64,000 nucleotides of DNA from the NCBI GenBank assembly GCA_002842035.1, contig PHBP01000012.1:1-64000 (forward strand), in the 5' to 3' direction. A model generated the notes under the pieces. It searched no databases and was not told where the DNA came from. It saw only the letters and a program-made list of their open reading frames with translations. Position numbers and translations under genes: made by a program. How positions within the stretch are numbered: position 1 is the first letter of the stretch; each line of letters begins with the position of its first letter. The stretch comes from Candidatus Cloacimonetes bacterium HGW-Cloacimonetes-2 (GTDB taxonomy: Bacteria > Cloacimonadota > Cloacimonadia > Cloacimonadales > Cloacimonadaceae). This document shows, piece after piece, positions 1 through 64,000 of this stretch.

Positions 1-51
1 ATGCAGACCCGCAACCTTGAACAGACCACCAGAGCCATAATGGTCAAATAA
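1..51 (+). CDS. C-terminal end of an exported protein with a sorting tail (5' truncated)
   Basis: The first 16 codons of the window, in frame 1, end at TAA and read NLEQTTRAIMVK at the very C terminus. This matches the closing strand of the C-terminal sorting domain seen at the ends of the proteins at 3809-5353 (FTQRVMLMK) and 35692-38295 (MQKRVLILQ). Only the tail is visible, so the rest of the protein is unknown. A strong terminator hairpin follows at once, consistent with a real gene end. The first ATG of the window is probably an internal methionine, not a start. Assignment rests on the tail resemblance and on the following terminator. Confidence 0.6.
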   Translation: MQTRNLEQTTRAIMVK

Positions 52-59
52 CCATAATC

Positions 60-97
60 GGTGAGCCCGGCTAAGACTGCCGGGCTCACCACATTTT
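60..97 (+). terminator. Rho-independent terminator after the partial CDS
   Basis: A perfect 12-bp stem (GGTGAGCCCGGC at 60-71 with GCCGGGCTCACC at 79-90) closes a 7-nt loop and is followed by ACATTTTATT. The T run is short. The hairpin ends only 10 bases before the start codon at 101, so the next gene has almost no separate leader. Confidence 0.75.
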
Positions 98-100
98 ATT

Positions 101-1915
101 ATGAAAGAGAGAATACGACTGCTACTATTGATTGCGATGCTGGCTTTGATCAGTTGCGGAGCCTTTGCGGCCTCCCTCAGCCTCAATCCCAATCCAGCCA
201 CTCCGACTCAGGGGCAAAACTTCATCGTCTCTCTCAATCTGGACACGGCTATCCAAACTCGGGGCTATTCTATCAGATTTAAATACGATACTTCGGTGAT
301 CAGCTATGTATCCGCTGTACGCGGCTCTCTCTTTAATGGATTAAACGTAGGTTGGTGGCGGGCTTTTAACGGCCTTCCCAATGAAGAGCCGGGCTATCTG
401 CGGATCGAATGTATCATTTTTGGTGTCGGAGTAAACACAACAGGTGCCGGCAATCTGCTGAATATTACTTTTAATGCCACCAATCAGGGCTATACAGGCA
501 TTGACCTTTACAATCTCAAGCTCTATGGAACGGACGCCATTCCAATGGCAGATGTAATCTGGAACGATGGCAGCGTTATCATCGGCTCTGGAGCCAGCTA
601 TGCAAGTGCTATGGCACTACTGGAAGGACCCTTCAATGGATCCACGATGAACTGTATGCTCCAGGATAAGATACCGATCAGCTCTCCTTTGGGTTCCTAT
701 CCAGACACCCTGAGGACTATCCCGGCAGATATGGTAGATTGGGTGCTATTGGAGCTCTCAGCTTCTCAGGGAGGATCAGCTCTTTACAGCCAATCTGCGA
801 TCCTTCATTCAAATGGTTCCGTCACGTCCCCCTTCAAGCCCTATATCCTGATTCCCGGAGCACCCCAGGGGTCTTATTATCTAAAGTTAAAACACCGTAA
901 CCACCTCAGTCTCAATAGCATTGTACCTCTGCAATTTGTCTCCAGCGGCTCAGTTCCTATACACGATCTGAGATCTTCCTTTATCATAGATACAAACTCA
1001 GGAGTAAAGAATATCTCCGGTAATCTCTGGGCAATGATCTCCGGTGATGCTAATAATGATGCTCAGATCAATCTAGCCGATCGTGATATATGGCTTTCCG
1101 AAGCCGGGACTAGCGACTATCTGGCAGCAGATTTTGATCTGGATGGTGTCGTAATGCCCAATGACATAGTCGAAAACTGGCATCTCAATGCCTATCCCTT
1201 CTTCCTGCCTCCTACAAATCCTGTTTCCAGCTCCCTGCATTTCTCTACAGCTAACTTTAGCATATCTGAAGAGGGAGACCAGCATATCCTGAGCTTTGAT
1301 CTGATGCTTGCTGCAGGTAGCCAAGGGAGCAGCCTGGGCACAGGGGCATTTGTCCTCGGCTACAATCCCCTCGTTTTTGGCTCAAACATCGCTGCCGCAG
1401 GCAATCTTGCCATCACAGCGGGCAGTCTGTTATCGCCACGGATCGGCGATTACACCATTATATCCCGCGATCTTTCAGATAGTAGATTGATCGTAATTTA
1501 CGAGTTTTCAGGCTCTATTGGAGTCTCAGTACCATTATCAGCCTCTCAGCTATTCAGGATCAGTATCCCCATCCAGGGCTTTGATCTGCCCAGCGGATTC
1601 ACTTTTGAAGTACCGATAATGCAAACCCAGCAGTATCAGGCGGATTACTTCAGCCAGTTTAGCCCCGTTACTGCTGCAGCAATCAACGAGATCATCCCCT
1701 CTGCTCCGGTAAGCCTTGCTATTGCCACAGCAGAGGATAGTATCGAGCTTAGCTGGGCAGCGACGCCCGGTTACATATACAACGTATATGGTTCCAGCCC
1801 GCTTGCTCCGGAATGGCAACTATTGGCAAGCGAGCTTGAGACCAATAGCTGGATCGACTATCCAGCAGCCAGTATAATGTATTATAGAGTGACGGCCAAT
1901 TCCGGTCGTCAGTAA
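101..1915 (+). CDS. exported protein with cohesin-like and dockerin-like modules
   Basis: 604 aa. An N-terminal signal (positive MKERIR, hydrophobic core to about residue 22) ends in LISCGAFA, which could be read by signal peptidase I or, through LISC, as a lipobox. Residues about 25-160 look like a cohesin/carbohydrate-binding beta sandwich (SLNPNPATPTQGQNF..., VSAVRGSLF...). Residues about 314-361 contain two Asp/Asn-rich calcium-loop segments (GDANNDAQINLADRD and ADFDLDGVVMPND), the hallmark of dockerin-like repeats. A second beta-sandwich (about 385-540) and a short FN3-like end (ELSWAATPGYIYNVYGSS) follow. There is no C-terminal sorting tail. No good ribosome-binding site is visible because the previous terminator abuts the start. 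It probably acts at the cell surface; its binding partner is unknown. Confidence 0.8.
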   Translation: MKERIRLLLLIAMLALISCGAFAASLSLNPNPATPTQGQNFIVSLNLDTAIQTRGYSIRFKYDTSVISYVSAVRGSLFNGLNVGWWRAFNGLPNEEPGYLRIECIIFGVGVNTTGAGNLLNITFNATNQGYTGIDLYNLKLYGTDAIPMADVIWNDGSVIIGSGASYASAMALLEGPFNGSTMNCMLQDKIPISSPLGSYPDTLRTIPADMVDWVLLELSASQGGSALYSQSAILHSNGSVTSPFKPYILIPGAPQGSYYLKLKHRNHLSLNSIVPLQFVSSGSVPIHDLRSSFIIDTNSGVKNISGNLWAMISGDANNDAQINLADRDIWLSEAGTSDYLAADFDLDGVVMPNDIVENWHLNAYPFFLPPTNPVSSSLHFSTANFSISEEGDQHILSFDLMLAAGSQGSSLGTGAFVLGYNPLVFGSNIAAAGNLAITAGSLLSPRIGDYTIISRDLSDSRLIVIYEFSGSIGVSVPLSASQLFRISIPIQGFDLPSGFTFEVPIMQTQQYQADYFSQFSPVTAAAINEIIPSAPVSLAIATAEDSIELSWAATPGYIYNVYGSSPLAPEWQLLASELETNSWIDYPAASIMYYRVTANSGRQ

Positions 1916-2007
1916 GTATTTAGGATGTTTTTTATGAGTACATTGCTTAAACCAAGTTGCCGGGATTTAGTAAGGGGACCCGTGCGCTACAATATCCGGA
2001 GGAAACA

Positions 2008-3798
2008 ATGAAACTAAAGTATACTCTGGCTCTGCTCTTCGCTATTCTGATGATTGGGCTGTCCGGGCAGAATGCAGCTCTCTATCTGGATGGCTCTGGG
2101 GATTATGCCAGCTTCCCGAATATGCTAAATGCAGGTCTGGGCGGAGCTACAGGCTTTACCTTTGAGACCTGGATCAAGCCCGCCAGCCTAGCCAATGGCA
2201 GTCCTATAGATAGCTATCGCAATACGATCGTGGATTTCTCCATCCAAGGTGCAAATTCCGTCATAGCGATGTATCTGAGGGAGGATGGCAAGATCCGCTT
2301 TGGAGGACGCAGCCGCAATCTGGATGCTTTTCAGGATGTCGTAACTGCGACCCCGGTCGTGACGACCGATACCTGGCAACACGTTGCCGGTGTGCTCGAC
2401 TTTACCAACAAAAAGATATTCCTCTATCTCGATGGAGTCCTGGTTGCTTCCAAAGAGATAGGAGTGAACTTCGCAAACAATACATTTGCCACCACTGCAG
2501 GCGGTACCAAGCTGATTGGAGCTTCCATCGGACTCAATGCCAATCACTTCTTCCATGGAGCCCTTGAAGAGACCCGCTTTTGGACTACTCCACGCACACA
2601 GCAAGAAATCCAGGCGAATATGGATTATCCTGTAAGTACGCAGCCCTACCTGCTGGCTTATTGGAAATATGACAACAATATGGAAGATAGTTCGGGCTAT
2701 GGCTTTGAAGGATCTATCTTTGGCAATGCCAGCTACGGTGAGACCTTCCTGAGTGGACTCTATATCTACGTGGTTCCGGTCTATAGCGAAGTTTACGAAG
2801 ACGATTATGTTGAGTTGGAGATCCACGTCCAAGGCTTTCAAGAGCCGCTCAGGGCATACGAAATCAGCCTGAGCTTTGATACAGATTATCTCCGGCTGGA
2901 AGATCCCGGCGATATCCGCCCGGGTGAGCTGCTCTCGGCACATGGACTTACCCAGCTTTTTAGCACAGGTGATGCAGGCGAATATACCGTCACAGAATCC
3001 ATCCTGGGTGTCAGCAGTGGCGCAACCGGCTCCGGCAGCCTCTTTATCATCAAGCTGAAAGCTCTGCAACCCACCGATGAAGCCGGCACTCCCTTCAGCT
3101 TGGGAACTGCCATTCTGAGAGGTCCGCTTAACGAAGACGTACCTGTAGCTGATTTGCTTGGTTCGACTATTGTGATCGAAGAACGTCCCATGCAGTCTCA
3201 CATCATCCCCTTACACACCGGTTGGAACCTGGTCTCAAGCTGGATCGTCCCCCAAGACAGCTCCATCGAAGCAGTCTTCGCACAGCTTATTGCCGATGGG
3301 TATTTACAAAAAGTTCAGGATGAGTACGGTCAGTTCTATCTGTATGATGCTGTTCAGGGCTGGGTCAATACAATTGGAGTCTTCCAAAACACTGAAGGTT
3401 ACTACGTCAAAGTAAATGCTGATTGTTTTCTTGTAGTCACAGGGCAATTAGTTGAACTACCCCTTGTAGTAGATCTGCATGCCGGATGGAATCTAATCTC
3501 ATACCCATATACCAGTCTAGTTCCTGGAATGAACATTCTGCAACCACTGATCACAGCGGATAATCTGAACAAAGTGCAAGATGAATACGCCAATTTGATC
3601 TTCAATGACAACGGTGTATGGGTAGATAATATTGGAGATTTCGAGTCGGGTGAAGGCTACAGCATATTAGTAGATACAGATACACAGATTATCTACACGG
3701 AAACCTTACCAGTATTGGGCGGGACTGCTACTTATCCTGCCAATTCCCGAGTCACGCAGTCCGATAGAAGTGATAATAATAGTATATATAGAAGGTAA
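2008..3798 (+). CDS. exported LamG-like / cohesin-like protein with two C-terminal repeats
   Basis: 596 aa from the ATG at 2008, chosen because GGAGGA lies 5 bases upstream and the protein then begins with a clean signal peptide (MKLKYTLALLFAILMIGLSG). Residues about 22-235 look like a LamG/concanavalin-type lectin fold (ALYLDGSGDYASF, FTFETWIKP, ADTWQHVAGVLD-type strands). Residues about 250-390 look like a cohesin-type sandwich (YEISLSFDTDYLRLE). Two related repeats of about 85 aa follow, starting TGWNLVSSW (about 405) and AGWNLISYPY (about 491), each with KVQDEY and an EGY motif. It ends without a sorting tail. Carbohydrate or surface binding is inferred from the fold types only. Confidence 0.8.
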   Translation: MKLKYTLALLFAILMIGLSGQNAALYLDGSGDYASFPNMLNAGLGGATGFTFETWIKPASLANGSPIDSYRNTIVDFSIQGANSVIAMYLREDGKIRFGGRSRNLDAFQDVVTATPVVTTDTWQHVAGVLDFTNKKIFLYLDGVLVASKEIGVNFANNTFATTAGGTKLIGASIGLNANHFFHGALEETRFWTTPRTQQEIQANMDYPVSTQPYLLAYWKYDNNMEDSSGYGFEGSIFGNASYGETFLSGLYIYVVPVYSEVYEDDYVELEIHVQGFQEPLRAYEISLSFDTDYLRLEDPGDIRPGELLSAHGLTQLFSTGDAGEYTVTESILGVSSGATGSGSLFIIKLKALQPTDEAGTPFSLGTAILRGPLNEDVPVADLLGSTIVIEERPMQSHIIPLHTGWNLVSSWIVPQDSSIEAVFAQLIADGYLQKVQDEYGQFYLYDAVQGWVNTIGVFQNTEGYYVKVNADCFLVVTGQLVELPLVVDLHAGWNLISYPYTSLVPGMNILQPLITADNLNKVQDEYANLIFNDNGVWVDNIGDFESGEGYSILVDTDTQIIYTETLPVLGGTATYPANSRVTQSDRSDNNSIYRR

Positions 3799-3808
3799 TG
3801 AGGAACTT

Positions 3809-5353
3809 ATGAAAAAACACATCACCGCCATATTAATAGGGTTGTTGGCTATCGGATTGTTACAAGCTGCGCACTTTGTACCGGCATGGCATGGTCAAGC
3901 ACCATACCTGGGTATGAATTTCTTGATTCGCAGTGCTTTTGTTAATGGCAGCCCCTTGGTTCCGGGCGATGAAATAGCCATCTTCGACGGAGACCTCTTA
4001 GTCGGTGCTACCGTAATGGACAAGGTCACAATCGAAGAAAATGGTCTTTCCTTCGTTACAGTGTCAATGGAGGGTGGAGACGTACCAGGGAGCGCAACTG
4101 TCGGGCACTTTGTAAAATTTAAAGTGTGGGTACAAGCTACGAACACAGAATACTCCTACCCGGAGATGTCTGTCTGGTTTGATACGATCGAAGGTGAGTA
4201 TTATACAACCTTCTCAACCCAAGGGACATCTACAATAAAACGTCTGCAATACGACACGCCATCTTCGGATACAGATATTACTGTGGGTCCTAATGTCTTT
4301 GCACCGGTACCCCTAAACTATCCTGATGCCCATCTTTCGATAACCTCATTGGGGGCTTATTACTCACCAGTGCCAGTTCCTGCATATTATCCGAATTTTG
4401 TGACAACAGCCGGTGATATCAGAGTAATCTACATAGAGGAACCTCCGATAGGGGTGGGCTTTACGGGCACCGCCCCGGATGTATATAGCCAGTTCCATTG
4501 GTATATCGATCCCGGTACAACCGGGATTACAACTTATCCTGGATATCCCATAACAATCCGCATCGATACTACCAATCTTCCCGGCTTCATCGATTGTAGC
4601 GAGCTCAAGGTATATAAACGTACCATTCACGGCACGCCATTCTTTGAGGAATGCACCACCACCTGGACTGATCCCTATTTGGATGTCTCGATTACGTCCT
4701 TTAGCGAGTTCATCCTGGCTGGTCCTTCCAGTTCCACCCTGCCGGTAGAACTATCATCTTTTACTGCGACCCTTACGGTCAATAATTACGTCAGCCTCAA
4801 TTGGGTCACCCAATCCGAGACAGGTGTGATTGGCTTCAAGGTCTATCGTTCGGTAGAGCAGGATCTTTCTGGCGCGGAAGTGATCTCTCCCTTGATTGAA
4901 GCTACCAATACTTCCACAGCCCAGTCATACGTCTATGTTGATACTGAGCTCAATCAGGACGGAACCTATTATTACTGGCTGGAAAATACCGATCTGGATG
5001 GTTCAAACGATTTCTACGGTCCTATAGCCGTGAATTATGCCATCACCAATGGCAACCAGAATCCGCCTGTCATCCTCTTTGATGGCATTAGCAGCATCTA
5101 TCCCAATCCCTTCAATCCCACCACCAATATCAGCTTTGGCTTGAAGAGCCGGGCAGATGTCGATATCTCGATCTACAACCTGCGTGGACAGCTTGTAAAG
5201 CGCTTGCTGAGCGGAAACCGCGAGGCGGGAGTCCACAGGGCGATCTGGGATGGCACGATGGAAAGCGGTGCTGTATGCAGCAGCGGAATCTATCTGGTCA
5301 AGATGAGCCTGGGCAATCGCTCTTTCACTCAGCGCGTTATGCTGATGAAATAA
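3809..5353 (+). CDS. exported protein with C-terminal sorting domain
   Basis: 514 aa from the ATG at 3809, preceded by AGGAA and giving a typical signal peptide (MKKHITAILIGLLAIGLLQA). An N-terminal domain (HFVPAWHGQAPYLGMNF..., GDEIAIFDGDLLVG) is followed by a beta-rich centre, an FN3-like stretch with LPVELSSFTA at its start (a common linker before secretion tails), and a C-terminal sorting domain from about residue 429: YPNPFNPTTNISF, NLRGQLVKRL, SGIYLVKM, RVMLMK. This FlgD-like tail is characteristic of Bacteroidetes/Fibrobacteres/Cloacimonadota-type exported proteins. It starts 10 bases after the preceding stop, so the two are probably co-transcribed. Ligand unknown. Confidence 0.85.
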   Translation: MKKHITAILIGLLAIGLLQAAHFVPAWHGQAPYLGMNFLIRSAFVNGSPLVPGDEIAIFDGDLLVGATVMDKVTIEENGLSFVTVSMEGGDVPGSATVGHFVKFKVWVQATNTEYSYPEMSVWFDTIEGEYYTTFSTQGTSTIKRLQYDTPSSDTDITVGPNVFAPVPLNYPDAHLSITSLGAYYSPVPVPAYYPNFVTTAGDIRVIYIEEPPIGVGFTGTAPDVYSQFHWYIDPGTTGITTYPGYPITIRIDTTNLPGFIDCSELKVYKRTIHGTPFFEECTTTWTDPYLDVSITSFSEFILAGPSSSTLPVELSSFTATLTVNNYVSLNWVTQSETGVIGFKVYRSVEQDLSGAEVISPLIEATNTSTAQSYVYVDTELNQDGTYYYWLENTDLDGSNDFYGPIAVNYAITNGNQNPPVILFDGISSIYPNPFNPTTNISFGLKSRADVDISIYNLRGQLVKRLLSGNREAGVHRAIWDGTMESGAVCSSGIYLVKMSLGNRSFTQRVMLMK

Positions 5354-5370
5354 TCTCCCTGAATTAGCCA

Positions 5371-5401
5371 AAAGCCACGCCTGATAGCGTGGCTTTTTTT
5401 A
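5371..5401 (+). terminator. Rho-independent terminator after the exported-protein cluster
   Basis: AGCCACGC (5373-5380), loop CTGATA and GCGTGGCT (5387-5394), followed by a run of seven T. It ends the plus-strand cluster that starts before the window. Confidence 0.9.
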
Positions 5402-5404
5402 TAT

Positions 5405-5433
5405 AGAGAAAACCCCGATCACAAGGACCGGGG
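5405..5433 (-). terminator. probable terminator of the ECF sigma operon
   Basis: Read on the minus strand, CCCCGGTC, a short loop and GATCGGGG form a stem with one mismatch, followed by TTTTCTC. It lies 20 bases past the stop of the last gene of the minus-strand operon and is weaker than the neighbouring plus-strand terminator. Confidence 0.5.
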
Positions 5434-5452
5434 TGTATAATATGTTATTGGA

Positions 5453-6175
5453 TTATCTGTGCTGAGGAGCGCGGGAACGCTGCTGTTGACGGGGCTGATG
5501 ATCTTCGCAATTGGGCTGGCCATCTTGCATACCTTGGTGTTGGCCTCTGCCACCATGCCTCATACCGCACTCCTGACCACCCTGCATACCGCGGTGCTGT
5601 CTCATTCCACCCTGCATCATCTGGCAATCCTGTCCACCTTGATGATTACGGCGGGATCCCATTCTGTCCTGGCGATCTCTCATTTCAAACATTCTGCGAG
5701 CCATTACCTTTTGTTCTGCATCCAGCAGGCCCATTACAGCCTGCATATGGCTGATACGGGCTTCTTCAAACTGTGTCCTTTTGCTTCCCATCTGACGTAC
5801 GATGGTCTTGGCCTGGTCAAAGTTATCCTGTGCCAAGGCAGCTTTCAGATCGATTTTGAGGTTTTGGATTTCAGCGTGAAAAGTGTTTTTGGCTTGTTGA
5901 AAGCGGTTGCGAAGCTCGGTCATACGGGTTTTTTGCTCTTCATTCAAATTCATTTCAGAGCATTCGCCCATCATTTGATTCATACCGGGACGCTGACGCT
6001 GCATTCTCATCTGGTGATGCATCGGGCTATGCTGGGGAGTCATTTGGGGATTGTTTTGCTGGCTTCTCATATGAGTGCTATGATCCATCGGCGGGTTATT
6101 CTGTTCTGTTTGCTGTGCAACGAGCATCACGCTCATTGTTACCAGGGCGAGGATTGTAATAATTATCTTAGTCAT
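5453..6175 (-). CDS. Spy/CpxP-like periplasmic protein with Met/His/Cys-rich metal-binding tail
   Basis: 240 aa with a signal peptide (MTKIIITILALVTMSVMLVA). The middle (about residues 72-165) is a long helical hairpin carrying two LTxxQ-like motifs, LNEEQ and LDAEQ, the signature of the Spy/CpxP family of periplasmic chaperones and metal/stress sensors. The segment before it is rich in Met and His (MDHSTHM, SPMHHQMRMQ). The tail contains imperfect 19-residue repeats beginning GGQDCQMMQGG and GGQECGMRHGG, then DGQPNCEDH, which together concentrate Cys, His and Met as in copper-binding proteins. The start overlaps the upstream stop as ATGACTAA, so translation is coupled. Metal binding is inferred from composition. 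Confidence 0.82.
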   Translation of the reverse strand: MTKIIITILALVTMSVMLVAQQTEQNNPPMDHSTHMRSQQNNPQMTPQHSPMHHQMRMQRQRPGMNQMMGECSEMNLNEEQKTRMTELRNRFQQAKNTFHAEIQNLKIDLKAALAQDNFDQAKTIVRQMGSKRTQFEEARISHMQAVMGLLDAEQKVMARRMFEMRDRQDRMGSRRNHQGGQDCQMMQGGMRQHRGMQGGQECGMRHGGRGQHQGMQDGQPNCEDHQPRQQQRSRAPQHR

Positions 6176-6680
6176 CGATTCTCCTATTTTCTGTTCTTTC
6201 TATTCTGCGGCGCAAGGCTTCCGCTCTGCGTCCGAACCGTTGTTCAGCTTCCTCAGCTGTCATCTTTTTACGGGCAGCGATCAGATCGGCTCCCAGAGTT
6301 CTTTCCAGGGCAGTTTGCTCGGTAAGTGATCGCGTTAAAATCGTATTGATCCTGGCTTCATCGATGGGATCTTTGGCAAGCTCTTGCATCAGTTCCATTT
6401 TGGAACGGCGAAACTTGAGCCTTAGTTCACGAGTTGCGGCACTATCCTCAAAGCGGCTGCCATCATCTGATCTCCGGTCGGGACGACCCATCGGTCTGCC
6501 CTCGTCGCTTTTCATTCTTTCCATTCGATCAAATCTGTCCATTGGGCGGAATCTTCCTCCCGGGTGATCGACAAAGGGCGGAGGAGCAGCTTTGCTCTTC
6601 AAAAAGATCATAGAACCTACAACTGCCAGGTTGAAGGCCAAAGATATCAACAACAATATACTGGTAAGTCTTTTACTCAT
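6168..6680 (-). CDS. periplasmic metal-resistance/stress-sensor protein (Metal_resist family, CnrX-like)
   Basis: 170 aa from the ATG at 6680, chosen because CCGGAG lies upstream and the product begins with an uncleaved signal anchor (MSKRLTSILLLISLAFNLAVVGSMIF). A flexible Pro/Arg/Met-rich linker (RFRPMDRFDRMERM) leads to a helical hairpin of about 100 residues (LRLKFRRSKMELMQELAKD, ALERTLGADLIAARKKM) like the heavy-metal sensor domain of CnrX and ZraP/Spy relatives. It overlaps both neighbours by 8 bp in the same pattern (ATGAGTAA upstream, ATGACTAA downstream). In cnr-type systems such a protein relays a periplasmic signal to the anti-sigma factor; that role is inferred here from gene order. 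Confidence 0.75.
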   Translation of the reverse strand: MSKRLTSILLLISLAFNLAVVGSMIFLKSKAAPPPFVDHPGGRFRPMDRFDRMERMKSDEGRPMGRPDRRSDDGSRFEDSAATRELRLKFRRSKMELMQELAKDPIDEARINTILTRSLTEQTALERTLGADLIAARKKMTAEEAEQRFGRRAEALRRRIERTENRRIDD

Positions 6681-7146
6681 AAGTGACTCCGGATTTTTCC
6701 GCACTGATATCATCCAGAATGCTGTTTTCCCCAAAACTATAGAGTTCGATGGAGCTGGTGAAGCTTCTGGTTTCAGTGTTTGCTTGGCTTACTTGGGCTG
6801 AATCATCAGCTTGGGTAGCAACTATCTTGATACCCAGGAGACTGCCCAAAAAGAGGCTGGAGATGATTGCCGCAGCGGCAGGTATTTGCCTCCAAAAGTT
6901 CACAACTACGTGTTTGTGAACGAACTTAGGGGCTGAAACCTTGTCCATTATCTGCTGGTGGAGATCGCCGGGGAACTCGGGAGCAGGAAAGTCCTGCAGC
7001 ATTTTGTCCAGCTTGGATTGTGCGTCCATAAAAAGCTGACATTCGGAGCATGAAGTAAGATGCAGATCAAGCCGATGCTTGTCAATCGGACGTAATTCAT
7101 AGTCCAGACGGCGAATGATCAGTGATTGTGCATATGTGCATTTCAT
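6673..7146 (-). CDS. zinc-finger anti-sigma factor
   Basis: 157 aa. The cytoplasmic N terminus carries the ZAS signature, an H-x3-C-x2-C in HLTSCSECQ, after the expected helix (LDYELRPIDKHRLDLH). A single membrane helix lies at about residues 87-108 (IPAAAAIISSLFLGSLLGIKI), leaving a periplasmic tail of about 50 residues. This is the usual plan for a membrane anti-sigma factor holding an ECF sigma factor. It follows the sigma gene by 35 bases and overlaps the first periplasmic sensor gene by 8 bp. Confidence 0.88.
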   Translation of the reverse strand: MKCTYAQSLIIRRLDYELRPIDKHRLDLHLTSCSECQLFMDAQSKLDKMLQDFPAPEFPGDLHQQIMDKVSAPKFVHKHVVVNFWRQIPAAAAIISSLFLGSLLGIKIVATQADDSAQVSQANTETRSFTSSIELYSFGENSILDDISAEKSGVTYE

Positions 7147-7181
7147 CGCTTCAACTCCTTGTCGTTATTTAGTTCCATAGC

Positions 7182-7676
7182 TTATACTCCTTTGCCTCCG
7201 CTTTCCTGCATTAATTTCTTCCTAAGTATCTTTTTGGCTCTCACGCATAGAGATTCCACTGCCTTGACCGTTGTACCGAGTTGCGAGGCTATTTCCTTGT
7301 AACTCAGCTTCTCAAAGTACTGCAGGTGAATCACTCCCGCCAATTTGGGAGGAAGCTCCTTCATTGCTGCGTGCAGCGCAGAATAATCCGGCTCTTCCGG
7401 CTTGACCGGAGCTGCAAGGTATTGAAAATCAGCCGGATCCTTTTCCACATAGCGTGCTTTGTTCTTGATAAAAGTGATCGATTTGTTGTAAGCGATTTTG
7501 TACATATATGCCACAGCGCTGCTCTCATCGATGCTCTCGATATGCTCAAAAAAAGCTATGAAAGCTGCCTGCGTCACATCCTGGGCATCAGTTTCATTAC
7601 GTGTCAGATGCCAGATATAGTTAAAAATCCGCTTTTCATTCTTGCTGAGGAATTCCTCAAACCGCTCTCTTTTCAT
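7182..7676 (-). CDS. ECF-family RNA polymerase sigma factor
   Basis: 164 aa. Region 2 (about residues 10-75) includes the -10 recognition helix with DAQDVTQAAFIAFF, and region 4 (about 105-155) includes the helix-turn-helix LSYKEIASQLGTTVKAVESL. There is no region 1 or 3, as in extracytoplasmic-function sigma factors. GGAG precedes the ATG. It heads a four-gene operon with its anti-sigma factor and two periplasmic sensors, so it is probably released by an envelope or metal signal and may control its own promoter in the 65-bp gap upstream. I could not pick out that promoter with confidence. Confidence 0.92.
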   Translation of the reverse strand: MKRERFEEFLSKNEKRIFNYIWHLTRNETDAQDVTQAAFIAFFEHIESIDESSAVAYMYKIAYNKSITFIKNKARYVEKDPADFQYLAAPVKPEEPDYSALHAAMKELPPKLAGVIHLQYFEKLSYKEIASQLGTTVKAVESLCVRAKKILRKKLMQESGGKGV

Positions 7677-7741
7677 TAAATCTCCAGTCTCTGGTCCACC
7701 TGTCCCAAATGCCCATTTTTCTGCAAGTATTTTTTGTTCGC

Positions 7742-9118
7742 CTAGCCCTCAAGCCTCTCCCCGGCTTCGATTTGTGAGCTTATCACAGATTCCAGGGCGC
7801 CTGATCTCCTGGCGGGGGAAAGTGAATGGAAGGGCAGATGCTCGTTGATATGATAATCCACCAAGCCCAGAAACACATCTGATGCTCTGCTTTTTGAAAG
7901 GGCATCAAGCACGATTTGTCTGGTATCCGCCTTGTTCCAGTAGAGATTGATCACGTGTGCCAGACGATCCAGGTGTATTATCTCCTCAAAACTCATCGTA
8001 TCGCTCTGCAGCACTTTGTAAGGCGCAATCTCCTCCCAAATATAACCCCTTTCCCGGGCGACCGAAAGCATCGGAGTATCGGGAAGAATCTTGAGTAATC
8101 CCAGTTGCAGCTCTGCCGGCCTGATCTCCATTAGCTGATCCAGGGAGTCTATTACCCATTGGTAGCTGTCACCCGGCAACCCTATCAGTAAATCGCAGTG
8201 CATCAATATATGAGTCTCTTCTTTTAGTTTTAACAGCTGTTCTTTGCTCTTTTGCCAATCTGTGTTGCGTCCGCTGGCCTTTAACGCCTCTGGATTGCAG
8301 GTCTGGATGCCGATTTCAAAGCGGAACCTGCCTGGTTTTACTTTCTTCAGAATTCGGATATCATCATCAGTGATCAGATCGGGATAGATCTCAAAGTGGC
8401 AGATGCAGGCATCCTCCCGATCGATCATATATTCCCAGATCCGATGCGCCAAGTCCTTGTTGATGTTGAAACTCCGATCTACAAATTTCAGGGTCTTGGG
8501 CTTGAGAGCGATCAAACTATCCAATTCACGATGGAGCTTTTCCAGATCACGCGGATTACTCGTATCAAAGCGGAATTCCCTGCGCGGATCCTGCGCCGAT
8601 AGACAATAGACGCAGCCATAGGGACAGCCTCTGCCGGTCTCGTAATAGACTAATTTGCCTTCCAGATCTCTTTTATCTTCCTCACGGTAGGGGAAGGGGA
8701 TTTCCTTTAAAAGATAGTTCTCTGCCTCGATGCAATCTTCGTGAATCTGAAAGCCGGATTCTGCCAGACGCTTAAAGGCAAGTTCGCCCGGGCCTTTGAT
8801 CAGGGTATATCTGTGCGGCGCTTTCAGATAGGGAGCCTCAGGCCCACCAATGATGATCTTGATCCGGGGTCGTAAGCTCGCAACAGCACTCAGCAATCGC
8901 TCCAAGTATGCTCTGTTCCAGATATAAACCGAGGCACAGATGATATCGGCTTCTTTGGCGACCAGTTCATACAAAATCTCCGAGGGATCGTCCTTCAGTG
9001 TGCAATTGTATATCTCTGTCTGATACGGCATTGTCTCCAGCATTGCTCTCAGATAATAGAGCGAGAGCGAGCTGTGAGACCACGAGCTGTTGACTGCCAA
9101 AAGTAGTACTTTTTTCAT
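7742..9118 (-). CDS. B12-binding-domain radical SAM protein (DUF4080 type)
   Basis: 458 aa. The N-terminal 130 residues form a Rossmann-like cobalamin-binding-type domain (KVLLLAVNSSWSHSSLSLYYL, DIICASVYIWN, KIIIGGPEAP). A radical SAM domain follows with the iron-sulfur motif C-x3-C-x2-C in GRGCPYGCVYCLSA. The C-terminal part (YKVLQSDTMSFEEIIHL) matches the DUF4080 extension found on this subfamily. Such enzymes use a [4Fe-4S] cluster and S-adenosylmethionine for radical chemistry; the substrate is not known. The N-terminal domain lacks the classical DxHxxG, so cobalamin binding would be base-off/His-off if it occurs. It ends 65 bases before the sigma gene and might be co-transcribed with it. 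Confidence 0.85.
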   Translation of the reverse strand: MKKVLLLAVNSSWSHSSLSLYYLRAMLETMPYQTEIYNCTLKDDPSEILYELVAKEADIICASVYIWNRAYLERLLSAVASLRPRIKIIIGGPEAPYLKAPHRYTLIKGPGELAFKRLAESGFQIHEDCIEAENYLLKEIPFPYREEDKRDLEGKLVYYETGRGCPYGCVYCLSAQDPRREFRFDTSNPRDLEKLHRELDSLIALKPKTLKFVDRSFNINKDLAHRIWEYMIDREDACICHFEIYPDLITDDDIRILKKVKPGRFRFEIGIQTCNPEALKASGRNTDWQKSKEQLLKLKEETHILMHCDLLIGLPGDSYQWVIDSLDQLMEIRPAELQLGLLKILPDTPMLSVARERGYIWEEIAPYKVLQSDTMSFEEIIHLDRLAHVINLYWNKADTRQIVLDALSKSRASDVFLGLVDYHINEHLPFHSLSPARRSGALESVISSQIEAGERLEG

Positions 9119-9330
9119 AACGCATAGCTTCCGGGATAGTCCTATTCTGTCAAGAGGCTAATCCTGTGCTTGGGAACCTTACTCATTATGGTGGTCAAAG
9201 ATGCTATCTGCTCGTTTCCCTATCCAATCGACACGTGTTAACTCTCTACAGGACATCCGGTTGATGGATCTTCATACAGGATTCAAGCAGGCAAGAAGCA
9301 GGGAGGATGCAGCATTCCTTTGGGAGGTCT

Positions 9331-9412
9331 AAAGCAGATCAAGAGCAATTCAAGAGCAAATCAAGTCGAACGTGGTTCGAGGTGATTTGCTCTTGATCTG
9401 CTGGTGATATCT
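9331..9412. repeat. dispersed nested palindrome, copy 1
   Basis: The 343-bp gap between the two minus-strand genes holds this element and nothing else recognised. Outer arms AGCAGATCAAGAGCA and TGCTCTTGATCTGCT flank an inner pair AGAGCAAATCA / TGATTTGCTCT and a centre TCGAAC-GTG-GTTCGA. Related copies lie at 18615-18700, 28968-29054 and 61998-62088. Confidence 0.8.
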
Positions 9413-9461
9413 GGGAGAGTAGTGTGGGGCGAATGGGATTTGATTTATTGTGGATTCTGTA

Positions 9462-12400
9462 CTACTGGTCAAGCGCTCTGATCTGCTCACGGGTGATTTC
9501 TATGTAATAGCTAGCGTCGCAACGGGTAAAGAGATCGAGTGCTTGCTCCAGCTTGTTCCTGGCATCTGCTTTCAGGGATGTTTCCAGATCGATCATAGCG
9601 AGGTTGAACCAAGCTCTGCCGCTACCATCCAGATCGCCTACTTCTGCCAGAATTTCCAGTTGCTTATTGTAGTACTCGCGGGATAAATCCCAGTCTTTGT
9701 CCATCTTGGCGATATTGCCCAGATTTCCAAAGGTGTGCGCGATGCCTTCACGATCGTTTATCCTCTGCTGCAATAGCAGATTGGATTCGTAAGTTGCTTT
9801 TGCTTCAGCGTATTGACCACGTTTGAAGTAGTTATCGCCGATGGCATCGTAACAAAAAGACTTTCCGCTCTCATCGTGGATACGCTCCGCGATCTCAAGG
9901 GATTGACGGAAGCAAGCGAGCGCTGCATCGTGTTGATCCAGGTAGGAATGCAGCTCTCCGATATCGTAGATGATGATGGATTCCTGCATCAGATTTCCGA
10001 TATGCCGCGCTACGATCAGGCTCTTTTCATAAGCTTTTTGGGCAGATTCATAGTCGCCGAGATTGCGGTGGAAGGTGCCGATATTGAGCAGGGCTTTGGA
10101 ATAGCCATTGCGGTCGCCACTGCGTTCAGCAATTTCCAGGGCCTCTTGATAGAGCTTGAGTGCATCGTCCTTTTTGCCCCTCCGGAAAAGAGCATTGCCC
10201 ATACCGGAGGCTGCGATGCGTTTGCCGATGGGATCGTGTAGTTTTGCCGCCAAAGCGGACTTTATTCTATAGTATTTATAGCCACTGAGATAGTCGCCCT
10301 GGTTGATGAAGGATTGAGCGATCACACCGCTGAGGCGGTTCTGTTCGTTTGGTTGATCCTTGAGCTCGTCAAAGAGCGGGAGGGCGCGTGACTGGAACTC
10401 CTCAGTTTTACCTTGTGCCGCAAGCATTTCCAGGTATTGCAGTTCCATCTGGATCTTTAGAGCTGGATCTCCGATCTGCAGGACTTTGGACGAGGCAAAA
10501 TCTGCCAGCTCGGGGAAGCGGGAGCTATTGCTGTAGTACATTGCCCACAGTGCGTAGTAACGATCCCGAAGGGCTCCGGGTTGTGCCTCAAGTTCCCTCA
10601 GGGCTTCGAGTTCGACCGCGGCATTGTCATTCTCTGCCAGGCTCAGCATTATTTCTGCTATGTATAGCTTTGCGGAGATCAGCTCTGCCGCCTCGGCTGT
10701 ATGTTGAGTCAGCATCTGCCAATAGAGCTTGCTAAGTTCCAGGGCTCCAATGCTATAGTAATGCTTTGCGAGGAAGAGGCTCCATTTACGGATCAGCCTA
10801 TGATCTCCGGTGCGGATATAATGCGCAGCCGCAAGTTCTGTAGCCTTGGGATCATCTGAGTGAGTCTCGTAGAAAGCAGCCAAGCTCTTGTGATAAATAA
10901 TCTTATCCGCGAGCAGGATGCTATTGTAAATACTATCTTTGAGGAGTGGATTACTAAAGTCATAGACAGCCTCGGGTCGCAAATCCACCTGTTCCAGAAT
11001 ACCATTTAAAGCAAGCTCTTCCATCAGCTTATCAGCATTCTTCATACCGAAAGCCTCGTGTAGATCGGAAGCTGTAAAGGGCACGGCATAGATGGCAGCC
11101 AGCGAGAGAACCTTTTGCAGGGGAGCAGCTTGAGCATTGTAAGTAGTGATCAGCAGGTTTTCCAGGCGATCCGGGATCAATCCGCGAGCCTTGAGCGAGT
11201 GAATCTCATTGGGCGTAATCAGATCAGTGGCAGCAGGATAGACGGCTTGGATCTGCTTGAGGATTTCTGTCAGAAATCGGGCATTGCCTTCGCTGAGAGA
11301 GTGGAGCTCTTCTTTAACTGCGTTGGTTGCGAGCGGAAGATAAGCGCTTACCAGCCACCCAGCTTCCTCGGGCAGTAGTTTGGAGAGAGTAATGCAGGAG
11401 CTATTGATGTAATCATCGCTCTGCCAGACAAAGTCCTGTTCGCAGGTAACAATCACCTTGGCAGATGAGCCTAAGTTTCTTTTGATCAGCATCTTGATCA
11501 GCTCGAGGGACTGTGGGTCGTAACCATCGATGGGATCTATGGCAAGGCAGACATCCGGCGGATAAATTGCTGCGAGGATATCAAAGAAAGTGTTACGAGC
11601 CAGCTCGTATTCTGCACGCGCTCTGGCAGGAGAGAGCTTTTCCGGGCTTAGCAGGTGAAGCTTTATCAGCTCCGGATCGTAGAAGATCTGCTTTTCATCC
11701 ATCCAGGTGCAGAATTCCTCAAATTGGAGGCTTAGTTTGTCGATGCCAAGTTTACGCCGGATAGAGTGGTAAAAGAAATCCAGCCTCAGGCTGCGGGTGT
11801 AGGGATCGGAATGGAAGATCTCAAAGCTGTGTCCGCTCTTTTCAAGTTGTTTGCACAAGAGCCAGGCGAGGTAGCTTTTGCCGCTGCCGGAAGAGCCTTT
11901 GATGGTGATCAGGGCCTCGGAGGAGGATTTGATTTGCTCCAATGCGGGTTCCAGAAGGCTTTCCCTCAGGCAGAGCGGACGGCTCTCAAAGCGCTGTTCA
12001 TATTGTTTCCACTGCTCTGGTAATTCCTTTACCAGCTTGTATATGGCTATTTTGTCGCGGATGCCTTTGACCTCTGTTGTGGAAAGGAAAAGCGTCTCAA
12101 ACTTTAGTTTGATACGGCTCTCGATCTCACCGGACATACAGATCTGTCGGCTCTTGGCATAGCTCATCAGGCGTGCAGCGATATTGACGGCATTGCCTAT
12201 GATACCATATTCCCAGCGCTTGTTAGCGCCAATTTGACCGGTGTATATATTGTTGTAATTGATTCCGATGCGAAGCTCAACCCCGGGAGCACGTATCTGC
12301 GTGATGCGGGTGGCGCAGATGAAGGCACGCTCGATGTCATCCGGATGTAGTATTGGCGCACCAAAGACCGGCAAGATCAGATAGCCTTTTTCTGTGTAGT

Positions 12401-13190
12401 CAATCTTGTTGATCACTCCGCCGTATCGATCGACCATTCGCTGGATCTGGCGGTAGGTGTGGTCATATTGCTCCAGCTCAAAGTAATGGGAGCTTTCGGA
12501 GATAATGCGTATGAAGATCACTGCTGCATTGCGCAGTGAGGCGGAAGGGGGAGCAGTCCCCGGAGATTGCCGTAATACTTCCGGCAAAAAGCTCCGGGCA
12601 GGGATCAGGTAGCGCTTGCGGAGAGCTGTCTCGGCAGGGATTTGATAGTCTATATCGGGAAGCTCCCGGGTGATTCCGCTGCCCATATCGGCCAGTTCGT
12701 AAGCCCGGCTAATGGTTTTGCCATCCACATAGTAATCCAGGTGATAACGCGTATCGCCCACGATGTTCAGATTAACCGGACCCCAACACAGGCTGCCGTG
12801 CAGACTGAAGCTGATGTCGTAACTTTCCCGGAAGATGCCATCCAGTTCCTCTGCCCGGGCTTCTATTTGGTTGCAGGCGAGCTCGAGGATTGCTTTGTCA
12901 TTGGGTGTGATATGTGGAAAGAGGATCAGGCAGGAATCACCGCCAAATTTGAAGATCTCTCCGCCCAAAGGCTCGATGATCTGTTCTACTTCGCGGTAAT
13001 GGCGGTTGATGATCTGAGTAACCAGTTCCACGCCATATCTGCCTTTTCGGCTGGCTGCTTCGGTAATCTTGGTAAAACCCTTGATATCAAGGAAGATTAC
13101 GCCTGCAAAGAGCTCCCTCCGATAGGGGAGAGAGCTCTTTGAGAGGCTTTGGCAAAGCTCACGGACAGTGCGGGGGATATGTGCTGTTAT
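9462..13190 (-). CDS. soluble-adenylyl-cyclase-like protein: two cyclase domains, STAND/AAA NTPase, TPR repeats
   Basis: 1242 aa if it starts at 13190. The first cyclase domain (about residues 28-150) has both metal-binding aspartates, D35 in FLDIKGFT and D85 in FGGDS. The second (about 185-365) keeps GINYNNIYTGQIG and the GNAVNIAARL segment but has Arg where the first Asp should be (VIFIRIISES), so the pair resembles the catalytic/degenerate C1-C2 pair of ADCY10-type cyclases. A P-loop (GSSGSGKS, about 432) and Walker B (CLAIDPIDG) follow, then about 12 TPR units (about 750-1240). Start: the nearest standard start is a GTG at 13031, which would cut off D35. The frame is open further upstream with no ATG, GTG or TTG. 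ATA at 13190, nine bases after AAGGAG and overlapping the preceding TAA, is the best candidate. Predicted role: cAMP synthesis or signal-gated regulation in the cytoplasm. Confidence 0.85.
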   Translation of the reverse strand: MTAHIPRTVRELCQSLSKSSLPYRRELFAGVIFLDIKGFTKITEAASRKGRYGVELVTQIINRHYREVEQIIEPLGGEIFKFGGDSCLILFPHITPNDKAILELACNQIEARAEELDGIFRESYDISFSLHGSLCWGPVNLNIVGDTRYHLDYYVDGKTISRAYELADMGSGITRELPDIDYQIPAETALRKRYLIPARSFLPEVLRQSPGTAPPSASLRNAAVIFIRIISESSHYFELEQYDHTYRQIQRMVDRYGGVINKIDYTEKGYLILPVFGAPILHPDDIERAFICATRITQIRAPGVELRIGINYNNIYTGQIGANKRWEYGIIGNAVNIAARLMSYAKSRQICMSGEIESRIKLKFETLFLSTTEVKGIRDKIAIYKLVKELPEQWKQYEQRFESRPLCLRESLLEPALEQIKSSSEALITIKGSSGSGKSYLAWLLCKQLEKSGHSFEIFHSDPYTRSLRLDFFYHSIRRKLGIDKLSLQFEEFCTWMDEKQIFYDPELIKLHLLSPEKLSPARARAEYELARNTFFDILAAIYPPDVCLAIDPIDGYDPQSLELIKMLIKRNLGSSAKVIVTCEQDFVWQSDDYINSSCITLSKLLPEEAGWLVSAYLPLATNAVKEELHSLSEGNARFLTEILKQIQAVYPAATDLITPNEIHSLKARGLIPDRLENLLITTYNAQAAPLQKVLSLAAIYAVPFTASDLHEAFGMKNADKLMEELALNGILEQVDLRPEAVYDFSNPLLKDSIYNSILLADKIIYHKSLAAFYETHSDDPKATELAAAHYIRTGDHRLIRKWSLFLAKHYYSIGALELSKLYWQMLTQHTAEAAELISAKLYIAEIMLSLAENDNAAVELEALRELEAQPGALRDRYYALWAMYYSNSSRFPELADFASSKVLQIGDPALKIQMELQYLEMLAAQGKTEEFQSRALPLFDELKDQPNEQNRLSGVIAQSFINQGDYLSGYKYYRIKSALAAKLHDPIGKRIAASGMGNALFRRGKKDDALKLYQEALEIAERSGDRNGYSKALLNIGTFHRNLGDYESAQKAYEKSLIVARHIGNLMQESIIIYDIGELHSYLDQHDAALACFRQSLEIAERIHDESGKSFCYDAIGDNYFKRGQYAEAKATYESNLLLQQRINDREGIAHTFGNLGNIAKMDKDWDLSREYYNKQLEILAEVGDLDGSGRAWFNLAMIDLETSLKADARNKLEQALDLFTRCDASYYIEITREQIRALDQ

Positions 13191-16100
13191 TGCTCTGATC
13201 TCCTTATCCGGGGTGCAGGACGTCCATCACCGCCAATTCTGGAGTGGCTGTTGATATACTGCTCCAGCTCAGAACGGGTTCCGGCATAACCTAGGACTAT
13301 GTAGAATCCCTTGTCTGCAAGTGCACCACCCTGGTGTATGAATTGAGTGAGTGGTGCTTCGGTAAGACCAAGGTAATTGAAGTAGCCATTGGGATCGTCA
13401 CTGCCGTAAACTATGTAGTAGTTCACGAAGATCGGCTCACCATTGACTGTCTGATTCACAGGATTCCAGTTGATAATGATATTGCTTAGTCCCTGGATTA
13501 GCGATTGGATCACCGGAGCTTGCAGCAATTGATCTTGCACTACGATAGCTGCCTGATAGATCACTTCATCGATCAGGCTGCCTGTCTGCATCTTGAGACG
13601 CAGGCTGTAGATGCCGGGCTGGTCGAATGTATGGGTCCAGTCTCTGCTTGTGGCTTCTATTACCTGGTCGTTGTTCAGATCCCAGTTTACCACCGTAAGC
13701 TGGAGATTATCGTGTCCCCAGGATTCATTACTGAAGTGTACCGTAGTGCCGGTAGTGACAAAGCGGTAGTCACTGCTCATTGCAGCTCTGTGCAGGTATG
13801 AATAAGCTCCAATATCAGCTCGGGAGCCATCTTCGTCATTGAGCAGAGCTGGATCACCCATATCTATACAGGGGCTCTGTGAGGTGAGCAGGAAGTTATC
13901 CTGAGCCGTATCCAGGAAGGCGGGGTACTGATTGATATTACCTATTCCGGGATAGTTCATACCCGGTGAGAAGATATCGCAGTAGCTTGTTTCTATGGTG
14001 CTGCTAAAGCTAACAAAGGGTTGCTGGATAGGAGCCATAGCCCAGCCTATATTGGAATTGAAGCGGACATCAGAATTGAAAGCTACCAGCAGGGTCGGGT
14101 AGTTGTAGATCGTATTGTTCTGGATCCTGGCAAAGCTGGAATTGAGTATATCAAAAGCTCTGAAAGGCCATAGCGGGAATTGCTGGAATATATCCGGATC
14201 AAGGCTAAAGACTTGCTTTCGGATGATAGTCTGAGGATTCAGACCATTTGCCCGGATGCCTGTCCCACAGTTCTTGATGAAGTTGCGTCCCAGCTTGGTT
14301 TGGTTTCCGGTTGCTATCACTATCCCTGTAAAAGCTCCTCTGATATCACAATTCTCCAGAGTCCCGGCTACTCCGCTGCCAAGGTAGATACCAACGTTTT
14401 CCACCCTTTGTGTCTCGCTGGAATTGCGCACGCGGATATTGGTAAGTGTCGGGGTAGCAGTCTCTCTGGAGGTATTCTGAATATAGATAGACGTGGTGCA
14501 TCCTCCTATAGAGTCGTTGTCCACCAGCACTCTACCCAGATTTAAGAGCTTGAGACCTACTCTCTCGCTACGTTGTGTCTCGCTGGAGTTTCGGACCCGG
14601 ATATTGGTAAGAGTAGGTGTGGCAGTAGTTCGTGAATCGAGCCCGCTCTTGTCATAGAGCAGCGCCACACTGCAATTCTCCGTGATCACATCATCCACAT
14701 TGGCGATCACTTGCCCAGAGAAGACCAGTCCATAATCGTCTGTGCGTTGTGTCTCGCTGGAGTTTCTTACTCTGATATTGGTGAGTGTAGGAGTGGATTC
14801 TGCACGGATACCGCTGCTTTCGATCCTGATACCAGTACCCAGATCAACAGTCTCGATCTCAGAGAGAATGATTGCAGGGATGTCTGTGATCAATAGTCCG
14901 GTCGAGGCTGTTCTCTGCGTCTCGCTGGAGTTTCTTACTCTGATATTGGTAAGCGTAGGAGTATCCCGCAAGTTTACCGGAGCAGCAGCACCGCTGTAAT
15001 CAATACCGACCGTCATCCAATCGATCTCAATATCCTCCAATTCCGGCTGTACCGCTCCCCGGATCAGGATGCCGGTGGTGTTTATGCGTTGTGTTTCGCT
15101 GGAGTTTCTTACTCTGATATTGGTAAGTGTCGGCGTAGCAGTCTCACGGTCGTAGTTTTCTATCTTGATGGCAGTACCAAAGTTTTCAATCTCGGCATCT
15201 TCGATCACAGGATTGCCTCCCCCCATCACTACAATTCCTGTATAATCAGCCAGATCCCGCTGAGTCTCATTGGAATTGCGCACCCTGATATTGGTAAGGG
15301 TAGGACTGTTACGGTTTGGTCCTCCATTAATCCTGATACCTGTACGATAGTTGAAGATTCTGATATTATTCAGCTGTGAGGAGCTGTTTCCGATCTGTAA
15401 ACCCTCACCATCTACAATGCTGGTCGTATCGCTGGTAGAGATCTCCAGGCCGGTGAGTTGTGGCGAAGACCCATCTATGACCAGCGGATTCTCGGCATCC
15501 AGAATATTGCAATTGAACAGATTAGCCCCACCTGAGCCGGGCCCAAAGATCATTCCACCCCAGAATCCGCCGCCTTGCGGAGGCCTAAAGCTGGCGCCTG
15601 TTGCTTGTAGTGTTCCCAACACCGGGATAGGTTCTGGAGCCAGGAAGATCACTTCCACTCCCGGATTCACGATCACCGGCTGATCCACAGGGAAGTTCAG
15701 ACCTCCCATAATATTATAAGGTGACTGCTCGATTACCATCACAGGAGGCAGCACAGTAGTCGTATCAATTGCTGTACCGGTCATCGTAAACATATCCTGG
15801 ATCAGGGCAGTGGCTGATTCCCCAGATTCATAGTTGCCCAGCGTAAGTCTTACGCTGTATGTTCCGGAGTTGTAAAACACATGGCTGGGATTCTGTAGAT
15901 CGCTATCTGTAAGCCCGTCATTCTCAAAGTCCCAGTGCCACCAATCCGGATTACCCAGGGTATGATCAAAGAACGGCACCGTCTGACCGCAGAGATAGTA
16001 GTTTCCGTTATCAGTGCTAAAACTCACGGTAAAGTGCTCCAGCACCGTAATGGTAAAAGTACCGGTTGCCACGGCTCTGCCAACGTGATCACTGAAGGTG

Positions 16101-17632
16101 ATGTTAATTGTTGCTGAGCCAAACAGATCTGGTGTATAGTGGTATGTAGCAGTCAGATGCCCTGGCCAGCCGGGATTGTAATCCACAATCAGATCATAAT
16201 TAATTGGCGCAACCTGCACCATATTCATACTCAACTCGCTATCCGGATTATCCGGATCTTCCACATACTGGCTAAAGTCTATGGTATAGTGCGAATTGCG
16301 AATAAAGTAGAAATTGGCAGGGAGATTGAGGATGGGAGCATCATTCACAGGCAAAACCGTTACGGCATAGGTCTTGCTGACCATCGAGCCAAAGGGATCC
16401 ATCGCTGTGATTGAAATATTCTCCGTGCCGTACCAATTAGGAGCCGGCGAGAGCACACAAGTCCACGGAAGGACTATCTGAGCGCTGATATGCTGGCTGT
16501 TTTCCGCCAAATAAGTAAGAGTGTCATTGTCCGGATCGCTAAAGACATAGCGCAACATCAGGCTGTAATTGTTATCCTCATTAAAGCTGAGTGTAGTTGC
16601 CGGATCTATCACCACCGGTGCATCATTGGTTACAGTAATATAATCGTATTTGGTGAGCTTATTGGAATTGCCCGTATTGGTCAGCACGGTAAGCGATACG
16701 CTATATTCGCCGGGGGTATTGTATGTGAAAAGTGGATTCTGGAGCATACTATCGGTAAATCCATCTCCATTCATATCCCAAGACCACTGGCTTACATAGC
16801 TCAGCGTATCGCCCGGGGCAAAACGAGTCTGATCTGTGAACTGGATCTCATCTCCGGAGTGTACTGTCGTAGAACTTGCAGTAAAGAAAGCCCTTACTGG
16901 GATGTAAGTAACCACCAGATCGACATTCCAATACAAATCTGCCACGCCAATCTGATTAGTGCTGATTCTCACGTCACAGCCATAGCTTCCCGGAAGCAAG
17001 TCCTGAGTACTCAAATGCATCGGGATAATCATAGAATCACCAACTGCAAGGGTTTGCATTCCAACGCTTTTGCCTCCGATCAAATCCGACCAGCCAAACC
17101 ATATCCAATCCGGTAATTCACTATCGATGATATCGAAAGTAAGCTCCGCATCTCCCCGGTTGCTAAAGCTGATGCCTTCCTCATAGTAATCCAGCTCCGG
17201 CATACTGTGCCAATATATATCCGGATTGACGCCAAGGACAGGTCCTGTGGGTGGAGCTTCACAGATTCCATTCAGAGGGATGTAGTGGTAATTGTAATTG
17301 AAATCCATTACAGTCAGGGTGCCATCATAGTTCCCCGGGCCGGGAGGAGAAAAGATTACATCAAAGGTTACGGGCGTATCATAGACCGCAAAGGGCTCGG
17401 GAGGATCAGCATAATAGGAAAATGCCGAGCCGGACACCCAAATATTCATAACGCCGTTCGTATAGGTAAATGGATCTGTATTTGTAACGACTACAGGGAT
17501 TTGAGTGTTGATACCTGTGGCAACAGTGCCAAAATTTATTGGGTTGGGGCTTATAACAAGACTTTGACTCCACAAATAGAACGGAATGACCACCATCAAA
17601 GCTATAAAGAAAAAGGATATTCTGTGAGACAT
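13187..17632 (-). CDS. giant exported PKD / right-handed beta-helix protein
   Basis: 1481 aa from the ATG at 17632, preceded by GGAGGT and giving the signal peptide MSHRISFFFIALMVVIPFYL. Order: two ASH-like sandwiches (LVISPNPINFGTVATG; VLGVNPDIYW), a PKD domain (WSWDMNGDGFTDSMLQNP), cadherin-like repeats (FSDPDNDTLTYLAENS), a second PKD (WHWDFENDGLTDSDLQNP), a right-handed parallel beta-helix of about 500 residues with six copies of LTNIRVRNSSETQR, a third PKD (WDLNNDQVIEATSRDW) and an FN3-like end. There is no C-terminal sorting tail. Its stop overlaps the apparent start of the cyclase gene, so a large surface protein and a cytoplasmic signalling protein seem to be translationally coupled. 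Adhesion or polysaccharide binding is inferred from fold. Confidence 0.85.
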   Translation of the reverse strand: MSHRISFFFIALMVVIPFYLWSQSLVISPNPINFGTVATGINTQIPVVVTNTDPFTYTNGVMNIWVSGSAFSYYADPPEPFAVYDTPVTFDVIFSPPGPGNYDGTLTVMDFNYNYHYIPLNGICEAPPTGPVLGVNPDIYWHSMPELDYYEEGISFSNRGDAELTFDIIDSELPDWIWFGWSDLIGGKSVGMQTLAVGDSMIIPMHLSTQDLLPGSYGCDVRISTNQIGVADLYWNVDLVVTYIPVRAFFTASSTTVHSGDEIQFTDQTRFAPGDTLSYVSQWSWDMNGDGFTDSMLQNPLFTYNTPGEYSVSLTVLTNTGNSNKLTKYDYITVTNDAPVVIDPATTLSFNEDNNYSLMLRYVFSDPDNDTLTYLAENSQHISAQIVLPWTCVLSPAPNWYGTENISITAMDPFGSMVSKTYAVTVLPVNDAPILNLPANFYFIRNSHYTIDFSQYVEDPDNPDSELSMNMVQVAPINYDLIVDYNPGWPGHLTATYHYTPDLFGSATINITFSDHVGRAVATGTFTITVLEHFTVSFSTDNGNYYLCGQTVPFFDHTLGNPDWWHWDFENDGLTDSDLQNPSHVFYNSGTYSVRLTLGNYESGESATALIQDMFTMTGTAIDTTTVLPPVMVIEQSPYNIMGGLNFPVDQPVIVNPGVEVIFLAPEPIPVLGTLQATGASFRPPQGGGFWGGMIFGPGSGGANLFNCNILDAENPLVIDGSSPQLTGLEISTSDTTSIVDGEGLQIGNSSSQLNNIRIFNYRTGIRINGGPNRNSPTLTNIRVRNSNETQRDLADYTGIVVMGGGNPVIEDAEIENFGTAIKIENYDRETATPTLTNIRVRNSSETQRINTTGILIRGAVQPELEDIEIDWMTVGIDYSGAAAPVNLRDTPTLTNIRVRNSSETQRTASTGLLITDIPAIILSEIETVDLGTGIRIESSGIRAESTPTLTNIRVRNSSETQRTDDYGLVFSGQVIANVDDVITENCSVALLYDKSGLDSRTTATPTLTNIRVRNSSETQRSERVGLKLLNLGRVLVDNDSIGGCTTSIYIQNTSRETATPTLTNIRVRNSSETQRVENVGIYLGSGVAGTLENCDIRGAFTGIVIATGNQTKLGRNFIKNCGTGIRANGLNPQTIIRKQVFSLDPDIFQQFPLWPFRAFDILNSSFARIQNNTIYNYPTLLVAFNSDVRFNSNIGWAMAPIQQPFVSFSSTIETSYCDIFSPGMNYPGIGNINQYPAFLDTAQDNFLLTSQSPCIDMGDPALLNDEDGSRADIGAYSYLHRAAMSSDYRFVTTGTTVHFSNESWGHDNLQLTVVNWDLNNDQVIEATSRDWTHTFDQPGIYSLRLKMQTGSLIDEVIYQAAIVVQDQLLQAPVIQSLIQGLSNIIINWNPVNQTVNGEPIFVNYYIVYGSDDPNGYFNYLGLTEAPLTQFIHQGGALADKGFYIVLGYAGTRSELEQYINSHSRIGGDGRPAPRIRRSEQ
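14399..15312 (-). repeat. six in-gene beta-helix repeats with near-identical core
   Basis: Within the giant surface-protein gene, the segment encoding LTNIRVRNS(S/N)ETQR recurs six times at intervals of 167-176 bp (beginning near 14399, 14570, 14744, 14911, 15087 and 15259). The 14-residue core is almost invariant while the roughly 43 residues between cores are unrelated. Codon use varies between copies, so conservation is at protein level more than DNA level. Confidence 0.9.
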
Positions 17633-17849
17633 AATTACCTCCTCTCTGCTATCCTCTTTTGCAATTCTGCTATATTCAACTCCTTGTAAACAAAGCATCG
17701 TTTTATTTGTTTACGACTCTATCCTGATCGTGGATATTTGGATGTCAAGTGAATTTGCAATTGACAAATATCCTATCTGATCTGAACATTCACTTTGTCT
17801 TTTCGAGGCGATTCTCAGGAATCAGCAATAAGATTGTCAGAGGACGTAA

Positions 17850-18494
17850 ATGAATCGTAATCCTTTGCGGAATATAGTCACTGCAAAAGAGCAGACTGCT
17901 CTGTTATACCTGTCTTTTATCCTGCTTTTGGGGCTGGGATTACAGCTATTTGCGTGGACCCCAAGTATCCGGGACAATGATCTGGCAATGGCGGACAGCT
18001 TGCGGGCGGCTACAGAATCCGATCTACAGATCAAAATCGATATACGCACAGCTCCCAAAGCTGAATTGATCCTGCTTCCCGGCATAGGCGAAACTCGTGC
18101 CGATGCTATAATTGCCCACCGTACCGCGCATCCCTTTAGCTCCGTGAATCAGATAATGGATGTAAAAGGTATAGGACTAAAGACTTATCAAAATATGCTG
18201 TCTATGCTGGTGCTCTTTGGAGATAGCACTCCGCCCCCGGAAGCATCCCCTGGGTCACGTTCTGCACGACGGACCGTGGAGCGTCCGGCAGCCTTCACGG
18301 GCATCGTAAATATCAATACAGCCAGCCTCGAAATGCTCTGTTCATTGGATGGTATTGGAGAGGTAAAAGCTCGTGCTATAATAGATTACAGATCAGAGAA
18401 TGGACCCTTTGCCACCGTCGATGAAATAACCAATGTACGTGGAATCGGAGCCCGTACCCTGGAGAAGAATCGAGCACGTTTAACTGTTGAATAA
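17850..18494 (+). CDS. ComEA-like membrane-anchored double helix-hairpin-helix protein
   Basis: 214 aa. One membrane helix near the N terminus (ALLYLSFILLLGLGLQLF, residues about 17-35) is followed by two helix-hairpin-helix units of the ComEA type: one around residues 60-125 (LPGIGETRADAIIAHR) and one at about 145-212 (VNINTASLEMLCSLDGIGEVKARAIIDYR, VRGIGARTLEKNR). ComEA-type proteins bind double-stranded DNA at the outer face of the inner membrane during DNA uptake, and short HhH proteins of this kind are widespread in bacteria. No other competence gene lies nearby, so a competence role is not shown. It stands alone on the plus strand between minus-strand neighbours. Confidence 0.85.
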   Translation: MNRNPLRNIVTAKEQTALLYLSFILLLGLGLQLFAWTPSIRDNDLAMADSLRAATESDLQIKIDIRTAPKAELILLPGIGETRADAIIAHRTAHPFSSVNQIMDVKGIGLKTYQNMLSMLVLFGDSTPPPEASPGSRSARRTVERPAAFTGIVNINTASLEMLCSLDGIGEVKARAIIDYRSENGPFATVDEITNVRGIGARTLEKNRARLTVE

Positions 18495-18611
18495 TCTCAA
18501 CGATACTCGAGTTTAGCCAAAAATTTTCCGGAAATTGGGCTGCCGTTAGGTGGTGTTTCATCAATTCTCTCTGCAGATTTTCGTACGAAGTCACAGCAAG
18601 CTTGAATACAA

Positions 18612-18975
18612 TCTACAGCATATCAAGTGGAGATCAAGAGCAAATCAAGTCGAACGTGGTTCGAGGTGATTTCGACTTGAATTGCTGGTGATATGCTGAT
18701 GAACTGTGGGATGAATGCCAGGGGAAACCAGGAGTAAAGTAGTTTTTTACCACAGGGAGAGCGCTTGGCGCAGTGGGGGAAGTGGTGTATTGATGGTGTG
18801 ATGGAGTGATGGTGTGGGAGCGCCATCTTGTCGCTCTGATTGACTGTGCGTCAGGATGACGCACCCACACTTATTGCTCGGAGTGATGGAGTGATGGCGT
18901 GGGAGCGACATCTTGTCGCTCGGAATGACTGTGCGTCAGGATGACGCACCCACACTTATTGCTCGGAGTGCAACC
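18612..18975 (+). repeat. dispersed repeat module, copy A (contains palindrome copy 2)
   Basis: This module fills most of the 622-bp gap 18495-19116. About 265 bp reappear, inverted and at roughly 90% or better by eye, at 28795-29058. Contents in order: nested palindrome (18615-18700, outer arms CAGCATATCA / TGATATGCTG, centre TCGAAC-GTG-GTTCGA), the short GGAGTAAAG...TTTTACCACAG block (18726-18763), a GATGGTGTGATGGAGTGATGG tract and the two palindromes GAGCGACA-TCT-TGTCGCTC and TGCGTCA-GGA-TGACGCA. No ORF of substance is seen on either strand. Confidence 0.85.
18804..18970 (+). repeat. 85-bp tandem duplication at the end of module A
   Basis: GTGGGAGCG occurs at 18814 and again at 18899, 85 bp apart, and the whole unit through TTATTGCTCGGAGTG is repeated with only a few differences. 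The inverted copy B (28795-29058) carries a single unit, so the duplication is specific to this locus. Confidence 0.85.
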
Positions 18976-19007
18976 ACTGATAACCAGGTATGATGCGCCC
19001 GGATTTC

Positions 19008-19082
19008 GTTTTAACTCAAACAAATGCCGTTGATAGTTATGAATCAGAGCCAGATGGTGCAGGCATTTGTCTGAGTCAAAAC
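19008..19082. repeat. imperfect 21-bp inverted repeat downstream of the acidic exported protein
   Basis: The arm at 19008-19028 (core ACTCAAACAAATGCC) pairs with 19062-19082 (core GGCATTTGTCTGAGT), 19 of 21 positions, around a 33-nt loop. It lies 35 bases past the minus-strand stop at 19117 and could be an RNA 3' structure or the remnant of an element; no T run follows. Confidence 0.6.
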
Positions 19083-19116
19083 AGAGGGTGCGCGAAGCGC
19101 TGTAAAGGGTATCAGA

Positions 19117-20052
19117 TCACCACCACCAGTCATCATCGTCCCAATCATCGTCATCATCGCTGGGCTTGCTGCTCACTTCCCCTTCGGTAGCTACAAAGTA
19201 GATCAGGAAAGCATTGCCGGTGGAGCTGTAGTTTCTGTACTTATAGGCATAATAATTGTCTTCGCTGAGGGTTGCCGTGATCAGGGCAGTATCATCTGTG
19301 GAGGAATCCGCTGCAATCTCTCCGGCATCACTGGCATACCAATCCACATCCGCTTCTTCGCGGCTGGTCTGTCGTGTAACTTTGATATCGACATCAGTGC
19401 TGTTGTTGCTGCCCACTGCGCCAATTTTGACGGTGTATTCACCGGGCAGGGAGAGGCCATAAACGCAGCCATTCTCACCGGAAGCAACCAAACCTCCGCT
19501 AAAGGCAATCGTATTTGGCACAAAGTGATAGCTATTACTGCTGTCAGATTCCTTGCCAAAGGTGATCAGCTTGTTCATAGCCTGGCTAAAGAGCTCGGTA
19601 TGGTTGTTTGTGCGAGTACCGGGGCTCATCAATCCGCAGATCAGGAAAGTTGCCTCATAGCTGCTGTAATTGATTGCTTCTATGCGATATACGCCATTAC
19701 TGGCTGGAGTGAAAGTGAGGAAAGAGGTGTCATCAGTGGAGGTGTCGGATTCTACCATGACATCGTCTTCATCGTAAACTTTGAGATCCAAATCATAAGC
19801 TTCATCATCGCCAAACAGGAAGATCTTGTAGGCCTTGCCGCTTACCAGATCGTAACTCATCGAGAGTGATTCGTCCTCATCAATCAAGCCGCCAAAGATG
19901 GCTGCATGTTGGTCAAATTGGTACTTTTCACCGCTAAGGGTGCGCACGTGTTCGATAGCTTTCTGTGCAACAGGATTGAGATTATCAAAAACCGATGCTC
20001 CTAGGCTGAGCACAGTCAAGAGCAAAATAATAGATAAAACTGCGAGTTTCAT
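19117..20052 (-). CDS. exported PPC-like protein with Asp/Trp C-terminal tail
   Basis: 311 aa. Signal peptide MKLAVLSIILLLTVLSLGAS. Two beta-sandwich halves follow, each resembling bacterial pre-peptidase C-terminal (PPC) domains: residues about 45-145 (GGLIDEDESLSMSYDL, YKIFLFGDDEAYDLDLKVYDEDD) and about 175-290 (GGLVASGENGCVYGLSL, DVDIKVTRQ, YAYKYRNYSS). The last 14 residues are SDDDDDWDDDDWWW, an extreme acidic and tryptophan tail not present in the close paralogue at 20310-21188. AAGGAG precedes the start. Function unknown; calcium or surface binding is possible from the acidic composition. Confidence 0.8.
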   Translation of the reverse strand: MKLAVLSIILLLTVLSLGASVFDNLNPVAQKAIEHVRTLSGEKYQFDQHAAIFGGLIDEDESLSMSYDLVSGKAYKIFLFGDDEAYDLDLKVYDEDDVMVESDTSTDDTSFLTFTPASNGVYRIEAINYSSYEATFLICGLMSPGTRTNNHTELFSQAMNKLITFGKESDSSNSYHFVPNTIAFSGGLVASGENGCVYGLSLPGEYTVKIGAVGSNNSTDVDIKVTRQTSREEADVDWYASDAGEIAADSSTDDTALITATLSEDNYYAYKYRNYSSTGNAFLIYFVATEGEVSSKPSDDDDDWDDDDWWW

Positions 20053-20249
20053 AGGAATCTCCTTATAGCTTATTTCGGATTACTCTACTATGGATGCATA
20101 CCATATTGATAGGTAATCACTACAATACAATAAACTGCTATTATTCCGATGCCAAATCCAATTTGCTTGGGGACTGCCTTGTAAGCTATCGTAACTGGTG
20201 AAATTTTTACACAGGCAATTGTATCGCTGGGTGATACTAACTATAGCCA

Positions 20250-20280
20250 CAAAAGAAACAGGCGATCCGGAGACCGCCTG
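20250..20280 (-). terminator. terminator after the second PPC-like gene
   Basis: On the minus strand CAGGCGGTC, loop TCCG and GATCGCCTG form a 9-bp stem with one wobble, followed by TTTCTTTT. It starts about 30 bases past the stop at 20310 and separates the two paralogues, so the downstream one needs its own promoter in 20053-20249. Confidence 0.8.
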
Positions 20281-20309
20281 AGATAGGGTGTAACAAGAGT
20301 TTTGTATTA

Positions 20310-21188
20310 TTAGTCTTCGGTTACGATAAAATAGACTACAAAGGCATCGCCTTCGGAAGCGTAATTGCGAAACTTGACTGCGTAAGAATCGTCCGGGGTG
20401 ACCTCGCCCTGGGCAAGGGCTGTATCATCGATGGAGCTGTCCGCGCAGACCTCTTCGTCGTCATCGGCATACCAATCGGTATCGACTTCACCACGGCTTT
20501 CCTGGCGGGTCATCTTGATATCGACATCAGTTGCATTATCACTGCCGACAGCAGCGACATAGACGGTTGCTTCCACAGGGAAGCTGAGGTCATAAACGCA
20601 GCCGCTCTCTTCCTCGGCAATCACACCACCGCTGAAAGTGATGGTATCCACATAGAAATCGATGTCTTCATCTTCATCGAGTTCCAGGCCGAAATTGATC
20701 ATCTTGGTGAAGGCTTGGCTAAAGAGTTCGCCATCGTTGTTGGATTTATTGCCGGGAGCCATAATTCCGCAGAGCAGGAAGACATTGGCTTCGGATTCAT
20801 AGTTGATGGCTTCGACGCGGTAGATGCCATCCTGATCGGGAGTGAAATCCAGATAGGCGGTCTCACCCACTGAAACATCGGATGCTAGTTCGGTGTCGTC
20901 TTCATCATAGATCTTGATATCCAGATCGACAGCATCTTCATCGCCAAAGACAAACAACTTGTAAGTGCGTCCTTCCTGAAGATTGTAAGTCATTGAGATA
21001 TTATTGTCTTCTGAGACCAGTCCGCCGAAAATGGCAGCGTGGTGCTCAAATACATAGTTTTGATTGTTTGATAGATTGCGGGCATATTCGCCGGCGCTGG
21101 TGCTGATCGGAGCGAAATAATCGAATAAAGAAGCTCCGCAGCTTGCTATCGCCAAGAGAATCACCAGTGTGATAACTGATCCTTTCAT
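20310..21188 (-). CDS. exported PPC-like protein, paralogue of 19117-20052
   Basis: 292 aa from the ATG at 21188, chosen for AAGGAG 6 bases upstream and a clean signal peptide (MKGSVITLVILLAIASCGAS); longer frames upstream lack both. It has the same two PPC-like halves as its neighbour, with shared strings such as HAAIFGGL, DDTAL and VDIK(V/M)TRQ. It is strongly acidic (ELDEDEDIDFY, DDDEEVCADSS) but ends at YFIVTED, without the Asp/Trp tail. Two Cys (CVYDLSF and EEVCADSS) might form a disulphide. It is followed by its own terminator, so the pair arose by duplication but is transcribed separately. Confidence 0.8.
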   Translation of the reverse strand: MKGSVITLVILLAIASCGASLFDYFAPISTSAGEYARNLSNNQNYVFEHHAAIFGGLVSEDNNISMTYNLQEGRTYKLFVFGDEDAVDLDIKIYDEDDTELASDVSVGETAYLDFTPDQDGIYRVEAINYESEANVFLLCGIMAPGNKSNNDGELFSQAFTKMINFGLELDEDEDIDFYVDTITFSGGVIAEEESGCVYDLSFPVEATVYVAAVGSDNATDVDIKMTRQESRGEVDTDWYADDDEEVCADSSIDDTALAQGEVTPDDSYAVKFRNYASEGDAFVVYFIVTED

Positions 21189-21438
21189 AATTTCTCCTTG
21201 CATTGCTTGGATTAAATCTCGATTTAGCATACATTTACCGAGACTAATCCTATTTGTGATAGCATATCGCCTGCACTTGATCATTAGTCAAGTTATATTG
21301 CGGAAATTTTGCAGAAATCTACGAATTTGGGAGCTTAGTTTTTTCCACAAGGGGGAGATTCGTCTTTTAGATTGACAAAATTGCCTCTGGTGAATTGGGT
21401 GATTGAAGAGAAAAACTATAGTGAAAAGGGAGTTTCGT

Positions 21439-22566
21439 ATGGAATCCGATGTCCTTAGCTACTTTATCCGCCTTGTCAAGATCGATAGTGAATCGAGAAA
21501 TGAACGAGCCATCGCAGACGCGCTGATCCAAGACTTAATAGAGCTTGGCGCAGAGGTCACCGAAGATCGTTGCTGCGAAAGCACTACCGGCAATGCCGGA
21601 AACCTGATTGCCCGTATCCCGGGCAGTGTGGACAAAGCCCCTATCCTCTTCTGCGCACATATAGATACAGTTGTGCCGGGAGTGGGGGTAAAACCTCAGA
21701 TTGTAGATGGCAAGGTCGTTACAGATGGCACAACGGTCCTGGGCGGGGACGATAAGAGCGGAGTGGCGGAAATCATTATGGGCATCAAGGCTTTGAAAGA
21801 TCAGGGCATCGATCATGCACCTCTGGAGATTCTCTTTACAGTATCCGAAGAAGTAGGTTTACTGGGGGCAAAGTGCTTTGACAAGAGCGGCTTGAAGGCT
21901 GCTTTTGGTTATGCATTTGATACCCAGAACATTGGAGATCTGGTGCTGGGAGCACCTTCGCAGAATTCTTTTGAACTGATTATCAAAGGAAAGGAAGCTC
22001 ACGCGGGAGTCGAGCCTGAAAAGGGCATCAATGCGATCCGGGTGGCATCAGAAGCCATCGCTGCAATGCCACTGGGCAGGATAGATTTTGAGACTACTGC
22101 CAATGTCGGCACGATCTCCGGTGGTATGGCGACCAATATTGTGCCCAATAAAGTAGTGATCCACGGTGAAGCGCGCAGCCATAGCCAGGCGAAACTGGAT
22201 CAGGTTTGCTCTGATATTCGCAAGGCAGTAGAAACGGCAGTTGCAAAGCATCACAACGATCATTCGGCTGCCAGCTTTGAGCTGGAGATTGAAGCCGAAT
22301 ACAAGGCGTTTAGATTGAGCGAGGATGCCGAACCAGTGATACTTGCAAAACAAGCGCTCACAAGCATCGGAATCGAGCCTAAAACAGCAGTCGGTGGTGG
22401 AGGTAGCGATGCCAATATCATCAATGCGGCAGGCGTTCCGATGATCATTGTTGGCACGGGTATGATGCGCTATCACACGGTAAACGAGTATATCACGATC
22501 AAGGATCTCGAAGATGGCACAGCCTTTGTAAGCAAACTTATCCAGCTCTATTCGGAAGCAAAATGA
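21439..22566 (+). CDS. M20-family metallopeptidase (PepT-like tripeptidase/aminopeptidase)
   Basis: 375 aa from the ATG at 21439, preferred over an upstream TTG at 21403 because AAGGGAG lies 6 bases before it. Two-zinc M20 motifs are present: the metal His and Asp in CAHIDTVVPG, the bridging Asp in GGDDKSG, the catalytic/metal Glu pair in SEEVG, an Asp in YAFDT and the late His in RYHTVNEY. The dimerisation domain (SFELIIKGKEAHAG) lies in the middle. Family members remove N-terminal residues from short peptides in the cytoplasm. Its stop overlaps dapB by 4 bp (ATGA). TTGACA at 21372-21377 is a possible -35, though no good -10 follows. Confidence 0.88.
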   Translation: MESDVLSYFIRLVKIDSESRNERAIADALIQDLIELGAEVTEDRCCESTTGNAGNLIARIPGSVDKAPILFCAHIDTVVPGVGVKPQIVDGKVVTDGTTVLGGDDKSGVAEIIMGIKALKDQGIDHAPLEILFTVSEEVGLLGAKCFDKSGLKAAFGYAFDTQNIGDLVLGAPSQNSFELIIKGKEAHAGVEPEKGINAIRVASEAIAAMPLGRIDFETTANVGTISGGMATNIVPNKVVIHGEARSHSQAKLDQVCSDIRKAVETAVAKHHNDHSAASFELEIEAEYKAFRLSEDAEPVILAKQALTSIGIEPKTAVGGGGSDANIINAAGVPMIIVGTGMMRYHTVNEYITIKDLEDGTAFVSKLIQLYSEAK

Positions 22567-23309
22567 CACGGCTTGCATTGATCGGCTATGGCAAGATGGG
22601 CAAGATGATCGAGAGTATGGCTGCTACGATGGATTGCGCTGTTGTCTCCATCATCGATCCTAATCATCCGGGAGCACATCCAGTGATCGATGCTGCATCC
22701 GTTGCCGATGCCGATGTCTGTATAGATTTTAGCCACCCCTCAGTTGTGATGGACAATATCAAAGCTTTGCTGGAACTTAAAAAGAACATAGTAGTCGGCA
22801 CGACTGGCTGGAATCAGCATCTGGATGGAGTCCGGGAAATGGTGGATCAAACCGGAACAGGTTTCCTTTGGGGAGCAAATTTCTCCCTCGGGATGAATCT
22901 TTTTGGCAGGGTCGTGGAATATGCCGCGGAACTCATTGATCGCTTTGAATCTTATGATAGCTATGGCTTTGAGATGCATCACAGGCAAAAAGCGGATAGT
23001 CCCTCGGGCACTGCTATCGAGCTGGCTCAGAGAGTGCTGAAGCATTCATCGCGCAAGGATACGGCTGTCTATGACAAGCTGGATAGGCGTCCTGAACAGA
23101 ATGAACTGCATTTTGCCAGCATCCGGGGAGGTTTTGTCCCGGGGACACATACAATAGGTTTTGATAGTGAAGCCGATACGATTGAGCTGGTGCATAGGAT
23201 ACGCTCGCGCAGTGCTCTGGCATCAGGGGCCATTATGGCAGCCAGATGGATCAACGGTAAAAGAGGCTTTTATACCTTTAGCGAGATGATCTCAGAGATA
23301 ATATGCTGA
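22563..23309 (+). CDS. dapB: 4-hydroxy-tetrahydrodipicolinate reductase
   Basis: 248 aa. The N-terminal nucleotide-binding motif GYGKMGKM, the loop VVGTTGW and the active-site segment HHRQKADSPSGTA (general acid His and substrate-binding Lys) identify DapB, which reduces hydroxy-tetrahydrodipicolinate in lysine and diaminopimelate synthesis. The protein is at the short end of the family's range. It overlaps the peptidase upstream by 4 bp and dapF downstream by 7 bp, so the three are translationally coupled. Adjacency to dapF supports the assignment. Confidence 0.95.
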   Translation: MTRLALIGYGKMGKMIESMAATMDCAVVSIIDPNHPGAHPVIDAASVADADVCIDFSHPSVVMDNIKALLELKKNIVVGTTGWNQHLDGVREMVDQTGTGFLWGANFSLGMNLFGRVVEYAAELIDRFESYDSYGFEMHHRQKADSPSGTAIELAQRVLKHSSRKDTAVYDKLDRRPEQNELHFASIRGGFVPGTHTIGFDSEADTIELVHRIRSRSALASGAIMAARWINGKRGFYTFSEMISEIIC

Positions 23310-24094
23310 TAGATTTTATCAAGATGCAGGCTCAGGGCAATGACTTCCTGATACTGGATCAACTAGCAGAGCAACAGACTATGGATTATTCAGCTCTGGC
23401 TGTAGCCATCTGCAAACCGCACACTGGTTTTGGAGCGGATGGGCTGGTGCTCCTGCAGCAATCGGCTACAGATCTGTGCAAGATGGTGATCTACAACAAC
23501 GATGGCTCTCGGGCTGCAATGTGCGGCTCTGCCCTGAGGTGTCTCACCAAGCTGGCTTATGATAAGTATCACCTTGAGCAGTTTAGCATTGAGACTGATT
23601 CCGGTTCTAAGTCAGTACAGGTTTGTCAGGCAGGGGATGACTTGCTGATCACTGTAAATCTTGGCAAGCCTGAGCTCCTGGAATCCACGAAGCAAGTCGG
23701 GCAGATCACTGGTAGCTTGGTGGATGTGGGCAATCTGCACTATGTGATCTATCAGGATAGCATAGAGGACGATCCTCACCTCAAATGGGGTAGTTGGCTG
23801 GAACATCACGAAACCTTTGCTGAAAGTGTCAATGTGCACTTTGTGCAGCTCATTGCCAAGAACAGGATCAGGATCAAGATCTGGGAGAATGCGGTAGGTC
23901 CGACCCTTGCTTGCGGCACGGGTGCGACTGCCTGCGTGCTGACAGGGATCACTCTGCACGGGCTGGACGACGTAGTAACAGTCGAGATGCCCGGTGGAGA
24001 AGTTACCATCACTCTGCTAAAGGACGATGGGCAATTCCTGCTTACTGGTCCGGTCGAAACTACAGGTAGTGGAACTTATCAATGGAAAATCTAG
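23303..24094 (+). CDS. dapF: diaminopimelate epimerase
   Basis: 263 aa. Both catalytic cysteines are visible, one in AAMCGSALRC and one in LACGTGATAC, with the conserved N-terminal MQAQGNDFLILD and GFGADGLVLL. DapF interconverts LL- and meso-diaminopimelate, the last step before peptidoglycan and lysine. The sequence around the first Cys (NNDGSRAAMCG) departs slightly from the usual ADGSEAEMCGN. The start overlaps the end of dapB by 7 bp and its end overlaps the next gene by 13 bp. Confidence 0.95.
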   Translation: MLIDFIKMQAQGNDFLILDQLAEQQTMDYSALAVAICKPHTGFGADGLVLLQQSATDLCKMVIYNNDGSRAAMCGSALRCLTKLAYDKYHLEQFSIETDSGSKSVQVCQAGDDLLITVNLGKPELLESTKQVGQITGSLVDVGNLHYVIYQDSIEDDPHLKWGSWLEHHETFAESVNVHFVQLIAKNRIRIKIWENAVGPTLACGTGATACVLTGITLHGLDDVVTVEMPGGEVTITLLKDDGQFLLTGPVETTGSGTYQWKI

Positions 24095-24714
24095 CAAAAT
24101 ACTTTGAAGAGCTGAGAATCAAGCGTGATCTGCCTTACGGCAAGATCTGGGAAGACCTGCGTTTGCCTCAGGACAAGATAAAGCTGATCGAGAGCGGTGA
24201 CTTTGAAGCTCTGGGTGAATACGGTATCCGCAAGGCGATGGTCTATAACTATGCCCGCTATCTGGAAGCTGACCTCACAGCAGTGATGGATGAATTTAAC
24301 CGGCTCTATCCTCCTACGAGTGCTTTACCACCCACTACAATCAGCCATTCCCAGGAAAAACGCATAATGCTCTCGACAAACTTTCTGTGGATGATCGGCA
24401 TCCTGGTGATAGTCGTAATCCTCGGCTCCATCATACTATATGCTTCAAAGAGAGGCTTTCTCGAAGCTCCCGACTTGTTTAGCAAAGCCAAAGCCGATAG
24501 TAGCAAAGCAGTCGCGACCGAGCCTGTAAAAGTAGAACCGGCAGTTCCGGATAGTGAGCGTGTGCGTATGCTGGAGCTTACCCGGATGATGCAGCCCAAA
24601 CCTCTCGAAGAACCAGAAAAGAAAGACAGCACCAGCCAGCAGCCCAGCCTGGACAATACAGATTATATGGGCAAGTTCCTCGGCAAGAACCCGATGAACG
24701 TACAGATACACTAA
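24082..24714 (+). CDS. RodZ-like helix-turn-helix membrane protein
   Basis: 210 aa. The N-terminal 70 residues form an HTH of the RodZ type (YFEELRIKRDLPYGKIWEDLRLPQDKI, then KAMVYNYARYLEAD). A single membrane helix follows at about residues 98-120 (FLWMIGILVIVVILGSIILYA), then a Pro/Lys/Glu-rich periplasmic tail of about 90 residues that lacks the beta-rich C-terminal domain of E. coli RodZ. RodZ links the MreB cytoskeleton to cell-wall synthesis, and the position between dapF and lepA in one operon is compatible with a cell-envelope role. Cell-shape function is inferred. Confidence 0.75.
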   Translation: MENLAKYFEELRIKRDLPYGKIWEDLRLPQDKIKLIESGDFEALGEYGIRKAMVYNYARYLEADLTAVMDEFNRLYPPTSALPPTTISHSQEKRIMLSTNFLWMIGILVIVVILGSIILYASKRGFLEAPDLFSKAKADSSKAVATEPVKVEPAVPDSERVRMLELTRMMQPKPLEEPEKKDSTSQQPSLDNTDYMGKFLGKNPMNVQIH

Positions 24715-24728
24715 ATTAAAGGGAATAA

Positions 24729-26528
24729 ATGAAACAAGAGCTAATTCGTAACTTCTGCATTATTGCGCACATAGACCACGGCAAGTCCACTCTGGCAGAT
24801 CGTTTTCTGGAAGAAACCCACGTAATAGACGTCAACCAGGCCACTGCACAGATACTGGATTCAATGGATCTCGAGCGTGAAAAGGGTATTACTATCAAAT
24901 CTCACGCGATCAGGATGATCCACAACTACAAGGGACAGGACTACATCCTCAATCTGATTGACACACCCGGTCACGTGGATTTCTCCTATGAAGTCTCCCG
25001 CGCGCTTGCTTCCTGCGAAGGGGCTATCCTTCTGGTGGACGCTTCGCAAGGCATTGAAGCCCAGACTATGAGCAATCTCTATCTGGCTATGGAAAACAAC
25101 CTCGAAATCCTGCCTGTGATGAACAAGATCGATCTGCCCAAAGCGGATGTGGAAGGCACAGAGCACGATCTGATGGATATTATCGGCTGTGCTTCCTCGG
25201 ATATCCTGAGAGTCAGTGCCAAGACCGGTCTCGGTGTCAAAGAACTGCTCGACGCTGTGATAGACTATCTTCCTGCACCCGAGGGAAGTACCGAAGCCCC
25301 GCCTCAAGCTCTGATCTTTGATTCCTATTTTGATATGTACCGTGGTGTCGTAATCCTGGTCAGGCTCTTCCATGGCAGCCTTAACAAGGGAGATCGTATC
25401 CGGCTAATGTCCAATGGCAGAGAATACGATATCGAAGAGATAGGCTATCTGGGTATCAAGTTCCAGGCTCAGAGCGGACTCAAGACCGGTGAAGCCGGCT
25501 ATATTATTGCCAATATCAAAGAGGTAGCCGATGCCCGCGTTGGTGATACCATAACGCTCGCCAAAGGCGGCTGCAAAGAAGCTCTGCCGGGCTTCCAAGA
25601 GCCCAAGCCGATGGTCTATAGCGGTATCTTCCCGATCAATGGTGAAGACTATGAAAACCTGGTCGATTCAATTGCCAAGCTCAAGCTTAATGACGCCTCA
25701 TTGGTCTATGAAAAGGAGAGTTCGCTGGCTTTGGGCTATGGGTTCCGCTGCGGTTTTCTCGGGATGCTGCATCTGGAGATAGTCAAAGAGCGCCTCTTTC
25801 GCGAATACAATATCCCAATTATTGCTACCACTCCCAGCGTTCGCTTTTTGATCAAGCTCAAAGACGGACGCGAGATCGTCGTGTACAACCCCATCGATTT
25901 CCCTGATCCCAATCATATAGACTATGTGATGGAGCCCGTGATGCTTACCGAGATCATCGTTCCTACGGACTACATCGGCAACATAATGAAGCTGGCTCAG
26001 GAACGCCGGGGCATCCAAAAGAACATTCAATATATCGATGAGAAGCGTGTAGCCTTGCACTATGAACTCCCCCTGATTGAGATCATCTTTGATTTTTATG
26101 ACAAGCTAAAGACCGTTAGCCGCGGCTATGCCTCGCTTGACTACCATTTCCTGGAGAACAGAGTCTCAAACGTGGTCAAAGTCGATATTCTGATCAATGG
26201 CGAGAAGGTCGATGCGATGAGCTTCATCTGCCATTCGGACAAATCCCACAATTGGGGCAAGAGCGTTACCCAGACCCTTTCCGAGGTCATCCCGCGCCAT
26301 ATGTTCAAGATTGCTCTCCAAGCCTCGATCGGAGCCAAGATTATTGCCCGTTCCACCATCAATGCGATGCGCAAAGACGTCTTGGCAAAGTGTTATGGCG
26401 GTGACGTCTCACGTAAACGCAAGCTTCTGGACAAGCAGAAAGAAGGCAAAAAGAAGATGAAGGAAATCGGTAATGTCACCGTTCCGCAAGAGGCCTTCCT
26501 GGCTGTGTTGAAGGCGGATAGGGAATAG
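24729..26528 (+). CDS. lepA: elongation factor 4 (back-translocating GTPase)
   Basis: 599 aa, the normal family length. GTPase motifs: AHIDHGKSTLADR (G1), DTPGHVDF (G3) and NKIDLPKA (G4). CGFLGMLHLEIVKERL marks the EF-G-like domain, and the LepA-specific C-terminal end closes with KKKMKEIGNVTVPQEAF. LepA binds stalled ribosomes and helps fidelity or initiation. It lies 14 bases after the RodZ-like gene, with AAAGGG ahead of the ATG, and 6 bases before the Omp85 gene, so it is within the same operon. Confidence 0.98.
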   Translation: MKQELIRNFCIIAHIDHGKSTLADRFLEETHVIDVNQATAQILDSMDLEREKGITIKSHAIRMIHNYKGQDYILNLIDTPGHVDFSYEVSRALASCEGAILLVDASQGIEAQTMSNLYLAMENNLEILPVMNKIDLPKADVEGTEHDLMDIIGCASSDILRVSAKTGLGVKELLDAVIDYLPAPEGSTEAPPQALIFDSYFDMYRGVVILVRLFHGSLNKGDRIRLMSNGREYDIEEIGYLGIKFQAQSGLKTGEAGYIIANIKEVADARVGDTITLAKGGCKEALPGFQEPKPMVYSGIFPINGEDYENLVDSIAKLKLNDASLVYEKESSLALGYGFRCGFLGMLHLEIVKERLFREYNIPIIATTPSVRFLIKLKDGREIVVYNPIDFPDPNHIDYVMEPVMLTEIIVPTDYIGNIMKLAQERRGIQKNIQYIDEKRVALHYELPLIEIIFDFYDKLKTVSRGYASLDYHFLENRVSNVVKVDILINGEKVDAMSFICHSDKSHNWGKSVTQTLSEVIPRHMFKIALQASIGAKIIARSTINAMRKDVLAKCYGGDVSRKRKLLDKQKEGKKKMKEIGNVTVPQEAFLAVLKADRE

Positions 26529-26534
26529 CTCCCG

Positions 26535-28208
26535 ATGCGTCTCAGCATTATCATTTTACTGCTCACCGTGGTTTCGTCGCTGGTGGGCAGTTTTGTTTTG
26601 CAGGACTTTTCCTGCGAATTGCCTCCTGATCTCGATATCCCCTCCGAGCTTCTGCTCCGGGCAGCGGCTATCAGGCCGGGTATGGCTCTGGAGGCGCAGG
26701 ATATTCCCCGCATCACCGAGAGCCTGCAAAGCTATTTCCATAGCCTTGGCGATTACTATGTGGCAATAGCTGCTCCCCAGATCGAGCCTTTGGGAGAAAA
26801 CCGCATTGCCCTGCGTTACAGAGTTTCCCGTCTGGCAGATGCAGCCAATACCCTCTTGCGTTTTGAAGGACTGCGCTATTTCAGCGAAAGCAGAATCAGG
26901 GAGCTGCTTTTTCTGCAAGCAGATAGCTCCGTGGGATTGAGCTCTGTGGATGGCATCATCAGCCGGATCGTCTCAATTTACAATTCCCGTGGCTATCTCT
27001 TTGCAGCGGTAGCACTGGATTCACTCGTGCTGGATGAAGAACGTAAGCTCACAGCCGTATTGCGTATAGATGAGGGATCTCCCTTCCGCCTGCGGGAGAT
27101 CGTCTGCGAGGGCAATCTTTACTCCAGGGATCAGACCTTGATCCGTCTATCCGGTCTCAGTGGAATCGCTACCATCACGCCCCAAATCCTTGCGGAAGCG
27201 GAGGAACGCATCCTCGTGAAGAGCTATATTCAGGATTGCAGCATTATCCCTCTGGATAGTTCCAGCCTCTTGATTCGCATCAGAGAGGGCAAGATGAGTT
27301 ATCTGGAAGGCGTTGCCGGGCTTAGCCGCAGTGGAGGCAGCACCAAACTCAATGGTCTGATCAATCTGCGGTTCCTCAATCTCTGGGGTACCGACCGCGC
27401 TATCAGCCTCTATTGGAAAGGATTGCCAGAGGGCAGCAGCGATCTCAGGCTTGCCTATCATGAGTCGGGGTTTAACCGCTATCCAGTGGCTGCGGATCTC
27501 GCGCTCAGCCGCAGCAGCCAGGACAGCACCTGGGTAAAAAGCCGCGTTTCCACAGATATCTACTATTACAATCAGTATCACCGCCTCGGTATGGAACTGC
27601 TCTTCGATGAGATCAGCCCCGGCTCTCGCCGTCCAATCCAGATCCAGCGTGATTCAAACCGCAGCCTTGGCGCATTTTGGGCTTATCAAAAGCTGGATAA
27701 TCTGCGCAATCCATCCACCGGAATGGAGACAAATCTGCGCTATCGTATCTTTCTGGGTGCGGATGCAGACGAGCCTGCCAGCGCTTTGGAAGCCGATACC
27801 GGTAATTACCTGAGGCTCACAAACCGATGGGTGCTGGCTCTGGGGATTCATCTCAAAAGCTTTGATAAGCGAAGCTCTGAGGCTTATAACCAATTCTCTA
27901 TGGGTGGCTATAAATCTCTGCGCGGTTACCGTGAGGATGCCTTCCGAAGCTGGCGTTTGGCGTGGCTAAATGCTGAATTGCGTTATCGCCTGGGTGCGGA
28001 ATCTCGCCTCTATGCCTTTTTTGACCAGGCAGCCATTATCAATAGCGCTGAAGAGCTGCAAACTGATTTGTTTGCAATTGGATTGGGCATCAAACTGCGC
28101 AGCAGGATAGGAATTTTGAGCCTGGAGTATGCTTTAGGCAACAGAGATAAAGGACTGTGGGACTTTGGTTTGGGTGTTATTCACCTCGGCTTGGACGCAG
28201 CTTTCTAA
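26535..28208 (+). CDS. Omp85-family outer-membrane protein (POTRA domains plus barrel)
   Basis: 557 aa with a signal peptide (MRLSIIILLLTVVSSLVGS). The N-terminal part (to about residue 250) contains two or three POTRA-like repeats (YVAIAAPQIEPL..., GYLFAAVALDSLVLDEERK, EIVCEGNLYSRDQTLIRLSG). The C-terminal barrel has the diagnostic loop GGYKSLRGYREDAF, equivalent to the conserved L6 RGY motif of BamA/TamA/TpsB. It is shorter than BamA (about 800 aa) and closer to TamA or a specialised Omp85. It presumably inserts or exports proteins across the outer membrane. It is last in the operon starting at 21439. Confidence 0.85.
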   Translation: MRLSIIILLLTVVSSLVGSFVLQDFSCELPPDLDIPSELLLRAAAIRPGMALEAQDIPRITESLQSYFHSLGDYYVAIAAPQIEPLGENRIALRYRVSRLADAANTLLRFEGLRYFSESRIRELLFLQADSSVGLSSVDGIISRIVSIYNSRGYLFAAVALDSLVLDEERKLTAVLRIDEGSPFRLREIVCEGNLYSRDQTLIRLSGLSGIATITPQILAEAEERILVKSYIQDCSIIPLDSSSLLIRIREGKMSYLEGVAGLSRSGGSTKLNGLINLRFLNLWGTDRAISLYWKGLPEGSSDLRLAYHESGFNRYPVAADLALSRSSQDSTWVKSRVSTDIYYYNQYHRLGMELLFDEISPGSRRPIQIQRDSNRSLGAFWAYQKLDNLRNPSTGMETNLRYRIFLGADADEPASALEADTGNYLRLTNRWVLALGIHLKSFDKRSSEAYNQFSMGGYKSLRGYREDAFRSWRLAWLNAELRYRLGAESRLYAFFDQAAIINSAEELQTDLFAIGLGIKLRSRIGILSLEYALGNRDKGLWDFGLGVIHLGLDAAF

Positions 28209-28289
28209 AAAAAAAGCTTGCCAAATAAATCGTATCCTATATTTGTAGCCATAATTAAGCCAGTACATAGTTGTGAGTAAGGACTGTGT

Positions 28290-28331
28290 GACCATTTGAC
28301 AAGGCTTTCGAGCTCTTCGAAGATGGTCAAA
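28290..28331 (+). promoter_or_regulatory. structured leader with two mutually exclusive stems
   Basis: GACCAT (28290-28295) can pair with ATGGTC (28323-28328), while TTTGAC (28295-28300) can pair with GTCAAA (28326-28331); the pairings share bases so only one forms. An inner stem TTCGA / TCGAA sits between them. It lies about 100 bases before the small lipoprotein gene. Function unproved. Confidence 0.35.
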
Positions 28332-28429
28332 CGAACAACAACTACCGCCGGGTTTTCCGGCAAACAAAACAGAACTAAAAAAACCATGACCCAAAAAAAT
28401 AAGGGATTTCACTTATGGAGGAATCAAAA

Positions 28430-28609
28430 ATGAAAAAAGTTCTTTTAATTAGCCTTCTCGCTATGATGCTCATCAGCATGTTCGTCCTTGCCGCTTGCGG
28501 TACCAAGGAAGAAGTGGTCGAAGAGCCTACAATGGAAGAGCCCGTTGTTGACACCAATGTTGTCGTCGACACTATGGCTGCTCCCGCTGCTCCCACCACC
28601 ACTCCCTGA
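28430..28609 (+). CDS. small lipoprotein
   Basis: 59 aa from the ATG at 28430, with GGAG at 28417-28420. A typical lipoprotein signal (MKKVLLISLLAMMLISMFVLAAC, lipobox LAAC) leaves a mature peptide of only about 36 residues, acidic (KEEVVEEPTMEEPVV) and ending in a Pro/Ala/Thr stretch (APAAPTTTP). It has its own strong terminator and a structured leader. Such tiny lipoproteins are usually envelope components of unknown role; a toxin or entericidin-type role cannot be excluded. Confidence 0.8.
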   Translation: MKKVLLISLLAMMLISMFVLAACGTKEEVVEEPTMEEPVVDTNVVVDTMAAPAAPTTTP

Positions 28610-28644
28610 TAGACGAAAGCTGTTTATCTAATAGCGCAGTCCTT

Positions 28645-28680
28645 AAAAAAACGGGTGTCCACGGATGCCCGTTTTTTTTT
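28645..28680 (+). terminator. Rho-independent terminator of the small lipoprotein gene
   Basis: ACGGGTGTCC and GGATGCCCGT pair with two wobbles and are followed by nine T residues; A-rich sequence precedes the stem, so it may also work on the other strand. Confidence 0.9.
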
Positions 28681-28794
28681 ACTCTCGATTATTCGGACTC
28701 AAATCGGTATGGACAGAATGGACGGTATGGATAGTATGGACAGCCATTGGTATAGTTCTTTGCGCGACCGCGCTACCTCACCTCTCCGAGCAAT

Positions 28795-29058
28795 AAATGT
28801 GGGTGCGTCATCCTGACGCACATTCATTCCGAGCGACAAGATGTCGCTCCCACACCATCACTCCATCACACCATCAATACACCACTTCCCCCACTGCGCC
28901 CAGCGCTCTCTCTGTAGTAAAATAATCTCCTTTACTCCTTGTTTCCACGGCATTCATCCCACAGGTCATCAGCATATCACCAGCAATTCAAGTCGAAATC
29001 ACCTCGAACCACGTTCGACTTGATTTGCTCTTGATCTCCACTTGATATGCTGTAGATC
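28795..29058 (-). repeat. dispersed repeat module, copy B (inverted; contains palindrome copy 3)
   Basis: The gap 28681-29206 is mostly this element. Read on the minus strand it follows module A at 18612-18975 almost base for base: nested palindrome (28968-29054), GGAGTAAAGGAG block (28903-28946), GATGGTGTGATGGAGTGATGG tract and the two short palindromes, present once instead of twice. 28710-28750 also holds a short run of near repeats of ATGGACAG / ATGGACGG. Confidence 0.85.
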
Positions 29059-29206
29059 AAAGAAATGCAGGGTGGCACCGGCAGCTCAATATGCGATAGT
29101 AGCGATAGCACATTATGCTTGACTCGAATGGCGGATAGCAAGACATTGCAATAGCATCCGATCTTGATAAAGATCCGGAAAGCCAGGTATGATCAGGGAG
29201 AAATAG

Positions 29207-29461
29207 ATGAAGAACCGTTTTAAGATATACCAGATCCTTTCAGCCCTTACTTTTGGTGGCTGCATAGTGCTTTTTGGCGTTGCAGTAGCAATGTCGGGAG
29301 GCTTTGAGCCACCTATCTTTGTGCTCTTTGCTCTCGCCGGATTTGCCATTGCCGGCATCCTTGCCAATCTGCTGATCGAGCAAGCCAGAGACATCCGGAG
29401 AATGTCCGAAGACCTCCGCTCTGTGCTCGAGCTGCTAAAACGAGATCAAAAGGATGTTTAG
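29207..29461 (+). CDS. small two-helix membrane protein
   Basis: 84 aa. Two membrane helices (about residues 9-30, ILSALTFGGCIVLFGVAVAMSG, and 36-57, PIFVLFALAGFAIAGILANLL) are followed by a charged amphipathic tail of about 25 residues (EQARDIRRMSEDLRSVLELLKRDQ) likely to form a coiled coil in the cytoplasm. GGGAG precedes the ATG. I do not recognise a family. It lies between the repeat module and the kinase promoter and may be transcribed alone. Confidence 0.65.
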   Translation: MKNRFKIYQILSALTFGGCIVLFGVAVAMSGGFEPPIFVLFALAGFAIAGILANLLIEQARDIRRMSEDLRSVLELLKRDQKDV

Positions 29462-29604
29462 AGCCTCATATTTCTGTAAATAATGTGAGGAAAATCCACA
29501 ATAGTTTTTAGGAGAACCGGCTAAGCGGCAATCGGATTGCGCCGGATATCAGCTATACCAGGCTGAATAGCTCGGGTGGTATTTAGGGACTGGGATAGTT
29601 TTAC

Positions 29605-29633
29605 TTGACCTATTTTGCCACTGCTTGTAACTT
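29605..29633 (+). promoter_or_regulatory. probable sigma-70 promoter of the kinase operon
   Basis: TTGACC (29605-29610) and TAACTT (29628-29633) are separated by exactly 17 bases and lie 40-50 bases before the kinase start. No better pair is seen in 29462-29654. Confidence 0.55.
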
Positions 29634-29678
29634 GATTCTTCAAAACCGAAAGCATTGCAAGCTTACAAGGAGATGATC

Positions 29679-30671
29679 TTGGATCTGAAAGAAGGCGCAA
29701 TTATCAGGGACTACAAGGTGATATCGCTACTCGGTGAAGGCGGTATGGGCAAGGTATGGTTAGTTGAGGATACGATGCTGGGGCGTAAGCTTGCCCTCAA
29801 AGTCTTATCCCCACAAATGGCGATGGACAATTCACTGGTGGAACGCTTTACTCAGGAAGCCAGAATACAGCAGAAACTCAAACACGACAACATCGTAAGT
29901 CTGATCGCTTTCTTCCAGGAGGCAGGTACTTATTATATTGCGATGGAGTATGCACCAGGCATTAGCCTGAAACAATTGATCGGTCGCACCGGCCCCATCA
30001 CCTCGGAGCGTGCTGTTCCGATGATGCTGCAGATACTGAGCGCTCTGGCATACACACACTCGCTGGGTATCATCCACCGCGACATCAAGCCCAGCAACAT
30101 TATGATCGATCCTGATAATCAAGATCACGTGATGATAATGGATTTTGGCATCGCCAAAGCTGTGCAGGATTATGGAAAAACACATACAGGCAGTCAGATC
30201 GGCACGGTTTACTATATGAGCCCGGAGCAGGTGAAAGATTCCAAGCGCGTAGATCATCGCACCGATATCTTTAGCGCTGGCATCACTTTCTACGAGATAC
30301 TGACCGGACGTGTGCCCTACGATACCGGTACAGACAGCTCGTTTGCGATTCAGACGGCAATTGTTAACGAGCCCCTGCCGGATCCGAGACAGATATATAA
30401 GTTCATTCCGGACTATCTGGTGCAGATGCTACAAAAGATGTGTGCCAAGGATCCAGCACTGAGGTATTCTGACTGCCAGTCTATTAGCCAAAAAATAACC
30501 CAACCTACACATGTAGATAACACTCGTATTTCTTCACCAATGCGGACTAACGACACTATTGAAGCTCTTTATAATACAGATAAGAAATCTCCAGATATAG
30601 TTTTTTATGTACTGGTAGTTTTGTTTATATTTTTAGTCATAGTCGTTAGTATAACCATAGGAACATCATAA
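29679..30671 (+). CDS. tail-anchored Ser/Thr protein kinase
   Basis: 330 aa from TTG at 29679, preferred because AAGGAG lies 6 bases upstream; ATG at 29673 directly abuts AAGGAG and a TTG at 29655 precedes it, so the true start is uncertain by up to eight codons. All Hanks-type motifs are present: GEGGMGKVW, LALKVL with the ATP-binding Lys, HRDIKPSNIM, DFGIAK, GTVYYMSPEQ and DIFSAGITFYEILTG. A single C-terminal membrane helix (IVFYVLVVLFIFLVIVVSIT) leaves no external sensor domain. Tail anchoring places the kinase on the inner face of the membrane. It heads a run of eight close genes; substrates unknown. Confidence 0.93.
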   Translation: MDLKEGAIIRDYKVISLLGEGGMGKVWLVEDTMLGRKLALKVLSPQMAMDNSLVERFTQEARIQQKLKHDNIVSLIAFFQEAGTYYIAMEYAPGISLKQLIGRTGPITSERAVPMMLQILSALAYTHSLGIIHRDIKPSNIMIDPDNQDHVMIMDFGIAKAVQDYGKTHTGSQIGTVYYMSPEQVKDSKRVDHRTDIFSAGITFYEILTGRVPYDTGTDSSFAIQTAIVNEPLPDPRQIYKFIPDYLVQMLQKMCAKDPALRYSDCQSISQKITQPTHVDNTRISSPMRTNDTIEALYNTDKKSPDIVFYVLVVLFIFLVIVVSITIGTS

Positions 30672-30690
30672 AAGATAAGATAGAGGTAAC

Positions 30691-31773
30691 ATGCAAGAGA
30701 TAAAACTAACCCGGGATTTCATCCAAAAGCTGCCCAAGACGGATCTGCACGTCCATTTGGATGGATCAGTCCGCATCAGCAGCATCATCGAAATGGCAAA
30801 AGAACAGGGCGTCAAGCTGCCCACGACCAATCCGGAAGAGCTACACAAGCTGATCGTTTGCGGCGAGCATACCACCAGTCTGGAAGACTATCTGCGCGGC
30901 TTCCACATCGTTAATCTGGTCTTGCAGACCAAAGAAGGCCTGCGTCGGGCGGCTTATGAACTGGCGGAAGATGCGGCAGCAGAAAACGTGCGCTATATGG
31001 AAGTGCGCTATTCTCCCATCCTCCACACAGCCAAGGGCTTGAAGCTCACCGAAATCAGCCAGGCTGTGATCGATGGTCTGAAGCACGCCGAGCGGGATTT
31101 CCCGATCAAGACTGGCGTCATCATCTGTGGTATCCGCAATATGGATCCCACCACATCTTTGAAGCTGGCAGAGCTGGCTATTGCCTTTAAAAACAAGGGT
31201 GTGATCGGCTTTGACCTGGCTGGCGGTGAATACAATCACCCTGCCAAAGATCACAAGGAAGCCTTTGATCTGGCGCTGAAAAACAACCTGAATATCACTA
31301 TTCACGCCGGGGAAGCCTATGGCCCGGAGAGTATCCACCAAGCTCTGCACTACTGCGGAACTCACCGCATCGGGCACGGTACACGTCTGGTCGAAGACGG
31401 AGATCTTTTGAACTATGTAAATGACCATCGCATCCCGCTGGAGATCTGTATCAAGAGTAATTTCCACACCAAAGCAGTGCAGGATATACGTAGCCATCCG
31501 ATTGATTTCTATATAGATTACGGCCTTCGCGTGACCATTAATACCGATAACCGTATCATCAGCGATACGACTGTAACCGATGAGTATATGCTGGCTATTC
31601 ACGAGCTGGGACTCAGCTATCCCACGATCAAAAACGTGATCCTCAATGGCTTTAAGAGTGCCTTTATCCCTTACAAAGAGCGAGCCCGATTGGTTAATGA
31701 AGTGCTGCGAGAATTTGATGAAATCGAGGAAGCGGAGCTCAAGACGGTCGTAAAAGTAAAAGAGAATCTCTAA
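30691..31773 (+). CDS. add: adenosine deaminase
   Basis: 360 aa. Zinc and catalytic motifs: KTDLHVHLDGS, HAGEAYGP, HRIGHGTRL and INTDNRII, plus SNFHTKAV. The enzyme deaminates adenosine (or a close nucleoside) to inosine in purine salvage. The NTDN in place of NTDD is common in this bacterial subgroup. It begins 19 bases after the kinase stop with AGAGGT upstream, and 13 bases separate it from the next gene. Some members of the family act on other nucleosides, so substrate specificity is inferred. Confidence 0.92.
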   Translation: MQEIKLTRDFIQKLPKTDLHVHLDGSVRISSIIEMAKEQGVKLPTTNPEELHKLIVCGEHTTSLEDYLRGFHIVNLVLQTKEGLRRAAYELAEDAAAENVRYMEVRYSPILHTAKGLKLTEISQAVIDGLKHAERDFPIKTGVIICGIRNMDPTTSLKLAELAIAFKNKGVIGFDLAGGEYNHPAKDHKEAFDLALKNNLNITIHAGEAYGPESIHQALHYCGTHRIGHGTRLVEDGDLLNYVNDHRIPLEICIKSNFHTKAVQDIRSHPIDFYIDYGLRVTINTDNRIISDTTVTDEYMLAIHELGLSYPTIKNVILNGFKSAFIPYKERARLVNEVLREFDEIEEAELKTVVKVKENL

Positions 31774-31786
31774 GGCGGAACATTAA

Positions 31787-32362
31787 GTGAAGATATTGAT
31801 CCAGAATGCTTTGGGCGAATCTGTCAGTTTGCTCAGGAATCTGCAGAATCATCCCGAAGATCTGCATACGATCGAGGCTGTGATCAGGCTTTTAACGCGC
31901 TGCTTCGATCAAAAAGGCAAGGTCGTGATCTTTGGCAATGGTGGCTCGATGGCGGATGCTATGCATTTTGCCGAGGAACTCACCGGGCGCTTTAATCAAA
32001 ATCGCCAGGCTTTGCCGGCAATAGCGCTCAGCGATCCGGCCTTTCTCACTTGCACAGCCAATGATTTTGGCTATGAAGAGGTCTTTGCCAGGGGCGTAGA
32101 AGCCTATGTGAATCAAGGCGACCTGGTGATTGGACTCTCGACCAGCGGGAACAGCGAGAATGTGTTTAGAGCGCTCAGCAAGGCTCAGTCTGCCGGAGCT
32201 TTTACCTTTTGCCTATTGGGCAAGGATGGCGGCAAGCTAAGGGGCTTTTGTGATTATGAGATAGTTGTGCCCTCTCAGGATACTGCCCGCATTCAGGAGA
32301 TACATATGCTTGTCCTGCATGTAATTATCGCAGGGGTAGAAAAGCTGCTTTTGGAAGGCTAA
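31787..32362 (+). CDS. gmhA: SIS-domain phosphoheptose isomerase
   Basis: 191 aa with a GTG start at 31787. A single SIS domain matches GmhA (typically about 190 aa): FGNGGSMADAMHFAEELTGRF, ANDFGYEEVFARGVEA, GLSTSGNSENVFRAL, and an IQEIHMLVLHVI end with Glu and His. GmhA converts sedoheptulose 7-phosphate to D-glycero-D-manno-heptose 7-phosphate for lipopolysaccharide core or surface glycans. No other heptose gene is in the window. The related DiaA would lack an enzymatic role, but the motif set favours the isomerase. Confidence 0.85.
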   Translation: MKILIQNALGESVSLLRNLQNHPEDLHTIEAVIRLLTRCFDQKGKVVIFGNGGSMADAMHFAEELTGRFNQNRQALPAIALSDPAFLTCTANDFGYEEVFARGVEAYVNQGDLVIGLSTSGNSENVFRALSKAQSAGAFTFCLLGKDGGKLRGFCDYEIVVPSQDTARIQEIHMLVLHVIIAGVEKLLLEG

Positions 32363-32406
32363 AGCTCGGCTCTGTAGTTTCTTATTAGAGAAGAATGGGA
32401 GTTTAG

Positions 32407-33684
32407 ATGGCGAAGAACGAGCGTGGATTCCACGAGTTTATGCCCCAGGACGTTTGGAAATGGAAGCTGATCGAGAGTAAGCTCGAAGAGCTGATGTCGC
32501 TCTATGATTATCAGGAAATCAGGCTTGCTATCCTGCAGGATCACAAGGTTTTGCACGATGGCATCACTGCTCTGATGGAGGATCGGGAAGCCCTGAAGGT
32601 GGAGGAACACGTCCTTAGCCTGAGTGGACCGGATGATGATATCAGCCTCTTGAGTCTCAGGCCGGAAGGCACGATCAGCGTATTGCATCACACTGCCAGA
32701 ATGATCCGTCAGGGCGAGAATTACCGTTTCTACTACCACGGCCCGATGTTTCGGAAGTCTCAGGATCTTTTGCCGATGGAGTTTTACCAGCTTGGTGTAG
32801 AGTTTTTGGGCAGTGAAAGCATCCTCAGCGAGAATGAGGTGATCTGCTTGGGAATGAAGATTTGCCGGGAGCTGGGGCTTTCGGATGTGAGCCTGGAGAT
32901 CAACAGCTTTGGTTGCAAAGACTGTCAGCGACCCTTCGCCAAGGCTCTGCGCGACTATCTGGACAGCAACAAGGGAGAGCTCTGTACTACCTGTTATAAA
33001 GAGCTCTATGCCAATCCTATGGCTGATAGTACTTGCCAAAGGAATTCCTGCCGCACTTGTATGGTGAGTGCCCCCAAAATCACGGACTATCTGTGTGATA
33101 AGTGCAAGGAAAACTTCATCAGGGTGAAGCGGGTTCAGGCAAATCTGGCGCATCAATATAAAGTCAACCCCACTCTGGTAAAGAACTTCTCTTATTACAA
33201 CGAGACTGTTTTTGACTTTTTAGTCGAGCATAACGGTAAACCTCTAGTGATCGGTGGAGGTGGGCGTTACGACTATCTCTCGGAGAAAATTACCGGGAAA
33301 ATGATTCCGGCGGTTGGTTTTTATCTGAATCTGGATACAATATTTGAAGTGATGGAAGAGCGACAAGTCTTCAGTGCGGTGACGCGTCCCTTCTCGGTCT
33401 ATATCTGCGCACAATCCAGCGATCTGGAGATTATGATGCTGCAGATAGCTACGGAGCTGCACCAACACGGGATTACCACTGTGCTCAATCCCGATCTGGG
33501 CGAGACCGACAAGGACAAGGACGAAGCCCTCGCCAAAGGCTGTTCGCTGATGATAATCCTACGGGACAACAATATCCGGGAAGGAAAGCTGCTGCTCTTT
33601 AATCTGGTAAAGCAGCACCCTCAGTATCTACCGCTCAATCAACTGGTGGATGAGATCCTGATTGCCCGCAAAGCATTGATCTAA
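32407..33684 (+). CDS. histidyl-tRNA synthetase homologue with altered catalytic motifs
   Basis: 425 aa, full HisRS length with both a class II catalytic core and a C-terminal anticodon-binding-like domain. HisRS landmarks kept: LRPEGT, GPMFRKS, GVEFLGSES, the Cys-rich insertion (CKDC, CTTC, CRTC, CDKC) and GGGGRYDYL. Key departures: motif 2 reads FRKSQDLLPMEF where HisRS has FRxERPQxGRxRQF, so the Glu and the second Arg are missing; the HisA motif LVRGLDYY reads LVKNFSYY, replacing the catalytic Arg with Lys. This could be the cell's only, diverged HisRS, or a non-canonical paralogue such as a HisZ-type regulator. It lies 44 bases after gmhA and 15 before ridA. Confidence 0.75.
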   Translation: MAKNERGFHEFMPQDVWKWKLIESKLEELMSLYDYQEIRLAILQDHKVLHDGITALMEDREALKVEEHVLSLSGPDDDISLLSLRPEGTISVLHHTARMIRQGENYRFYYHGPMFRKSQDLLPMEFYQLGVEFLGSESILSENEVICLGMKICRELGLSDVSLEINSFGCKDCQRPFAKALRDYLDSNKGELCTTCYKELYANPMADSTCQRNSCRTCMVSAPKITDYLCDKCKENFIRVKRVQANLAHQYKVNPTLVKNFSYYNETVFDFLVEHNGKPLVIGGGGRYDYLSEKITGKMIPAVGFYLNLDTIFEVMEERQVFSAVTRPFSVYICAQSSDLEIMMLQIATELHQHGITTVLNPDLGETDKDKDEALAKGCSLMIILRDNNIREGKLLLFNLVKQHPQYLPLNQLVDEILIARKALI

Positions 33685-33699
33685 GAAAGGAGTAAAGCC

Positions 33700-34071
33700 A
33701 TGCAATCTGTAATGACGCATCGCGCCCCGAGCGCTATTGGTCCGTATTCACAGGCAGTTTTGAAGAATAATACCCTGTTTATATCCGGGCAATTGGGCAT
33801 TGATCCGACTACTGGCAATCTGGTGGAAGGCTTTGATGCACAGGTGCATCAGGTTTTTGCCAATATCAAGGCTATCCTGGACGCAGCCGGAATGGGCTTT
33901 GCACACGTTGTGAAGTGTAGTGTCTTCCTGAGTGATCTCAATAACTTTAGCGCTATGAACGAGATTTATGCCCGCTATTTCAATTCTCCCTATCCTGCGC
34001 GGGAAGCTATTCAGGTATCTCGCCTGCCCAAAGATGGAATGATCGAGATCTCTGTAACGGCGATGCGATAA
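33700..34071 (+). CDS. ridA: RidA-family enamine/imine deaminase
   Basis: 123 aa, normal family length. Diagnostic sequences are IGPYSQAV, LFISGQLGID, NIKAILDAAG, VKCSVFLSD and YPAREAIQVSRLPKDG, the last including the conserved Arg that binds the substrate carboxylate. RidA hydrolyses reactive 2-aminoacrylate and related enamines produced by PLP enzymes, a housekeeping detoxification in the cytoplasm. AAAGGAG precedes the start; its stop and the next start share one base (TAATG). Confidence 0.95.
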   Translation: MQSVMTHRAPSAIGPYSQAVLKNNTLFISGQLGIDPTTGNLVEGFDAQVHQVFANIKAILDAAGMGFAHVVKCSVFLSDLNNFSAMNEIYARYFNSPYPAREAIQVSRLPKDGMIEISVTAMR

Positions 34072-34613
34072 TGAGTATCACTACAAAAACAGGAGATCAG
34101 GGCAAGACCTCGCTCTTTAGCGGAGAAAGAGTCTATAAGGATGATCTTAGGGTGGATGCCTACGGCACCCTGGATGAGTTGGATGCCAATATCGGCGAAG
34201 CAAAGCATATGGTGCCGGTAGATTTCAAGTCAGAGCTGATCGATCTGCAAAACACACTCTTTAGAGTGATGGGGCAGCTTGCTAGTGCCAGCCAGCCTTA
34301 TCCACTGCCTGTTTGCCAGGCTGATGTCGATACGATGACGGATAGGATCCATTACTATGAATCAAGGCTGGATCTCAAAGGCTTTGTAGTACCCGGCTCT
34401 CTTCCGGTTTCCGCCAAGCTGGATGTTTGCCGTACCATTTCCCGTAGAGCGGAGCGCCGCGTGATTGCCCTCTCTCATAGAGAGCCGGTGCCGCAGGAAC
34501 TGATGAGCTTTGTAAACCGTCTCTCGGATTACTTCTTCATTCTGGCACGCTGGATTGAACACCTTTCAAACGCTATTACCTACAAGACCAAAGACCACGC
34601 ATGCAATAAATAA
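34071..34613 (+). CDS. PduO-type cob(I)alamin adenosyltransferase
   Basis: 180 aa. The N-terminal ATP-binding motif TKTGDQGKTSLFSGERV and the later signatures YGTLDELDANIGEAKH and CRTISRRAERRV identify the PduO/MMAB-type ATP:corrinoid adenosyltransferase, which makes adenosylcobalamin. The genome therefore probably uses coenzyme B12, although no B12 enzyme other than the possible radical-SAM protein at 7742-9118 is in the window. No cobalamin riboswitch is visible upstream. Start and preceding stop overlap by one base. Confidence 0.93.
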   Translation: MSITTKTGDQGKTSLFSGERVYKDDLRVDAYGTLDELDANIGEAKHMVPVDFKSELIDLQNTLFRVMGQLASASQPYPLPVCQADVDTMTDRIHYYESRLDLKGFVVPGSLPVSAKLDVCRTISRRAERRVIALSHREPVPQELMSFVNRLSDYFFILARWIEHLSNAITYKTKDHACNK

Positions 34614-34623
34614 GGAGCTATAA

Positions 34624-35376
34624 ATGTACAAGATAGTATTGGTTCGCCATGGCGAAAGCATCTGGAACAAGGAAAACCTCTTTACGGGATGGACCGATGT
34701 GGACCTCTCGGAGAAAGGAGTCATCGAAGCACACACAGCAGGGCAGAGGCTCAAAGAAGCCGGATTTGTCTTTGACGAAGCCTGGACATCTGTCCTGCGC
34801 AGAGCAATCCGCACCCTTTGGATAGCCCTCGATGAGCTTGATCAGATGTGGATACCGGTTCACAAGGACTGGCGACTGAATGAGCGTCACTACGGAGCCC
34901 TCCAAGGCTTGAATAAAGCAGAAACCACAGCCAAATACGGCGAGGAGCAGGTAACTCTCTGGCGGCGGAGTTTTGATGTCCCGCCTCCCTCTTTGGAGCC
35001 CTCTGATCCCAGATATCCCGGCTCTGATCCGCGCTATGCCAATTTGGATGATCTGCAGATACCTCTTGCCGAATCTCTCAAAGACACCTGTGCCCGTAGT
35101 CTGCCTTTCTGGAATGAAGTAATCATCCCGCGATTGGCTGCCGGACGCCGTATGATCGTCTCTGCCCATGGTAACAGCCTGCGTGCAATAGTCAAGAGCC
35201 TGGACAATATCAGCGATGCCGACATAGTAAAGCTCAATATCCCCACCGGGATACCACTGGTCTATGAGTTTGACAGCGAGTTCAGGGTCACCAAGCGCTA
35301 CTATCTGGCAAGCCCTGAAGAACTGGAAGCTGCCACCTCGGCTGTCGCAAACCAAGCCAAAGCAAAAAAACCTTGA
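34624..35376 (+). CDS. gpmA: 2,3-bisphosphoglycerate-dependent phosphoglycerate mutase
   Basis: 250 aa, usual length. Catalytic motifs: [18 protein letters not shown] with the phosphorylated His, [21 protein letters not shown] and SAHGNSLRA with the second His. The enzyme interconverts 3- and 2-phosphoglycerate in glycolysis and gluconeogenesis. AAGGAG lies 6 bases before the ATG. The gene is 10 bases past the adenosyltransferase stop, so it is in the same run. The C-terminal tail is Ala/Lys rich. Confidence 0.96.
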
Positions 35377-35427
35377 CCCAATTTACACGGAATATATCCT
35401 TGCCCAAAACTATCAAGGAGTCCTATC

Positions 35428-35598
35428 ATGGCAGTTAAGATTGATAAAGAGACCTGCATCGGCTGCGAAGCCTGCGTTGGCGTATGCCCCGTTAGCGCCC
35501 TCTCCATGGTTGATGGAAAGGCCGAGTGCGACGAGAGCACCTGCATTGATTGCGGAGCCTGCATCGGCACTTGCCCCGTGCAAGCCATTTCCGAGTAA
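35428..35598 (+). CDS. small 2[4Fe-4S] ferredoxin
   Basis: 56 aa, the typical size of a clostridial-type ferredoxin. Two cluster motifs are complete: CIGCEACVGVCP and CIDCGACIGTCP, each C-x2-C-x2-C-x3-CP. AAGGAG sits 7 bases before the ATG. Ferredoxins of this type carry electrons between oxidoreductases in anaerobes (for example pyruvate:ferredoxin oxidoreductase and hydrogenases). It is the last gene before a terminator. Confidence 0.97.
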   Translation: MAVKIDKETCIGCEACVGVCPVSALSMVDGKAECDESTCIDCGACIGTCPVQAISE

Positions 35599-35628
35599 GA
35601 CATTTACAGTCTAAAGTCAATTTGAAGA

Positions 35629-35653
35629 AGTCGGCATGAATGCCGGCTTTTTC
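35629..35653 (+). terminator. terminator after the ferredoxin gene
   Basis: AGTCGGCAT and ATGCCGGCT (one wobble) with a 2-nt apex, then TTTTTCC. It closes the kinase-to-ferredoxin run. Confidence 0.85.
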
Positions 35654-35691
35654 CTTATCCACTGGTATTTATTAGTCCAAAGGAGTCTCCG

Positions 35692-38295
35692 ATGAAACGC
35701 CTCTTATTTGTTTTGCTTATTTGTACTGCCGCTCTTGGCCTGATGGCTGTGGATGTGAGCGGAAACCAATCCGGCACCTGGACGGCTGCCAATAATCCCT
35801 ACCAGGTAGTCGGTGCTATCACTGTCCCTGCCGGTTCCAATCTCACTATCGAGCCCGGTGTATTGGTGCAGATAATGGGAAACTACCAGATCACGGTTGC
35901 CGGCACGATGACCGCTGTCGGTACAGCCGCTGATAGTATCCGTTTTGTAAACAACATTGCCCCCACTCTCTGGCCAGGACTGCGCTTTGAAAACGAGACT
36001 CAAGCCAGCACCCTCAGCTACATCTATGTGGAATATGCCACCTACGGTGTACGCTGCCTGCATTCCCCGATGAACATCACCTACAGCCGCTTTAACTATT
36101 GTGAGAAGGGTATGGAGCTCAATGCCATCGGTGATACCGAGCCAAATGCTGTCACAGTGGATCACTGCCTGATCGAAAACTGCATCCAAAACGGCATCCT
36201 GATCGCTCAAAACAGCGCCGCTGTGATCACCAACAACGAGATCAGATACAATGGCACCGGTCCACAATTCCGCGCGGCAATCCAGCTCTCAAACCAGTCT
36301 GCGGGAGGCTCAAACAATCCCCTGATCGATGGCAACCACATCCATCACAACCTAAAGCAAGGCATCTCAGCCTGGGATGTCGCCAGCGTCAATGCTATCA
36401 ATCCCACCATTACAAACAACATCATAGAGTATAACTACACAGGCATTTACTATCTGCAAGCCTCCGGCTATTGCGCTGATAATCAGATCAATTACAACTT
36501 CATTCCCGGCGATATGAACAGCGGTGCCGGAGTGATGGTCTCCGGAGTGACCTCCACACCCTATTTCGAGCGTAACACTATCAGCGGAAACTATGCCGGG
36601 CTATATATTACAAACAATGCAATGCCCGTCCTGGGCGATCTCTCCATCTACCACGCCTGGGCGCAGGGAGAGAACTATATCCAGGCCAATATCGATGCCA
36701 ACGGCAACAACAACGCCATCTTCTGCGCTGCTTATGCCAATGCCGGCAATATCATCAAGGCTGAAAACAACTATTGGGACTTCAATACTGCTGCTGAAAT
36801 CAACTCTGTGATTATGGATCATACCGATTCTGCAGCCCTGCCGACCATAGATTTTGATCCATGGCTGCAGGAGGCGCAGGAGACTACGATCACTGGAACA
36901 CTGACCTACGATAATCTGTATGATCCTTATATGCAAATCATGCTAATCTCGGCTACAACTGGTCTGACTATTGCATCTAGCGTAGTTCCGATCTCCGATT
37001 TTAGTGTTGAGTTTACACCAACGGAACCCTTCTATATTCTGTTTTTGAGTACTCATGGTGAATTCAATGCTACCCCAGGTGGTTATGATAATCCCACTGT
37101 TTTCAATCCCTCAGCCGGTAATGTGATAGATTTGGGTGTGGTAACTCTTATTAATATGGTTCTACCGACCTGGATTCGGATCGATAGTCCGGAAATGATG
37201 GATGGACACCTTACCTATCCTGTTCGATATGGGGTTTTCGTTTTTCGGTGGTACGAAACGAAATATCTCTATCAGGAAGGAGATTTCCTGAAGATATACA
37301 TGTTAGAGCAGTATTTTATAGGTCAAGAACGATTCACATACATCTACCCCGAAGAGATGCGTACTTGGGAAAAGATTTCCAATCTGCAAGCAGGCGATAC
37401 CTGGACAAAGTATGTAGCAGAGATTACTACAGGAGTTCCAAACATTGAAGAACAGAACGTAACTGTGTATGAAGTAGCTGGAATTGAGCCGGAATCCCGC
37501 TGGGTGCTATGTTATCGAGATCTTGATGGTCGGGAAATTGGTCAATATGTATATACCGCAAGCGACACCTACTATTTCTCCAGAGATTTTTACGGTAATG
37601 CCTATACTCTGTATGCTAGAAACAGAGTTCTTACTCAGGGAGAGCCTGACGGAACTCTATTCCCGCTGGCTGCTGGAAACTACTTTAATAGTCAATCAAT
37701 TGCCGTTGGATATAATCCTACCAATTTGGTCTATGATGTCCAAGCATTGTCTGCAGACCCTCGCACTGTGAAGCTATATTGGCAATCTGTTTCTAGTGAT
37801 TACTCCGGAGGTCAGCAGGCCAATTACAAGGTATACCGTAACGACGTTCTGGTTGCCACTCTACCGGTCTCAAGCCTCAGCTTTGCCCAGTATGAAGAGC
37901 CATATCCTTCGGCTCCGGGTACTTACAACTACAAGATAACATATACCAAAACAGATACTGAGAGCGAACCCAGCAATACCGTCACAATCTCGGTGGTCTC
38001 CAACGATGATCTGGTCACCGCCCCTACCAGCCTTGCCATCTATCCCAATCCCTGCGTGGCAGGGCGTGATGCTCTTACTATCAAGACAAACGCCAACGCC
38101 GGCTCAGTCTTGACAATCTTCAATCTGCGCGGACAGCTGGTGCGTGAGCTTCCCGTCAGTACGATTGGCGAAAGCCAGAGCACCTGGGATTTGCGGGATT
38201 CCAGAGGAAAGCTCTGTGGCTCAGGTATTTACTATCTGCGTCTGGATAGTCCCGGAGCTTCCCCAATGCAGAAACGTGTGTTGATCCTGCAATGA
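35692..38295 (+). CDS. exported right-handed beta-helix protein with C-terminal sorting domain
   Basis: 867 aa. Signal peptide MKRLLFVLLICTAALGLMA; AAAGGAG upstream. Residues about 25-400 are a parallel beta-helix (VSGNQSGTWTAANNPYQVVG, then repeated short turns such as IRYNGTG and NTISGNYAGLYI). A second region of about 350 residues is not recognised. Residues about 690-760 look FN3-like (DVQALSADPRTVKLYW). The last about 80 residues form the sorting domain: YPNPCVAGRD, FNLRGQLVREL, CGSGIYYLRL, KRVLILQ. The beta-helix opening resembles proteins that bind or cleave polysaccharides, but no catalytic residues can be assigned. Confidence 0.85.
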   Translation: MKRLLFVLLICTAALGLMAVDVSGNQSGTWTAANNPYQVVGAITVPAGSNLTIEPGVLVQIMGNYQITVAGTMTAVGTAADSIRFVNNIAPTLWPGLRFENETQASTLSYIYVEYATYGVRCLHSPMNITYSRFNYCEKGMELNAIGDTEPNAVTVDHCLIENCIQNGILIAQNSAAVITNNEIRYNGTGPQFRAAIQLSNQSAGGSNNPLIDGNHIHHNLKQGISAWDVASVNAINPTITNNIIEYNYTGIYYLQASGYCADNQINYNFIPGDMNSGAGVMVSGVTSTPYFERNTISGNYAGLYITNNAMPVLGDLSIYHAWAQGENYIQANIDANGNNNAIFCAAYANAGNIIKAENNYWDFNTAAEINSVIMDHTDSAALPTIDFDPWLQEAQETTITGTLTYDNLYDPYMQIMLISATTGLTIASSVVPISDFSVEFTPTEPFYILFLSTHGEFNATPGGYDNPTVFNPSAGNVIDLGVVTLINMVLPTWIRIDSPEMMDGHLTYPVRYGVFVFRWYETKYLYQEGDFLKIYMLEQYFIGQERFTYIYPEEMRTWEKISNLQAGDTWTKYVAEITTGVPNIEEQNVTVYEVAGIEPESRWVLCYRDLDGREIGQYVYTASDTYYFSRDFYGNAYTLYARNRVLTQGEPDGTLFPLAAGNYFNSQSIAVGYNPTNLVYDVQALSADPRTVKLYWQSVSSDYSGGQQANYKVYRNDVLVATLPVSSLSFAQYEEPYPSAPGTYNYKITYTKTDTESEPSNTVTISVVSNDDLVTAPTSLAIYPNPCVAGRDALTIKTNANAGSVLTIFNLRGQLVRELPVSTIGESQSTWDLRDSRGKLCGSGIYYLRLDSPGASPMQKRVLILQ

Positions 38296-38362
38296 TTTCA
38301 GTTGACACAAAACAATGCCCTGCAAAGTCTTGAAAAAAACAAAATAAGATATGGAGGAAACC

Positions 38363-39283
38363 ATGCCCAAAGTATTGGTTGCTACCGAAAAACCCTTTGC
38401 CGCCACCGCTGCCAAGCTGATCAAAGCTGAGCTGGAGGCTGCAAAATACGACTTTGAATTCCTGGAGAACTACACAGAGGTCTCCCAGCTTCACGCTGCC
38501 CTGGCAGATGCGGAAGCCGTGATCATCCGCAGTGATATCATCGATGAAGCCGCACTCGCAGCCGCTCCCAAGCTCAAGCTCGTGGTGCGTGCAGGTGCCG
38601 GTTATGACAACGTCGATCTCAAAGCTGCCAGCGCCAAAGGCGTAGTCGTGATGAACACTCCCGGGCAAAATTCCAATGCTGTAGCCGAGCTTGCCATCGG
38701 AATGATGATCTATATGGCTCGTGGCAAATTCAATGGCAAAAGCGGCAGTGAACTTGCCGGAAAGACTCTGGTGCTCTATGGTTATGGCTATGTAGCCCGT
38801 TACCTTGCCAAGATCGCCCGCGGCATCGGAATGGATATCTCTGCCTATGATCCCTACATCGCCAGCGAGATTATGAGCAAAGACGGCGTAAAGCCCCTTT
38901 CCAGCGTGGAAGAGATCTTCTCCACCGGAGATTATATCTCCCTGCATATCCCCGCCACTGCCGAGACCAAAGGCTCCATCAACTGGAACCTGCTCTCCCG
39001 TATGAAGAAAGGCGCTACCCTCGTCAATACTGCCCGTAAGGAAGTGATCAATGAAGCCGATCTTATGAGATGCTTTGAAGAAAACACAAAGTTCAAATAT
39101 GTCTCCGATGTCGAGCCCGGTTGCAGCGCTGAGATGATGGAGAAATATGGCGATCGCGCCTATTACACCCCAAAGAAGATGGGCGCTCAGACCGAAGAAG
39201 CCAATACCAATGCCGGCGTCGCAGCCGCCAAACAGATCATCGCTTTCTTCGATAAAGGCGACAAGACCTTCAAGGTGAACTGA
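38363..39283 (+). CDS. serA: D-3-phosphoglycerate dehydrogenase, short type
   Basis: 306 aa from the ATG at 38363, which has GGAGG 5 bases upstream. It is a 2-hydroxyacid dehydrogenase: the substrate-domain Arg in RAGAGYDNVD, the NAD fold in LVLYGYGYVARYLAK, the Arg in NTARKEVIN and the Glu in VEPGC. There is no ACT domain. Where most family members have the catalytic His (TPHxG), this one has Lys (TPKKMGAQT), a change I recall from the short phosphoglycerate dehydrogenases of Bacteroidetes and Entamoeba. It probably makes phosphohydroxypyruvate for serine synthesis; another 2-hydroxyacid substrate remains possible. Confidence 0.82.
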   Translation: MPKVLVATEKPFAATAAKLIKAELEAAKYDFEFLENYTEVSQLHAALADAEAVIIRSDIIDEAALAAAPKLKLVVRAGAGYDNVDLKAASAKGVVVMNTPGQNSNAVAELAIGMMIYMARGKFNGKSGSELAGKTLVLYGYGYVARYLAKIARGIGMDISAYDPYIASEIMSKDGVKPLSSVEEIFSTGDYISLHIPATAETKGSINWNLLSRMKKGATLVNTARKEVINEADLMRCFEENTKFKYVSDVEPGCSAEMMEKYGDRAYYTPKKMGAQTEEANTNAGVAAAKQIIAFFDKGDKTFKVN

Positions 39284-39301
39284 TACATAGTTTCAGTATG
39301 A

Positions 39302-39331
39302 AAGAGCCGGATCCGTCCGGCTCTTCTTTTA
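39302..39331 (+). terminator. terminator of the phosphoglycerate dehydrogenase gene
   Basis: AAGAGCCGGA and TCCGGCTCTT pair perfectly over 10 bp around TCCG, followed by CTTTTA. Confidence 0.88.
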
Positions 39332-39344
39332 TGTTCAAGAGTTT

Positions 39345-39766
39345 GCATCACGGTAAGTTGCGTGACATGTTACCTATCCCTTCCTCTTGGATTTCGCCGC
39401 GCTCCCCGTAAAGGTGGCAGGATCCAGGGGGGGGGGATAGGAACGCTTGAGAGCAGAGCGTTGTGGGCAGTGAACAGATGGTATGGAATGCGCTTCGCGC
39501 AGTTGATAGAATGGATTCCTGCCTACACGACTCCCCAAAGCTGGCGCTTTGCTGATTCGTTCGCAGGAATGACGGAGGGGTTAGGGCTGGGTAGTAGGTT
39601 CGCAGGAATGACTGAGATTGTCGAGCGTAATACAAAGCTCAAACTTTGAGCAGCGCTAACTGACTAACTACTAACTTCTAACTGTGCAATGCACATCTCT
39701 GCTTTTCTTTGCTGTTCTCTGCTTTCTCTGTGGTAAAAAAATCTCCTTACTCCTTTAATCCTTGTT
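39345..39766. repeat. intergenic repeat patch (TTCGCAGGAATGAC units, CCACAGAG-type block, G10 tract)
   Basis: The gap 39332-39826 carries no convincing gene. It contains a run of ten G at 39427-39436, GGATTCCTGC near 39513 facing two direct copies of TTCGCAGGAATGAC at 39560-39573 and 39599-39612, and from 39697 to 39766 a CTCTGCTTT...CTCTGTGGTAAAA...TCTCCTTACTCC block shared with modules A and B and with 57619-57680. Such ACCACAGAG- and GCAGGAATGAC-type repeats occur between genes in many environmental bacteria. Confidence 0.7.
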
Positions 39767-39769
39767 AAA

Positions 39770-39801
39770 ACAAAAAAAACCGGCACCACGAGGGTACCGG
39801 T
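39770..39801 (-). terminator. terminator of the zinc-ribbon gene
   Basis: On the minus strand ACCGGTACC and GGTGCCGGT pair (one wobble) and are followed by eight T residues. Confidence 0.85.
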
Positions 39802-39826
39802 CAAACAGTCTGGCTATATCAGTACT

Positions 39827-40006
39827 TTAGTAAGAACGATGTTGCTGGAATCTGTTGCGATTGAACTGTGCCTTTTTGGCTTTGCGGCATTCCGGGCAGC
39901 GTTGCGGCTCGTTCTGCAGGCCTTTCTCAGCGTAAAATTCCTGTTCGCCTTCGGTGAACACGAATTCCTTGTTGCAGTCTTTGCAAATCAAGTTCTTGTC
40001 TGGCAT
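39827..40006 (-). CDS. small zinc-ribbon protein
   Basis: 59 aa, with AGGAG before the ATG and a strong terminator after the stop. MPDKNLICKDCNKEF opens with C-x2-C, and QRCPECRKAKK supplies the second C-x2-C, giving one zinc ribbon. The tail is basic (FNRNRFQQHRSY). The layout matches the short 'probable zinc-ribbon' family (zf-trcl type) that is widespread and uncharacterised; nucleic-acid binding is plausible from the basic tail. It is flanked by the repeat patch and the glgP leader. Confidence 0.88.
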   Translation of the reverse strand: MPDKNLICKDCNKEFVFTEGEQEFYAEKGLQNEPQRCPECRKAKKAQFNRNRFQQHRSY

Positions 40007-40506
40007 GGGTATCTCCTAGTGTTTATTGGGCGTATTTGACATTCGGGTTGAGGCTTTCCAAAAAACACCGGAAATAGGCTCAGGGAATGTAAAATCGCAT
40101 TCGAGCCAGATGATTAATGCTCTCAGATTTCTGTCAAATACTTTTTTATGGATCCCCCCGTCACCTAAGTACTGAAAACAAGTTACTTATGGCGGACCAG
40201 GAGCCTGGATAGAGGCTGGATTATGCCGGCTCAAAAACCTCATAAAGCAGATCAAATCAGGCTGGGAGCCCTCACGACAGCCTAAATTGTTCATATATAG
40301 AATCTGTAGAAATATTTCAGCAACGACACTCTATGGATGCTCAAAAATCCTCGTATGGGACGCGGAAGCTGGGCTAAGAGCTTTGATAACTATGCCTTAT
40401 TGGGGGCTTGGGAGGATATATCTTGACAACAGAGAGCCCATCAACTGGCTTGATCGACAGTGTCATCAGGTGAGAAAGCGCTTGTTGACGCTTAAAGAAG
40501 GATACA
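40007..40506. other. 500-bp gap between the zinc-ribbon and glgP genes
   Basis: It must hold promoters for both divergent genes. TTGACA at 40423-40428 is a possible -35 for glgP, but the -10 at 17 bp (TGGCTT) is poor. AGGCTG / CAGCCT around 40259-40283 can form a short hairpin without a T run. GCAGATCAAATCAGG near 40248 resembles a fragment of the dispersed palindrome. No ORF with support was found. Confidence 0.5.
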
Positions 40507-43011
40507 ATGAAAGAAGGATTCTTACCAAAAAACGATTTCCAGTCGATCTTCTTCACCGATAAGGCTGAAGAATGTCTGAGCGATATAAAATCATTGTTTT
40601 TGAACCACCTGGAGTATTCACTGGTCAAAGATACGACCACCGTTACCCCCTGGGACGTCTATTACGCACTATCCATCTCACTGAGAACCAAGCTGATAGA
40701 GCGTTGGCTCCGCACTCAATACGAGTATCGGAAACGCAATGTCAAGAAAGTGCATTTCCTCTCGATGGAGTTTCTGATGGGACGCCTATTGGGTAATACC
40801 CTGATCAATCTGGATATGTACGACGAGTCTTATGATATGCTCAAAGAGATGGGCTATTCCCTGGAGGATATCGCCGATCTGGAGCCTGATATGGGGCTTG
40901 GCAACGGAGGCTTGGGGCGTCTTGCAGCCTGCTTTTTGGATTCATTGGCGACTCAGGAGTATCCCGCCTATGGCTATGGTATTCGCTATGAATTTGGCAT
41001 CTTCAAGCAGGAGATTGTCCAGGGTTATCAGGTCGAAGAGCCTGATCACTGGCTAAAGAAAGGCTGTCCCTGGGAGATTCACCGTCCTGATATCAACTAT
41101 CGGGTGCGCTTCGGCGGCAAGGTGATCTCAGAGGATTGTGCCGGGGGAACCTGCAAGCATCGCTGGGTGGATACGGAAGACGTGATGGCGGTTGCCTGGG
41201 ATATCCCCGTGCCGGGCTATAAGGTCGATACTGTCAACAATCTAAGGCTCTGGCAGGCAACCAGCACAGACGAATTTGACTTTGACTATTTCAATAATGG
41301 GGACTACGTAAGAGCAGTGGAAAATAAGAATATCTCGGAAAATATCTCCAAGGTGCTCTATCCCAACGACAACGTACACCTGGGCAGAGTCTTGAGGCTA
41401 AAGCAGGAGTATTTCTTTGTCTCGGCCACTTTGCAGGATATCATTGCAAATTACAAACAAGATGAAGATAGCTTTGCCAATCTGCCGGAGAAGGCTGCCA
41501 TTCAGCTTAATGACACACATCCGGCGATAGCAATTCCGGAGTTGCTGCGCATTCTGATTGATGAGGAGCAGCTTAGTTTTGAGACTGCCTGGGCTTATTG
41601 CCGGCAGATCTTTAGCTATACCAATCATACTATCCTGCCGGAAGCGCTTGAGAAATGGAGCGTTAGCCTCCTGCAAGAGCTCTTGCCGCGCCATCTGATG
41701 CTGATCTTCCAGATCAACAACCATATTATGGGCGAGGTCAATCAACTGCACCCGGGGGATTTTATCAAGCTGCGCAATATGAGCGTGATCGAAGAAGAGA
41801 CCGAGAAGTCTGTTCGGATGGCACAGCTTTCCATCCACGGCAGTCATACGGTGAATGGAGTAGCAGCGCTACATACCAAGATTCTCAAAGAGAAGGTATT
41901 CCCGGACTTTGTGGAGTTTTACCCCGGTAAGTTTCAGTCAAAGACCAATGGTATCACTCAAAGGCTCTGGCTCAAGACCTGCAATCCCCATCTTGCCAGC
42001 TTGATTTCCGAACATATCGGCGATAGCTGGGTGAGTAATCTGGATAATATCCGTGGCATCGAGCAATACCTCGATGATCCCGGCTTCCTGGATAGCTTCC
42101 TGGAGATCAAGGCTATCAACAAGACCCGCCTTGCCAAGTACATCTACAGAGTGACCGGGATCAGGACTCGTTCTGATATGCTCTACGATGTCCAGATCAA
42201 GCGTCTGCACGAGTACAAGCGGCAGTTGCTCAATGTCTTGGGCACGATTGCCCGCTATTGGCGCATCAAGGACAATCCCGAGGGGCAGTATGTGCCCAGA
42301 GTAGTGATCTTTGCCGGTAAAGCAGCGCCCGGATACTTCCTGGCAAAGCGTATCATCAAGCTAATCAACAACCTGGGAGAGGTAATCAACAAGGATCCTG
42401 ATGTCGCAGATCGGCTCAAAGTAATCTTTTTGCCAAACTACTGCGTCAGCCTTGCTGAAAAGATCATCCCTGCGGCAGATCTCTCCGAGCAGATCTCAAC
42501 CGCCGGCTATGAAGCCTCAGGCACCGGCAATATGAAGTTTGCGCTCAATGGAGCTCTCACTCTGGGAACTCTGGATGGTGCTAATGTCGAGATGGCGGAA
42601 GAGATTGGAGAGGACAATATGTTCATCTTTGGGCTCAAGGCAGACGAGGTCGTAGCTCTCAAAGAAAGCGGCTACAATCCTATGGACTATTACCTGGCGG
42701 ATCCCGAGCTGAAGCGTGTGATTGACAGCTTGCAGGATAATACTTTCTGCACGGACGAGCCCGGCATCTTTGATCCGATCGTAAAGTCACTATTGGAGCA
42801 GGGCGATCGTTACCTCAATCTGGCTGATTTCCGCAGCTTTGTAGAGGCTTCTGCCAGAGTCGATGAGCTCTACCTAAAGCCTCGTGATTGGGCAAAACAA
42901 GCCATCATCAATATTGCCCGTATCGGAAAGTTCTCCAGCGACCGCACTATCAGGGAGTATGCGGATGAGATTTGGCAGATCAGGCCGGTTCATCTGGACC
43001 TGCATCAGTAA
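40507..43011 (+). CDS. glgP: glycogen/maltodextrin phosphorylase
   Basis: 834 aa, the usual length of the large glucan-phosphorylase type. Family signatures: FLSMEFLMGRLLGNTLINL, GLGNGGLGRLAACFLDS, YGYGIRYEFGIF, LNDTHPAIAIPEL, RLHEYKRQLLN and the PLP-lysine segment EASGTGNMKFALNGALT. It releases glucose 1-phosphate from glycogen or maltodextrin in the cytoplasm. AAGAAGGA precedes the ATG. Its 3' end overlaps the next gene by 47 bp in another frame. The regulatory N-terminal phosphorylation site of animal enzymes is not expected here. Confidence 0.97.
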   Translation: MKEGFLPKNDFQSIFFTDKAEECLSDIKSLFLNHLEYSLVKDTTTVTPWDVYYALSISLRTKLIERWLRTQYEYRKRNVKKVHFLSMEFLMGRLLGNTLINLDMYDESYDMLKEMGYSLEDIADLEPDMGLGNGGLGRLAACFLDSLATQEYPAYGYGIRYEFGIFKQEIVQGYQVEEPDHWLKKGCPWEIHRPDINYRVRFGGKVISEDCAGGTCKHRWVDTEDVMAVAWDIPVPGYKVDTVNNLRLWQATSTDEFDFDYFNNGDYVRAVENKNISENISKVLYPNDNVHLGRVLRLKQEYFFVSATLQDIIANYKQDEDSFANLPEKAAIQLNDTHPAIAIPELLRILIDEEQLSFETAWAYCRQIFSYTNHTILPEALEKWSVSLLQELLPRHLMLIFQINNHIMGEVNQLHPGDFIKLRNMSVIEEETEKSVRMAQLSIHGSHTVNGVAALHTKILKEKVFPDFVEFYPGKFQSKTNGITQRLWLKTCNPHLASLISEHIGDSWVSNLDNIRGIEQYLDDPGFLDSFLEIKAINKTRLAKYIYRVTGIRTRSDMLYDVQIKRLHEYKRQLLNVLGTIARYWRIKDNPEGQYVPRVVIFAGKAAPGYFLAKRIIKLINNLGEVINKDPDVADRLKVIFLPNYCVSLAEKIIPAADLSEQISTAGYEASGTGNMKFALNGALTLGTLDGANVEMAEEIGEDNMFIFGLKADEVVALKESGYNPMDYYLADPELKRVIDSLQDNTFCTDEPGIFDPIVKSLLEQGDRYLNLADFRSFVEASARVDELYLKPRDWAKQAIINIARIGKFSSDRTIREYADEIWQIRPVHLDLHQ

Positions 43012-44641
43012 GTACAAGCAATACAGCCTGATAGTCCTGCTAGGCCTTGCCTGCTGGACTTTTCTCTCTGCCAGCATCGTGATCAACGAAGTATGCTATG
43101 ATCCAACGGGCTCGGATAGCGGATTGGAGTGGATCGAGCTCTATAACAACGGAGATACAAACGTCAATCTGGACGGTGCAGAAATCCACGTTGCAGGAAG
43201 CAGCTTCACCAGAATTTTCACCATCCCTTACTTCATTCTGAGGCCCGGACGCTACCTGCTGATGGGCGGCAATCTGGTGCCAAACGCTATCTTCACCTTT
43301 GCCGGAACACTGCAAAATGGCGGTAGCGAGACCGATGCCATCCGCTATGTCTCGCCCAATGGAAACTACACGGATACAGTGCATTATGATAGCCCAAACA
43401 CTTATCAATTGGTTGATGATACCGGTATCCCTGCCGAGAGCTTTGCCCCGGATGTGCCGGAAGGATACTCGCTCGGACGCAAGATAAACGGACTCGATAC
43501 AAACAACAGTGCAGTGGACTTTATCCCCTTTTCTGATCCCAGCCCGGGCTTGCCAAATCCAGTTGCCTGCGACTATGCAATTGGCAGCGTTGAGCTTGAT
43601 CCGGACTTAACGAGCCCCATACTAAGTGTATGGATTTGCAATCGTTCCCACTACAGCCCTTTGCATCAGGCGACGCTGGATATCTATGTGGATCAAGTGC
43701 TGATGCAGAGTTTGGAGATAGCACCCATCCCGGCAGGTGATTCCACGATGGTGCAAGCATATCTGAGCCTTGATCCAGTTCAAAGCCAATCCATCAGCCT
43801 GATATTGAGCCTGCCCGGAGATCCTGATCAGACTAATAATACTTGGAGCAGCACCACACAAGGAGCACAGGCAGAAGCCAGCCTGAGCGAGCTAATGTAT
43901 TATCCTGATGCCGGTAAGCCGGAGTGGATCGAGATCGTACAGAAGGCGGCAGTAACGGCACGAGCATCATTTGTGATCCGCGATGCCAGCGGAAACAGCA
44001 GTAATTTTAGCCTGCCTCCGATGGTTGGTTATTACGTTATTTGCGCAGATTCAGCTTCCTTTGCGATGGCTCATCCGGATTGCCCACCGGAGGTGATCGT
44101 CAAGACAAACGGCTGGGCTAGCCTAAACAACGATGGAGACGTCATTTATCTATATGATATCAGTGGGCAAACGACTACCCTGACCGATAGCCTCTCCTAC
44201 AATGCAAGCAGCACCAGACAGGGCTATTCGCTCGAGAGAGTAGCTGATGAAGACGACTATCGCTGGCAGGAATCACGCTCACCCGGTAAGAGCAGTCCGG
44301 GTGCAGCCAATAGCGCTTCGCAGGGCGAGATTCCTCAGATCGAGGGACGACTGGCAGTAATAGGTAGTCCGTTTCGGCGCGGGGAACAGCTTCAGATTGT
44401 GTATCAGCTTCCGGCACAAACAAATCGGATCAGTTGCAGTGTCTATGATCAGGATGGCAGACGCCGTGCTGTCCTGGCTGTGAATCAGGAGCTGGGCTCA
44501 TCAGGACAGCTCCTCTGGGATGGTAAGTCCTCTACAGGAAGCTATCTCCCTGCCGGTTTGTACTTTATCGTGTGGGAATCGAGACCTGCAGGGGGTGGCA
44601 GAACCTACCGCAAACAGATGACGGCGGTCTTTAGTAACTGA
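42965..44641 (+). CDS. exported lamin-tail-domain protein with C-terminal sorting domain
   Basis: 558 aa from ATG at 42965, chosen because AGGGAG lies 8 bases upstream; it lies inside glgP, overlapping by 47 bp. The N terminus is an extended basic segment followed by a signal (YSLIVLLGLACWTFLSAS). A lamin-tail domain starts at about residue 38 (IVINEVCYDPTGSDSGLEWIELYN), a second LTD-like part lies at about 305 (LSELMYYPDAGKPEWIEI), and the last about 100 residues resemble the FlgD-like sorting domain (YDQDGRRRAVL, LLWDGKSSTGSYLPAGLYFI, KQMTAVFSN). Bacterial LTD proteins are often surface or nuclease-associated, but no nuclease motif is seen. A start nearer 43018 without a standard start codon cannot be excluded. 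Confidence 0.78.
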   Translation: MRFGRSGRFIWTCISKYKQYSLIVLLGLACWTFLSASIVINEVCYDPTGSDSGLEWIELYNNGDTNVNLDGAEIHVAGSSFTRIFTIPYFILRPGRYLLMGGNLVPNAIFTFAGTLQNGGSETDAIRYVSPNGNYTDTVHYDSPNTYQLVDDTGIPAESFAPDVPEGYSLGRKINGLDTNNSAVDFIPFSDPSPGLPNPVACDYAIGSVELDPDLTSPILSVWICNRSHYSPLHQATLDIYVDQVLMQSLEIAPIPAGDSTMVQAYLSLDPVQSQSISLILSLPGDPDQTNNTWSSTTQGAQAEASLSELMYYPDAGKPEWIEIVQKAAVTARASFVIRDASGNSSNFSLPPMVGYYVICADSASFAMAHPDCPPEVIVKTNGWASLNNDGDVIYLYDISGQTTTLTDSLSYNASSTRQGYSLERVADEDDYRWQESRSPGKSSPGAANSASQGEIPQIEGRLAVIGSPFRRGEQLQIVYQLPAQTNRISCSVYDQDGRRRAVLAVNQELGSSGQLLWDGKSSTGSYLPAGLYFIVWESRPAGGGRTYRKQMTAVFSN

Positions 44642-44718
44642 GAAGCGCATTTCTATATTAGGCTTGATCTTATGATCGGCGTTTGTTAGTATGCCTTTGG
44701 CTCCTTTTGAATTCACCG

Positions 44719-44755
44719 GTGATCCCCTAGTGATCCCCTAGTGATCCCCTAGTGA
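44719..44755 (+). repeat. three tandem 11-bp repeats
   Basis: GTGATCCCCTA is repeated three times without error (44719-44751) followed by GTGA. Ten bases on, AAGGGGATC can pair with any unit. The rest of the gap 44642-45013 holds the following repeat block and a terminator. Confidence 0.9.
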
Positions 44756-44819
44756 CGACAAGGGGATCTCCAGATCAGTGCCAGAGATTTACCTGATGGT
44801 TCAAAGGGGGAGTATTTAA

Positions 44820-44937
44820 CAAGGAGTAAATGAGTTAATTTTTTACCACAGCGAGTACCAGCACTAGCCTAGTTCACAACACCATCAATTAACAAGCTCC
44901 TGTTAAATCCTTTATCCCTCAAATCCTCGTTAAATGG
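44820..44937. repeat. dispersed GGAGTAAA...TTTTTTACCACAG block
   Basis: AACAAGGAGTAAATGAG then TTTTTTACCACAGCGAG matches the short block inside modules A and B and at 39697-39766 and 57619-57680. About 40 bases on, GTTAAATCCTTTATCC resembles the extension seen at 39750. Confidence 0.65.
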
Positions 44938-44960
44938 AATGCGCAGCCCTCACTATGTAC

Positions 44961-44993
44961 TAAAAAAGAGAGGCGATCCCGGAGGATCGCCTC
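44961..44993 (-). terminator. terminator of the large exported repeat protein
   Basis: GAGGCGATCC and GGATCGCCTC pair perfectly around CGGA; on the minus strand the stem is followed by TCTTTTTTA. The stem resembles that of the terminator at 20250-20280. Confidence 0.9.
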
Positions 44994-45013
44994 GTCTATT
45001 ATCTGGTTAGTGA

Positions 45014-48000
45014 TTACTGAATTGCGATTACCTTAAAGAACTTCATTCCTTCGGCAGCGCCATTGTAGGCAGTGCCTGTGACAGTAGTAACAGGAGTGAA
45101 TGTTCCATAAGGATCGGAGGAGCCTTCGACGCGGTAACTAGTGGCACCGGCGACGGCATCCCAGCTAAGATTGATGGTGTTACCCACAACGCTGATACTT
45201 ACGATCGGGGCTTCCAGAGTTCCGCCGGCGTGATTGCTGAAATCGGAAAGGAAGCGAGGACTGATCTGCATTGTACCGCTGAATTCTCCTACCAGGCAGA
45301 TGACGTCCTGCGCAACGGTCGGAATAGCAGTGCTGCTATAATCTGTTGCGGGGAAGGTACGCATCACCAGGGTAGCAGTAGGATCGGTGACATTGATGTT
45401 CTCTGCGTATGTACCGAAGTTCACATTTGTGGCATCGACCATTACGTTTTCGACTTTGATCAGCTTGGCTTGGTCAGCAGATGTCAAGCTGGCAAGGGTG
45501 CGGAGTTCCGGAACCACTACATTCCCTGTGGAAGTGGCAGCACCGGGATCAGCAACAGGTGTGAATTGCAACAAGCCATTGTATAACCCAAGGGTTCCTG
45601 TGATACCTGTGATTCCATCATAGAGGTTGTAGGCAGTGGTGATGACGCCGGCAGCATCATCGATCACGATAGCAGCAGTGGCATCCTGGATGTACTTTTG
45701 GTTACGGGTGCTCTGCTGGAAGGTGAGGATGGCTTCGCCGGTCAGTTGATACACTGTGGCACCTGTGGGCATAGCTCTGAGGGCAGCGATATTGGCTACT
45801 GCGACTGGGAAGCTGTAGTTTGCAATAGCGACAGCACTGGGAGCAAAGCCGGTAGCATAAGCACGGGCTTTGACGGTTGAGGTGGCTGTCACTTGGAAAG
45901 GTGCTGTATATTGGCTAGAGGTCTCATCAGGCTCGCTGCCATCGGTAGTGTAACGGATTACAGAGCCGGGAGTGGCGGCAGTGATAGTAATTTCTACAGG
46001 AGTGTAGTAAAGACCACCGGCAGGACTAATCTCTGGTGTGGCAGCAATTTCCATTCCGGGGGTAAAGGTGTGGGATCCAAGGTCTGCGACATAGTTTTGT
46101 GCTTGAACGATCCACTCGCTATTATCTGCATCTGTTCCTGCTGATGATGCCCAATCTATATTGCCTTGGGCCACGGTTGGCTTTCTGATAAGAGTGTGCT
46201 CAGCAGTAGCATTTGCAACGCCAGCGACTGGCCAGGCTGTACCGGGATCTGTTCCGATTGTTCCAATGATATCTATCAGTACATCGTTTTTGAATAAGCC
46301 AACAGCGTCATCACCATTGAAGTATGTAAGGGTTGATGTCATATCTGAGTTGCTGGTTATTTCAGTTAAAGCCGCACCAGCATTAGTTATTACGAATACA
46401 TCGTTATTAGCCAGAATGCCGCTCAGAGCAAAAGGAGTTCCCCAAGAAGCTGCGCTATTGGCTAGTTTTGCAGTATATATCGATAGATCCACCGGTACGC
46501 CGGTTCCATTGAATATCTCAATGGCTTTGTTGCTGTTGCTTCCCTCTAAGTACTCAGAGAAGAAGAGGTCTGTGGCATAGTTTCCGGGAGCAAGAGTAGC
46601 AGTTCCGCTCACAGCAAGATCGTAGGGACTGGCGTTGGCGGTGTTGTGTGTAATATCTCCTGTAAAAGGACCAGCGGTGGCAGAGTTCATCCTCACCCAG
46701 ATAGTACCATTGAAAGTGGGAGCCAGGCTCAGGCTGCTGCCAAAACCTTCAGTCTCGCTGGTGCTGATCTCGAAGGGAGCGTCAACGGTCAAAGCCAGGT
46801 TTTCAGTGGCATTGGTAGCACTGAGGGTGTAGCTCTGGGCTGCTGATGCTGTTCCGGCTTCAGCGCTGAAGGCGGTCAGGTTGGCAGTGATATTCCAAGT
46901 GGTGGGAGGCTCGATTCCTTCACCGGAGACAACAATATCCACCTGAGTGGCATTGGGACTGTTGTGAGTGATGGAGCCGGTGAACTCACCGCTAACTTCG
47001 GGGAACATGCGCACGTAGATAGTGCTGTTGAAACTGGAAGGAACGGCTATTTCTGCTGCCCAGCCTTCTGTTTCGCTGGTGGAAACCTGGAAGCCAGTGG
47101 GGGCGACAATGGTGATGGGGCCTTGAAGATCGGTGCCATACAAAGTGTAGCTGCGGATCTCATCGGAGGGGCTGTTAACTATAGCCGCCAGAGGATCAAG
47201 CTCTGTGGTGCTGGCAATAATCACGGGAGTGGGAGGAGGTGTGCCATCCCAGAGCAGAGCCCAGTCGTTGGTGACGCGGATACCGTCAATCTTTGCTATG
47301 GGAGTATTTGTTCCTTGCCTGATAGCTATGGAACCTATGTTAGCCGCATCAGTACCAGAAACATCGGAAGCAGTGAGAAGAGCTGCTGGTTCGCTGCCGG
47401 ATATTGTAGGATTAACCCACATAAATACTTCATCGTTGGTAGTACCAGAATTTATCACATACTTCAGTACAATCAAATATGTTTGATTCAAACTATACGT
47501 ATAATCTGTCCAGATTGCAGTTCCTGCCTTCGAAACACCAAATCTGAGGTTATTTGATTCATCCTTTTGAACATGTAATCTGCCCTTGAAGTCAGTTCCT
47601 ATGGAGTTGGGACCAAAATGAACGAAGTAATCTCCACTAGTATTGGGGAGAGATGCAGCATTAACGAGGAATGAGGCATACACATTGCCACTAGTCTGCT
47701 GAGTGAATGTTCTGTGAACATCTTCGGCACTTCCAGAGAACACTGTTTGACCGGATAGACCTGAAACAGCAGGATAGGAGGGATACACAAGGCCTGTATC
47801 TCCCACTACTAAGGGTTGTGTGCCTGCGCCGCCATGAGCTGTCCAACCGTTACTTGTTAGCAAAGTTCCAGCTGTATAGTTGAAATTCTCTTCCAGGAAA
47901 GTTGTTGGTACGGCTGGGTTGGTAACAGCTCCGGAGACTGCCACGTTTACATCGGTAGCTCCAGTGCTGGAGTGCAGAATGTTACCGTTGAAGGTTCCGG

Positions 48001-49081
48001 CAGTAGTTCCGGTGAGTCGGACGTAGATCTGACCGTTGTAGTTCGGTGTGACAGATAGACCTGCGCTATAGTTGCTGCCGTCTGTAGATATCTCAAAGCC
48101 GGCAGGAGCGGTGATAGTGATATTGGCAGTCAGGAATGCGGCAGTCAGGTTATATTGCTGAGTTGCGGAAGGTGTGCCTACGAGTGTGGTGAAAGCAGTA
48201 AGATTGCTGACCGGGAGGATAGTGGGCACGGGATCAGAGACTGTTCCACTAACAGCCTGAGTTACTTCAGCAGCTCCGGTACTATTATGAGTGATGTTAC
48301 CGTTGAATTCGCCTGCGGTAGCTCCGGTCATACGTACGTAAACCAGTCCGTTGAAGGTGGATGCCAAAGAGAGTGTTGCTGTCCAGGTTGTCTGATCTGT
48401 AGAAAGTGCGTAACCTGTAGGAGCTACTACTGCGATATTGGCAGTGAGATTGGAGCCGCTTACAGTGTAAGACTGAGCATCAGAGGGAGTGCCGGTCCAA
48501 GCACTGAAGGCACTGAGTGTGCCGGAGATACTGATAATCGGGGTGGGTGCTCCGCCAGTATAATCTGTGATTGTGATATCGTCGATGTTCATTCTTTTGT
48601 TGGTAGTACCAGATTCTGTGGCACGTTTTATCCTTACTCTGATACTGCCTGCAACATTGACAGTTTCGCTGAATGTTTGGATGTCATCGGAAGCTGGAGC
48701 TGTAAATGCAGATCCGATCTGTGTCCAGGAAGTTCCGTTGTCCGAGGAGTACTCAACTTTCCAATCGACTTGGGAATCTGTGCCATAGCGTCGGTACTGG
48801 AAGGATATAGTGCCGATACCATTGGCTTTATCTGCTAGCATGGTCATGCTGGATGTACCATAGCCTCTCATGCGGGCTGATTTTGTTCCCATGTAGAAGT
48901 CTGCAGCCAAGTTTCCAATGACGGCTTCAGTCATATCCCAGTCCAATCCGGAGAGGTTGACTGTGCCTGAAGCATAACCTGTTTTAGTTTCTGTTGCCCC
49001 TTCAAAATTGACTAAGTACTGGCCATAAGCTGCGCCAATAGCCAAGAGGGCAAAAAGCAGTAAAACTAGTGTCTTTCTCAT
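45014..49081 (-). CDS. very large exported protein with repeated beta-sandwich, lamin-tail and chitobiase-type domains
   Basis: 1355 aa. Signal peptide MRKTLVLLLFALLAIGAAYG; AGGAGG upstream. After a jelly-roll-like opening (about 20-175), about five related units of roughly 95 residues recur, each with GTPSxxQxYT, APTGFEIST-type and VRMTG...GxFNGxIxHNS (for example starting near residues 185, 285, 625 and 745). A lamin-tail domain (FFSEYLEGSNSNKAIEIFNG, about 850), a chitobiase/hexosaminidase-C-type domain (YYTPVEITITAATPGSVIRY, about 1040), an OB-like region and an FN3-like end follow. It ends at FFKVIAIQ without a sorting tail. Surface or nuclease-like function is only inferred. Confidence 0.85.
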   Translation of the reverse strand: MRKTLVLLLFALLAIGAAYGQYLVNFEGATETKTGYASGTVNLSGLDWDMTEAVIGNLAADFYMGTKSARMRGYGTSSMTMLADKANGIGTISFQYRRYGTDSQVDWKVEYSSDNGTSWTQIGSAFTAPASDDIQTFSETVNVAGSIRVRIKRATESGTTNKRMNIDDITITDYTGGAPTPIISISGTLSAFSAWTGTPSDAQSYTVSGSNLTANIAVVAPTGYALSTDQTTWTATLSLASTFNGLVYVRMTGATAGEFNGNITHNSTGAAEVTQAVSGTVSDPVPTILPVSNLTAFTTLVGTPSATQQYNLTAAFLTANITITAPAGFEISTDGSNYSAGLSVTPNYNGQIYVRLTGTTAGTFNGNILHSSTGATDVNVAVSGAVTNPAVPTTFLEENFNYTAGTLLTSNGWTAHGGAGTQPLVVGDTGLVYPSYPAVSGLSGQTVFSGSAEDVHRTFTQQTSGNVYASFLVNAASLPNTSGDYFVHFGPNSIGTDFKGRLHVQKDESNNLRFGVSKAGTAIWTDYTYSLNQTYLIVLKYVINSGTTNDEVFMWVNPTISGSEPAALLTASDVSGTDAANIGSIAIRQGTNTPIAKIDGIRVTNDWALLWDGTPPPTPVIIASTTELDPLAAIVNSPSDEIRSYTLYGTDLQGPITIVAPTGFQVSTSETEGWAAEIAVPSSFNSTIYVRMFPEVSGEFTGSITHNSPNATQVDIVVSGEGIEPPTTWNITANLTAFSAEAGTASAAQSYTLSATNATENLALTVDAPFEISTSETEGFGSSLSLAPTFNGTIWVRMNSATAGPFTGDITHNTANASPYDLAVSGTATLAPGNYATDLFFSEYLEGSNSNKAIEIFNGTGVPVDLSIYTAKLANSAASWGTPFALSGILANNDVFVITNAGAALTEITSNSDMTSTLTYFNGDDAVGLFKNDVLIDIIGTIGTDPGTAWPVAGVANATAEHTLIRKPTVAQGNIDWASSAGTDADNSEWIVQAQNYVADLGSHTFTPGMEIAATPEISPAGGLYYTPVEITITAATPGSVIRYTTDGSEPDETSSQYTAPFQVTATSTVKARAYATGFAPSAVAIANYSFPVAVANIAALRAMPTGATVYQLTGEAILTFQQSTRNQKYIQDATAAIVIDDAAGVITTAYNLYDGITGITGTLGLYNGLLQFTPVADPGAATSTGNVVVPELRTLASLTSADQAKLIKVENVMVDATNVNFGTYAENINVTDPTATLVMRTFPATDYSSTAIPTVAQDVICLVGEFSGTMQISPRFLSDFSNHAGGTLEAPIVSISVVGNTINLSWDAVAGATSYRVEGSSDPYGTFTPVTTVTGTAYNGAAEGMKFFKVIAIQ

Positions 49082-49162
49082 AATTCCTCCTTGAGAAATT
49101 TAAAATACCATTAAGTAATCAATTATCTATATGACTATAGCCTATTCGGATGGGGCTAATCG

Positions 49163-49834
49163 TCAAGTTAAAATATCTTCATTATCCGGGTGATCTTCCT
49201 CTATCGTGATAGAGCGTTCGGGACGTGCCTGATGGCTGATCGCAGTAATGACTGTCTGTCCCGGAGCAGTGTTTTGACCTTCTGTGATGGCAAGTTCGTA
49301 AGACTTTGGCAGGTTTATGGTGCAACTGCCTTTTCCGGGCATAATACCGATCAGATCGCCGGTTTCCCAATGAGAGGTCTGGAGCCATTTGATATTATCA
49401 GAATTGAATCTGAATGTAATGGTGCCATCTTCTCTATGCAGTTTCAGCATCTCGTCTTCCAGGATACAATCCTGATGAGGGCATCGTATCTCGAGGACAT
49501 CCAGGTAGGTTTTGTTGATATTTATCAATTGCAAGTCCTGATTGGTGCGGATGTACTTGATCTTGCCTTCGAGAGGGGATACGATTACGCCTTCTTCGGG
49601 CTTGGGGATCTTGTTGTTGTATCTGTAGGTGGCGTAAAACCACATATAGATCACAATACCGATCAGCGTAACTGCCAGTGCAGGGATATTGAGGAATCCC
49701 GCTGAGGGAAACCAATACTGCATCCCAATGCCCAGGGCGATCACGCCAAAGGGTATGAGTAGCATCAGATACTGCTTCTTCTTGATAGCACGCAGATGGC
49801 GGATCGGGATCAGGATTTTGTCGTCTATAGCCAT
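49163..49834 (-). CDS. membrane protein with phosphatidylserine-decarboxylase-like domain
   Basis: 223 aa. Two membrane helices (about residues 22-68, YLMLLIPFGVIALGIGMQYW and IPALAVTLIGIVIYMWFYA) precede a soluble part. That part has VSPLEGKIKYI, like SPADGxV of phosphatidylserine decarboxylases, and later GDLIGIMPGKGSCTINLPKSYEL followed by AITEGQNTAPGQTVIT, which follows the decarboxylase C-terminal pattern including a Gly-Ser where autocleavage would create the pyruvoyl group. The central HVHVNRSP-type His motif is not present (the region reads LDVLEIRCPHQDC). It may be a diverged decarboxylase or an inactive relative. It is last in the nine-gene minus operon, 3 bases after DUF2147. Confidence 0.5.
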   Translation of the reverse strand: MAIDDKILIPIRHLRAIKKKQYLMLLIPFGVIALGIGMQYWFPSAGFLNIPALAVTLIGIVIYMWFYATYRYNNKIPKPEEGVIVSPLEGKIKYIRTNQDLQLININKTYLDVLEIRCPHQDCILEDEMLKLHREDGTITFRFNSDNIKWLQTSHWETGDLIGIMPGKGSCTINLPKSYELAITEGQNTAPGQTVITAISHQARPERSITIEEDHPDNEDILT

Positions 49835-49837
49835 AGT

Positions 49838-50281
49838 TTAACGAACACGCGTCCAGGTATCTGTACGGCCGATCAGAGAAACGCCAACGAATCCGCGCAA
49901 GGCAAGAGTGTTGTTGTTGCGAAGTTCGCCTTTGCAGGAATAGGTGTTTCCGCTTTTGGGATCGTAGATTCTGCCGCCTTCATACTTGTTGTCTTTGTCA
50001 TGGCTGAGTCCGGTGAGGATCACCAAGTTCATCAGGGCACGGCTTCTGAGCGAGCGATTGGGGTTTTTATGGTCTACTTTGGGTTGTCCTTGTTCGTTAT
50101 TGGGAGTCTGCAGCCAGACAATCTTGCCGGAATAGGTGCCGTTTGCAGTCTTCCAGATCTGGATACGGCTGCTGCCTTCGCCATTCAGCCAAGTGCCGAT
50201 AATGCGGTCTGCTCCCTGAGCTGCCAATAGGAGGGGCAGGCTCATAAGCACGATCAAGAGGCTTATCATAAGGATTCTCAT
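49838..50281 (-). CDS. DUF2147-family exported protein
   Basis: 147 aa from the ATG at 50281, chosen for AAGGAG upstream and the signal peptide MRILMISLLIVLMSLPLLLAA. The mature part begins RIIGTWLNGEGSSRIQIWK and contains GKIVWLQTPNNEQGQP, DHKNPNRSLRSRALMNLVIL and GGRIYDPKSGNTYSCKGEL, matching the DUF2147 beta-barrel family of periplasmic proteins with no known function. It sits 17 bases after purB and 3 before the PSD-like gene. Confidence 0.85.
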   Translation of the reverse strand: MRILMISLLIVLMSLPLLLAAQGADRIIGTWLNGEGSSRIQIWKTANGTYSGKIVWLQTPNNEQGQPKVDHKNPNRSLRSRALMNLVILTGLSHDKDNKYEGGRIYDPKSGNTYSCKGELRNNNTLALRGFVGVSLIGRTDTWTRVR

Positions 50282-50298
50282 ATTTGTACTCCTTTGCT

Positions 50299-51594
50299 TT
50301 AGATGATCTTGCATCTCTTTAGAATATAATCCACCTTGTCCAGATAGCGATTATAATCAAAGATGCTGTTGATGGCGTCAACGCTGAGAGCCGCACTGAT
50401 AGCGGGATCATTCAGCACAAGTTCACGGAAGCTTTCGCCTGTCTTCCAGCATTGCATGGCACAGGCCTGGACCATCGCATAAGATTCCTCCCTGCTCAGT
50501 CCGGTATTTGTAAGATGTAGTAACAAAGCTTGAGAAAAAGCCAGGCCGTTGGTCTTTTCGAGGTTCTTCTTCATATTCTCCGGATAGACCAGGAGATTGG
50601 AGATCAGGCTGGTGGCTTTATCCAGCATATAGTGCAGCAGGATACAGCTATCGGGCAGAATGATGCGTTCCACCGAGGAGTGGCTGATATCGCGCTCGTG
50701 CCAGAGTGCGTTGTTTTCCATCGCTGCGTGGGCATTGGAACGCAATAGACGAGCCAGCCCGCAGAGTTGCTCGCTGACTATGGGATTGCGTTTGTGAGGC
50801 ATCGCGGAGCTGCCTTTCTGTCCCTTGCCAAAGTTCTCCTCGGCTTCCAGCACTTCTGTGCGTTGGAGATGTCTGATCTCAAGAGCGATCTTCTCCAAAA
50901 GGCTGCCAATGAGGGCAAGCACGGAGAGGAAATAGGCGTGGCGGTCTCTTTGGATCACTTGGGTGGAGATATTGACCGGCTCCAGATCGAGGTATCTGGC
51001 AGCGAGCTCTTCCACCTTGGGGCTAAGGTGGGCATAGTTGCCGACGGCGCCCGAGAGCTGGCAGATGCTGATGCTATGAATGGCATCCGAGAGGCGCTCT
51101 ATATCACGCTGAGCCTCATCATACCAGAGGGCAAATTTGAGCCCAAAGGAGGTGGGTTCGGCGTGAATACCATGGCTGCGTCCCATACAGATCGTGTGGC
51201 GATACTCCCTTGCTTTGAGCTTCAGAGTTTCAGACAGACGGTGTAACTCTGTAAGCAACAGCTCACCGGCTTGTTTTAGCTGTAGCGAAGTAGCTGTATC
51301 GAGGACATCGCTGGAGGTCATACCATAATGAATCCAGCGTGAGGCAGGACCGACATATTCTGCCACATTGGTTAAAAAGGCGATCACATCGTGCCGGGTG
51401 ATAAGCTCTATCTCGTCAATACGATCAGCATTAAAATCTGCTTTTTCAACTATCTGGGCATAGTCTTCATCCGGGATCAAACCAAGCTCGTTCATTGCAC
51501 GGCAGGCGGCAAGCTCTACCTCGAGCCAGCAACCATAGCGGTATTCAGGAGCCCAGAGACGCTCCATTTCCGGTAAGCTATAACGTTTTATCAT
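50299..51594 (-). CDS. purB: adenylosuccinate lyase
   Basis: 431 aa. The superfamily signature GSSAMPHKRNPI is intact, with TSSDVLDTATSLQLK and MGRSHGIHAEPTSFG. It catalyses two fumarate-releasing steps in purine synthesis: SAICAR to AICAR and adenylosuccinate to AMP. The length and lack of a long insertion match the B. subtilis/Thermotoga type. ATGA overlap with the lipoprotein gene upstream shows translational coupling, although the functions appear unrelated. Confidence 0.96.
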   Translation of the reverse strand: MIKRYSLPEMERLWAPEYRYGCWLEVELAACRAMNELGLIPDEDYAQIVEKADFNADRIDEIELITRHDVIAFLTNVAEYVGPASRWIHYGMTSSDVLDTATSLQLKQAGELLLTELHRLSETLKLKAREYRHTICMGRSHGIHAEPTSFGLKFALWYDEAQRDIERLSDAIHSISICQLSGAVGNYAHLSPKVEELAARYLDLEPVNISTQVIQRDRHAYFLSVLALIGSLLEKIALEIRHLQRTEVLEAEENFGKGQKGSSAMPHKRNPIVSEQLCGLARLLRSNAHAAMENNALWHERDISHSSVERIILPDSCILLHYMLDKATSLISNLLVYPENMKKNLEKTNGLAFSQALLLHLTNTGLSREESYAMVQACAMQCWKTGESFRELVLNDPAISAALSVDAINSIFDYNRYLDKVDYILKRCKII

Positions 51595-52307
51595 TGATCT
51601 TCCGCCCTTTCCATCAGGTCTTCAAGCTGCATCTCAAACATATCAAAGATGCTTAATCCACTCTTCTCGGGGCGTGGCAGAGGCTCAATCGCTTGGGCAC
51701 CATATTCCATATGATCGACCAGGAGCTTGACAGCCATACTGCCATCCAGGCCAAGGCTAATCTGATCCAGCTCTCCACCGCGGTCGTAAAGCAGGTTCAT
51801 CTCCGCACCGGAGCGCAGGTCTTTCACTCTGGATAGCTGCAATTGCTTGGTAAAATCCACTCTTACAGAGTCGATCACGGTGTATCCATTTTTCAGGATA
51901 GTATCTTTGTGCTCATCCACCAAAGGACCCAAGGAATTGAACTTATCAAAGGTCTCTTCCGGGAAAAAGCGGTCCAGATTCAGATGCTCGAGTTGAGGCA
52001 TCATCGGTGACTTGATAGCTATGTACTCGCCTTTGTAAAATGTAAGGAGTGGACTCCCTGAGCCCCCCATAATACCACCATCGAGGACATCCAGGCGCAG
52101 CTCGCTGTCATTCTTTTGGGCTACGTAAAACTTGCGTAGGGCGAGGCCCATATAGTTTGCTTCGACAATTCCCTCACTGCGAAAGCTCTGCCAACGCAGC
52201 ATCTCGGCACGCAGCTTCATCTCGTCTGCCTGCCTGCGGTTTGCTGAGCATGCTCCCAAAAGGATCAGAGCCAATAGGGATACTATTATCATCACTCGGG
52301 GGTTCAT
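51591..52307 (-). CDS. lipoprotein of LolA/LolB-like appearance (possibly DUF4292)
   Basis: 238 aa. Lipoprotein signal MNPRVMIIVSLLALILLGAC with lipobox LGAC. The mature part (FRSEGIVEANYMGLALRKFYVAQ, LRLDVLDGGIMGGSGSPLLTFYKGEYI, YTVIDSVRVDFTKQLQLSRV, MNLLYDRGGELDQISL) has the strand pattern of LolA/LolB-type or DUF4292 lipid-binding lipoproteins. The assignment is by pattern only. It overlaps lgt, which modifies the Cys of such proteins, by 4 bp upstream and purB by 4 bp downstream. Confidence 0.6.
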   Translation of the reverse strand: MNPRVMIIVSLLALILLGACSANRRQADEMKLRAEMLRWQSFRSEGIVEANYMGLALRKFYVAQKNDSELRLDVLDGGIMGGSGSPLLTFYKGEYIAIKSPMMPQLEHLNLDRFFPEETFDKFNSLGPLVDEHKDTILKNGYTVIDSVRVDFTKQLQLSRVKDLRSGAEMNLLYDRGGELDQISLGLDGSMAVKLLVDHMEYGAQAIEPLPRPEKSGLSIFDMFEMQLEDLMERAEDQ

Positions 52308-53131
52308 TTCTTCTCCAAGGCTTTCATATTGAGCTTCCAGATGCCATAAGCACTTACCAGCACCATCAGCAGCGACAGAAACTGACCGATCGACATAAAG
52401 CCAAAGATCATACCAAATTTGTTGTAAAACTCCAGGCTATCCGGCTCTCTGACAAATTCGATCAGGAATCGGAAGAAGCCATAACCGCCGATAAAGGTCC
52501 AGAATACGATGCCTTCACGCTTAACTTTGCCCAGGAGGTATTGGGTGATGAGTGCCAGCACCACGCCTTCCAGTAGCAGCTCATAGATCTGCGAAGGATG
52601 CCGGGGCTTGCCATCCGAACCGGGGAAGATCATTCCCCAGGGCAGGCTGGTGATCTTGCCATAGAGCTCGCCATTGATAAAGTTGCCAAGGCGTCCCAGT
52701 CCCAAGCCTACTGCCACCAAAGGCACTGCCGGATCTGCCATGCTATAAAAGCTCAGCTTCTGGCGCTTGCAAAAGATCAATCCACCGATTATCACGCCCA
52801 GAGCTCCGCCGTGGAAAGACATTCCGCCTTCCCAGACAGCAAAGATATAGAGCGGATTCTGGATGTAATAGATGAGGTTGTAAAACAGCACATAGCCCAG
52901 CCTACCGCCAATGATCACGCCCAGCATTATGGTAAAAAGGGCGGATTCATATTGCTCGCGGCTCAGCTTGATATTACGCTTGCCCAGGTTGTATTTATAC
53001 AAAAAATAGCCCAGCACAAAGCTGAGCACATAAAAGAATCCATACCAACGAACCTGCATCTGCATTCCCAGGAGATTGAAGCTCACTATCTCGGGACGCA
53101 GATTGGGAAAGTTCAGTACTGCCGGGATCAT
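52304..53131 (-). CDS. lgt: prolipoprotein diacylglyceryl transferase
   Basis: 275 aa with seven membrane helices by hydropathy. The family signature GLGRLGNFINGELYG and the HGG of MSFHGGALGVIIGG are present, along with YGFFRFLIEFVREPD near the end. Lgt transfers a diacylglyceryl group from phosphatidylglycerol to the lipobox Cys, the first step of lipoprotein maturation in the inner membrane. It overlaps etfB upstream and the lipoprotein gene downstream by 4 bp each. Confidence 0.97.
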   Translation of the reverse strand: MIPAVLNFPNLRPEIVSFNLLGMQMQVRWYGFFYVLSFVLGYFLYKYNLGKRNIKLSREQYESALFTIMLGVIIGGRLGYVLFYNLIYYIQNPLYIFAVWEGGMSFHGGALGVIIGGLIFCKRQKLSFYSMADPAVPLVAVGLGLGRLGNFINGELYGKITSLPWGMIFPGSDGKPRHPSQIYELLLEGVVLALITQYLLGKVKREGIVFWTFIGGYGFFRFLIEFVREPDSLEFYNKFGMIFGFMSIGQFLSLLMVLVSAYGIWKLNMKALEKK

Positions 53132-53913
53132 GGCTTGGTCAATTGATCGAGACGCTTCACCATCAAATCAGCCGCTTCATCGGCAGGACCGGTGAATTTC
53201 TCGGTCACCTTATCGTGTTTTGGGGTAAAGATCTTTAGCACTTGCGTAGGAGAGCCGTTCAATCCCACTTCCGTCTCACTCAGGCCAAGATCGTCGCAGT
53301 TCCAGATTACAAGCTCCGCTGTCTTGGCATTCTTTTTGCCTCTAAGGGAGGGCAGTCTTGGAGTATTGATCTCCTTGACCACGGAGATTACCGCCGGCAT
53401 TTGCATCTTAACCCGGTCAAAGCCATCTTCCATCAGCCTTTGCAGGATAACGTTTTTGCATTCGACAGCTTCCACCTGACGCACAAAGCAAGTCTGCGGC
53501 AAGCCCATATGAGCAGCTATACCCGGCCCTACCTGAGCTGTATCGCCGTCTGTGGCCTGTTGACCGGTGATCACCAGATCGACATCGCCCAGCTTGCGGA
53601 TTGCAGCGGCAAGAGTTAAGCTGGTAGCCCAGGTATCAGCACCGGCAAAACGCCTGTCTGATAGCAAGACAATCTTATCCACGCCCAAAGAGACCGCTTC
53701 ACGCAGGATTTCCTCACCCTGAGGAGGTCCCATACAGAGCGCGGTAACTGAACCGCCGTGTTTTTCCTTGAGGCGGACAGCTTCTTCTACTGCATAAGTA
53801 TCAAAAGGATTAAGGATGCTTTCCACACCCTCGCGGATCAATGTGTTGGTCACCGGATCGATCTTGATCTCGGTCGTATTTGGCACTTGTTTAATGCATA
53901 CCACCAAATTCAT
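53128..53913 (-). CDS. etfB: electron transfer flavoprotein beta subunit
   Basis: 261 aa. Motifs: MNLVVCIKQVPNT at the start, NPFDTYAVEEAVRLKEKHGG, and the AMP/FAD-proximal signature VITGQQATDGDTAQVGPGIAAHMG. EtfB works with EtfA to shuttle electrons between acyl-CoA dehydrogenases (or bifurcating partners) and quinone or ferredoxin. No etfA lies within the window, which is unusual because the two are normally adjacent. It lies 3 bases after the DegT gene and overlaps lgt by 4 bp. Confidence 0.92.
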   Translation of the reverse strand: MNLVVCIKQVPNTTEIKIDPVTNTLIREGVESILNPFDTYAVEEAVRLKEKHGGSVTALCMGPPQGEEILREAVSLGVDKIVLLSDRRFAGADTWATSLTLAAAIRKLGDVDLVITGQQATDGDTAQVGPGIAAHMGLPQTCFVRQVEAVECKNVILQRLMEDGFDRVKMQMPAVISVVKEINTPRLPSLRGKKNAKTAELVIWNCDDLGLSETEVGLNGSPTQVLKIFTPKHDKVTEKFTGPADEAADLMVKRLDQLTKP

Positions 53914-53916
53914 AGG

Positions 53917-55029
53917 CTATTCTCCTTTGGCGTAAAACTCTTTGATCGAGTCGGTTACATACTGCTTTTGCTCAAGTGTAAGCTCCGGATAGATCGGGAT
54001 TGAGAGCACTTGCTGAGCCAATGCTTCCGCAGCCGGCATATCGCCTTCTTTGTATCCCAAATCACTGAAGCATTCCTGCAGATGCAGCGGCAGCGGATAA
54101 TAAACCGCACAGCCAATACCTTTGTCTTGGAGATATTTCATCAGCTCATCGCGACGCTCGCAGATCAGGGTGTATTGATTGTAGATAGAGACTGCTTTAG
54201 GATCGATATAAGGTGTGATGATGCCATCGACATTGTCCAGTTCTGAATCGTAAAACTCTGCATTGGCACGTCTTGCTTTGCTCCAATCTGCCAGGGCATC
54301 CAGCTTAACCAATAGCACGGCTGCTTGAAGAGTATCCAGACGGCTGTTAAATCCCACCCACTTGTGGAAATACTTGGGGTTTTCGCCATGTACTCGGAGT
54401 TGTCTCAGCTTGGCGGCGAGTTCATCATCATTGGTCAGACACAGTCCGGCATCGCCCATAGCACCGAGGTTTTTGCTGGGGAAGAATGACAGCGTTCCGA
54501 TATCGCCAAAGCTGCAGCTCATTTTACCATCCCAGGTGCAACCGATGCCTTGGGCGTTATCTTCGATTACTTTGAGATTGTGTTTCCTGGCGATTGCCAT
54601 AATCCGATCCATATCTGCTGATTGCCCAAACAGGTGCACCGGCATAATGGCTTTGGTTTTGGGCGTGATAGCTGCTTCGATCTGATCCGGATCGATATTG
54701 AAAGTCTGAGGATCGATATCCACAAAGACAGGCTTGGCATGGTTGCGCCAGATCGAGCTGGCGGTGGCAAAGAAGGTAAAGGGAGTGGTGATCACTTCGT
54801 CGCCTTCGCCGATTCCGAGGGCTTTGATGGCTATCACCAGAGCATCTGTACCGGAAGCGCAACCGATGGCATGCTTGATGCCAAGGTATTTCTGCATCTT
54901 CTCTTCGAGCTCTTTAACCTGTTCACCCATTATGTAGTGATGAGTGGAGAATACCTTTTCCAAATTTGCCCTGATATCCTTCATCAAGGGCTCGTATTGA
55001 GCGTGTAGATCCAGCATTGGGACTTTCAT
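53917..55029 (-). CDS. DegT/DnrJ/EryC1/StrS-family sugar aminotransferase
   Basis: 370 aa. The family opening VPMLDLHAQYEPL, GCASGTDALVIAIKALGIGEGDEVITTPFTF and PVHLFGQSADM are present, with the PLP Lys in SFFPSKNLGAMGDAG. Such enzymes transaminate nucleotide-linked keto-sugars for surface glycans, forming amino sugars. The epimerase and SLBB export gene just upstream in the operon support a polysaccharide role. The exact sugar is not determined. Confidence 0.92.
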   Translation of the reverse strand: MKVPMLDLHAQYEPLMKDIRANLEKVFSTHHYIMGEQVKELEEKMQKYLGIKHAIGCASGTDALVIAIKALGIGEGDEVITTPFTFFATASSIWRNHAKPVFVDIDPQTFNIDPDQIEAAITPKTKAIMPVHLFGQSADMDRIMAIARKHNLKVIEDNAQGIGCTWDGKMSCSFGDIGTLSFFPSKNLGAMGDAGLCLTNDDELAAKLRQLRVHGENPKYFHKWVGFNSRLDTLQAAVLLVKLDALADWSKARRANAEFYDSELDNVDGIITPYIDPKAVSIYNQYTLICERRDELMKYLQDKGIGCAVYYPLPLHLQECFSDLGYKEGDMPAAEALAQQVLSIPIYPELTLEQKQYVTDSIKEFYAKGE

Positions 55030-55039
55030 TCAAACTCCT

Positions 55040-56380
55040 TTATTTGGTGAGGGCGCTTACGCCCACCACAATGGTAATCAATTGCGTAGCCAACAGCACA
55101 ATGTCTTTCACATCCGTCCAAAAATCCCTTTCGATGCGCTCCGGCACAAAGATAGTATCACCTGGTTCCAGCCTGACGTTGTTTCCCGGCTTGATCCAGT
55201 TTCCGCTTGCCGCACGAATGATGCGGGTGCGTCCTGATCTGTAACCGGAGGCATAACCACCTGCTGCACGAATATAATACTGCCAGTTTTCACCTTCTTT
55301 GAGGTTGACCCAGCCCGGACGCTTCACCTGTCCACTCACCCAGATCATATTCATTATCTCCGGGATGTAGATGATATCGCCATCATGCAACTCCAGCTCT
55401 GTAGTCTCCGCGCCTTTTTGCCAAATCTCAGAGATGTTTACGGAGTAACGCCCCTGGATCTGACGCAGCTTGGTGCGCAGATAAGCATATTCCATCGAGG
55501 TCATACTGCCCATCGGCATCTCACGCAGGCGTTCAAACTCCGCATCGTAGGCTTCGTTCATCCTTTGGTTCAAATAGATGCTACTTGCCAGATCCGCATC
55601 TTGGGTGGGTCCACCCGCCAAACTAAGCAAGCCATAGATACCCATTCCGGGATCGACCAGATATTCCCCGGGAAAGCGTACTTTGCCCTGGATGGTCACT
55701 CTGCGCGTGGCTCGTAGCTCGCTATTTCCCGGCACTACTATTTTGTCCCATGCGCTTACACTCGTGCTTTCAATCGAATTCAACAGGTTTTGCACCCGGT
55801 AATGATTGTTTTGGGCTTCGTACTTGAAAAGCTTTGTAGCAGAAAGATCAGCACCGGGTCTTAACCCGCCTGCCAGCTCAATCAAGGCTCCAATGGTATC
55901 GCCCGGAAGATATTGATACTCACCCGGTTTATATACTTCTCCGCTGATCGTGATCGTTTCTCTGAGGCCGGGTACAAAGATCAGATCTCCATCCCTCAGA
56001 AGCGGATTCTGAGATAGCTCGCCCTTGCGATAAAAGCTAAGCAGGTCATAGCTTTGGCTCTGACCACCTCTGGTCAGCCTTACGTTACGCAGTGCTTGCT
56101 GATTGCTCAGAGTACTGTCTGCGACTGCTTTCCAGATGGGTGCGGGACTAGCATTTCCTTCGCGGATTGTCTGTCCTTGCGGTAATTGAATCTTGGCAAT
56201 TTCCACCGCATCCGAGAGACGATTGTAAACTGTCAGTGTGTACTGCCCGGGTTTTTCCACCATACCGGTAACGTTTACCATGATCGGCGTAACGTTCTGG
56301 GGCAGGTTTTGCAACTGGGCATAAGCATATACACCCAGCATTAGCAGGATCAGGAACAATAGCCCTGTTTTAGTTTTCAT
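55040..56380 (-). CDS. SLBB-domain polysaccharide export protein
   Basis: 446 aa from ATG at 56380 (a TTG nine bases earlier is possible). Signal peptide MKTKTGLLFLILLMLGVYAYA. At least four SLBB-type units: MVNVTGMVEKPGQYTL (about 35), ITISGEVYKPGEYQYLPG (about 145), RVTIQGKVRFPGEYLVDPG (about 230) and IWVSGQVKRPGWVNLKEG (about 350), with DGDLIFVPG and DGDIIYIPE after two of them. The C terminus ends in a hydrophobic stretch. It lacks the N-terminal Poly_export (Wza PES) domain, so it may be a partner or variant of the export channel. The start lies within the end of the epimerase gene (11-bp overlap). Confidence 0.82.
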   Translation of the reverse strand: MKTKTGLLFLILLMLGVYAYAQLQNLPQNVTPIMVNVTGMVEKPGQYTLTVYNRLSDAVEIAKIQLPQGQTIREGNASPAPIWKAVADSTLSNQQALRNVRLTRGGQSQSYDLLSFYRKGELSQNPLLRDGDLIFVPGLRETITISGEVYKPGEYQYLPGDTIGALIELAGGLRPGADLSATKLFKYEAQNNHYRVQNLLNSIESTSVSAWDKIVVPGNSELRATRRVTIQGKVRFPGEYLVDPGMGIYGLLSLAGGPTQDADLASSIYLNQRMNEAYDAEFERLREMPMGSMTSMEYAYLRTKLRQIQGRYSVNISEIWQKGAETTELELHDGDIIYIPEIMNMIWVSGQVKRPGWVNLKEGENWQYYIRAAGGYASGYRSGRTRIIRAASGNWIKPGNNVRLEPGDTIFVPERIERDFWTDVKDIVLLATQLITIVVGVSALTK

Positions 56381-57329
56381 AGTATTCAATCATCCTGGTA
56401 ATGATATCGTCCAGTTTCATTTTTGGCTCGTAACCGATGTATTCCTTGATCTTCTCAAGATTTGGCATCCGGTTCATCATATCCTCAAAACCCTCTTCAA
56501 AAGCATCTTCATACTTCATATACTCGATCTTGGATTTGCTTTGGCACATCGTGCGTACCTTGATTGCCAGATCTTCGATCGAGATGGATTCGGTGGTGCC
56601 CACATTAAATATCTCACCTTCGCAATTAGGAGAGCTCATCAGAGCTAGGAAGGCATCAACAACGTCCGAAACATCAGCAAAACAGCGGGTTTGCTTACCT
56701 GTGCCATAGACAACCAGTGGCTGATCCAAGAGCGCCGCTTTGATGAATTTTGGCAGCACCATACCATACTGCCCGGTCTGACGGGGGCCGACAGTATTGA
56801 AGCAGCGCACTATCACCACGGGCAAGCGCTTTTCACGGAAGAAAGCCAGCGCCATAAACTCGTCGATAGCCTTGCTGCAGCTATAACCCCAGCGGCTGAT
56901 ATGAGTGGATCCCAAGAGTCTGTCATCCTGCTCGCCGAAAGGTACATTCTCGCTCTTGCCATAGATCTCCGATGTGGAGGTAATCAAGACCTTCGCCTTG
57001 TGTTTATTGGCAAGCTCCAGAACGTTGTCCGTGCCGACTATATTGGTCTTGAGCGAGAGCAAGGGATTCTCGATGATGTATTTCACGCCGACAGCGGCTG
57101 CCAGATGATAAATTTGATCCACACCATTGATCAGCTTCTCCATCAATTCACGGTTTAAGATGCTGCCAATGGTGTAGTGGAACTTGGGATGATCCTTGAA
57201 TGTCTCAATATTCTCCAGCCTTCCCGTGGAAAGGTTGTCGATGATGCTTACCTGATGGCCCTCGGCCAATAATCTTTCTGCCAGATGCGAGCCGATGAAT
57301 CCGGCTCCCCCGGTGATGAGTATCTTCAT
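56370..57329 (-). CDS. NAD-dependent nucleotide-sugar epimerase/dehydratase (SDR family)
   Basis: 319 aa from ATG at 57329, chosen for GGAG upstream and because the NAD-binding loop ITGGAGFIGSHLAERL then falls at the usual position. The catalytic Tyr-x3-Lys lies in WGYSCSKAIDEF, with TSTSEIYGKSENVP ahead of it. The pattern VRCFNTVGPRQTGQYGMVLP and CFADVSDVVDAF resembles UDP-glucuronate decarboxylase and UDP-glucose-4-epimerase-like enzymes. Product sugar cannot be assigned. It is first in the nine-gene minus-strand operon; its promoter should lie in 57330-57480, where none is obvious. Confidence 0.9.
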   Translation of the reverse strand: MKILITGGAGFIGSHLAERLLAEGHQVSIIDNLSTGRLENIETFKDHPKFHYTIGSILNRELMEKLINGVDQIYHLAAAVGVKYIIENPLLSLKTNIVGTDNVLELANKHKAKVLITSTSEIYGKSENVPFGEQDDRLLGSTHISRWGYSCSKAIDEFMALAFFREKRLPVVIVRCFNTVGPRQTGQYGMVLPKFIKAALLDQPLVVYGTGKQTRCFADVSDVVDAFLALMSSPNCEGEIFNVGTTESISIEDLAIKVRTMCQSKSKIEYMKYEDAFEEGFEDMMNRMPNLEKIKEYIGYEPKMKLDDIITRMIEYYEN

Positions 57330-57599
57330 AAATTCTCCATTTTTGGCGACTGCAGCTAAGTATTTGATCTGTATATGTATTAACAATCACTTGCTGCGCT
57401 CGCTGAGACTCCACAAAGCAGTCCCAGCTTGTCTGACTAAGGAAATTTGAGAGAGTATATTTGTCAATGAAAAAGCTGTGGTATTCAAAGCAGTTAATGT
57501 TGAACATAAGAGGAAGTTAATAAGTGAGGCCGGGCTGTGCCGGGACGGCGTCTTTGGCAGTTAGAACTAAGACAGCTCGAACTTAGTGCTTCACCCCAG

Positions 57600-57680
57600 G
57601 CGCAAAGCGCCCCCCCCCTCTGCTGTTCTCCGCTTTATCCGTAGTAAAATAATCTTTCCTCCTTTACTCCTTGTAAAAAA
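57600..57680. repeat. C9 tract and dispersed repeat block
   Basis: C9 at 57610-57618 is followed by TCTGCTGTTCTCCGCTTT, GTAGTAAAATAAT and CTCCTTTACTCCTTGT, the same order as at 39697-39766 and in module B. It lies in the 692-bp gap 57330-58021. Confidence 0.65.
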
Positions 57681-57714
57681 GGAAAGACCCGCAGGAATGG
57701 GAGCTGCGGGTCTT
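57675..57714 (-). terminator. terminator-like hairpin with no clear gene in front
   Basis: AAGACCCGCAG and CTGCGGGTCTT pair perfectly over 11 bp around a 9-nt loop; on the minus strand TTCCTTTTTT follows. No convincing coding frame ends here, which raises the possibility of a small RNA reading from about 57890. Confidence 0.6.
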
Positions 57715-57890
57715 GTTCTGGTCATCGAACCGAGACCTTTCAGTCTCATTACAAATGCATCCGAAGCCCTAACCCAAATTTTTAGCAGACGGATACCAGA
57801 CCAGCTTGCCACAGAGCCTACACCGAATTCCTCCTTTTATGTATCCTACACGATATCGCCGACAGAACGACAGCCTCCCTTTAAGAAATG
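57715..57890 (-). ncRNA. possible small RNA upstream of the orphan terminator
   Basis: On the minus strand this stretch contains AGGAGG near 57833 but the frame closes at once, a stem GAGAC-TGAAAG-GTCTC (about 57733-57748), and then the perfect terminator hairpin. The only open frame crossing it (57812 down to 57591) runs straight through the terminator and repeat block, so it is not a credible gene. Weak evidence. Confidence 0.2.
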
Positions 57891-58021
57891 AGGTCGGACG
57901 TCTGTTCCGTCATGGCAATATAAGTTTGCACGGATTAGACCAAATTGGTACAGTCACGTAAGAGGCTGCAGAATAGAAATATGCGCAAAAGGCACAGATT
58001 GACTGGGGTGTATTTTTTGCC

Positions 58022-59392
58022 TCAAGCCTTGGAACTGCCTGGTTCCTCCGGTTTGGTGGTCAGGGTGTAATGCGAGATCTTTTTAAAGAGGTTTGATTTG
58101 TCTATTCCTAGGGCTTGGGCTGCGCGGGTAACGTTGCCGTGATGCAGGTTTAGACAGTGTTGGAGGTATGATCGCTCAAAGCTGCGCAGGGCTTGTTTGA
58201 GGGTATAGCTCTGGTTTTCCGGAGTAGCGAAAATATTATTCATACCTGCCTGCAGATCCCCTACCGTGAGGTGGTCATTTTTGGCAAAAATTACACCCCT
58301 CTCGATAGTACTGCGAAGTTCACGGGCATTTCCGTGCCATTCTTGCTCATAAAGCCACTGCATTGCCTGGAAGGATATGGCAAGGGGAGCGATGTTGTTA
58401 TGGTTGCAAAATTCCGTACAAAAGTAACTTGCGAGTTGGATGATATCATCTTTGCGCTCCCTGAGGGGAGGAATATGTATATTGATCGCGTTTAGGCGGT
58501 AATAGAGATCGGAGCGAAAGATGTTTTGCTTTTGCATATCATTGAGATCGCGGTTTGTAGCAGCAACGATGCGGGTCTTGACGTTTTGAATTTTACCGCC
58601 CACTTTTTGGATCTCGCCCTCACTGATCACACGGAGCAGTTTGGCTTGCACTTCCAGAGGCAATTCACTTACTTCATCCAAAAAGATCGTGTTGTTATCA
58701 GCGTGTTCAAAGTAGCCCTTGCGGTTCTTGGCAGCCCCTGTGAATGCTCCCTGTTCATAGCCAAACAGCTCGCTTTCAAAAAGTTCTTTGGGGATGGAAG
58801 CGCAGTTGATGCAAACCATTGCCTTGTCTTTGAACTTGCTGAGGCGATGGATGGCGTGGGCAGCCAGTTCCTTGCCGACTCCGGTTTCCCCGGTGATCAG
58901 CACGGGCGCTTCATACTCCGCAGAACGGATGATGCTGGCATAGACATTTTGCATAGCAAGTGAATCACCTACCATACCTATTGCAGTCTTTGCCATCTCG
59001 AGGGTTGCGCTTCGAGAACGCACATAAGCACTGATATTTTTGATTCTGAGGCGCAGATGCTCCGGAGTGATGGGTTTTTCAATGAAATCAAAAGCTCCGT
59101 TTTTAATGGCGTTTACGGCATCCGGGATATGCCCGGAGCCGGAGATCATCAAGATGGTAGTTTCCGGATAGTTCTCGCGCACTTCATCCAGCAGACCAAA
59201 TCCGTCATTGAGCGTAGGCAAACACATATCCAGCATCATTACGTGGAATTGGGTATTACTCAGGAGACCGAGAGCTGTACCTACATCATTGGCTTGTTGC
59301 ACGCAGTATCCTTCTTTGAGGAGTATATCGGAGGCAAGCTTGCTAAAGACTCGGTCGTCGTCTGCAATCAATATCTTTATCTGATCGGGCAT
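58022..59392 (-). CDS. sigma-54-dependent response regulator (NtrC family)
   Basis: 456 aa. Receiver domain with acidic pocket ADDDR and phospho-acceptor Asp in MLDMCLP, Lys in EKPIT (residues 1-120). AAA+ domain: Walker A GETGVGKE (about 165), GAFTGA in FGYEQGAFTGAAKN (about 217), Walker B IFLDEVSELP, and the Arg finger region. C-terminal Fis-type HTH: HHGNVTRAAQALGIDKSNLFKKI. GAFTGA means it can contact sigma-54 and open promoters. It starts one base into the kinase's stop (TAATG), so it is co-translated with its sensor. Confidence 0.95.
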   Translation of the reverse strand: MPDQIKILIADDDRVFSKLASDILLKEGYCVQQANDVGTALGLLSNTQFHVMMLDMCLPTLNDGFGLLDEVRENYPETTILMISGSGHIPDAVNAIKNGAFDFIEKPITPEHLRLRIKNISAYVRSRSATLEMAKTAIGMVGDSLAMQNVYASIIRSAEYEAPVLITGETGVGKELAAHAIHRLSKFKDKAMVCINCASIPKELFESELFGYEQGAFTGAAKNRKGYFEHADNNTIFLDEVSELPLEVQAKLLRVISEGEIQKVGGKIQNVKTRIVAATNRDLNDMQKQNIFRSDLYYRLNAINIHIPPLRERKDDIIQLASYFCTEFCNHNNIAPLAISFQAMQWLYEQEWHGNARELRSTIERGVIFAKNDHLTVGDLQAGMNNIFATPENQSYTLKQALRSFERSYLQHCLNLHHGNVTRAAQALGIDKSNLFKKISHYTLTTKPEEPGSSKA

Positions 59393-61863
59393 TATTCCCC
59401 CTTGAGCCAGATGGAGACGGTCGTACCGTGTCCCTCTTCGGAGCTGACGTCAATAATTCCATGCATAGATTGAATAATCTTCAAGCTTTCCGGGATGCCG
59501 ATGCCGGTGCCGGATTGCTTGGTCGTAAAGAATGGTTTCCAGATGTCTTCCATATTCTTGGAACTGATCCCTATTCCGCTATCCTCGATCTCGACCAATA
59601 CTGAGAGATTGCCTTTGGGGCTCTCGTGCAGAGGGAATTCCTTGACCGTAATGTGCAGAGATCCGCCTTCAGGCATAGCGTCGATGGCATTGCCCAAGAT
59701 ATTCATTAGAGCTTCTTCAAAGCGGATGGGCTCTATCATAGCCTCTACCGAAGTCAGATTCCAGTTTTTGATCAGTTTGATTTGTGCAGGGATACTGATC
59801 CGGCTCAGGCAATGCTCTATACTGGGTAAAATATCCTGAATTCGCAGCTCGTAATCTTTGAGCTCCGTAAAGCGCTGGAACGCGTGAGTAAAGACCCTGA
59901 TCTGCTCGATCTCGCTGCGGATCAGCTCGACGTATTCGCTGGAAGTGCGATTCTCGGGATTGCATTGCTCCAGTGGCTCCAGTGCCAAAATCACGTTTGT
60001 AATATGCCTGCGTACATTATGCGATAGCCTGCGGGCTGTCTCTGCCCAGGCAAGCTGACGGTTCATATCTTCCGCTCCGGCTGCAGGAGGAATAAACAGG
60101 ATCAAAAACTGGGCGGGGAAACTACTGCGGCGGAACATTGCGATTCCAAAGCTACGCTCTTCTTTGCCAAATTTTACCTGTGCCTGGTAGGTGAGGGATT
60201 TGTTTTTTGACTTTTGAAAGTGTTGCAAGGGGGGATAGAGCTCCGGGAAGATTGCATCCAGATGCTTCCGATCCAGCAGGATATTGGGCTCCATATACTT
60301 TACAATCATAGTCTCCAGAAAGCGGTTGATCATTACAATCCGGTTCTTGCCCCGTACGTGGATCATCCCAAAATCCAAGGTATTGTCTATTCTGCGAAAG
60401 ACCTTAATCTGTTTAGTATGGGCATACCAGCCACCAAACAGAAGGATCAACAAAACACCGATTATCCACAGAGAATAGCTTTCTATGGTGTTTAGCAACA
60501 GGACATAGAAGGGATAGGGCTCAAAGGAGTAATAGCCGGTCTGGCGGGGAGAGGAGATCACCAGCAATCTCGGCTTGCCAAAGCCGTTGCCCGTGCTGGT
60601 CATATAAACACCTTCTTCCCCCGGGAAGGGATTCTTGATCCTGGCTCTAACCCTGAAGTTATGATCCAAGATCTCAAAATGATCGTCATTGGTCTGCATC
60701 AGGAAGCCTTTGAAGCCGTCGTTGTTACCATCCACGCTGCCCCAAAGGTATTTCGGCGAGTTTTTATAATGATGCTTCACGGGATCCAGATTCTCGTCCA
60801 GCACGATCAGTCCGGATGCCTGATCGATCAGCGTGATCCGCTTGGTGCCGCTCCGATCTACAACGTGCAGGAGCCCGTCCGGTGCCATCCTCTGCATTGT
60901 GGAAGGAATGCTAAAGGACTTTAGCTTAGAAAATCTCTTGCCGTTGTAACGCATCAGGCTGATGTAATTTTCCACCTCCATCGAGCCCCAGGTGTTGACA
61001 TTGCAATAGATCTCGTAGATACCATCCTGATCGTTATCCGAGATAGCCAGATTGGCAGCACTATAGCCGGCGGCCACCTTTTCTATAAATTCCATCCTGC
61101 CGTAGCGATCGATCACACCTACATAAGAATTGAAGTCGTCTGTTTGGTTTAGCGGTTCTGTCCTGTTCTTAAAAGCTATCGTGCCAAAGATAAATTCTTT
61201 GTCGCCATCTCCGTCCAGATCTGCAAAATGCAGGGAGTTGACAGTCGTAGCCATCCGGTAATACCACTTCAGCGCACCGGACTTGAGATCATATACTATT
61301 ATACCACGCGGATTTGCCTGAAAACCTGAATGAGCCGTGCAGACCAGTTCATAATCGCCATCGCCGTCAACATCTTCTATCATTAGCGGTACTATCACCG
61401 CAGCATATTCACCTTTGGGATTGTCACTTTCCTGAAAGACCCGGTCGATCGGGGTATATCGGCGATCTTCCCTGATCGGAACGGGCTTCCAATCGTAATG
61501 TGAGGCTTGGAGGTAGTTCCTTTGACCATCGTTGAAGCTGTAATATATCCAGGCCCTGTCGTCATCTGGATCTTCCATTACTTTGAGATTTCGTATGGGA
61601 TAGCCAAGATTGATCTGAGCGAGTGCTTTGCCCTTGGAATCCAGAGTCAAAATGCCGTTGTATCCTGTCCTGAAAGGCTCCACATAGATGATTTCGTCGA
61701 TCTTGTCATTATCCACATCGGCAAAAACCTTGAGCGCAGCATTGCTATCATTGGTAATCACCTGACGCTCTACAAAGCGGTGACTCAGGACTTTTTCATA
61801 GATCCTGCACGCACTTATACAAAACAAGATCAGCATCAAGCCTATCGCATACTTTCTATTCAA
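59392..61863 (-). CDS. sensor histidine kinase with FG-GAP/VCBS beta-propeller sensor
   Basis: 823 aa. The N-terminal hydrophobic segment ends in ISAC, a possible lipobox. Residues about 40-420 hold five or more Asp-rich FG-GAP/VCBS-like units (FADVDNDKIDEIIYV, DVDGDGDYELVCT, DLDGDGDKEFIFG, DNDQDGIYEIYCN, VDGNNDGFKGFLMQ) typical of integrin-like propellers that bind calcium. A membrane helix lies at about 460-482 (SLWIIGVLLILLFGGWYA), then a PAS-like domain, an H-box in LSHNVRRHITNVILAL (about 611) and an HATPase with NILGNAIDAM, DSGIGIS and GTGIGIPESL. The start has a good promoter 35 bases away. The sensed signal is unknown. Confidence 0.92.
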   Translation of the reverse strand: MNRKYAIGLMLILFCISACRIYEKVLSHRFVERQVITNDSNAALKVFADVDNDKIDEIIYVEPFRTGYNGILTLDSKGKALAQINLGYPIRNLKVMEDPDDDRAWIYYSFNDGQRNYLQASHYDWKPVPIREDRRYTPIDRVFQESDNPKGEYAAVIVPLMIEDVDGDGDYELVCTAHSGFQANPRGIIVYDLKSGALKWYYRMATTVNSLHFADLDGDGDKEFIFGTIAFKNRTEPLNQTDDFNSYVGVIDRYGRMEFIEKVAAGYSAANLAISDNDQDGIYEIYCNVNTWGSMEVENYISLMRYNGKRFSKLKSFSIPSTMQRMAPDGLLHVVDRSGTKRITLIDQASGLIVLDENLDPVKHHYKNSPKYLWGSVDGNNDGFKGFLMQTNDDHFEILDHNFRVRARIKNPFPGEEGVYMTSTGNGFGKPRLLVISSPRQTGYYSFEPYPFYVLLLNTIESYSLWIIGVLLILLFGGWYAHTKQIKVFRRIDNTLDFGMIHVRGKNRIVMINRFLETMIVKYMEPNILLDRKHLDAIFPELYPPLQHFQKSKNKSLTYQAQVKFGKEERSFGIAMFRRSSFPAQFLILFIPPAAGAEDMNRQLAWAETARRLSHNVRRHITNVILALEPLEQCNPENRTSSEYVELIRSEIEQIRVFTHAFQRFTELKDYELRIQDILPSIEHCLSRISIPAQIKLIKNWNLTSVEAMIEPIRFEEALMNILGNAIDAMPEGGSLHITVKEFPLHESPKGNLSVLVEIEDSGIGISSKNMEDIWKPFFTTKQSGTGIGIPESLKIIQSMHGIIDVSSEEGHGTTVSIWLKGE

Positions 61864-61897
61864 GCAAAACCTCTAAACAACAATATTTACTCTTATC

Positions 61898-61926
61898 ATT
61901 ACATATGACTGGATAAATTATGTCAA
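61898..61926 (-). promoter_or_regulatory. strong sigma-70-type promoter of the two-component operon
   Basis: On the minus strand TTGACA (61926-61921), a 17-base spacer and TGTAAT (61903-61898). The -10 differs from consensus at one position. It ends 34 bases before the kinase start. Confidence 0.75.
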
Positions 61927-61997
61927 GATAAATCGGAGGGGTTTGATTTTGCTCTTCATTACTAACTATTTGTGGCTTTGCACCTCTTGCGCGCAAG

Positions 61998-62088
61998 TGA
62001 TCAACTGGAGATCACCAGCAGATCAAGAGCAAATCACCTCGAACCGGGTTCGACTTGATTTGCTCTTGAATTGCTCTTGATATGCAGA
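61998..62088. repeat. dispersed nested palindrome, copy 4
   Basis: AGAGCAAATCACCTCGAAC, then GGGTTCGACTTGATTTGCTCT form the same nested pairing as the other three copies, with AGATCACCAGCAGATCAAG before and TTGCTCTTGATATGCAG after. It lies in the 406-bp gap 61864-62269, which otherwise contains only the kinase promoter. Confidence 0.8.
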
Positions 62089-62269
62089 TGACCAAGGGGA
62101 GCGATTAGGAAGGAACAACCCGAATAGTGATGATAATGCCTTATAACAATAGCTACTTAGCTATCTTGCTTGGCACTCAAGAGAGATATACTCCAGAATT
62201 CCTATTTGCTTAGTAGGCGATAAAGCTTATTATATCCCTAAAACAAGAAAATGATTTGGAGAAAGATAA

Positions 62270-62878
62270 ATGAAAGTACTCGTACTATTTTATACAACCT
62301 ATGGACACAACTATGAGATGGCAAAGGCTGTAGCCGAGGGTGTAAAGCAAGCAGGCGTGGAAGTCGAAATCAAGCGTGTTCCGGAGATTCTGCCTGATGA
62401 GATTATCTCAAGAATGGGAGCCTTGGAAGCCCGCAAAGCTTTTGAACACATCCCGATAGCCGAGCCCACAGAACTGGGTGATTACGATGGCATCATCTTT
62501 GGTACTCCCACACGCTATGGAATGATGGCTGCGCAGATGAAAGCTTTCCTCGATGCGACCGGAAGCCTCTGGGCGAAAGGTGCCTTGATCGGCAAGGTCG
62601 GGGCAGTATTTTCCAGCACCGGCACTCAGCATGGCGGACAAGAAGCTGCCATCCTGAGCTTCCATACCATCCTCTTGCACCACGGAATGCTGATCAGCGG
62701 CTTGCCTTATAGCTTTACCGGACAGACCACGATGGATATGATTGCCGGTGGGTCTCCTTACGGTGCATCACAGATCGTTGGCGGGGACGGCTCCAAGCCT
62801 GCCAACCAGATTGAGCTGGATGGTGGCAAATTCCTGGGCGAACACGTTGCCAATATTGTCAAAAAACTCGCTAAATAA
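62270..62878 (+). CDS. wrbA: NAD(P)H:quinone oxidoreductase, WrbA type
   Basis: 202 aa, usual family length. The flavodoxin-like FMN site YTTYGHNYEMAKAVAEG, the GTPTRYGMMAAQMKAFLD loop and the WrbA-specific FTGQTTMDMIAGGSPYGASQIVGGDGSK are present. WrbA reduces quinones by two electrons and limits oxidative damage. GGAGA precedes the ATG. It is transcribed alone and converges on gapA. Confidence 0.95.
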   Translation: MKVLVLFYTTYGHNYEMAKAVAEGVKQAGVEVEIKRVPEILPDEIISRMGALEARKAFEHIPIAEPTELGDYDGIIFGTPTRYGMMAAQMKAFLDATGSLWAKGALIGKVGAVFSSTGTQHGGQEAAILSFHTILLHHGMLISGLPYSFTGQTTMDMIAGGSPYGASQIVGGDGSKPANQIELDGGKFLGEHVANIVKKLAK

Positions 62879-62894
62879 AAGAACTCCCATAAGA

Positions 62895-62928
62895 TAAAAG
62901 CTCCCCTGTATTGGGGAGCTTTTTTTAT
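62895..62928 (+). terminator. bidirectional terminator between wrbA and gapA
   Basis: AGCTCCCC and GGGGAGCT (8 bp) around TGTATT, with T7 on the plus strand and TTTTATCTT on the minus strand, so it can serve both converging genes. Confidence 0.9.
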
Positions 62929-62962
62929 TGGCAGCTTAAACTACCGGTTATCGCATATGGAT

Positions 62963-63976
<1,014 letters not shown>

Positions 63977-64000
63977 TTATAATAGTATGCTGTTGTTTGC

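Follow-up and report, generated by a model that had tools for sequence, protein, structure and literature searches.

A cyclase gene of Candidatus Cloacimonetes bacterium HGW-Cloacimonetes-2 very probably starts at an AUA codon that is fused with the stop codon of the preceding gene as AUAA, and the same codon occupies this position in 11 of the 12 orthologs with a complete start. Judging from the sequence of the locus and of its relatives, we consider it likely that the cyclase is made from this AUA by reinitiation, assisted by a Shine-Dalgarno (SD) motif, after termination at the upstream stop, and that the weak codon is itself under selection.

The cyclase reading frame and its start region

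The window analysed here is the whole stretch of 64,000 nucleotides (contig PHBP01000012.1, positions 1 to 64,000), in which the features of the locus are as follows.

9462..13190, minus strand: cyclase gene, 1242 amino acids from the AUA, with tandem class III cyclase domains, an AAA_16 ATPase and TPR repeats
13188..13190, minus strand: AUA codon, the very probable cyclase start, assigned from a frame without a canonical start and from the ortholog and outgroup alignments
13200..13205, minus strand: Shine-Dalgarno motif AAGGAG, embedded in upstream coding sequence and separated from the AUA by 9 nt
13187..13189, minus strand: UAA that terminates the upstream gene and shares two bases with the AUA (AUAA)
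13029..13031, minus strand: first canonical start codon, a GTG (codon 54), past the metal-ligand Asp35
13187..17632, minus strand: upstream secreted-protein gene, with PKD, Ig-like and pectate-lyase-like repeats (Pfam) and a likely ATG at 17632 behind GAGGAGG

The cyclase frame opens after an in-frame TGA (13229-13227), from which 12 codons lead to the ATA (13190-13188). A preliminary description of this DNA had reported that ATG, GTG and TTG are all absent from the frame between 13190 and the GTG at 13031, that AAGGAG lies nine bases before the ATA, and that the ATA overlaps the preceding stop as ATAA. Reading of the minus strand bears out all three statements, and every coordinate given there for the start region holds: the spacer between AAGGAG (13205-13200) and the ATA is exactly 9 nt (ATCAGAGCA), and the upstream TAA occupies 13189-13187. 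The region upstream of the GTG, which had been taken for real coding sequence, indeed carries the metal motif IFLDIKGFT, which aligns with human soluble adenylyl cyclase; the lead-in that had been noted before this motif is present, but it reads 'HIPRTVREL' rather than 'VPR'. In the source genome (G000), a usable ATG, GTG or TTG is absent 5' of the conserved cyclase protein sequence. No consistent RNA fold was seen at the cyclase start.

The encoded protein has Pfam matches to Guanylate_cyc, AAA_16 and TPR repeats (AAA_16 and TPR_12 over the cut-off), which include a C-terminal NTPase and TPR region. Residues 1-397 are matched over both cyclase domains by structures of human soluble adenylyl cyclase, 4CM2 and 4CLF among them (E about 1 × 10−19); the C1 match begins at residue 26, and the paired motifs are IFLDIKGFT and KFGGDS in the cyclase vs. 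FVDISGFT and KFAGDA in the human enzyme. Both cyclase domains are present, together with both C1 metal-ligand aspartates (Asp35 and Asp85), which align with the FVDISGFT and KFAGDA motifs of the human enzyme; the role of Asp35 as a metal ligand is established for class III cyclases. If the GTG at 13031 were the start, Asp35 would be lost. By these features, the product classifies as a soluble-adenylyl-cyclase-like class III cyclase and may produce cAMP. In soluble adenylyl cyclase (sAC), an NTPase and TPR region follows the cyclase domains.

Conservation of the start codon and of the overlap

A search among relatives and in the family and order identified 12 orthologs with a complete start, which represent six genera of the same family (g1, g2, g3, g4, g9 and g10) and come almost entirely from draft, metagenome-type assemblies. 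One more ortholog (L010, G027:C278) is truncated at a contig edge, so that its start is missing; one TAG was reported inside the frame, as in a broken gene or an assembly fault. A scan of a contig collection returned only the G002 contig (Candidatus Cloacimonadota MAG). ATA is found at the start position in 11 of the 12 complete orthologs (G000, G002, G010, G013, G005, G023, G018, G031, G073, G069 and G036) and ATC in the remaining one (G003), and in none of the 12 does an ATG, GTG or TTG separate this codon from the in-frame stop before it. SD-like motifs (AAGGAG, AAGGA, GAGGAG or GGGAG; weak in G010) are located 6-9 nt before the start; that is, a non-canonical codon is conserved across species behind an SD (11 ATA and 1 ATC).

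In 11 of 11 ATA genes, the second base of the start codon is the first base of the upstream stop, a −4 nt overlap on the same strand with conserved neighbours. The overlap always reads ATAA or ATAG, the stop is never TGA, and the NTGA sequence occurs at none of these loci. The upstream gene of G005 ends in tandem TAATAA stops. In G003, where the upstream stop lies 20 nt before the ATC, there is no overlap, and AAGGA is found 6 nt before the ATC. An in-frame TAA directly precedes the ATA in G002 and is located one codon before it in G013 and G023. Comparison of codons 2-35 within the close trio G013, G023 and G005 shows 9-12 differences at third positions vs. 3-6 and 1-2 at the other two codon positions, a predominance of third-position differences which indicates that this stretch behaves as coding sequence. 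Because G005, G013 and G023 are close relatives, the number of independent events is less than 11.

The preliminary description had left room for a wrong base in the assembly, in which case the codon would really be the ATG of an ATGA overlap, and had proposed an alignment of related genomes as the check. A single base change would yield this textbook sequence, but the same ATA appears in 11 separately assembled genomes from five genera, in ATAA or ATAG context. The alignment gives ATA (11) or ATC (1) and never ATG across six genera, which excludes a base error, and the probability that we assign to this explanation is practically nil. Retention of the AUA in 11 of the 12 complete relatives instead points to a selected feature. 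Among the Ile codons of these genes, ATA accounts for 12.1% and ATC for 73%, and the binomial probability of 11 ATA codons out of 12 by chance is about 9 × 10−10, shared ancestry being ignored.

This conservation is in part a stop-codon constraint, given that bases 2 and 3 of the AUA also belong to the upstream stop. One could therefore suppose that translation does start at the AUA, but that a requirement for UAA or UAG as the upstream stop is the sole reason for its retention, its weakness being of no use. Two of the three AUA bases are indeed common to the stop; however, AUG would be possible in nearby registers such as UAAUG, a register that occurs repeatedly in G000, and G003, without any overlap, still has the weak AUC, which shows that a weak codon is retained even where the overlap does not constrain it. 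We consider this account unlikely, although it keeps an appreciable chance of being correct. TGA ends 37% of the genes in the G000 sample, yet none of the 11 upstream genes at the ATA loci; a single A-to-G substitution would turn ATAA into ATGA with both stop and start kept, and 0 of 11 loci have ATGA.

Phylogeny and alternative start sites

In a maximum-likelihood tree of 29 sequences, rooted at the midpoint and with long internal branches in the ATA/ATC clade, the ATA/ATC genes and the cut G027 gene are separated from 16 ATG/GTG homologs with support of 100/100. In an N-terminal alignment with these 16 outside homologs, the ATA aligns with the outgroup ATG or GTG start or lies only a few residues away (IKNSYIP in G002 and IKAQLIP in G003, aligned with MKEALIP in G026, MNDPLIP in G030 and VHDPLIP in G071). 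The outgroup homologs do not overlap a long preceding gene; in G030b and G009, the preceding gene has the same C-terminal domain, and its stop is 75 and 173 nt away, respectively. Comparison of the ATA/ATC clade to the non-overlapping ATG/GTG outgroups thus indicates that the overlap accompanies the weak start in this clade.

Translation might instead begin at an internal canonical codon, with the stretch 5' of that codon left untranslated, and an in-frame TTG that could serve in the genomes concerned is indeed present between the AUA and the metal Asp in 8 of the 12 orthologs. The positions of these TTG codons are not conserved, however, G000 has no canonical codon before codon 54, beyond Asp35, and the N-terminal stretch shows conservation at the protein level and resembles the outgroup N-termini, all of which makes such a start very unlikely. 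The preliminary description had also named an in-frame ATC or ATT as a possible start. G000 has an ATC at codon 5 and another three codons before the ATA, and codons of this kind can likewise act as weak starts, as ATC seems to do in G003, but they are neither conserved in position nor SD-placed: apart from the start codon itself, no ATH codon with an SD 6-9 nt before it keeps its position across the orthologs, and in G002, G013 and G023 initiation further 5' is impossible because of the in-frame stop directly or one codon before the ATA. A start at such a neighbouring near-cognate codon is thus disfavoured, and we see little chance of it.

The upstream gene and the proposed mechanism

A homolog of the upstream secreted PKD/beta-helix protein (34-44% identity) is encoded directly before the cyclase in 12 of the 12 orthologous loci. 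In the window, the first ATG of its frame (17698) is probably not used; the ATG at 17632 comes after GAGGAGG and is followed by a signal-peptide-like sequence. Inside this gene (14404-15304), six similar 49-nt direct repeats with 76-82% identity to the reference copy and a spacing of 165-174 nt encode motifs of the TPTLTNIRVRNSSETQR type that separate variable beta-helix turns.

Since the two frames are one base apart and overlap at ATAA or ATAG in 11 of 11 ATA genes, the cyclase could in principle be made as a frameshift fusion with the upstream gene. We rejected this possibility, which we regard as extremely unlikely: a conserved slippery heptamer was not found by eye, and what is conserved is the SD-spaced AUA; the two products differ in apparent location, secreted for the upstream gene and cytoplasmic for the cyclase; and in G003 the upstream stop precedes the cyclase start by 20 nt.

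Under the reinitiation mechanism that we propose, a ribosome finishing the secreted PKD/beta-helix protein would terminate at the UAA or UAG, would be held by the SD inside the upstream gene and slip back one base, and would reinitiate with fMet-tRNA (CAU) on the AUA, with one third-position mismatch. Because AUA is a poor codon that is discriminated against by IF3, cyclase output would be low, amounting to a small fraction of the upstream protein level, with hardly any free initiation. The soluble-adenylyl-cyclase-like enzyme would in this way be kept scarce and tied to its upstream neighbour, and selection would retain the AUA even though one A-to-G substitution would give standard AUGA coupling. 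Both coupling and attenuation at the cyclase start are inferred from the architecture of the locus. The AUA start is probably a selected feature that serves low, coupled expression of the cyclase, and a specialised weak-start coupling at this gene is plausible. Tentatively, AUAA/AUAG might represent a distinct, selected form of −4 nt coupling, in which nearly all translation of the downstream gene would come from ribosomes fresh from termination, with its output held at a constant low ratio to that of its neighbour; we rate this possibility a little short of an even chance.

Other candidate non-canonical starts in the genome

We surveyed 812 kb of G000 in stretches (about a third of the 2.5 Mb genome), with 592 called genes, whose first-choice starts were ATG in 479 cases, TTG in 62 and GTG in 51. 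Only four SD-backed candidates for a non-canonical start were found in these 812 kb, the cyclase being the strongest, and genome-wide use of AUA starts was rejected on this count. In two other candidates that were checked, a birA-like gene (AUC) and an LPG-synthase-like gene (CUG), the codon is not conserved, and close relatives have ATG at or near the same place. The birA-like biotin ligase gene (L132:13842, plus strand; G000:C8:53842) has no canonical start before the conserved DSTM motif and has an ATC preceded by AGGAGGACGT. In the nearest relative, G001 (L161), the corresponding codon is ATG, which suggests that the ATC of G000 is a recent change in a single genome or an error. The LPG-synthase-like membrane protein gene (L158:18636, plus strand; G000:C5:73636) has a possible CTG start behind GAGGAG, in a CTGA overlap with the upstream stop. 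A special initiator tRNA was not found among the 44 tRNA genes of G000: in the set that ARAGORN read, CAU is the sole anticodon for Met/Ile2, and UAU is absent.

Upstream extensions that are very short escape a survey of this kind, and infC was missed. The start context of this gene is fixed (AAGGAGGTTCTTATAATCCGG) in G000 and across most loci read, with AUA or AUC as the apparent start. In the loci concerned (L152, about 9818-10400, minus strand; L090-L118), the context AAGGAGGTTCTT-ATA-ATC-CGG is near-invariant, and most have no ATG, GTG or TTG nearby. The infC start in this family is probably AUA or AUC, and would thus be a second conserved non-canonical start.

Comparison with known systems

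Conserved non-AUG starts in bacteria are few. Gene callers limited to ATG, GTG and TTG cannot annotate the cyclase start, and a GTG call at this locus drops a catalytic residue. A family-wide weak start that is one mutation away from a strong one provides a clean natural test of selection for weak starts, and also of whether termination-reinitiation tolerates codons that free initiation rejects. In the literature searched, where most subscription journals were not covered, we found no description of AUAA/AUAG coupling.

Like the product described here, human ADCY10 (e.g., PDB 4CLF) has tandem C1 and C2 class III cyclase domains, which align with those of the cyclase, followed by an NTPase and TPR region; the gene studied here differs in being bacterial, of low identity and very probably AUA-initiated. 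With respect to the start codon, the closest parallels are the AUU and AUA starts of infC (IF3) and ccpN/cvfC1 in E. coli, S. aureus and B. subtilis, which are likewise conserved behind a good SD. In S. aureus, ccpN and infC start at AUA, and conserved non-canonical AUA and AUU starts yield about 10-30% of the AUG output in reporters (PMC13009471). The weak start attenuates translation in those genes, as it may at the cyclase, where, in contrast, the gene encodes a signalling enzyme in an overlapping pair, with AUA and upstream stop merged into AUAA or AUAG. The −4 nt NTGA overlap is the commonest coupled gene arrangement (PMC12548453), and coupling by reinitiation has been validated for overlapping gene pairs (PMC6728339). 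The cyclase locus shares with these pairs a stop whose first base is the second base of the start codon, an SD within the upstream gene and a common strand, but the known pairs combine NTG with UGA, whereas the pairs described here combine AUA with UAA or UAG.
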